A DNA stretch of 25,380 nucleotides from a virus: positions 1 through 25,380 of IMG/VR virus record IMGVR_UViG_3300017714_000151; one strand, given 5' to 3'. A program made the translations under genes and the position numbers. Below are positions 1 through 25,380 of the stretch, one piece after another. The notes under the pieces are model-generated. The model was not told where the DNA came from. It saw nothing but the letters and a program-made list of their open reading frames with translations, and did no database searches. Numbering within the stretch: position 1 is the stretch's first letter; every line of letters begins with the position of its first letter.

Positions 1-1352
1 AGAAAAACTTAGAGACCTTAAACAACCAAACTAATATACTAAAAGCTCAAGGATTTACAGAAAGACAAATCCTTAAAATGAAGTTAGACGGTCAAAAGAA
101 AATAGTAGATGGTCTTATAGCTGAAATAGAAGCACAAAAAATAGTTAATGAGGAGAAAGTACAAGGGTCTATAAGAAATCAAAACATACTTAAAAAGACT
201 GTAGAGTTTCTATTAATAGTACCTAGAACACTTTTAAAATTAAATGAGTTTGCAGCTGAGAGCTTTCTAAAATTAATTAACAAAGTAACTCAAAGTTCAG
301 TAGGAAAAAAACTATTCGGATTCGAACCTATTAATGTAGACTTAGGCTTAACTGAAAGAGCGGACGAATTACTAGACAGAGCTACTAGGTTTATTTTTGA
401 CCCAGAGGCTACAGAGTTAGAAGGTCAAAAAGAAATAGAAATACTAGAGGAAAACTTACTAAAACAAAGAGACGCTTTAGCTGGTCATCAATTAGCTATA
501 TTAAATTTAGATAAGAAATTTGAGGAAGACAGACAAAAATTATTAGATGAAAATAGTAAAAGAGCTAAGTCTAGAACAGCTGAATTAATAGATAGTGATA
601 ATAAATTAATAGAAAAGAAAAAAGGATTTTTAACAGTAATAAGTGAATTAGCACTAGAAGAGGCTAGAATAGAAAAAGAAAAAAATGATAAAATTAAAGA
701 AGATAGGCAGGCTTTAATAAATTTTACAGCTAACTCTATTACTGATGGGCTTTCAACTATAGAAAATTTCACTAGTCAAAGTATTGACAAATACCAGTCT
801 TTAAATGAGCAAGTCTTAGAAGATGAGAAAACTCTTAATAAACAAATATTAGATAATCAAAACTTAACAGAAAAGCAAAAACTAAAACAACTAGAGAAAG
901 TCCAAAGAGATAAACAAAAACTATTAGACGCTAATAATAAAAGAGCTGAAAAGGTTTTTAATATACAGAAAAAAGCTAGTATAGCTGCTGCTTTAATTAC
1001 TACTTATCAGAGTGCGGTTAGTGCTTATCAATCTCAATTTATACCTATACCAGACCCTTCCTCTCCAATTAGAGGGGGAATAGCTGCGGGTCTAGCTGTA
1101 GCCGCGGGGTTAGCAAATGTAAATCAAATTAGAAAACAAAAATTCACAGCTGCGACTTTAGGAGGTGTTCCCAATATAAGCGGTAACTCTATAGGAACTG
1201 GAGGAGGTGGGGAAGCTCCAGTAATTGGACCAGCTAACACTAGCACACTAACAGGACAAGAGCCTCAAAGAGTATTTGTAACTGAGACAGATATAACAAA
1301 CACTCAAAATAATGTAGCTGTAATAGAGGGGCAAAGTACATTTGGAAATTAA
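1..1352 (+). CDS. Tape measure protein, C-terminal part (5' end outside window)
   Basis: The reading frame is open from base 3 with no stop before the first ATG at 78, so this is the C-terminal ~450 residues of a longer protein and the ATG at 78 is internal. Most of it is charged, K/E/Q-rich predicted coiled coil, with one hydrophobic stretch near the start (FLLIVPRTLLKLNEF). Then comes an Ala/Gly-rich hydrophobic segment (ASIAAALITTYQSAVSAY, then GGIAAGLAVAAGLANV) and a Gly/Thr/Asn-rich tail. This architecture is typical of tape measure proteins in siphoviruses of Bacteroidota. They set tail length and sit inside the tail tube. The next gene (protease) starts 12 bp downstream. The tail chaperone that usually precedes a tape measure gene lies at the far right of the window, which suggests the two ends join. 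Family call is by architecture, not a named motif. Confidence 0.8.
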   Translation, partial: KNLETLNNQTNILKAQGFTERQILKMKLDGQKKIVDGLIAEIEAQKIVNEEKVQGSIRNQNILKKTVEFLLIVPRTLLKLNEFAAESFLKLINKVTQSSVGKKLFGFEPINVDLGLTERADELLDRATRFIFDPEATELEGQKEIEILEENLLKQRDALAGHQLAILNLDKKFEEDRQKLLDENSKRAKSRTAELIDSDNKLIEKKKGFLTVISELALEEARIEKEKNDKIKEDRQALINFTANSITDGLSTIENFTSQSIDKYQSLNEQVLEDEKTLNKQILDNQNLTEKQKLKQLEKVQRDKQKLLDANNKRAEKVFNIQKKASIAAALITTYQSAVSAYQSQFIPIPDPSSPIRGGIAAGLAVAAGLANVNQIRKQKFTAATLGGVPNISGNSIGTGGGGEAPVIGPANTSTLTGQEPQRVFVTETDITNTQNNVAVIEGQSTFGN

Positions 1353-1364
1353 AAAATAAATATT

Positions 1365-2270
1365 ATGAAAAATACAGAATTATTAGAATTAATTATTGAC
1401 GAGGAAGACGAGTCTGGAGTGGATTTTATAGCACTAGTAGACAGCCCAGCCACTGAAAGTCTATGGCTATCTTTTGCTAAACAAAAATTTGAAGAGACTT
1501 TTAACGATTACCCAGAGTCAGCATCTAACAACGCAAAGAAAGCTATAGAATACAAAGAAGAGAATAATATAGACTGCGGCACTAGAGTAGGTTGGACTAG
1601 AGCTAGACAATTAGCTAATAAAGAAAAGATAAGCTGGGAGACAATAGGTAGAATGGCTAGTTTTAAAAGACATCAACAGAATAAAGACGTTCCTTATAGT
1701 GAGGGCTGCGGAGGTATTATGTGGGATGCCTGGGGAGGTGCTACTGGTATTAATTGGGCTATTGATAAAATGAAAACTAAAGACAAATATAGACAGGAGT
1801 TTAAAATAGAAGACGAAGAGAAAAGAATAGTAAGCGGTTACTTTATGAAAGCAGACCTTCCTATAATTAGACTTAATGACAATAACGAAAAGTATTATGT
1901 AGTCTTTAGGAGAGACACTATAGAGAAGATAGTAAACAAATTTTTTAAGAATGGTCTTAATGCTAACGTAAATCTAATGCACGATAACAACCTACAGGCT
2001 AAAGGTGTTTATGTAATAGAGTCATTAATAATAGATTCTAAGAGAGGTATCAAAGCTCCTAAAGGATTTGAAGACGCTCCGGATGGTAGCTGGTGGGGTT
2101 CTATGAGAGTAGAAAATGATGAGATTTGGGCTATGGTTAAAGATGGTAGCTTTAGAGGTTTTAGTGTAGAAGGTATGTTTGGCCAGGCTAAGACTGTTAA
2201 ATATCCAGTAACACTAATAAACAAAATAAGAGAAGTAGTAAAGAAATATAAAGAAAGAAAAAATAGTTAG
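1365..2270 (+). CDS. XkdF-like prohead protease with extra N-terminal domain
   Basis: 301 residues. The C-terminal half (about 145-275) reads like the XkdF family of putative prohead serine proteases: SGYFMKADLPIIRLN, then NLMHDNN with His206, then GSFRGFSVEGMF with Ser267, the candidate catalytic pair. It should trim scaffold and capsid during head maturation, which fits the scaffold and capsid genes directly downstream. Residues about 44-140 form a separate compact domain with FNDYPESASNNAKKA, two Cys (71 and 115), MASFKRHQQNKDVPYSEGCGG and a W-rich MWDAWGGATGINWAI. I recognise this module as recurring in phage proteins of this group but know no function for it. Start ATG follows an A/T-rich leader and is the first after the tape measure stop. 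Confidence 0.8.
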   Translation: MKNTELLELIIDEEDESGVDFIALVDSPATESLWLSFAKQKFEETFNDYPESASNNAKKAIEYKEENNIDCGTRVGWTRARQLANKEKISWETIGRMASFKRHQQNKDVPYSEGCGGIMWDAWGGATGINWAIDKMKTKDKYRQEFKIEDEEKRIVSGYFMKADLPIIRLNDNNEKYYVVFRRDTIEKIVNKFFKNGLNANVNLMHDNNLQAKGVYVIESLIIDSKRGIKAPKGFEDAPDGSWWGSMRVENDEIWAMVKDGSFRGFSVEGMFGQAKTVKYPVTLINKIREVVKKYKERKNS

Positions 2271-2294
2271 TATAAAATTGTGATACTATCAAAT

Positions 2295-2308
2295 ATTTGT
2301 TATATATA
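2295..2308 (+). promoter_or_regulatory. Promoter-like element ATTTGTTATATATA upstream of scaffold/capsid genes
   Basis: This sits in the 61-bp gap between the protease and scaffold genes. The 14 bases are identical to 24037-24050, upstream of the tail chaperone gene. The ATTTG part resembles the -7 box of Bacteroidota promoters (TAnnTTTG; here AATATTTG, one mismatch). A TTG lies 15 nt upstream of the TTTG; the other copy has a TTG 14 nt upstream. Inferred role: promoter for the scaffold-capsid transcript. Confidence 0.45.
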
Positions 2309-2331
2309 ATAGTATATAAAAATTTTTCATT

Positions 2332-3009
2332 ATGAGTGAACTTAAAGAATTATTCAACGACATAAAAAGCATATTTAAAAGCGAAGGTGTAGAAGTTGAA
2401 AACGAATCTAAAGTTACTACTAAAATTACTGAAAATTTTACTGAAGAAACCTCTGAAGAGACTACTGAAGAAACTATTGAAAAGTTTGAAGACGTAGTAC
2501 TAGAAGACGGAACTGTAGCACAAATAGAGCCAAATGTCTCTTTAGGTGCTGCCGTAGTCGTAGAGGTTGACGGTGAGCTATTACCAGCTCCAGACGGTGA
2601 TCATAAACTTAGTGATGGTAGAGTTATCTCTACTGAAGCTGGAGTTATTGTAGCTGTAGAGGAAGCTGAGGAAGAGCCAGTAATAGAAGAGGAAGCTGAA
2701 GAGGAAGAGGAAATGTCTACTCCTTTAACTGAAGCTCAAGAAAGAGAAGCTAAAAAAATCATTGAGTCTGTTGTAACTGAGAGAGTGTTTTCTATGGAAG
2801 CTACTTTGTCAGAGGAAAACAAAGACCTTAAAAAAGAGATTAACACTCTTAGAGATTCTTTCGCTAAACTTTTAGAATTAACTGAAAAGTTAATTGAAGA
2901 GCCTGTTAATAATGCAGTCGTAAAAAGAAATTCAGCTTTTAAATCGCTGAAAAAAGAAAACAAAAAAGATATTATAGATATCTTAAAAAATAAAAATATA
3001 ATAAACTAA
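2332..3009 (+). CDS. Capsid scaffolding protein (acidic)
   Basis: 225 residues and strikingly acidic. Residues 35-55 hold Thr/Glu repeats (TEETSEETTEETIE). Residues about 60-110 look like a small beta-rich module (LEDGTVAQIEPNVSLGAAV, DGDHKLSDGRVISTEAG). A Glu-rich linker with more than a dozen Glu follows, and the C-terminal third is a predicted coiled coil (LSEENKDLKKEINTLRDSF). Position directly upstream of the major capsid gene and behind the protease, low complexity and coiled coil all fit a scaffold that fills the prohead and is then removed. No sequence motif proves it. The Lys-rich C-terminus (SLKKENKKDIIDILKNK) could bind capsid or nucleic acid. Confidence 0.72.
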   Translation: MSELKELFNDIKSIFKSEGVEVENESKVTTKITENFTEETSEETTEETIEKFEDVVLEDGTVAQIEPNVSLGAAVVVEVDGELLPAPDGDHKLSDGRVISTEAGVIVAVEEAEEEPVIEEEAEEEEEMSTPLTEAQEREAKKIIESVVTERVFSMEATLSEENKDLKKEINTLRDSFAKLLELTEKLIEEPVNNAVVKRNSAFKSLKKENKKDIIDILKNKNIIN

Positions 3010-3021
3010 AAATTAAAAATT

Positions 3022-3966
3022 ATGAGTTTTGATGTAAGTGCGCTTCCAGCGTATACGGAACAAAATGCAATGGACTTAATTATTAAGTCAGTTGCTGGAG
3101 GAAGGTTAGCAAATTATGCTAACATCCAGGACGGTGTTAAAGGACCGACTACAATTAATATATTATCTTCAGACGTTGTCTTTCAGGCTGACGGATGTTC
3201 TAGGAGTGCTAGTGGTTCTACTACTTTAAGTCAAAGAACTATCACACCAGGTGCTGTAGCAATTCACGAAGATTTATGTATGACTGACCTAGCTGCTAAA
3301 TATACAGCTGTAATGTTAAAGCAGGGACTAACTAACGAAAAAGAAGAGATTCCTTTCGAAGAGTTATATTTCGCTGAAAAAGTTGGTAAATTACAAAAAG
3401 CAATCGAGGTTGCTGACTGGCAAGGTGACACAACTAGTGGAACTGCTAACCTATCTAAGTATGACGGTTTAAATAAGATTATCGCTGCAGCTACTGCTGT
3501 AGATGGTAACCCTACCTCAATAGCACAAGCTACTGGAATTACAGCGGCTAATGTAATTGGAATCTTAACTGGTATGGCTGAATTAATGCCAGAGGACATT
3601 ATGGACGCTGACGATTTGAAATTGTTTGTAGGTATGGATACTTTCTTAAAGTATCAAAAAGCTATTGCTGACGGTAACTACTTTCATTATGTAGTAGACG
3701 GAGATTTTTCTGGTGAACTTCCATTAATTGGATTCCCGAATGTTACTGTTTGTGCTACTCCAGGTCTTTCTGGTCTAGCTACTGGTAACTGTTATTTAAT
3801 GAGAGCGTCTAACGTTTATATCGGTGTTGATTTACCAGGTGAAGAGGCTAACGATGTTAGAAGTTGGTATGATGACAATGACAGAATTTATAAGGTGACT
3901 ATGGCTTTCAGAAGAGGTGTTAATGTAGCATTTCCTGACCAGGTAGTAGAATTCTTATTAGCATAA
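3022..3966 (+). CDS. Major capsid protein
   Basis: 314 residues, a usual size for a major head protein, following protease and scaffold in standard order. The protein is not charged-repetitive, starts MSFDVSALPAYTEQNAMDL, has a central alpha/beta part with alternating Ala-rich helices (ANVIGILTGMAELMPEDIMD), and ends with RIYKVTMAFRRGVNVAFPDQVVEF, which resembles the end of HK97-fold capsid proteins of Bacteroidota phages. G+C is somewhat higher than its neighbours and Ala is mostly GCT, as expected for a highly expressed gene. The leader CTAAAAATTAAAAATT before ATG is A-rich without Shine-Dalgarno. A stem-loop terminator follows 8 bp after the stop. HK97 fold is inferred from context. Confidence 0.85.
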   Translation: MSFDVSALPAYTEQNAMDLIIKSVAGGRLANYANIQDGVKGPTTINILSSDVVFQADGCSRSASGSTTLSQRTITPGAVAIHEDLCMTDLAAKYTAVMLKQGLTNEKEEIPFEELYFAEKVGKLQKAIEVADWQGDTTSGTANLSKYDGLNKIIAAATAVDGNPTSIAQATGITAANVIGILTGMAELMPEDIMDADDLKLFVGMDTFLKYQKAIADGNYFHYVVDGDFSGELPLIGFPNVTVCATPGLSGLATGNCYLMRASNVYIGVDLPGEEANDVRSWYDDNDRIYKVTMAFRRGVNVAFPDQVVEFLLA

Positions 3967-3973
3967 AATTAAT

Positions 3974-3995
3974 GGGGGATTAATTTCCCCCTTTT
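3974..3995 (+). terminator. Rho-independent terminator after capsid gene
   Basis: GGGGGA (3974-3979) pairs with TCCCCC (3986-3991) around a TTAATT loop, followed by TTTT. It lies just after the major capsid stop codon. The U-tract is short, so termination may be partial and let transcription run on into the next gene. Confidence 0.8.
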
Positions 3996-4040
3996 AAATA
4001 ATCGTTAGTTGAAATACTAACAAACAAAAATTAAATAGTT

Positions 4041-4556
4041 ATGAGTTGTGTATTAGCAAGTGGAATGGCTAGAGATTGTAGTGACAGTCTAGGAGGTATT
4101 GAGGAAGTCTTAATATCTGAAAGAGACAATGTAACTGCTTTCACTCAGTCAGCACACGAGATAAGTGCTATTACTCAGTCAGGAGCAACTAATTTTTATC
4201 GTTACAATTTAAAGAAAGAGTCAGGGTCTTTAACCTCTACAGCAACTGTAGACCAGGCAGCTGGCACTTCTTTTTATGATAATGTTTTAGCGTTTACTAT
4301 AAATAAGTTAACGGCTACTAAGACAAACGAAATAAAAATGTTAATGTTAGCTAGACTGGCTGTAATAGTAAAAGATAATAATGGTAAATATTGGGCTTTA
4401 GGTTTTGACCAGTTCGCTGAGGGTAGTTCTTTAGTGGCACAAACTGGGCAGGCTTATGGTGACCCTAATCAATACCAAATTGAGTTAACTGACAAATCTC
4501 AGTTACCTTGTTATGAAGTTCAAGCCTCTGTTGTGGCTGGTTTAACGATTGCTTAA
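4041..4556 (+). CDS. Virion structural protein, putative major tail (tube) protein
   Basis: 171 residues, beginning MSCVLASGMARDCSDSLGGI, a Cys/Gly-rich start I associate with structural proteins next to capsid genes in Bacteroidota phages. The remainder alternates beta-like segments (FYRYNLKKESGSLTSTATV, NNGKYWALGFDQFAEG, NQYQIELTDKSQLPCYEV), compatible with a tail tube fold. The gene is bracketed by two strong terminators and has an A-rich leader like that of the capsid gene (ACAAAAATTAAATAGTT, then ATGAGTTG), so it is probably highly expressed. No other gene in the window is a better candidate for the major tail protein. A head decoration protein is the main alternative. Confidence 0.55.
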   Translation: MSCVLASGMARDCSDSLGGIEEVLISERDNVTAFTQSAHEISAITQSGATNFYRYNLKKESGSLTSTATVDQAAGTSFYDNVLAFTINKLTATKTNEIKMLMLARLAVIVKDNNGKYWALGFDQFAEGSSLVAQTGQAYGDPNQYQIELTDKSQLPCYEVQASVVAGLTIA

Positions 4557-4577
4557 TCGTTCTTTGTTGTATGAAAG

Positions 4578-4603
4578 AGGGGAGTAATATCCCCTTTTTT
4601 TTT
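4578..4603 (+). terminator. Rho-independent terminator after putative tail tube gene
   Basis: AGGGGA (4578-4583) pairs with TCCCCT (4590-4595) around a GTAATA loop, followed by a run of nine T (4595-4603). It is a textbook intrinsic terminator, stronger than the one at 3974. Confidence 0.9.
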
Positions 4604-4610
4604 AAATTTG
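4603..4610 (+). promoter_or_regulatory. Possible -7 promoter box TAAATTTG
   Basis: TAAATTTG matches the Bacteroidota -7 consensus TAnnTTTG exactly and overlaps the last T of the preceding terminator. It is 4 bp before the next ATG, so a transcript from it would be almost leaderless. I see no TTTG at the expected -33 distance. It may be chance in AT-rich DNA. Confidence 0.25.
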
Positions 4611-4614
4611 TAAT

Positions 4615-4767
4615 ATGTTAAAGAAATCTTATATAGGAAAAACAATTCACACTAAAGGCTTTAAAGTTTTAGTATGTGAGGAAAATATAGAGTTATTAAA
4701 AAAGTTAGAGATAACTGAAGTATTTACAGAAAAGAAAAAAACAAAGAAGAGTGATAGTGATCAATAA
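4615..4767 (+). CDS. Small conserved-type protein, 50 residues
   Basis: ATG 4615 to TAA 4765-4767. The protein starts MLKKSYIGKTIHTKGFKVLV and ends with a Lys-rich tail (TEKKKTKKSDSDQ). The first ~40 residues look like a small folded beta/alpha unit with a helix ENIELLKKLEITEVF. It fills an otherwise empty gap between a terminator and the next gene and overlaps that gene's start by 17 bp, as others do here. Similar short Lys-tailed proteins occur among head/tail connector genes of Bacteroidota phages; the role is unknown. Confidence 0.65.
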   Translation: MLKKSYIGKTIHTKGFKVLVCEENIELLKKLEITEVFTEKKKTKKSDSDQ

Positions 4768-5149
4768 GAATAGTAATAATAATTTTATAGCTACCTTATA
4801 CGAGTTAAGTCAATTAAGTAACCCTTATTATTTGTTTGAGTTTGAGAGTGACCAGACTAAAACTAAATATTATAATGTTATTGCTGATGTAAGTACTAAT
4901 AAACCTAGATATAATGAATTCAACTTATTAGAGGGGACTGACCCTTTCAATAATGAGTTTGAATTAGGCTCTCCGGGTTTTTATAATTACAGAGTATTTG
5001 AACAGGTTAGTAGTTCTAACTTAAACCCTACTGGCTTAAACGTAGTAGAAAAGGGCAAAATGAAATTAATAGACTCTACTTATGAGCCTTCATTCCAACA
5101 GCATACAGTTTCACCTACTACTAATGTAGTATATAATCCATCACAATGA
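4751..5149 (+). CDS. Conserved phage structural-block protein, 132 residues
   Basis: GTG start at 4751 inside the end of the previous gene; no ATG is available until far into the protein. The sequence contains SNPYYLFEFESDQT, YYNVIADVS, FELGSPGFYNYRVFEQVSS and a C-terminal PTTNVVYNPSQ. I recognise this pattern as a conserved protein of Bacteroidota siphoviruses, with alternating hydrophobic and aromatic beta strands ending in a flexible tail. It lies between the putative tail tube and the portal, so it is probably a minor virion or assembly protein. ATGA overlap (4 bp) with the portal gene implies translational coupling. Confidence 0.7.
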   Translation: MIVINKNSNNNFIATLYELSQLSNPYYLFEFESDQTKTKYYNVIADVSTNKPRYNEFNLLEGTDPFNNEFELGSPGFYNYRVFEQVSSSNLNPTGLNVVEKGKMKLIDSTYEPSFQQHTVSPTTNVVYNPSQ

Positions 5150-6996
5150 GTATAAAACTAATTCCTATCAATTTTGGCGGTTATGAATTACCAGAGTTTA
5201 AAGAGTCTAAAAAGGGCGACTGGTACGAATACGGAATTGACAGACCTTATAAAAATACTTATCCAGATTATTTAACTAAACTATATAATGAGTCTAGTAA
5301 ACATAACCAAATTATTAATAGTAAAGTTAAATTTATAGTTGGACAAGGTTTTGTAGTAGATGAGAAACTAACATTTTCAGAAAGAGCTTATGTAGAGGGT
5401 TTTCTTAGGATGCCTAACGAAGACGAGAACATAGACGAGCTAACGTCTAAACTAGCAAAAGATAAGAAAGTATACGGAGGTTTTAGCCTACAGGTTAGAA
5501 TGTCTAAGAGTGGCAAAATAGCTGCTATTAATCATATTGATTTTTGTGACATTAGAGCTGGAGTAGACAATGGACTTTTTTATTATACAGATGACTGGTC
5601 CTCTAGGAATCCACAAAATAACGAAGACTATAAAATATTACAGCAATTTCCTTACGATAACTCAGCTAAGCCAGACATAGACTACTTAATTTATTATAAG
5701 GAGTATAGACCAGACTTAGGAGTTTATCCGATGCCAGACTATACTTCAGCTATACCTTACTTAGAGTCAGACGCTGAGATAGCTAATTTTACTTTACAAA
5801 ACATTAAAAACAACCTCTCAGCTGGTTATGTTATTTCCTTTGCAAATGGTCAACCGACAGAGGAGGAAATGGCTAATATAGAAAGACGATTTAAAGATTA
5901 TGCTACAGGAGCTGATAATGCTGGCAAACCTTTGCTGTCATTTACTGACCAGAATTCTGATCACCCTCAGATACTACCTATACCAGTTAACGGACAAGAT
6001 GAAAGATTCATAAACCTAAACAACCAAATAAGGGAAGAGATATTCACAGCTCACGGAATTACTAGCCCTCAATTATTTGGAATTAAAGATAATGCTGGCT
6101 TAGGAAATAACGCTGACGAGATTGCTGTAGCTAGTCAATTATATCAAAACCTACAAATAGACCCAGAGCAAAAAGTATTTAATGAGTTAATAAACTCAAT
6201 ACTTAACTTTAATGGTATTAGTGGACACCCAGTAAGACTACAAAAAATAGAGCCAGTACAAAGATACTTTAGTGAGACAGCTATTTTAAATGTAATGACT
6301 CAAGACGAAATAAGAGAGAAAATAGGTCTACCAGCTTTACAACCAGAGCAAAAAGTAGAGTTAAAAAGTGATGAGGACGAAATTATATTTAATCAATTAG
6401 AGACTACTGGTATAGACGCTAACAGCTTAGAAGTATTAAAGACTTATCATAATCCTATCACTAACTTAAAAGATGCTAAGGAATTTGAAAATAAAATAAT
6501 TAATGAGTCTTTTGCTATTACTAGTATATTAACAGAATTAGAAAAAAGTGTTTTATCTTTATTAATTAAAAATCCTAGTTTACCTATTACAGAGTTAGCT
6601 AGTGCTTTAAAAGTAGAGCAATCATTAATTAGTGAGGCAGTGTCTAACTTATTCGATGCTGGAGCTTTAGATAAAGATTTTAAACCAACTAAAGACGGTG
6701 AAGAGAGTATACAAAAACCAAAAGAAGAGACTTTTATAGTATATAAGTACATAGAGAGACCAGACGCTCCTCCTTTAAAGACTCAGAGTAGACCTTTTTG
6801 TAGACGTTTAATGTTATTAGCTACTACTAGAAGATATACACTACAGCAACTAGAATTATTAACTAATGATTTTGGTCAGTCTGGAATAGATATTTTTACC
6901 AAAAGAGGTGGTTGGTATCACAATTATAAAACTAATAAAACTACTCCTTTTTGTAGACATATTTGGGAGCAGCAAATAGTAAGATTAAAAAAGTAA
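5146..6996 (+). CDS. Portal protein with winged-helix and MuF-like C-terminal extension
   Basis: 616 residues, longer than a typical ~400-500 residue portal. Residues 1 to about 420 are portal-like: YPDYLTKLYNESSKHNQIIN, KVKFIVGQGF, KDKKVYGGFSLQVR, and the late segment EEIFTAHGITSPQLFGI followed by GLGNNADEIAVASQLYQ. The portal forms the dodecameric channel at the capsid vertex. Residues about 462-525 read as a winged helix (LTELEKSVLSLLIKNPSLPI, TELASALKVEQSLISEAV, NLFDAGALD). Residues about 539-616 carry RPDAPPLKTQSRPFCRRL and end GGWYHNYK...TTPFCRHIWEQQ, a Cys/His pattern like the C-terminus of MuF-type minor head proteins. No separate MuF gene is seen nearby, so the head morphogenesis function may be fused here. 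Confidence 0.85.
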   Translation: MSIKLIPINFGGYELPEFKESKKGDWYEYGIDRPYKNTYPDYLTKLYNESSKHNQIINSKVKFIVGQGFVVDEKLTFSERAYVEGFLRMPNEDENIDELTSKLAKDKKVYGGFSLQVRMSKSGKIAAINHIDFCDIRAGVDNGLFYYTDDWSSRNPQNNEDYKILQQFPYDNSAKPDIDYLIYYKEYRPDLGVYPMPDYTSAIPYLESDAEIANFTLQNIKNNLSAGYVISFANGQPTEEEMANIERRFKDYATGADNAGKPLLSFTDQNSDHPQILPIPVNGQDERFINLNNQIREEIFTAHGITSPQLFGIKDNAGLGNNADEIAVASQLYQNLQIDPEQKVFNELINSILNFNGISGHPVRLQKIEPVQRYFSETAILNVMTQDEIREKIGLPALQPEQKVELKSDEDEIIFNQLETTGIDANSLEVLKTYHNPITNLKDAKEFENKIINESFAITSILTELEKSVLSLLIKNPSLPITELASALKVEQSLISEAVSNLFDAGALDKDFKPTKDGEESIQKPKEETFIVYKYIERPDAPPLKTQSRPFCRRLMLLATTRRYTLQQLELLTNDFGQSGIDIFTKRGGWYHNYKTNKTTPFCRHIWEQQIVRLKK

Positions 6997-6999
6997 ATT

Positions 7000-7548
7000 A
7001 TGGCAGTTTTATTCATCTCAGAGCAATACGTAAAAAACACTACATTAATAGACGAGAATGTAGATGTAAGATTAATTCTACCTAGTATTAAAGACTGCCA
7101 GGAGTTAAGGATTCACCCTATTTTAGGGACTCCACTTTATGAAGACTTAAAGACTAAGATAACAGCTAGCACTTTAAACAGTGATGAGGTTAACTTATTA
7201 GATAATTATTGCGCTCCTACTATGGCTCAGTGGGTTATGTATGAATGCTCTACTTCTATGTTATTTAAATATAGAAATAAATCTGTAGCAACTAAGAGTA
7301 GTGATAATAGTAACCCTATAGACTATCAAGACCTACAGTATTTAAGAGACGAATGGAAAAACAAAGCAGAGGAAAGAGAAGCTAGACTAATTAACTTCTT
7401 ATGTGATAACGATAATTTATTCCCTAAATATAAAGAACACTCTGACGACTTAAACCCTAGAAAGACAGCTTTTCAAACTAGCTTTTATTTAGGTGGCGGG
7501 AATAGTTCTTATTGCTGGGGAGACGAATATAGAAATAGTCAAAAATGA
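7000..7548 (+). CDS. Head-tail connector (gp6-like adaptor) protein
   Basis: 182 residues directly after the portal. The opening VLFISEQYVKNTTLIDENVD and DCQELRIHPILGTPLYEDL are characteristic of the connector-like proteins that follow the portal in Bacteroidota phages. The all-helical middle (DNYCAPTMAQWVMYECS, DEWKNKAEEREARLINFL) fits an adaptor ring that docks under the portal. The tail is Gly/Asn-rich. It overlaps the next gene by 4 bp (ATGA). Confidence 0.72.
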   Translation: MAVLFISEQYVKNTTLIDENVDVRLILPSIKDCQELRIHPILGTPLYEDLKTKITASTLNSDEVNLLDNYCAPTMAQWVMYECSTSMLFKYRNKSVATKSSDNSNPIDYQDLQYLRDEWKNKAEEREARLINFLCDNDNLFPKYKEHSDDLNPRKTAFQTSFYLGGGNSSYCWGDEYRNSQK

Positions 7549-8012
7549 TATTAACCTATAATCAAATATTAAAAGAGTTTGAGACGTTTGCTACTAATCA
7601 TAAGCAAATACAAAATTTTGGTAATGGTGACTTATGGGAAATAGTAGAACATAACCAACTAGCAGACTTTAACTATCCGCTATTTTGGGTAGCTGACCAG
7701 CCAGCAACTTTAGGGGATGGTGTTTTTACCTGGAATTTTAATGTAATGGCTATGGACTTAGTTAATAAAGATGAGTCTAATGAGAATGACGTTAAGTCGG
7801 ATATGTGCCAGGTCCTACTAGACGCTATAGCCTACTTTGAACAAAAAGTTTCTACTACAAATAACGTAGACTGGCTTAAAGTTAATTTAGTTAGATCAGG
7901 AACTTTAACTAGTTTTACAGAAAGATTTGAGGACGAACTAACTGGCTGGGGAATGAATATAGGATTTAAGATTCCTTTTAGTTATGATAATTGTAACCTA
8001 CCAATAAGTTAA
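7545..8012 (+). CDS. Head-tail joining / tail terminator candidate
   Basis: 155 residues. Pattern: helical start (YNQILKEFETFATNHKQI), beta strands FNYPLFWVADQPA and GVFTWNFNVMAMDLV, a helix MCQVLLDAIAYFEQK, then strands ending ELTGWGMNIGFKIPFSYDN. This alpha/beta layout and position after the connector resemble gpU-like tail terminators, which cap the tail tube and join it to the head. Family assignment is by fold pattern and order only. Confidence 0.6.
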   Translation: MILTYNQILKEFETFATNHKQIQNFGNGDLWEIVEHNQLADFNYPLFWVADQPATLGDGVFTWNFNVMAMDLVNKDESNENDVKSDMCQVLLDAIAYFEQKVSTTNNVDWLKVNLVRSGTLTSFTERFEDELTGWGMNIGFKIPFSYDNCNLPIS

Positions 8013-8015
8013 AAG

Positions 8016-8906
8016 ATGGGAGTAATATATAATAGAAATAGAAAAAAAGCCTTATTATTTATACCCTCTGGGGGTTTAGGCCCTAGTGTTAGTGCTGACT
8101 TTTCATATAGTAAAAGTAGTTTCAACCAGGGTGAAGCCGATCCAACACCGACAATAACAGGAACAGCTGGAGGTACGTTTAATGCAGATGCTGGAGTAGT
8201 GTTTGTAGATACTGGAAGTTTTAACAGTTCAACTGGTCAAATAGATTTAAGTGCTACTACTATTGATAGTCATATTATTACATACACTGTAGACGGTGTT
8301 CAAAGCGGTCAGACTGTAGGGGTAACGGCTGCGCCTTATAGTTCTACTTCTTCGTTTACATTCGATGGGGTAAATGATAGAATATGGGTTAATTCACAAA
8401 ATGATATAGATTTAGGAACAACTTGTAGTATAAGTTTCTGGATGAATGGAGATGCCTCTTATAATGGTTTTGTATTTGGTCAAAGCGGTACAAATGCAGG
8501 TGTACTTTGGGCATCAACAACAGTTTTTTATTTTTATGTTGCTGGTTCATTTGCTCCTAATTTTACAAACGTTGCGCCTTTATTAACGGCTAATAATTGG
8601 CATAACGTAGTAATAACAAGAAATGGAATAAGTGTTTCAGTATATGTCAATGGAAGTTTTGTTGAAACGCAAACAGGAAGCCCATTTACCGCATCAACTA
8701 AAATAAATCAAATAGGCGCAAGAGGGTCAACAAGCTCTATCAATATGCCTTGGGAAGGGAAACTTGATGAGGTAGGATTTTGGAATACAGCTCTAAGCAG
8801 CGATGCAATAACAGAGATTTACAACAGTGGCGCACCAAATGATTTAACAAGTTTAACTAATGCGAGTTCAAGTAATTTGAAAGCGTGGTATAAAATGGGA
8901 GAATAA
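8016..8906 (+). CDS. LamG-domain tail protein (single LamG)
   Basis: 296 residues. The first ~35 residues (MGVIYNRNRKKALLFIPSGG) have host-block codon use and may be a virion anchor. Residues about 40-105 look like an Ig-like/BIG-type module (FNADAGVVFVDTGSFNSSTG). Residues about 112-275 are a LamG/concanavalin A-like domain: SFTFDGVNDRIWVNS, SISFWMNGD, NNWHNVVITRNG, VSVYVNGSFV, GKLDEVGFWNTALSS. It ends LKAWYKMGE. LamG domains bind carbohydrate, so this is probably part of the receptor-binding tip or fibre. It shares a one-base TAATG junction with the next LamG gene, and its N-terminal YNRN motif recurs there. Confidence 0.8.
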   Translation: MGVIYNRNRKKALLFIPSGGLGPSVSADFSYSKSSFNQGEADPTPTITGTAGGTFNADAGVVFVDTGSFNSSTGQIDLSATTIDSHIITYTVDGVQSGQTVGVTAAPYSSTSSFTFDGVNDRIWVNSQNDIDLGTTCSISFWMNGDASYNGFVFGQSGTNAGVLWASTTVFYFYVAGSFAPNFTNVAPLLTANNWHNVVITRNGISVSVYVNGSFVETQTGSPFTASTKINQIGARGSTSSINMPWEGKLDEVGFWNTALSSDAITEIYNSGAPNDLTSLTNASSSNLKAWYKMGE

Positions 8907-11122
8907 TGAGTACAGAATTTTACAATAGAAATTGGAGAATGCCAAATTCATTTAATGGCAGTGAAGACAATAACTCAAAGTTTTCTAACTATTCTATGAG
9001 CTTTGATGGGAGTCAATATGTTGATACAAACCAAAGTTTAAGTTCTTCTTATTCAGCTTTAACATTAAGTGCTTGGGTTAATTATACATCTTTAAGTTCT
9101 TTAACAGGTACTATATTTGGTCAATGGATACAAAATAATTTCGAAGTTCCTGGTTCTACTCTAATATGTTACACAGTTTCTAATAAAATAAAAGTTTATT
9201 TAGGGCCTTCTGCAAGTTCTTTAACAAGCACAACTACTTTAAGCACAGGAACTTGGTATAATGTCATTTTAAGATTTGATGGTTCTACTATGAAACTTTA
9301 TATTAATGGAACAGAAGAAGATAGTATAGCTTTTACAGCCATAAATAATTCAGCACAAAATTTAATTTTAGGAGCTTATTCAAATAGTGGTCAAACAGGG
9401 TATCAAAGTTTTTTAAACGGCAAGTTAGACCACGTTGCAATCTTTGACTATGCACTTACAGACGGAACAGGCGGAACAACAAACCAAATAGCTGAACTCT
9501 ACGGAAGCTCCAGCACTGGGGTAGGTAATCCTATGGCTATTACAAATGGTAGAAAGCCAATTTCTTACTATCCTTTAGGAGATTATTCAGCTTATAACGG
9601 AACAGAATATTTAGTTCCTAATAGTGCTGTTAGTGATTATGTATTTGAGATTATACCGCAAGGAGATTATATCAACTGTGGGAAAGGAATTGGCAATAGT
9701 ATTGGTGATAATTACACAGGTGGTTTAACTATCTCTGGTTGGATAAATCCAAACACTACCACAAGTGATGATGGAGTATTCCAGTTCGGTAACTTTACAG
9801 GGTATGAAATGGCTTTAGTTCTTAATGCAAGTAAATTTATTTTTTATAATAATGGTCAGAAATTTGCAGTAAGTTACACAAACCCTAACAATGAATGGAC
9901 AAATTTTGCTTTAACTTTTTTACCTTCTAGCTCTGTTTTTTATGTTAATGGTGTTGTTGCCGCCAACTGGACTTATACAGACTTAGATTTAAATAATTTA
10001 GATTTTATTATAGGTTCTTATTATAATGCGGGTTTCAACCTTACTGGAGAAGTGTCAAATTTTTCAGTATTTAACACAGCTTTACCAGCAACAGGAACAG
10101 AATCAATAGAATCTCTATATAACTATGGAACTCCTCCAGACATTAGCTCTTACAGTGGTTTACAAGGCTGGTGGAAGTTAGATGCTTCAGCTACTTTTGA
10201 CGGCTCTAACTGGAGTATTCCAGACTCAAGTTCTAACTCAAATACAGGAACTTCTAGCGGAATGACAGCAGCAAATTTAGTTCAATCTAATCTTAATATA
10301 TTAAGTCCTTATAGTAGATACGCTTTAGATTTTGATGGGACATCGGATTATATAGAAACTTCATTAATAGACATAACAGGAAATAAAACAGTTTCATTAT
10401 GGATTAAACCTACAGTCACTGGTAATAACGGAGCCATTTTAACCATAGGTCAAGCTGGAGCTTCTTCAGATAATTTAAGTATAGGATTATGGGAAAGTAA
10501 TATTCAAGCACTAATGGTTCAAAATACTTACAAAAGAAGAAGTACAACGACTATAGCTGCTAATACTTGGTACAATATTGTAATAGTTAAATCTACTAAC
10601 ACAATTGAAAATATTTATATAAACTCATTTAACAGTACTTTAAATAATACAGGTGGATGGAATGCAACTATTGACCCTTCACAGTCGAGTATAGGTAAGG
10701 CTTCTTTTAATAGTGGTTCAAACTTTCAATATTTTAATGGTTCTATTTCTAATATTTCAGTGTGGAACGCAGCTTTAAGTTCAGCACAAGTAACAGAAAT
10801 TTATTCAAATGGTTTGCCATCAAATCTCAAAAATCATTCAGCATATTCTAATCTTGTTAGCTGGTGGCAATTAGGTGAAAATATGAGTTATGATTCTAAC
10901 GTGTGGACTGTAATTGATGAGAAAGGAACTAATAATGGAACAGGAGCAAATTTAGCACCAGCTGAGGATTCAATAGTAAATGGAGTTGGTACGTCTGGCA
11001 ATGGTTTAAGTGATGGAATGGGTGCAGCAGATAATATAATAGGCGAAGCACCTTACAGCACTTCAAATGCTTTAAGTTATGGAATGGGAGCAGATGCTAA
11101 AAGCACTTCAGTACCGAGTTAA
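8906..11122 (+). CDS. Multi-LamG tail fibre / receptor-binding protein candidate
   Basis: 738 residues with three LamG-like domains. The first (about 30-204) runs from SMSFDGSQYVDTNQ to LDHVAIFDYALT. The second (about 245-415) runs from YINCGKGIG to VSNFSVFNTALP and WWKLD. The third (about 472-655) runs from YALDFDGTSDYIETS to ISNISVWNAALSSAQVTEIY and LVSWWQLGE. The repeat of strand motifs (SxWI, NTWYNIV, YINGxxV, VAxFNxAL) marks each domain. The last ~80 residues (GNGLSDGMGAADNIIGEA) are Gly/Ser/Ala-rich and repeat a SDGMGA/SYGMGA motif. Likely role: carbohydrate recognition on the host surface. Codon use differs from neighbours (CTA Leu and CTAG are rare; ACA, TCA and GCA more common), suggesting separate origin. 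Confidence 0.8.
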   Translation: MSTEFYNRNWRMPNSFNGSEDNNSKFSNYSMSFDGSQYVDTNQSLSSSYSALTLSAWVNYTSLSSLTGTIFGQWIQNNFEVPGSTLICYTVSNKIKVYLGPSASSLTSTTTLSTGTWYNVILRFDGSTMKLYINGTEEDSIAFTAINNSAQNLILGAYSNSGQTGYQSFLNGKLDHVAIFDYALTDGTGGTTNQIAELYGSSSTGVGNPMAITNGRKPISYYPLGDYSAYNGTEYLVPNSAVSDYVFEIIPQGDYINCGKGIGNSIGDNYTGGLTISGWINPNTTTSDDGVFQFGNFTGYEMALVLNASKFIFYNNGQKFAVSYTNPNNEWTNFALTFLPSSSVFYVNGVVAANWTYTDLDLNNLDFIIGSYYNAGFNLTGEVSNFSVFNTALPATGTESIESLYNYGTPPDISSYSGLQGWWKLDASATFDGSNWSIPDSSSNSNTGTSSGMTAANLVQSNLNILSPYSRYALDFDGTSDYIETSLIDITGNKTVSLWIKPTVTGNNGAILTIGQAGASSDNLSIGLWESNIQALMVQNTYKRRSTTTIAANTWYNIVIVKSTNTIENIYINSFNSTLNNTGGWNATIDPSQSSIGKASFNSGSNFQYFNGSISNISVWNAALSSAQVTEIYSNGLPSNLKNHSAYSNLVSWWQLGENMSYDSNVWTVIDEKGTNNGTGANLAPAEDSIVNGVGTSGNGLSDGMGAADNIIGEAPYSTSNALSYGMGADAKSTSVPS

Positions 11123-11143
11123 TAATATTAAATAAATAAAAAA

Positions 11144-11386
11144 ATGAGACAATACATAGTAATTAATTTAGAGAATACAGACAAAGTAATCTTTTCACAA
11201 GTTAATCAAAGCAGCGCACAAACGATGCGAAGGAATTTAGCTAATACACAAGGTTTATTAAGCTACTCTGTAGAACCTTCATTTATTACAAATGGAAGTT
11301 TACCTATAGTAGGAAGTGTGATGAATCAAAGTGAGTGCTTAGAACTAATGGCTACATCTGAATGGAGCGAACCTATGCCAGAATGA
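11144..11386 (+). CDS. Hypothetical protein, 80 residues
   Basis: Begins MRQYIVINLENTDKVIFSQV and ends ATSEWSEPMPE. The protein looks like a small alpha/beta fold with a Ser-rich middle (SSAQTMRRNLANTQG). Leader AATAAATAAAAAA precedes the ATG. It overlaps the following small ORF by ATGA. I do not recognise the family. Position between the LamG fibre gene and the lysis genes suggests a late protein, perhaps fibre-associated. Confidence 0.65.
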   Translation: MRQYIVINLENTDKVIFSQVNQSSAQTMRRNLANTQGLLSYSVEPSFITNGSLPIVGSVMNQSECLELMATSEWSEPMPE

Positions 11387-11493
11387 AATTGATCAAGATT
11401 AAAAAAAAGAGAAAAGGAAGACATAGCAAAAATGCTTCTTTAAGTAAGAATAGTAAGAACTACAAAAAACCCTATGCAAAACAGGGACGCTAA
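11383..11493 (+). CDS. Very basic 36-residue peptide
   Basis: ATG at 11383 in an ATGA overlap with the previous gene; TAA at 11491. The peptide is strongly basic (MKLIKIKKKRKGRHSKNASL start; Lys/Arg about 17 of 36) and ends NYKKPYAKQGR. Small KKRKGRHSK-type peptides next to lysis or fibre genes recur in Bacteroidota phages as I recall. It may bind nucleic acid or membranes; no function is known to me. The overlap and clean start make it likely to be translated. Confidence 0.6.
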   Translation: MKLIKIKKKRKGRHSKNASLSKNSKNYKKPYAKQGR

Positions 11494-11506
11494 AATATTA
11501 TATAAA

Positions 11507-11806
11507 ATGGAGGATCACAGTCTACTAATGGCCATAACTGCTCTAGTAGGGGGCTTAGGCTTAAAACAAATTTGGGATATTATCAAAAAGAAAATGGATA
11601 TTAATGCCAATAAAGAAGCTAGGACAGACGGTTTTCAGATACAAGTAATAGAACAGCTTAAAGAAAAGATAGGGGACTTAGAGAAAAAAATAGACTCATT
11701 AATAACAGAAAACACTCACCTAAGAGAGAAGCTAGCTAGAATGGAAGAGAGGCTATTAATAAACGCAAAAAAAAAAGTCAATAGGCGAAATAATGAAGCT
11801 AAGTAA
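11507..11806 (+). CDS. XhlA-like membrane-anchored coiled-coil protein (lysis accessory)
   Basis: 99 residues from ATG 11507. An upstream in-frame ATG at 11474 would add 11 residues but overlaps the previous gene by 20 bp; 11507 better suits the hydrophobic N-terminus. Residues about 4-18 are a short hydrophobic segment (SLLMAITALVGGLGL). Then comes a heptad-patterned coiled coil (QVIEQLKEKIGDLEKKIDSL and onward) and a basic tail KKKVNRRNN. This matches hemolysin XhlA-type or other lysis accessory proteins that act at the membrane next to an endolysin gene. The stop overlaps the endolysin start. Confidence 0.6.
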   Translation: MEDHSLLMAITALVGGLGLKQIWDIIKKKMDINANKEARTDGFQIQVIEQLKEKIGDLEKKIDSLITENTHLREKLARMEERLLINAKKKVNRRNNEAK

Positions 11807-12260
11807 GAACTTATATTTATCTGAAGTTACTAAGTCTAGGACAGCTAAAAGACTAGGTATAAGCAACGAACCAACAAAAGAACATTTAGTTAATCTACAA
11901 ATACTAGCAGAAAAGATATTTCAACCCCTTAGAGACTATTATAACTGTCCTATTTATATTAGTAGCGGTTATCGTTCAGAGTCTTTAAATAAGGCTATAG
12001 GTGGGAGTAGGTCATCTCAGCACTGTAAAGGTCAGGCTATTGACATAGACAGAGATGGTCATAGCTTACCTAACAACAGTCAAATATTTGAGTATATTAA
12101 AAACAATTTAGAGTTTGACCAATTGATTTGGGAATTTGGTAGTAATACTAATCCAGACTGGGTACACGTTAGCTATAATACAAACGGCTCACAAAGAAAA
12201 CAAATCTTAGTAGCTTATAAAGATTCTAATAATAGAACTAAGTATAAATCTTATGAGTAA
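11793..12260 (+). CDS. Endolysin, M15-family peptidase
   Basis: 155 residues. The M15_3 D,D-carboxypeptidase-like zinc site is visible: SSGYRSESLN, SSQHCKGQAIDID (His77, Asp84), then NPDWVHVSY (His125). The enzyme cleaves peptide cross-links of peptidoglycan. It carries no signal peptide, so release probably depends on the holin candidate directly downstream. The start at 11793 overlaps the XhlA-like gene by 14 bp. The stop overlaps the holin start by 8 bp, so this is a compact lysis cassette. Confidence 0.88.
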   Translation: MKLSKNLYLSEVTKSRTAKRLGISNEPTKEHLVNLQILAEKIFQPLRDYYNCPIYISSGYRSESLNKAIGGSRSSQHCKGQAIDIDRDGHSLPNNSQIFEYIKNNLEFDQLIWEFGSNTNPDWVHVSYNTNGSQRKQILVAYKDSNNRTKYKSYE

Positions 12261-12705
12261 TAAAAAGAAATTCAAAGACACTGCAATAGGTAAATTCTTA
12301 AAAAACAAAGCACCTAACATATTAGATATAGTAGGGGATGTATTACCAGACAAAGGAGCTTTAGGAATAGTTAAAAACCTCATCGACAAAGACGACACTA
12401 TAGACGCTGAGACTAAAAAAGAACTACATAACCAACTAATAGAAGCGTATAAGACTGAAGTAGCAGACAGAGATTCTGCTAGAAAGAGGGAGGTAGAGAT
12501 ATCTAAGGTTAGAAAGTTTGATTTTATGTTTAATTTAACTGGCTTAGTAGGGTTAGGAACTTTTGTTTTTTTAGTTTATGCTATTGTTTATATACAGATT
12601 CCAGAACATAACGAAAAGACATTCTACACTTTAATAGGTTTATGTGAGGGAATAGTGCTTAGTATTTTTGGATTTTACTTTGGAAGTTCATTAAGAAAAA
12701 ATTAA
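12253..12705 (+). CDS. Holin candidate (two C-terminal TM segments)
   Basis: 150 residues. Residues 1-88 are soluble and helical, with KKFKDTAIGKFLKNK, a GDVLPDKGALGIVKNLI segment and a charged coiled region around DRDSARKREVE. Two transmembrane helices follow, about 93-116 (NLTGLVGLGTFVFLVYAIVY) and about 124-146 (FYTLIGLCEGIVLSIFGFYF), then a short positive C-terminus (LRKN). Two or three TM segments with this layout and a position next to the endolysin fit the holins of Bacteroidota phages. It makes the membrane holes that release the endolysin. Confidence 0.75.
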   Translation: MSNKKKFKDTAIGKFLKNKAPNILDIVGDVLPDKGALGIVKNLIDKDDTIDAETKKELHNQLIEAYKTEVADRDSARKREVEISKVRKFDFMFNLTGLVGLGTFVFLVYAIVYIQIPEHNEKTFYTLIGLCEGIVLSIFGFYFGSSLRKN

Positions 12706-12706
12706 T

Positions 12707-12715
12707 TATATTTAC
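12707..12715 (+). promoter_or_regulatory. Possible -7 promoter box TATATTTAC
   Basis: This lies right after the holin stop and before the metallophosphoesterase gene. It resembles TAnnTTTG with one mismatch. The same nine bases follow the large terminase stop (23629-23637), which is also a position after a gene block. A TTTG occurs 24 nt upstream (12679-12682), slightly longer than the usual -33 spacing. Confidence 0.35.
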
Positions 12716-12729
12716 GTTTTTAAAACTCA

Positions 12730-13800
12730 GTGAGTAAAAATAAACAGCATTCTAAACGTTATACAGAGTCAAATAAATCTAATCCTAGATTTAGACTTAA
12801 GCCAGATGAGGCAGAAGTATTAATCCAATATAGAAGAGCTAAGTATGAATGTGAGAAAGAAGGCTTAGACCCTAAGACTTTACATAGTGGCTGGATTAAA
12901 AACAAAAACGCTAGTCTTTATTTTAAACAACCTAAGCCAGCTGAAATAGATTTTAAGAAGCTTAGTAAAGAACTACTAGAAGACTTAAAAGAATACAGTC
13001 CTAAATATCCAAAACTAGAAAGAGAAAAGTACAAAGACGGACACTTATTATTTATGTGTCCTAGTGACCTACATATAGGAAAGCTCTGTAAGTCTTTTAA
13101 TAGTGGGGAAGAGTATAATAGTCAGGTAGCTGTCATAAGAGCCTTAGAAGGTGTTAAGGGGTGTTTAAACAAAGCTCAAGGCTTTAATGTAGATAAGACT
13201 ATATTATTACTGTCTGGAGATTTACTGCATATAGATAATTTTAACAATACGACAACAGCGGGAACTAAACAAAATGAGACAGATGGTCTTTTAAGTGATC
13301 ACTTTCAAATAGCTAAGAGGTTAATGGTATCTATTATAGAGATGCTATTAGAACAAAGCACTGTCCACGTTATGTTTACTCCAGGAAATCACGACAATAC
13401 TATAGGCTGGTTAGTTGCTGAGGTCCTAGCGGTTTGGTTTAGACATAATAAAGATGTCACTTTTGATGTTAGTCTACAAATGAGAAAGTACTATAAGTAT
13501 AAAAATAATCTTATTAGTAGCTGTCACGCTCATAAAATAAAAGCTGACACTCTACCTATGATAGTAGCGGATGAGTGCAAGTGGTGGTCAGAGACTAAAT
13601 ACCGTTATATGTTTACACAACATATTCACCACAAAGTTAGTAAACAATTTCCTGGCCTTTGGGTCGAGTCTTTAATGTCACCTAGTGAAGCTGACATTTG
13701 GCATCACACTTCAGGTTATCAAAGCTCTAATAATAAAGCAATAGAAGCCTTTTTGTTTAGTGAGTTCGGACAAGTCGCTAGACTTACTCATCTATTTTAA
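12730..13800 (+). CDS. Calcineurin-like metallophosphoesterase
   Basis: 356 residues. GTG start at 12730; a stop at 12721 in frame leaves no better start. The N-terminal ~100 residues are charged and not recognised. The phosphoesterase core has the full motif series: SDLHIG (Asp113, His115), GDLLH (Asp164), GNHDN (220-223), a His pair CHAHK near 265-269, and HIHH (298-301). Such enzymes bind two metal ions and cleave phosphodiester bonds; phage versions often act on DNA ends (SbcD/Mre11-like) or nucleotides. No SbcC-like partner is visible, so the substrate is open. Confidence 0.82.
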   Translation: MSKNKQHSKRYTESNKSNPRFRLKPDEAEVLIQYRRAKYECEKEGLDPKTLHSGWIKNKNASLYFKQPKPAEIDFKKLSKELLEDLKEYSPKYPKLEREKYKDGHLLFMCPSDLHIGKLCKSFNSGEEYNSQVAVIRALEGVKGCLNKAQGFNVDKTILLLSGDLLHIDNFNNTTTAGTKQNETDGLLSDHFQIAKRLMVSIIEMLLEQSTVHVMFTPGNHDNTIGWLVAEVLAVWFRHNKDVTFDVSLQMRKYYKYKNNLISSCHAHKIKADTLPMIVADECKWWSETKYRYMFTQHIHHKVSKQFPGLWVESLMSPSEADIWHHTSGYQSSNNKAIEAFLFSEFGQVARLTHLF

Positions 13801-13825
13801 CAATAGACTGTTAATAAAGTTTTTA
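13797..13825 (+). terminator. Weak terminator candidate after phosphoesterase gene
   Basis: TTAACA (13797-13802) pairs with TGTTAA (13809-13814) around ATAGAC, overlapping the stop codon, followed by a T-rich stretch (GTTTTTATT). The stem is short and AT-rich. The rest of 13801-13890 is A/T-rich leader for the next gene, with ATTATTTG at 13830-13837, a possible but poor promoter box. Confidence 0.35.
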
Positions 13826-13890
13826 TTATATTATTTGTTTTGTGTTGTTTTTATGTCTATGTTTATATCCATAAATTTAAAACTAATAAA

Positions 13891-14049
13891 ATGAACAACG
13901 AAATAAAATATTCAACTAGACATATATATGTACCAGCTGACAAAATAGACTCACTAGTAGAATTCCAAGAAAAGTGTAGAAACAACGGACACAAATCTTA
14001 TAGTTCTGTAATTATAAAACTAATAGAAGACTATAACAAAAACAATTAA
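13891..14049 (+). CDS. Small ribbon-helix-helix-like protein
   Basis: 52 residues from the ATG at 13891. An upstream in-frame ATG at 13840 would add a Cys/Tyr/Val-rich stretch with no protein-like pattern; it is in AT-rich leader DNA and I reject it. The protein has a beta strand (STRHIYVPADKID) followed by two helices (SLVEFQEKCRNNG and SYSSVIIKLIEDYNKNN), the layout of Arc/MetJ-type DNA-binding proteins. It may regulate the early operon it begins. It is the first gene of a run of closely spaced early genes. Confidence 0.6.
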   Translation: MNNEIKYSTRHIYVPADKIDSLVEFQEKCRNNGHKSYSSVIIKLIEDYNKNN

Positions 14050-14052
14050 GCT

Positions 14053-14373
14053 ATGAATTCTAATATATATTACAACTCACATAATGACTATCTAGAACAC
14101 TGGGAAAGGTACGAAAGGAATAACTTTTTAACTCAAAGACTACTTAATATTATAATACAGGCTAATTGGAATAAAAGAATACTTTGTAGTCCTTACTTTA
14201 ATATGGAAAGTAATGACTTAGAGATTCACCAAAATAGATTTGGACGCTATATAGCAATAGTAGAAACTATAGGCGAAGAGATGAAACGACTAAGAATTAA
14301 TCATAATAAAGAAAGAATAGATAAAATAATTAATATATTAACTAAAATACAACAATATGAAATACCAAAATAA
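14053..14373 (+). CDS. Hypothetical protein, 106 residues
   Basis: Starts MNSNIYYNSHNDYLEHWERY. Mostly helical with many Tyr, Asn, Arg and Glu; the C-terminal half (KERIDKIINILTKIQQYEIPK) looks like a helix. No known motif. It lies 3 bp after the RHH gene and overlaps the next ORF by 17 bp. Confidence 0.6.
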   Translation: MNSNIYYNSHNDYLEHWERYERNNFLTQRLLNIIIQANWNKRILCSPYFNMESNDLEIHQNRFGRYIAIVETIGEEMKRLRINHNKERIDKIINILTKIQQYEIPK

Positions 14374-14737
14374 AACAGAGCAATTAAGAGACTTATACAC
14401 TCAGTGCAATCTTACTAAAGAGGATGTCCATAAACATAGTCACTATACTATCATAACTAGAACTGGTATAGAAAAGATACAATACGCTAAGGGAATTAAA
14501 GTAACCTTTGAGCCTATCAAAACAGAAAGAGAGTTTTGTGTAGTTAAAGCTACAGCAACTCTAAAAGATGAGGTTATAGAGACTTTTGGGTCAGCTGCTA
14601 AAGAGACTAGTCATAATAAGTATTTTATGGAAATGGCAGAAAAGAGAGCGTTAAGTAGAGCGGTCTTAAAATTAACTAAGGCTTATTCTATTGGAGTATT
14701 TGGAGAAGAGGAAGCTGACGACTTTAAAAGAAAATAA
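14357..14737 (+). CDS. Possible single-strand annealing-type protein (unconfirmed)
   Basis: 126 residues. The first half contains YTIITRTGIEKIQYAKGIKV, FEPIKTEREFCVVKATATL. The second half has MEMAEKRALSRAVLKLTKAY followed by SIGVFGEEEADDFK. The helix 'AEKRALSRAVLKL' and the acidic C-terminus are reminiscent of Rad52/Erf-type annealing proteins, where a similar conserved helix occurs. The YqaJ-type exonuclease two ORFs downstream supports an exonuclease-annealing pair. The evidence is positional plus a weak motif resemblance, so treat it as a hypothesis. Confidence 0.5.
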   Translation: MKYQNKTEQLRDLYTQCNLTKEDVHKHSHYTIITRTGIEKIQYAKGIKVTFEPIKTEREFCVVKATATLKDEVIETFGSAAKETSHNKYFMEMAEKRALSRAVLKLTKAYSIGVFGEEEADDFKRK

Positions 14738-14739
14738 TT

Positions 14740-14853
14740 ATGGAAGACAACAAAGCAAACACTAAAGAGAATAACGACTTTATAGAAGAGTTATTTAATA
14801 AAATAGATACTAATAAACTATACAACAAAATAAAAGACAATGAAGCAATTTAA
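14740..14853 (+). CDS. Small acidic/basic 37-residue ORF
   Basis: ATG 14740 to TAA 14851. MEDNKANTKENNDFIEELFN then a Lys/Asn-rich helix ending KDNEAI. It fills the gap between the putative annealing gene and the exonuclease, and overlaps the exonuclease start by 14 bp, as is common here. It probably forms one amphipathic helix. It could instead be non-coding. Confidence 0.5.
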   Translation: MEDNKANTKENNDFIEELFNKIDTNKLYNKIKDNEAI

Positions 14854-15484
14854 AATAAGATGTTCTGCTATTGGTCAAATTATGACTAACCCTAGAACAA
14901 AGAAAGAATACTTATCTAAAACAACGGCTAGCTATTGCGAAGAGTGGCTAAAAGAACAAATCTACGGACGTAAAAAAGAATTTACTAGTAAGTACACTAA
15001 TAAAGGAAATATAGTAGAGCAAAGTAGCTTAGACTTTGTAGCTAGTGAGTTAGGTTATGGAAGTTTAGCTAAGAATGAAGAGTCTTTTGAAAATGACTTT
15101 TTAACTGGCACACCTGACGCTATACTAAAGGATCATATAATAGACGTAAAAAATAGCTGGGACTGTTTTACATTTCCTCTATTCTTTAATAACGTACCTA
15201 ACAAATCTTATTACTGGCAGGCTCAAGGCTACTTAGCCTTAACTGGATTAGATTCTTATAAGTTAATTTATACGCTTATGGACACTCCAGACGAACTAAT
15301 AGAGAAAGAGTATTTTAATAGTAATTTAGACTATAATACATTTGCTAAACAGTATAAGTATTCCAGTATTGACCCAAAGTATAGAATTAAGGTATTTGAA
15401 ATAGAGAGAAACGACACTGACATAGACCTAATTTATACTAGAGTAGTAGAATGTAGAGAATATTTAATAAAAATAAACCAATAA
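14840..15484 (+). CDS. YqaJ/lambda-exonuclease-like recombination exonuclease
   Basis: 214 residues. The PD-(D/E)XK core is clear: GNIVEQ (Glu60), LTGTPDAIL (Asp93), HIIDVKNSW (Asp102, Lys104), then the helix YYWQAQGYLALTG with Gln127/129. These are YqaJ-type exonuclease motifs. The N-terminus has a Ser/Gly-rich KIRCSAIGQIMTNPRTKKEY, also typical of this family. It degrades one strand of double-stranded ends to give 3' tails for annealing, making a pair with the gene at 14357. Likely role: recombination-dependent replication or repair. Confidence 0.85.
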   Translation: MKQFKIRCSAIGQIMTNPRTKKEYLSKTTASYCEEWLKEQIYGRKKEFTSKYTNKGNIVEQSSLDFVASELGYGSLAKNEESFENDFLTGTPDAILKDHIIDVKNSWDCFTFPLFFNNVPNKSYYWQAQGYLALTGLDSYKLIYTLMDTPDELIEKEYFNSNLDYNTFAKQYKYSSIDPKYRIKVFEIERNDTDIDLIYTRVVECREYLIKINQ

Positions 15485-15494
15485 AAACAACAAA

Positions 15495-16259
15495 ATGAAA
15501 AATACAACAATTGACAACGAATTAAAAAGAGGGGTTTTTAAGCCTTACTATTTAATTAGTGATTTAAAACCAGCTAAAGTAAATAGAGACTTATATAACT
15601 CACACGCTGAGAACTTTAAACATAAATTAAAAGCTAACGACTGGCTATCACCTGTTATAATTTCAAATAAAGGAGATGTAATAGAGGGACATCATAGAAT
15701 AGAATCTGCTAAGTTACTAGGACAATCAACAGTTCCTGCTTATATAGTTAGTTGGGTTAATACTGATATAGAGAAAGACCACTTAAACTGTATAATAAGC
15801 CTTAATAATGGTAATAAAGCCTGGTCAACTTTAGACTATCTCAAAGCATTTGCTATAGAAAACGAAGACTATAAAATAGTTTATAATTCATATAAAGCTA
15901 ATTCTAATAATATTTCTGTAGGTAATATAGTAAATTCCTATTTTGGATGTGCTAATAAAATATTTAAAAAAGGTAAATCTAAAATAATAAATAAATTATT
16001 CGCTGACTATTTAGTAAGTAAATTTTCTTACTTAAATAAAGAATACGGAAAAAATATAATAGCTGCTTATTGTGTTAGGGAGTTAATCAAAGTAGCATAT
16101 ACTAAAGCAAAACAAGATAAAAAAACAGTCGATTTTTTATTTAAAAAATATGAGGAAATGGCTAAAAGTAATCACCCATCTATAACCTCTATAACTAAAT
16201 TTAAGCCTATAATGGAATTATACTTAAATGAGTATAATATGATAATAACAAATAAATAA
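15495..16259 (+). CDS. ParB/Srx-type nuclease-fold protein
   Basis: 254 residues. Residues about 20-90 hold the ParB N-terminal fold: ISDLKPAKVNRDLY, NDWLSPVIISNKGDVIEGHH (Gly-His-His-Arg 65-68) and RIESAKLLGQSTVPAYIV. The C-terminal two-thirds are basic and helical with many Lys and Tyr and no motif I recognise. ParB-fold proteins bind nucleotides and DNA, and in phages often function as DNA-binding or nuclease factors rather than in partition. No ParA is present, so partition is unlikely. Confidence 0.75.
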   Translation: MKNTTIDNELKRGVFKPYYLISDLKPAKVNRDLYNSHAENFKHKLKANDWLSPVIISNKGDVIEGHHRIESAKLLGQSTVPAYIVSWVNTDIEKDHLNCIISLNNGNKAWSTLDYLKAFAIENEDYKIVYNSYKANSNNISVGNIVNSYFGCANKIFKKGKSKIINKLFADYLVSKFSYLNKEYGKNIIAAYCVRELIKVAYTKAKQDKKTVDFLFKKYEEMAKSNHPSITSITKFKPIMELYLNEYNMIITNK

Positions 16260-16265
16260 ATAAAA

Positions 16266-16532
16266 ATGGAAAAACAAAAAACAGTTTACTGCGGTGGCGG
16301 TAATAAAAGAAGTGATAACTGGTTAACGGTGACAGTCCACTTAGATAAAGCAAAAGAACATATTTTTGATTATAAAGGAAATAAGTATCTTAAGCTAAAT
16401 ATAAACGTAAAGGAGCAGGCGGACCAATACGGAAAGGATGTAAGTCTAAGTGTAAATACTTACCAGCCAGAAAAGGAGCAAACACAACAGAAAGCAGCTC
16501 CAGTAGAGGAGTCTGATGACTTACCCTTTTAA
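16266..16532 (+). CDS. Short SSB-like protein (acidic DDLPF tail)
   Basis: 88 residues. The body is beta-strand-like with aromatic and basic residues (NWLTVTVHLDKAKEHIF, NKYLKLNINVKEQADQYG), followed by a Gln-rich linker and the C-terminal ESDDLPF, the tail by which SSB proteins recruit partner enzymes. It is shorter than classic SSB (about 110 residues or more), so a diverged or minimal OB fold is likely. Its place between ParB-like and replication genes fits a single-strand-binding role. Confidence 0.72.
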   Translation: MEKQKTVYCGGGNKRSDNWLTVTVHLDKAKEHIFDYKGNKYLKLNINVKEQADQYGKDVSLSVNTYQPEKEQTQQKAAPVEESDDLPF

Positions 16533-16540
16533 CTTAGATT

Positions 16541-16858
16541 ATGTCTCGAAAACATTTAAAAAGTTTAGGGTTGAATTCTACAGTTATACAAAATATGTTA
16601 ATGGACGGTTTATCACTACCAGAAATAGCAAAAAAATATAACATAGATTATGGAAGTCTAGTAGTTTTTTTTAAAATAGAAAAGAAAAATTATAAGTATT
16701 TCGACTATAAACAAAAAGAGCAAACTAAAAAACTAGAGGCGGTTCACGCTGCCTCTTTTGTTTTTGATAGGGTTTACACTTTAGACACTCTTAACAATAA
16801 CGAAATGGAAGCCTATCTACAATATAATAATAAACATAAATTTTATTATGAAAGATGA
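16541..16858 (+). CDS. HTH-containing protein, 105 residues
   Basis: Residues about 13-47 look like a helix-turn-helix: STVIQNMLMDGLSLPEIAKK, YNIDYGSLVVFFKIEKK. This resembles a sigma-70 region-4/Fis-like or transposase-type HTH. The remainder (RVYTLDTLNNNEMEAYLQ) is helical. It may bind DNA and regulate early genes. The next gene starts 10 bp before its stop. Confidence 0.6.
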   Translation: MSRKHLKSLGLNSTVIQNMLMDGLSLPEIAKKYNIDYGSLVVFFKIEKKNYKYFDYKQKEQTKKLEAVHAASFVFDRVYTLDTLNNNEMEAYLQYNNKHKFYYER

Positions 16859-17291
16859 AATTATAATGAATGAAGAGCAAAAGGTTATTTTATCTATAGA
16901 GTATTTTAACAAAAAGTATAGTCTAAACTTAACTAAGACAGCTAATCAATTTACTATGTGGGACTGTCAAAGTGATAAATTAATAATAGAATTAAAATTT
17001 AGAAATGACTACTACACTAATAAATATATTCAAATAGATAAATTTTTGTCTTTAATTATGGCTGCGGAGTATCATAAAAAAACCCCTTACTATTGTGTTA
17101 AGGACTCTAAAGGCTATCATTTTTACAACCTAGAACAACAAAAAACAACGCTTTTAAATTCTAATATAATTACTAAAAAAGTATCTTATCAAACAGACTT
17201 TAATAAAAAAGACAAAATAAATAAATATTTTTATATACTTAAACCAACACAACAAACACAACTAAATGAGCGAGGAACTACCATATTTTAA
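16848..17291 (+). CDS. PD-(D/E)XK nuclease-like protein
   Basis: 147 residues. Motif pattern: QFTMWDCQSDKLIIELKFRN, where Asp39 or Asp43 and Glu48-x-Lys50 form the D...ExK centre of PD-(D/E)XK nucleases. The helix following (YIQIDKFLSLIMAAEY) suits the fold. An N-terminal Glu is in EEQKVILSIEYF. Alternative start ATG 16866 would drop 6 residues. Nuclease class (resolvase, repair or restriction-like) is not determined. The stop overlaps the next gene by 26 bp, longer than usual. Confidence 0.58.
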   Translation: MKDEIIMNEEQKVILSIEYFNKKYSLNLTKTANQFTMWDCQSDKLIIELKFRNDYYTNKYIQIDKFLSLIMAAEYHKKTPYYCVKDSKGYHFYNLEQQKTTLLNSNIITKKVSYQTDFNKKDKINKYFYILKPTQQTQLNERGTTIF

Positions 17292-17658
17292 ATTTTTCCC
17301 TAGTCAGTGGATAGGGGGAGAGATTAACTACTTATCTAAAGAAGACAAAGGAGCTTTTATAGATGCTGTATGTCACTACTGGAATAAAGACTGTCAGATG
17401 ACTTACACTAAATTAACTAGACGAATAGGACAAAAGTCACTAGATACCTTACTAGAAGAGGAGCTAATTCAAAAAAAGGGCAACCAAATTAATATTAAAT
17501 TTTTAGATAAACAATACAACGAACGAAAAGAACAGTATATCAAAAGAGTCGAAGCTGCTAAGAAATCTAAAAAAACTAAAGTAATTAAAGATAATAACCC
17601 TTATATGTCCACTAATAGTATCAATAACTTTCTAAAAGCACAAAAAAATGATACTTGA
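17266..17658 (+). CDS. DUF1376/YdaU-like replication-initiation protein
   Basis: 130 residues. It starts MSEELPYFKFFPSQWIGGEI with NYLSKEDKGAFIDAVCHYWN, the pattern of the DUF1376 (YdaU) domain seen at the N-terminus of phage replication initiator/primosome proteins. The C-terminus is basic (KRVEAAKKSKKTKVIKDNN). It lies directly upstream of the DnaB-like ATPase with an 11-bp overlap, a typical initiator-helicase (loader) arrangement. The usual C-terminal DNA-binding part is short here. Confidence 0.7.
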   Translation: MSEELPYFKFFPSQWIGGEINYLSKEDKGAFIDAVCHYWNKDCQMTYTKLTRRIGQKSLDTLLEEELIQKKGNQINIKFLDKQYNERKEQYIKRVEAAKKSKKTKVIKDNNPYMSTNSINNFLKAQKNDT

Positions 17659-18523
17659 AAAGGAAGAGCAATTAAAATACTTATACGCTTTTAAAGAGGG
17701 TAAAATAAAAAGAGGCCTAGGTATTGGAAACGAATTAGATAACTGGATATTATATAAAAGAGGGAGCTTTTCTATTATAGTGGGGCTAGATAATGTAGGC
17801 AAAACTAATTTTATGCTATGGTATTTTTTAGCTTTAAGTGTTAAGCACAATATTAAGTGGTGTATTTGGTCAGGTGAAAACTCAGCGGGCCAATTGACTA
17901 GAGACTTAATACAAATGTACTCACAAAGCAAACTAAACGAACTAACCAAAACAGAAATAGAGAAATATAATAACAAAATAGATAGCTGGTTTACTTTTAT
18001 ATCTAATAAAAAAATGTATAATCATAAGGAATTACTAAAGATATTTAAGGAGTCTAAGTGTGACGCTGGGGTTATTGATCCTTTTACTGGATTAAACCAC
18101 GACAGGCGAGTTAATCAATACGAGCGTAACTATTTAATATGTAACGATATTAGAGAGTTTTGTAATACTACTGGAAAAGCTATATATTTAATGACTCATC
18201 CTATGACAGAGTCAGCTAGAAGAGTATATCCACCAGGTCACGAGTTCGCCTCTTATATACAACCTCCTAGAAAATCTGACGTAGAGGGAGGGCAGGTTTT
18301 CGCTAATAGATGCGACCAGTTTTTAAGTATTCATAGGTTTATTAACAGCCCTCAATTATGGATGATGACCCAGGTTAGGGTAGAAAAAATTAAGGACAAA
18401 GAGACTGGAGGAACTCCAACACTAGACGAACCGCTTTGTTTTGACTATAATAGTGGTCAAGGTTTTACAATTGGAGGACATAACATATTAAAAAACATAC
18501 AACAAAATAACATACAACTATGA
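17648..18523 (+). CDS. DnaB-like (RecA-fold) helicase ATPase without N-terminal domain
   Basis: 291 residues, ATPase-only size; full DnaB is ~450. RecA-fold motifs: Walker A GLDNVGKT (46-53), catalytic-Glu region SGENSAGQLTRDLI (Glu77), Walker B AGVIDPFTG (Asp144), motif 3 LMTHP with His184, then QVFANRCDQFLSIHR. It resembles phage DnaB-family C-terminal domains. Probably the replicative helicase or an ATPase that loads one. The lack of the N-terminal collar domain is notable. Its 4-bp ATGA overlap with the following coiled-coil gene couples their translation. Confidence 0.78.
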   Translation: MILEKEEQLKYLYAFKEGKIKRGLGIGNELDNWILYKRGSFSIIVGLDNVGKTNFMLWYFLALSVKHNIKWCIWSGENSAGQLTRDLIQMYSQSKLNELTKTEIEKYNNKIDSWFTFISNKKMYNHKELLKIFKESKCDAGVIDPFTGLNHDRRVNQYERNYLICNDIREFCNTTGKAIYLMTHPMTESARRVYPPGHEFASYIQPPRKSDVEGGQVFANRCDQFLSIHRFINSPQLWMMTQVRVEKIKDKETGGTPTLDEPLCFDYNSGQGFTIGGHNILKNIQQNNIQL

Positions 18524-18828
18524 ACGAACTAGACGTAATACTTAGAAAAAATAAGCTTGATATAATGATTATAAAAGCTAGCCACCAATTAGAAAAGAAA
18601 AAAGATAAGGTTAAACAGGAGGGGCTAGAAACCTTAATTAATATACTAGAACTAATACACGAACTACAAGACGAAGTAAGACAGCAAAGAAAACAAATAG
18701 CTACACTAAAATATGAGAACGCTGTAGCCTATAAAGAAAATGCTATATTAAAGACTGACTTTGATAAGTATAAATTTAACTTAAAGAAAGCTGAATTAGA
18801 CTCACCTAACTTAAAAGATAATGAATAA
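18520..18828 (+). CDS. Coiled-coil protein, 102 residues
   Basis: Residues about 15-85 form one long heptad pattern (ASHQLEKKKDKVKQEGLETL, IHELQDEVRQQRKQIATLKY, ENAILKTDFDKYKF). No catalytic motif. Follows the helicase by ATGA overlap, so it may be a helicase partner or structural spacer. I do not recognise a family. Confidence 0.6.
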   Translation: MNELDVILRKNKLDIMIIKASHQLEKKKDKVKQEGLETLINILELIHELQDEVRQQRKQIATLKYENAVAYKENAILKTDFDKYKFNLKKAELDSPNLKDNE

Positions 18829-18940
18829 AATATATAACTTAATACTACTTAGTCACATATTGTGCTTTATAGCTGGATGCTGCTTTGTTCTATTATCTCA
18901 GCAAATAAAAGAAGACATTAAAAAAAATAAAGAATTATGA
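18821..18940 (+). CDS. 39-residue membrane or lipoprotein-like peptide
   Basis: ATG 18821 to TGA 18938-18940. Residues about 4-25 are hydrophobic (IYNLILLSHILCFIAGCCFV), followed by a charged QQIKEDIKKNKEL. IAGC (17-20) fits a lipobox, but hydrophobic residues continue past the Cys, so a plain TM anchor is more likely. Its start overlaps the end of the coiled-coil gene and its stop overlaps the next ORF (ATGA). Confidence 0.55.
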   Translation: MNKIYNLILLSHILCFIAGCCFVLLSQQIKEDIKKNKEL

Positions 18941-19092
18941 AAAAAAGAACGCTTAACGAACTACGGCAAACTAAAGACTCTGTATATAATAACCCAGACA
19001 GCCCTATAGAAAACAGTATTAACTACTTATGTACTATATATCCTAACGATAGCGAGCTAGGAAAAGTAATAAGAAAACACTTTCAAAAATGA
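18937..19092 (+). CDS. Hypothetical 51-residue protein
   Basis: MKKRTLNELRQTKDSVYNNP, then an internal segment SIENSIN-like helix and a C-terminal KVIRKHFQK. No known family. ATGA overlaps on both sides (with the membrane peptide and the methyltransferase), which supports that it is translated. Confidence 0.6.
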   Translation: MKKRTLNELRQTKDSVYNNPDSPIENSINYLCTIYPNDSELGKVIRKHFQK

Positions 19093-19742
19093 AAATACTA
19101 AATTTATACGCCTGTTTAGGTGGTAACCGCTACAAATGGAATGAAGTTAAAAACGATATAGAAGTGACAGCCGTAGAGTTAGATCCAGAGTGTGCTAGAC
19201 TATATAAAGAGCGATTTCCTAATGACACTGTAATAGTAGCTGACGCTCACCAATACTTATTAGACCACTATAAAGAGTTTGATTTTATTTGGGCTTCGCC
19301 GCCTTGTCCTACTCATAGTAGGTTAGTGACTTCATTAAAAAGTAGAACCAAAATGAAGTATCCAGATATGAAATTATACCAGGAAATTATATTTTTAGAT
19401 AATTTTTTTAAAGGTAAATATGTAGTTGAGAACGTTATTCCGTTTTACCCTCCTTTAATACCAGCTAAAAAAAGAGGTAGGCACTTATATTGGACTAATT
19501 TTAATTTACCTAACAAAATTAACGAAAGACATAACCCAGACTTTACTAGAGTAAAAAATCATATTGAAGTTATGAGTAAATTTCACGACTATGATTTTAA
19601 TAAATACAAAGGAGAGCAAAGGAGAAAAAAAATAGCTAATAATTTAGTAGACTATGAAGCTGGTAAAACTATTTTTGAAGTAGCAATAGGAATTATTAAA
19701 AAACAAAATGTAAACCAAAAAAGTATATTTGATGAACAGTAA
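19089..19742 (+). CDS. DNA cytosine-C5 methyltransferase (compact)
   Basis: 217 residues, much smaller than the usual 300-450 of this family. Motif I LYACLGGNRYKW (7-17), motif II-like VTAVELDPECARLY, motif IV ASPPCPTHSR with catalytic Cys73, motif VI VVENV (Glu114), motif VIII-like GRHLYWTNF and a final KKIANNLVDYEAG (motif X-like). The target recognition region is very short, so it may be a minimal enzyme or act with another subunit. It could methylate phage DNA to resist host restriction. It overlaps the following resolvase gene by 11 bp. Confidence 0.85.
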   Translation: MKILNLYACLGGNRYKWNEVKNDIEVTAVELDPECARLYKERFPNDTVIVADAHQYLLDHYKEFDFIWASPPCPTHSRLVTSLKSRTKMKYPDMKLYQEIIFLDNFFKGKYVVENVIPFYPPLIPAKKRGRHLYWTNFNLPNKINERHNPDFTRVKNHIEVMSKFHDYDFNKYKGEQRRKKIANNLVDYEAGKTIFEVAIGIIKKQNVNQKSIFDEQ

Positions 19743-20091
19743 CCAAAAAGGAAAACGTTTTGAGAGGGACGTAGCAAAGCAATTAAATAATAAGTTTAAT
19801 ACTAATGTAAGACGTACTCCAATGAGTGGGGGAATGAGTATTAAAGGAGATATTATAGACATTAATCCAGACTCTGTACTATTTGACTATCATTGGGAAT
19901 GTAAAAACCAGGAGAAGCTAAACATTTGGAAAGCACTAGCTCAGGCTAGAGCAGATAAGCCACTAGGTAAGACTCCAGTAGTAGTGTTTACTAAGAACTT
20001 TGAGAAAGACTACGCCTGCTTAGAATTCGAGGACTTTATGAATTTACTTAAAACAATAGAACAATTACAAAATGAAATCGACACTAAATAG
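19732..20091 (+). CDS. Hjc-like resolvase / PD-(D/E)XK endonuclease
   Basis: 119 residues from ATG 19732; a TTG at 19729 is less likely. Motifs: GKRFERDVAKQLN (Glu11), RRTPMSGGMSIKGDIIDI (Asp40), YHWECKNQEKLNIWKALAQA (Glu56, Lys58), VVFTKNF. These match the Hjc/archaeal-type Holliday junction resolvases and related phage endonucleases. It probably resolves branched DNA formed by the exonuclease/annealing route before packaging. The stop overlaps the next gene by 20 bp. Confidence 0.78.
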   Translation: MNSNQKGKRFERDVAKQLNNKFNTNVRRTPMSGGMSIKGDIIDINPDSVLFDYHWECKNQEKLNIWKALAQARADKPLGKTPVVVFTKNFEKDYACLEFEDFMNLLKTIEQLQNEIDTK

Positions 20092-20416
20092 AATAGCTGA
20101 CCTAATAGAAGAGTATAACTCTACAGATATATTTGACGGTAATAAATTAAACCAGCAACTAAAAGAACTAACTAGTAGACTATATCACATAGAAACTATG
20201 AGAACTAAAGCACACGAAGACTATGAGAAAGTTATTCATACTAAAGTAGCTGAAGGGTTTTCTGTAGCTAGAGCCACTAATGAAGCTAAAGTAGAAGTCC
20301 CTGAGATGTATCAACTAAGAAGACTATTAGAGTCTGGCTATAGGGTAGTGGATGCTATGAGAACAAATATAAGTTTTTTAAAGTCTGAAATGTATAATGT
20401 CACAAAAGAGTATTAA
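20072..20416 (+). CDS. Hypothetical helical protein, 114 residues
   Basis: Mostly predicted helix, with coiled-coil-like parts (LNRIADLIEEYNSTDIFDG, KLNQQLKELTSRLYHIETM, YQLRRLLESGYRVVDAMRT). Ends SEMYNVTKEY. Not assigned to a family. One-base stop/start overlap with the sigma-like gene (TAATG). Confidence 0.65.
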   Translation: MKSTLNRIADLIEEYNSTDIFDGNKLNQQLKELTSRLYHIETMRTKAHEDYEKVIHTKVAEGFSVARATNEAKVEVPEMYQLRRLLESGYRVVDAMRTNISFLKSEMYNVTKEY

Positions 20417-20904
20417 TGGACCGCAAACTAATTAAGAAAATAGAGAACTTTATTTTGTATATAGGTAGAGAGTATAAGGTAGTCGAATTAGAAGACTTTA
20501 AACAGGATATTTTTATACTACTACTAAACAAAGGGGAGGACTTTATTATACAATTAGACAGCGAAAACTCAATTAAGAAATACGTCTATAAATTATGTAT
20601 ATTTCAGATAATAAGTGAAAGAGGACACTATAGAACTAAATACTATATCCCTAGTCACTTTAGCAGCTTAGAAGACATAGAAACTTATTCAAATAGTTGT
20701 TTTAAAGATGAGGTTCTTAATGATCTTATTAACTCTTTAGATGGCTTAGATAAGATTATGTTAGAACATTTATTACTTTGCTCTGGCAATAAGCAGTGCC
20801 TAGCTAAAAAAACTAACATTCATCAAAACACAATTCAATATAAATTTAAAGAATTAGCAAATAAAATAAAATTAAACTGGTCACTAAATGAATTCTATAC
20901 TTAA
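20416..20904 (+). CDS. Sigma-70-like RNA polymerase factor (phage-encoded)
   Basis: 162 residues. Region-2-like part about 25-75: ELEDFKQDIFILLL, KKYVYKLCIFQIISERGHYR. Region-4-like HTH about 105-150: LNDLINSLDGLDKIMLEHLL, LCSGNKQCLAKKTNIHQNTI, QYKFKELANKIK. Small sigma-like proteins with this pattern are common in Bacteroidota phages. It may direct host RNA polymerase to late phage promoters such as the repeated box at 2295 and 24037. It could instead be an unrelated helical HTH protein; region 2 is diverged. Confidence 0.62.
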   Translation: MDRKLIKKIENFILYIGREYKVVELEDFKQDIFILLLNKGEDFIIQLDSENSIKKYVYKLCIFQIISERGHYRTKYYIPSHFSSLEDIETYSNSCFKDEVLNDLINSLDGLDKIMLEHLLLCSGNKQCLAKKTNIHQNTIQYKFKELANKIKLNWSLNEFYT

Positions 20905-21103
20905 CACCTTAATAATAATATCACTAGCCACTACCTGGGTAGATTACGCTAGACCAATATTAAATAAATTAGACTATAAACCCTTTAACTGTAGCTTTTG
21001 TCTTAGCTTTTGGATTAGTTTAATAACTTTTTTTATAACTTTAGAACCTTTAATATTGACAACTCCGTTAATTTTGCGTATAATAGAAAGACGATTATTA
21101 TGA
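20888..21103 (+). CDS. Small membrane protein with CxxC
   Basis: 71 residues from ATG 20888, 17 bp inside the sigma-like gene. Hydrophobic helices at about 3-17 (SILNTLIIISLATTW) and about 38-64 (CLSFWISLITFFITL onward). CSFC at 35-38 lies before the second TM. The end is basic (RIIERRLL). Unknown role. The 4-bp overlap with the following Cys-pair protein (21100) suggests the two may act together. Confidence 0.6.
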   Translation: MNSILNTLIIISLATTWVDYARPILNKLDYKPFNCSFCLSFWISLITFFITLEPLILTTPLILRIIERRLL

Positions 21104-21366
21104 CAATAGAACAAGTAATAAAAGAATATGACAAAGTAAAAGCGTTTCCTAGTAAGGTAGATATATCTTTTCTTAGAAATAATTTTGACCCTATAATAAA
21201 AGAAAACTATCCAGAGGTTAGGATTAGTTGGGCCTGTAATAGTTGTGTTAAAAACCAAATGAGTCTACTATTAAGCTGGTTAACTACTAAAGAAACTAAA
21301 GAAGCTGAAGCTGTTAAAAATAAAAGGAATGTCAGAAAAAAGAGAACACCGAAAAGAAAAAGTTAG
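21100..21366 (+). CDS. Small CxxC protein, basic C-terminus
   Basis: 88 residues. An N-terminal helix MTIEQVIKEYDKVKAF, then EVRISWACNSCVKNQMSLLL with CNSC (46-49), and a Lys/Arg tail (KNKRNVRKKRTPKRKS). No known family. The Cys pair could bind metal or form a disulfide. It overlaps the next ORF by 38 bp, which is larger than usual, so the start of that ORF may lie later. Confidence 0.6.
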   Translation: MTIEQVIKEYDKVKAFPSKVDISFLRNNFDPIIKENYPEVRISWACNSCVKNQMSLLLSWLTTKETKEAEAVKNKRNVRKKRTPKRKS

Positions 21367-21550
21367 CTATGGCTACTTTATAGACGAAGACGGACTCTTC
21401 TATTATAGTGAAATAAACGGAGAGACCTTTCAGTGTTTTGATATAAACGGAGTAGCCTCAGCGACATATGAATTTGGAATAGATTACAATGTATTAGAAT
21501 TAGCTTATATTTATGAGAATGATAGACCCAATGATGACGAAATTTATTAA
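21329..21550 (+). CDS. Hypothetical acidic protein, 73 residues
   Basis: Starts MSEKREHRKEKVSYGYFIDE and continues DGLFYYSEINGETFQCFD, NGVASATYEFGID, ENDRPNDDEIY. Looks like a small beta-rich protein. The first 10 residues overlap the previous gene's basic tail in another frame. No known family. Confidence 0.55.
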   Translation: MSEKREHRKEKVSYGYFIDEDGLFYYSEINGETFQCFDINGVASATYEFGIDYNVLELAYIYENDRPNDDEIY

Positions 21551-21557
21551 TGAGACA

Positions 21558-21698
21558 ATGAAAAGGAGATTAACATATAAAGGAAAGAGAGTTTATATTA
21601 AATCTTTAGACACTAAAAAAGCTATAGTCAGCTATACTAAGGAGGGTAACTATAAACAATTTAAAGTTAATATTAAGGACCTAGTAGACTTTAAATGA
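21558..21698 (+). CDS. Small SH3/KOW-like protein, 46 residues
   Basis: I chose ATG 21558, just after the preceding stop, because the in-frame ATGs at 21513 and 21519 lie inside the previous gene and would add a low-quality stretch. Sequence: MKRRLTYKGKRVYIKSLDTK then KAIVSYTKEGNYKQFKV and KDLVDF. The strand pattern (YKGKRVYI, KAIVSYT, KQFKVNIKDL) is like small KOW/SH3 barrels that bind RNA or protein. Unknown role. Confidence 0.55.
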   Translation: MKRRLTYKGKRVYIKSLDTKKAIVSYTKEGNYKQFKVNIKDLVDFK

Positions 21699-21991
21699 AA
21701 CTAACACCTAAAGAAATAAAAGAGCAAAAAGCCTTATATGGTAGTGAGGCGGTTAACTACTTTGTTCGCTTTATGGATATGAAAAAAAGACTTAAAACAC
21801 TACCAGAGTATTTTATTAAAGAAGTGATTAAGAACAGTGACGATATACGAGCTAATAACAATACTGGAGGAGGAAGTAGTAGAGCATACAAAAGGAAACT
21901 TCAAAACATCCTTTCAAATAGAGCAATTAAAATTGATAGCAGAAAGGGAAGTTATACCAAACTGGGTGAGGGAACTAATAAAGAAGTATGA
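21695..21991 (+). CDS. Hypothetical protein, 98 residues
   Basis: Starts MKLTPKEIKEQKALYGSEAV and has a Gly/Ser run NNNTGGGSSRAYKRKLQ and a Lys-rich tail. No motif recognised. The arrangement (ATGA overlaps with both neighbours) and position directly before the terminase small subunit suggest a packaging-linked protein; this is inference only. Confidence 0.6.
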   Translation: MKLTPKEIKEQKALYGSEAVNYFVRFMDMKKRLKTLPEYFIKEVIKNSDDIRANNNTGGGSSRAYKRKLQNILSNRAIKIDSRKGSYTKLGEGTNKEV

Positions 21992-22458
21992 CAAAAAAGC
22001 TAACACCTAAACAGAGAAAATTTGCTGAGGAGTACGTTAATACTGGTAATGCTTCAGAGGCTTATAGGAGGGCTTATGATGTTTTAGAAACTACTAGTAA
22101 TGATGTTATAAAAGTAAAGGCTAGTGAACTTCTTAAAAATGGTAACATAGCGGTAACAGTCAAAGAGTTACAAAAAAAAGAAGCTGAAGACTTCCAAATA
22201 ACTAGGAAGGAAGTAGCAGAGGGCTATTTTAAAATGATTAAATCTTGGGAGTATCTAATGGACCTAGCAGCAAAAGAAAACCTAACTAAAGATCAGAAAG
22301 CTAAGTTCTACTTACTTAAAGAAATGGTCAAAGGAAGTGACTATAGAGGAGCTTATGATTCTATTGCTAAGATGTTCGGATTAAACGCTCCAGACAAACA
22401 GGAAATAGAACAGACAGTCCATAATATAAACATCAACATAAAGCGTGGAAGCGACTGA
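21988..22458 (+). CDS. terS: Terminase small subunit
   Basis: 156 residues. The N-terminal motif LTPKQRKFAEEYVNTGNASE, AYRRAYD is typical of the Terminase_2 small-subunit HTH; the C-terminal half has coiled helices (AEGYFKMIKSWEYLMDLAAK) and ends NININIKRGSD. It recognises the packaging site on phage DNA and feeds it to the large subunit. It overlaps the large-subunit gene by 14 bp. The pac or cos site is often near this gene; candidates are the repeats at 23739-23782. Confidence 0.85.
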   Translation: MTKKLTPKQRKFAEEYVNTGNASEAYRRAYDVLETTSNDVIKVKASELLKNGNIAVTVKELQKKEAEDFQITRKEVAEGYFKMIKSWEYLMDLAAKENLTKDQKAKFYLLKEMVKGSDYRGAYDSIAKMFGLNAPDKQEIEQTVHNININIKRGSD

Positions 22459-23623
22459 AATCTTCGAGCGTAACTACGATTCTAAGGCTAAGATAGTAAT
22501 CAATAGAGGAGGTACTAGGAGCAGTAAGACCTGGTCCTTAAATCAATTGTGTGCTTTGTGGTTAATTAGTGGTAATTATGGTAATGGTAATTATATTAGT
22601 GAGGGGGTTTGGACTACTGTAAGAAAGTATAGAACTAATCTAGATGGAACTGTTATAAGAGACTTTGAGGACATTCTAAAAGCAGAGGGCTGGTATAGTG
22701 GGGTAGATCACAACAAAACTAAAAAGCAATACAGATACGGAAAGAGACTAGTAGAGTTTATAGGTGCTGACGATGAGCAAAAGCTAAGAGGAGCTAAAAG
22801 AAATATATTATATTGTAACGAAGCTAACGAGTTAGAATATAAACAGGAGTTTTTTCAGTTACTAATGAGAACAGAGAATAAAATCTTTCTAGACTTTAAT
22901 CCAGACGATGAGCAAATTTGGATTAACCAGGAGCTAGAAATTAAGCGTTCTAATGAGGTAGCAGACGTTGAGGTCATAGTATCTAACTATAAAAATAATT
23001 CATTCCTACCTAAGTCATTAATTAAAGAAATAGAATACCTACAGCAAACAGATAAAGAGTTTTGGAAGATATATGGATTAGGAGAGTATGGTAATATTAG
23101 CGGTCTAGTCTATGAGAATGTTAAGTATATCGATACTATGCCAGACTGTAAGCTAGTATCTTATGGGTTAGACTTTGGATATAGTATAGACCCCTCAGCT
23201 TGTGTAGCTGTATACAGAAAGGATGACGAGCTATATTTAAAAGAGATTATCTACGAAAGAGAATTAACTAACCAGGACCTAGCAGAAAGACTAAGACCTA
23301 TTATAGGTAGAGATGAGGTTATTTGTGATAGTGCAGAGCCTAAAAGTATTGAGGAGATATATAGACTAGGATTAAACGCAAAGCCAGCAACTAAGGGTAG
23401 AGACAGTATTCTAAACGGAATAGACATTCTTAAACGTTTTAAAATAAATGTAGTAAATAGTAGCAACCTTAGAAAAGAGTTTAGAACGTATAAATGGGCT
23501 ACAGATAAAAACGGAAATAGCTTACAAAAACCAATAGGAGCGGATCACTTATTAGACGCTTTGAGATACGTTGCTTTGATACATTTAAAACAAAATAATA
23601 AAGGATGGTATTCAATTAGATAA
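22445..23623 (+). CDS. terL: Terminase large subunit
   Basis: 392 residues, GTG start at 22445. Walker A region GGTRSSKTW (22-30) with Lys28, Walker B ILYCNEAN (121-128, Glu126), DFNPDDEQIW near 150-159. RNase H-fold nuclease residues: GLDFGY (Asp243), CDSAEPKSIEEI (Asp295) and DHLLDALRYV (Asp367, Asp371). It is the ATP-driven motor that packages and cuts DNA. A promoter-like box and the structured non-coding region follow its stop. Confidence 0.93.
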   Translation: MEATEIFERNYDSKAKIVINRGGTRSSKTWSLNQLCALWLISGNYGNGNYISEGVWTTVRKYRTNLDGTVIRDFEDILKAEGWYSGVDHNKTKKQYRYGKRLVEFIGADDEQKLRGAKRNILYCNEANELEYKQEFFQLLMRTENKIFLDFNPDDEQIWINQELEIKRSNEVADVEVIVSNYKNNSFLPKSLIKEIEYLQQTDKEFWKIYGLGEYGNISGLVYENVKYIDTMPDCKLVSYGLDFGYSIDPSACVAVYRKDDELYLKEIIYERELTNQDLAERLRPIIGRDEVICDSAEPKSIEEIYRLGLNAKPATKGRDSILNGIDILKRFKINVVNSSNLRKEFRTYKWATDKNGNSLQKPIGADHLLDALRYVALIHLKQNNKGWYSIR

Positions 23624-23628
23624 TTTAG

Positions 23629-23637
23629 TATATTTAC
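23629..23637 (+). promoter_or_regulatory. Possible -7 promoter box TATATTTAC
   Basis: Same nine bases as 12707-12715. Begins 6 bp after the terL stop codon. No clear -33 element. A transcript from here would run about 80 nt to the terminator, so a small RNA is possible. Confidence 0.3.
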
Positions 23638-23680
23638 AAAGTATTTTTTTAGCCAAAAATATACATCAAATAAAATGGGT

Positions 23681-23724
23681 AGAGGAAGTAGTCGGCGAAA
23701 GAGCGTTGCTTCCTCTTTTTTTTT
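23681..23724 (+). terminator. Rho-independent terminator after terminase genes
   Basis: AGAGGAAG (23681-23688) pairs perfectly with CTTCCTCT (23709-23716), followed by nine T (23716-23724). The 20-nt loop is G/C-richer than its surroundings, with a possible small inner stem (CGGCG with CGTTG through G-U pairs). Ends the terminase transcript. Confidence 0.85.
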
Positions 23725-23738
23725 ACAGAGGAAAAAAC

Positions 23739-23782
23739 AGCAAATGCTGAGCAAATGGTAAGCAAATGCTGAGCAAATGGGG
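23739..23782 (+). repeat. Four tandem 11-bp repeats (AGCAAATG core)
   Basis: Units start at 23739, 23750, 23761 and 23772: AGCAAATGCTG, AGCAAATGGTA, AGCAAATGCTG, AGCAAATGGGG. Units 1+2 and 3+4 form an exact 20-bp direct repeat spaced by two bases. Each AGCAAATGCT is a near palindrome (AGCA-AA-TGCT). An 11-bp period puts the copies on one face of the helix. The period is not a multiple of three, so coding is unlikely to explain it. Candidate binding array (origin, operator or packaging site). Confidence 0.85.
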
Positions 23783-23795
23783 TTATATAAGATAA

Positions 23796-23820
23796 GAAAA
23801 GATAAGATATATATCTTTTC
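23796..23820. repeat. Inverted repeat, 9-bp arms
   Basis: GAAAAGATA (23796-23804) with TATCTTTTC (23812-23820), 7-bp spacer AGATATA. It lies just after the 11-bp repeats, and GATAAG occurs twice (23791, 23801) at a 10-bp period. It may be a protein site or weak hairpin. Confidence 0.6.
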
Positions 23821-23926
23821 GTTATATTTTAACTTAAAAACTAGCATAATTAAAATAAGAACCTTTAAGCAACTTAAAAACCTCATCCTATACAAATACA
23901 CTAGAAAAGTATTTAAGTGTCTTAAA

Positions 23927-23977
23927 ACTAATCTAAATAGTGTTTATGGACTTATTGAGTTGTTTTATTTAGTTAGT
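23927..23977. repeat. Inverted repeat, 12-bp arms with one bulged base
   Basis: ACTAATCTAAATA (23927-23939) against TATTTAGTTAGT (23966-23977); the arms pair fully except for one extra T (23932). The 26-nt loop is AT-rich. The arms are AT-only apart from three G/C pairs, so chance cannot be excluded. Confidence 0.45.
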
Positions 23978-24036
23978 GTTTAATTAATTACTATTTAAGT
24001 GAAATAAATTTTAGTGACTTTTGTTATAATTAAATA

Positions 24037-24050
24037 ATTTGTTATATATA
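24037..24050 (+). promoter_or_regulatory. Promoter-like element ATTTGTTATATATA upstream of tail chaperone
   Basis: Identical in 14 bases to 2295-2308. TTTG is 14 nt downstream of a TTG, about the same spacing as in the other copy. ATG follows 6 bp after its end. Likely promoter of the chaperone-tape measure operon. Confidence 0.45.
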
Positions 24051-24055
24051 GAAAT

Positions 24056-24700
24056 ATGGAAATCACAATCCCGACAAAGTGGGAAGACATAACGATAGGT
24101 AAATACATAAACCTAAGACCAGTACTAAACTCTGAACTAAGTCCAATAGAAAGAGTAGTAAACATACTAGCAGTATTAACTGGCCAGAAAAAAGAGGTAA
24201 TTAAAAATATTAGTCTAGACCAGTATAAGACTATTAAAGAAAAAATGTCATTCCTAGAAACTGAACTTCCTAAACAACTAAAAGACAGGAAATTTAAAAT
24301 AGGAGGTAAATGGTATAAGTTTGAAGTCAAAGCACAAAACTTAATTTTTGGGGAATATATAAACACTATGGAGATTCTACAAAGTGCTAAGGATGACCAG
24401 GAGGCTATATTTAATAACCTTCATAGAATACTAACTACTATTTGTAGACCAATAGAAAAGAAGTTCCTTAGATGGAAGGATATTAAGGTAGACGGTGAAC
24501 TACTAAGAGAGACCCAGGAAAACTTTTTTAACAATATGCCAATGACAATAGCTTATCCGATAGGTGTTTTTTTTTACACTCACTCGGAGAGCTTAACGGA
24601 AACTATAAAAATCTGTTTGATGGAGGAAGCTCAGAGACTGAAGAGGGAAGCGGAGACAGAGATAGCTTTAATAAGAGATGGGGATGGTGGCAAACACTAG
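24056..24700 (+). CDS. Tail assembly chaperone, unshifted form
   Basis: 214 residues when read in the zero frame. It begins MEITIPTKWEDITIGKYINL, then LSPIERVVNILAVLTGQKKE, KTIKEKMSFLETELPKQL, and a segment with IRPIEKKFLR-type basic residues near residue 135. It has the size and position of the gpG-like protein that keeps tape measure protein soluble. At codon 171 (GTT at 24566) it meets a 9-T run, after which the zero frame continues for 41 more codons (TETIKICLMEEAQRLKREAE) and ends TAG. Those 41 residues look protein-like too, so both forms may be made. Confidence 0.75.
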   Translation: MEITIPTKWEDITIGKYINLRPVLNSELSPIERVVNILAVLTGQKKEVIKNISLDQYKTIKEKMSFLETELPKQLKDRKFKIGGKWYKFEVKAQNLIFGEYINTMEILQSAKDDQEAIFNNLHRILTTICRPIEKKFLRWKDIKVDGELLRETQENFFNNMPMTIAYPIGVFFYTHSESLTETIKICLMEEAQRLKREAETEIALIRDGDGGKH

Positions 24701-24852
24701 ACAACCTAACAAATAGTAGAATTGACAAATGGGATATAGTACTAGACTGGAATATTATTAAGGCTTTAAATATAGTAGCCTATTATAGTGATAAACAAAA
24801 AATGCAGATGCAAATACAAAAAGACCATATGCAAAAAATAAAAAGAAGGTGA
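24056..24852 (+). CDS. Tail assembly chaperone, -1 frameshift fusion (gpGT-like)
   Basis: The first 173 codons are shared with the zero-frame form. After slipping back one base in the T run, translation continues in the -1 frame for 92 residues to a TGA at 24850-24852 (total about 265). The extension has GGSSETEEGSGDRDSF, then WGWWQTLDN, RIDKWDIVLDWNIIKALNIV, AYYSDKQ and a basic end KIKRR. The open -1 frame starts after a stop near 24530 and has no ATG, GTG or TTG start until almost its end, so frameshifting is needed. Its TGA overlaps the next GTG by a GTGA junction. This is the lambda gpG/gpGT arrangement; the fusion protein is essential for tail assembly in lambda. Confidence 0.8.
24567..24575 (+). 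promoter_or_regulatory. Slippery site for programmed -1 frameshift
   Basis: Nine T bases. In the zero frame they read GTT TTT TTT TAC; the last six Ts form two in-frame TTT codons preceded by T, a T-TTT-TTT heptamer that allows P and A site tRNAs to re-pair after slipping. Frame on both sides confirmed by hand. A stimulatory hairpin was not identified. Confidence 0.8.
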
Positions 24853-25380
24853 GTGATCAATTAGACATATTTGGCTTTGATGTTAACCAACTAGAAGAGG
24901 TTAAAATAGATAACCCTAGTACACTAGCTGAGGTGTTTAATAATATTGCTGCAGATATGGTTTTCTGTTTAAAGCAGTCAGTCCAAAAAGAGAAGCTGAC
25001 TTATAAAGGTGGGTTATTAGAATCTATTAAAATGCCAGTTAAAATGTTTGGTTTTAGAATGGTGGCTACTTTGTTTTTAGCTGACTACTACGACTATCTT
25101 AATAAAGGTGTTAAAGGTATTGGAGGCACTAGAAAAACTGAGAACGGTAAATATATTACAGGACCTATGAAAGCCTGGGAGATTAAAGCTCCAGAAAGTC
25201 CTTATCAATTTAAGAAAGGTCCTAGCGTTAGTCATATTAGACAGTGGGCTAAAAGTAAGGGCTTAAATGAATACACTGTTAGAACGTCAATAGCTCACAA
25301 AGGAATTAGACCTAGATACTTTTTTGACAATTGTATGAAAGAGACTTTTTATGGTGAAACATTTAACAGATTTAAAACAG
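24849..25380 (+). CDS. HK97 gp10-like tail/neck protein (cut by window end)
   Basis: GTG start at 24849 in a GTGA overlap with the frameshift ORF; reads through the window end, so only 177 codons are visible. Sequence: SDQLDIFGFDVNQLEEVKID, TLAEVFNNIAADMVFCLKQ, KGGLLESIKMPVKMFG, DYYDYLNKGVKGIGGTRK, and PRYFFDNCMKETFYG near the end. The pattern (helix, then strands with a Gly-rich loop, then an R-P-R-Y-F segment) is what I know from gp10-like head-tail connector proteins. Located just before where the tape measure gene should be. Confidence 0.65.
   Translation, partial: MSDQLDIFGFDVNQLEEVKIDNPSTLAEVFNNIAADMVFCLKQSVQKEKLTYKGGLLESIKMPVKMFGFRMVATLFLADYYDYLNKGVKGIGGTRKTENGKYITGPMKAWEIKAPESPYQFKKGPSVSHIRQWAKSKGLNEYTVRTSIAHKGIRPRYFFDNCMKETFYGETFNRFKT

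Follow-up and report, generated by a model that had tools for sequence, protein, structure and literature searches.

A run of nine Ts in the window (the whole 25,380-nucleotide stretch of viral DNA that was analyzed) appears from comparative sequence evidence to be a real, conserved recoding site of a variant G/GT type, for which slippage of RNA polymerase is the best-supported candidate mechanism. The product of the gene that carries the run is probably a tail-assembly-chaperone-like protein with two forms, the longer of which would arise by programmed transcriptional slippage with the insertion of one U. The amount of the longer tail-assembly protein may be set by the stutter of RNA polymerase. 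Recoding of the tail chaperone is the textbook case of ribosomal frameshifting in phages. In chaperones of the G/GT type the short form binds the tape measure protein, the extension binds the tail tube protein, and both forms are missing from the virion. The features of the site are listed below.

24056 to 24700, plus strand: zero-frame gene of 214 amino acids and a stop codon; putative short, G-like form, conserved in all relatives.
24567 to 24575, plus strand: T9 slip run, nine Ts in length, read as GTT TTT TTT TAC in the zero frame; it includes the ribosomal heptamer T_TTT_TTT.
24574, plus strand: base Z, the third base of the second Phe codon.
24568 to 24852, plus strand: -1 frame extension (FFLHSLGELNGNYKNLFDGG...KRWGWWQTLDNLTNSRIDKWD...KRR, stop TGA); putative T-like domain of the long form.
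24576 to 24697, plus strand: dual-coded overlap of the zero-frame tail and the -1 extension, both constrained.
24849 to 25379, plus strand: next ORF, whose GTG start (24849-24851) overlaps the TGA of the extension; it is cut by the contig end.

The zero-frame protein is composed of an N-terminal region (IPTKWED...) and a 41-codon tail past the T9 run. Directly behind a TAA near 24531 the -1 frame opens, and it stays open until the TGA at 24850-24852; its earliest ATG is at 24802, with no ATG, GTG or TTG ahead of it. The original prediction had described the position and zero-frame phasing of the run, the 41-codon continuation, an open -1 frame from about 24531 to 24852 with no start before 24802, and the TGA/GTG overlap, and all were borne out when the sequence was re-read. 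A complete version of the downstream ORF in a relative encodes 196 amino acids (L002, 5794-6384), and a family search with the ORF of the window gave no match.

Relatives were obtained from viral contigs with two kinds of query, the zero-frame protein and the extension; one of these searches covers the best 80 of 345 matches. A DNA-pattern scan in which C was permitted at both Phe wobble bases identified at least 80 loci, every one of them this gene. The run is T9 in 145, T10 in three, and T8 in one of 149 distinct sites. Among the relatives listed, with the pattern-scan loci included (224 distinct sites), the corresponding numbers are 218, 5, and 1, and the length is never seven. T9 or T10 is kept even at 20-30% protein identity. 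The lone T8 allele (L057, 2758), which throws the reading frames beyond it out of step, may reflect a mutation or an error in sequencing.

The run appears in three codon phases. The dominant one, phase 1, is xTT TTT TTT TAY. Phase 0 consists of three consecutive Phe codons, TTT TTT TTT, followed by ATC or TAT, and phase 2 is nnT TTT TTT TTG, with S, A or N ahead of two Phe residues and a Leu TTG behind them; these two rarer phases are represented by few sequences (7 and 5). The residues flanking the two Phe residues differ between phases, and the two Ts beyond the heptamer are supplied by different codons in each phase, with a total of at least nine in all three. An in-frame T_TTT_TTT heptamer lies within the run in every relative and in all phases. 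The third frame meets a stop 2-17 codons beyond the run. Across 185 kb of ORFs with 100 or more amino acids, drawn from 22 loci, sense-strand T runs of nine or more are found at the chaperone-gene site and in two other ORFs only (L189, 2324-3160, and L118, 2126). A coding-strand A10 is also present in the window at 11767-11776, near the end of the ORF at 11474-11806 and just ahead of an overlapping peptidase-like ORF at 11793; it is a possible further slippage site.

The proposal that the -1 extension is a real, protein-like segment was substantiated, since its conservation extends to all relatives that possess it and is confined to the -1 frame. As originally proposed, there is strong support for a switch into the -1 frame at the T9 run, because the extension is conserved in that frame alone. 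Both frames and the T run are retained in more than 220 distinct relatives, and the conservation of the extension reaches back to the run. As a refutation, relatives without the run, or whose -1 frame is interrupted by stops, were sought; none was found among the relatives apart from the frame-breaking T8 contig. A -1 frame open for this length was obtained in 0.2% of synonymous randomizations with the zero-frame peptide fixed, and a zero frame open for this length in 1.9% of those with the -1 peptide fixed. In 46 close relatives, the shares of substitutions at the three zero-frame codon positions are 0.28/0.10/0.62 upstream of the run, 0.25/0.35/0.39 in the overlap, and 0.17/0.59/0.24 past the zero-frame stop. 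These three zones match the expectation for a translated zero frame, followed by both frames and then by the -1 frame alone. A chance open frame was ruled out by the randomizations and the substitution patterns. The zero-frame tail beyond the run has 17-72 codons in the relatives and, on these patterns, is under constraint across the family rather than being a peculiarity of the phage in the window.

The evidence that bears most directly on the mechanism comes from base Z. In phase 1, Z is silent in both frames, where it distinguishes TTT from TTC (Phe) in the zero frame and TTA from CTA (Leu) in the -1 frame. The Z position of an X_XXY_YYZ heptamer is free, and C is tolerated there. Z is T in 209 of the 209 phase-1 sites among the relatives listed. 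On a tree of 206 sequences, parsimony assigns no changes to Z versus 11-35 changes to each of 14 comparable two-fold columns, and a smaller sequence set gave the same pattern. At the other doubly silent bases of the overlap, C is found in 74 of 230 cases (32%). C at Z was found in only two of the matches listed (L211 and L316), both of which contain an extra Phe codon and ten Ts, and none of the at least 80 pattern-scan loci has C at a Phe wobble base within a nine-T context. The run of at least nine Ts is therefore under selection, because Z is invariant, other doubly silent bases vary, and the sole Cs sit in T10 sites. By this comparison, the run is selected for a length beyond the need of a ribosomal heptamer.

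The main rival explanation is classical programmed -1 ribosomal frameshifting, in which tRNAs would slip on U_UUU_UUU without a strong stimulator, as in lambda G/GT and P2 E/E'; it is considered rather unlikely. A perfect in-frame heptamer is present at the switch in every relative and phase as T_TTT_TTT, the frame entered is always -1, and known tail chaperones rely on ribosomal slippage (PMC5009743). Heptamers of the form H_HH.U_UU.Y are efficient in E. coli, among them U_UUU_UUC, which is used by IS elements (PMC4066793). The efficiency of this last heptamer also counts against the explanation, because a site used by the ribosome only would then be expected to tolerate C at Z. Seven nucleotides suffice for the ribosome, and such a site would be conserved as a heptamer only, with Z and the flanks free, yet Z is invariant and the run has at least nine Ts in 223 of the 224 sites. 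No heteropolymer heptamer occurs at the switch in the clade. A strict A-site preference for UUU over UUC would account for Z but not for the flanking Ts; both flanking Ts of phase 1 could be held by amino acid constraint (V/I/L before and Y/C after).

A stimulatory stem-loop or pseudoknot is common, but not obligatory, in the frameshifting of phage tail genes. Folding of the sequence downstream of the run in the window gave z-scores of -0.58 and -1.07, with no detectable structure, and no compensatory pairs were found near the run in 12 relatives; a conserved downstream structure, which would have favored the ribosome, is absent from this set. A stem-loop stimulator was rejected on the basis of the folding z-scores and the lack of compensatory pairs. 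A stable hairpin (z of -2.5) lies downstream of the run in L068 and is absent at the other sites folded.

The original prediction had implied a ribosomal -1 slip. This is probably not the main mechanism, because the conservation exceeds the heptamer and fits slippage by RNA polymerase. For transcriptional slippage, the expected signature is a conserved, uninterrupted run of about nine or more A or T residues, as observed in this gene (218 T9, 5 T10, and 1 T8), under a constraint that is independent of codon phase and exceeds the heptamer, as observed in the three phases and in the 209 invariant Z bases. A stretch of nine A or T residues is enough for efficient slippage by bacterial RNA polymerase (PMC5009743), and in many genomes runs of nine are visibly selected against (PMC1088944). 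Insertions by slipping RNA polymerase exceed deletions about threefold (PMC6260861), and one inserted U yields exactly the -1 frame. In the proposed mechanism, the majority of transcripts would keep U9 and give the 214-residue short form. On the T9 run, the 9-10 bp RNA:DNA hybrid would allow the host RNA polymerase to slip, and one U would be added in some transcripts. Ordinary translation of the U10 transcripts, or of those of any length giving an equal frame, would then enter the -1 frame and produce the long form, composed of the shared N-terminal region of about 172 residues and the helical, T-like extension. During tail assembly the short and long forms would work together at a fixed ratio, like gpG and gpGT of lambda. 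This mechanism is considered probable, and no firmer than that, because a ribosome strict for UUU could account for Z, and because slippage itself, its direction and its ratio are inferred from sequence.

A combined action, in which the T9 run would serve both polymerase and ribosome with its length selected for the joint yield, is quite improbable. Both kinds of slip can share one site (PMC5009743), and the heptamer and the nine-nucleotide run are both present here, but the data do not require joint action and do not distinguish it from purely transcriptional slippage. The reading of the -1 frame as a separate gene or pseudogene with an internal start, and of the T9 run as an incidental AT-rich homopolymer, is scarcely credible: it agrees with the annotation of two Nonlabens phages (described below) and with late in-frame ATG codons such as that at 24802, but it was rejected since there is no start ahead of that codon and the extension is conserved back to the T run in more than 220 relatives, and it also conflicts with a switch in substitution pattern that fits continuous coding through the run and with the near absence of T9 from other genes in the 22 loci.

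The identity of the protein was addressed by structure prediction and family searches. The AF2 model of the zero-frame protein has a pLDDT of 87.7 and a pTM of 0.79; that of the extension consists of helices only and is of moderate confidence (pLDDT of 66). The only PHROGs matched are 32199 (zero-frame protein) and 38404, both of unknown function. For neither part did a sequence search of the PDB give a credible match, and a fold search there with the zero-frame model gave none either. Nothing exceeded the Pfam cutoff for the window protein; one member of the family matched PF10109 at an E value of 0.079, and none did so in a wider set. By sequence, no known chaperone family was matched in Pfam or PHROGs. 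A Foldseek search of BFVD gave uncharacterized phage proteins as the top matches, including that of P12024S; annotated tail assembly chaperones were weak matches, with E values of 0.02 (probability 0.87) and 0.10 (probability 0.63), ranked below many uncharacterized proteins. Four BFVD proteins (A0A516L611, A0A6J5SVK3, A0A6J5MY57, and A0A6J5N3F3) match the models of both the extension and the zero-frame protein and are perhaps natural single-ORF fusions.

The genomic setting is that of a packaging and structural module, to which two genes of the window bear witness.

22445 to 23623, plus strand: large terminase (PHROG 2, E value of 3.5e-36), upstream of the site in the packaging/structural module.
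78 to 1352, plus strand: tape-measure-like protein (PHROG 3336, E value of 7e-12), possibly the C-terminal part only, as the contig is a linear fragment.

The chaperone-like gene follows the terminase, and the tape-measure-like gene is at the opposite end of the contig. In L028, the tape-measure-like gene is directly upstream of the chaperone-like gene and an XkdF-like ORF is downstream. Gene order around the site varies among the relatives, and the neighbors are mostly unnamed. L002, a relative with 99% identity to the window, contains a methyltransferase-like ORF (753-1364) that the window lacks in the interval from the ORF at 20072 to that at 20416. The hallmarks of the G/GT type, namely one start that yields two products through a conserved shift to -1 close to where the first ORF ends, are predicted from the sequence in more than 220 relatives. 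A role as a tail assembly chaperone is likely by analogy, because the architecture and context point there. The siphovirus G/GT analogy that was drawn initially is plausible from the tail-module context, the combination of an N-terminal protein with a recoded α-helical extension, and the weak fold matches; confirmation by a sequence family was not obtained.

The cultured Nonlabens (Persicivirga) phages P12024L and P12024S contain true homologues, which share the -1 extension and have their T9 run at JQ823123.1:24388-24396. The zero-frame overlap, at 26 codons, is shorter than in the window, and GenBank divides the gene into a pair of hypothetical genes, numbered 40 and 41 in P12024L. The other T9 runs of JQ823123.1 (35.6 kb) occur only near both genome ends. 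The segment at 23946-24640 of JQ823123.1 (L124, 7998-8692), annotated as genes 40 and 41, and its equivalents in P12024S should be one recoded gene; PHROG 32199 and PHROG 38404 are the two halves of this gene. A scan of genomes for prophage relatives gave a single match (L159, Clostridium), which is unrelated, and the profile built from the extension had too much diversity to serve in such a scan. Flavobacterium phage 6H (L369, KC959568.1; R9VW65) is a fold-level relative, with its gene at 10352-10927 on the minus strand and an unannotated open frame of about 300 nucleotides beyond the stop of the ORF. Its T_TTT_TTC is trailed directly by a -1 stop, so recoding in phage 6H, if any, would use another site or direction.

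The current annotation divides the gene into two PHROGs and into two GenBank genes, and P12024L/S on Nonlabens offers a simple cultured test system. In the open-access literature searched, no paper was found that describes a phage tail gene as recoded by transcriptional slippage, and the recoding of tail chaperones is treated there as ribosomal. If correct, this would be the first case of polymerase slippage for a phage structural-assembly gene within that literature; evolution would then keep the protein ratio rather than the machinery, and tail assembly would be tied to the host polymerase. A slightly bolder proposal, still fairly likely, is that a large, mostly marine clade of tailed phages, flavobacterial phages included, moved the control of the chaperone ratio from ribosomal frameshifting to an obligatory polymerase slippage on at least nine Ts, with long dual-coded C-termini.

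Like lambda gpG/gpGT, P2 E/E' and the HK97-type chaperones, the gene appears to lie in a tail/packaging module, would give from one start short and long forms that share the N-terminus, and has a -1 extension predicted to fold as a small helical domain. It differs from them in that no sequence family is matched and in that the slip site is an invariant T9 or T10, whereas theirs is a variable heptamer. The zero frame continues for 17-72 codons past the site, whereas the overlap in published sets of tail chaperones averages 26-36 nucleotides (PMC10885494), and the conservation points to slippage by RNA polymerase over the ribosome. Like Thermus dnaX, the Shigella T3SS genes and IS elements, the gene contains a coding homopolymer of about nine A or T residues with multi-frame products (predicted here) that is kept by selection; unlike them, it is a phage structural-assembly gene found in hundreds of mostly marine contigs, with long dual coding.
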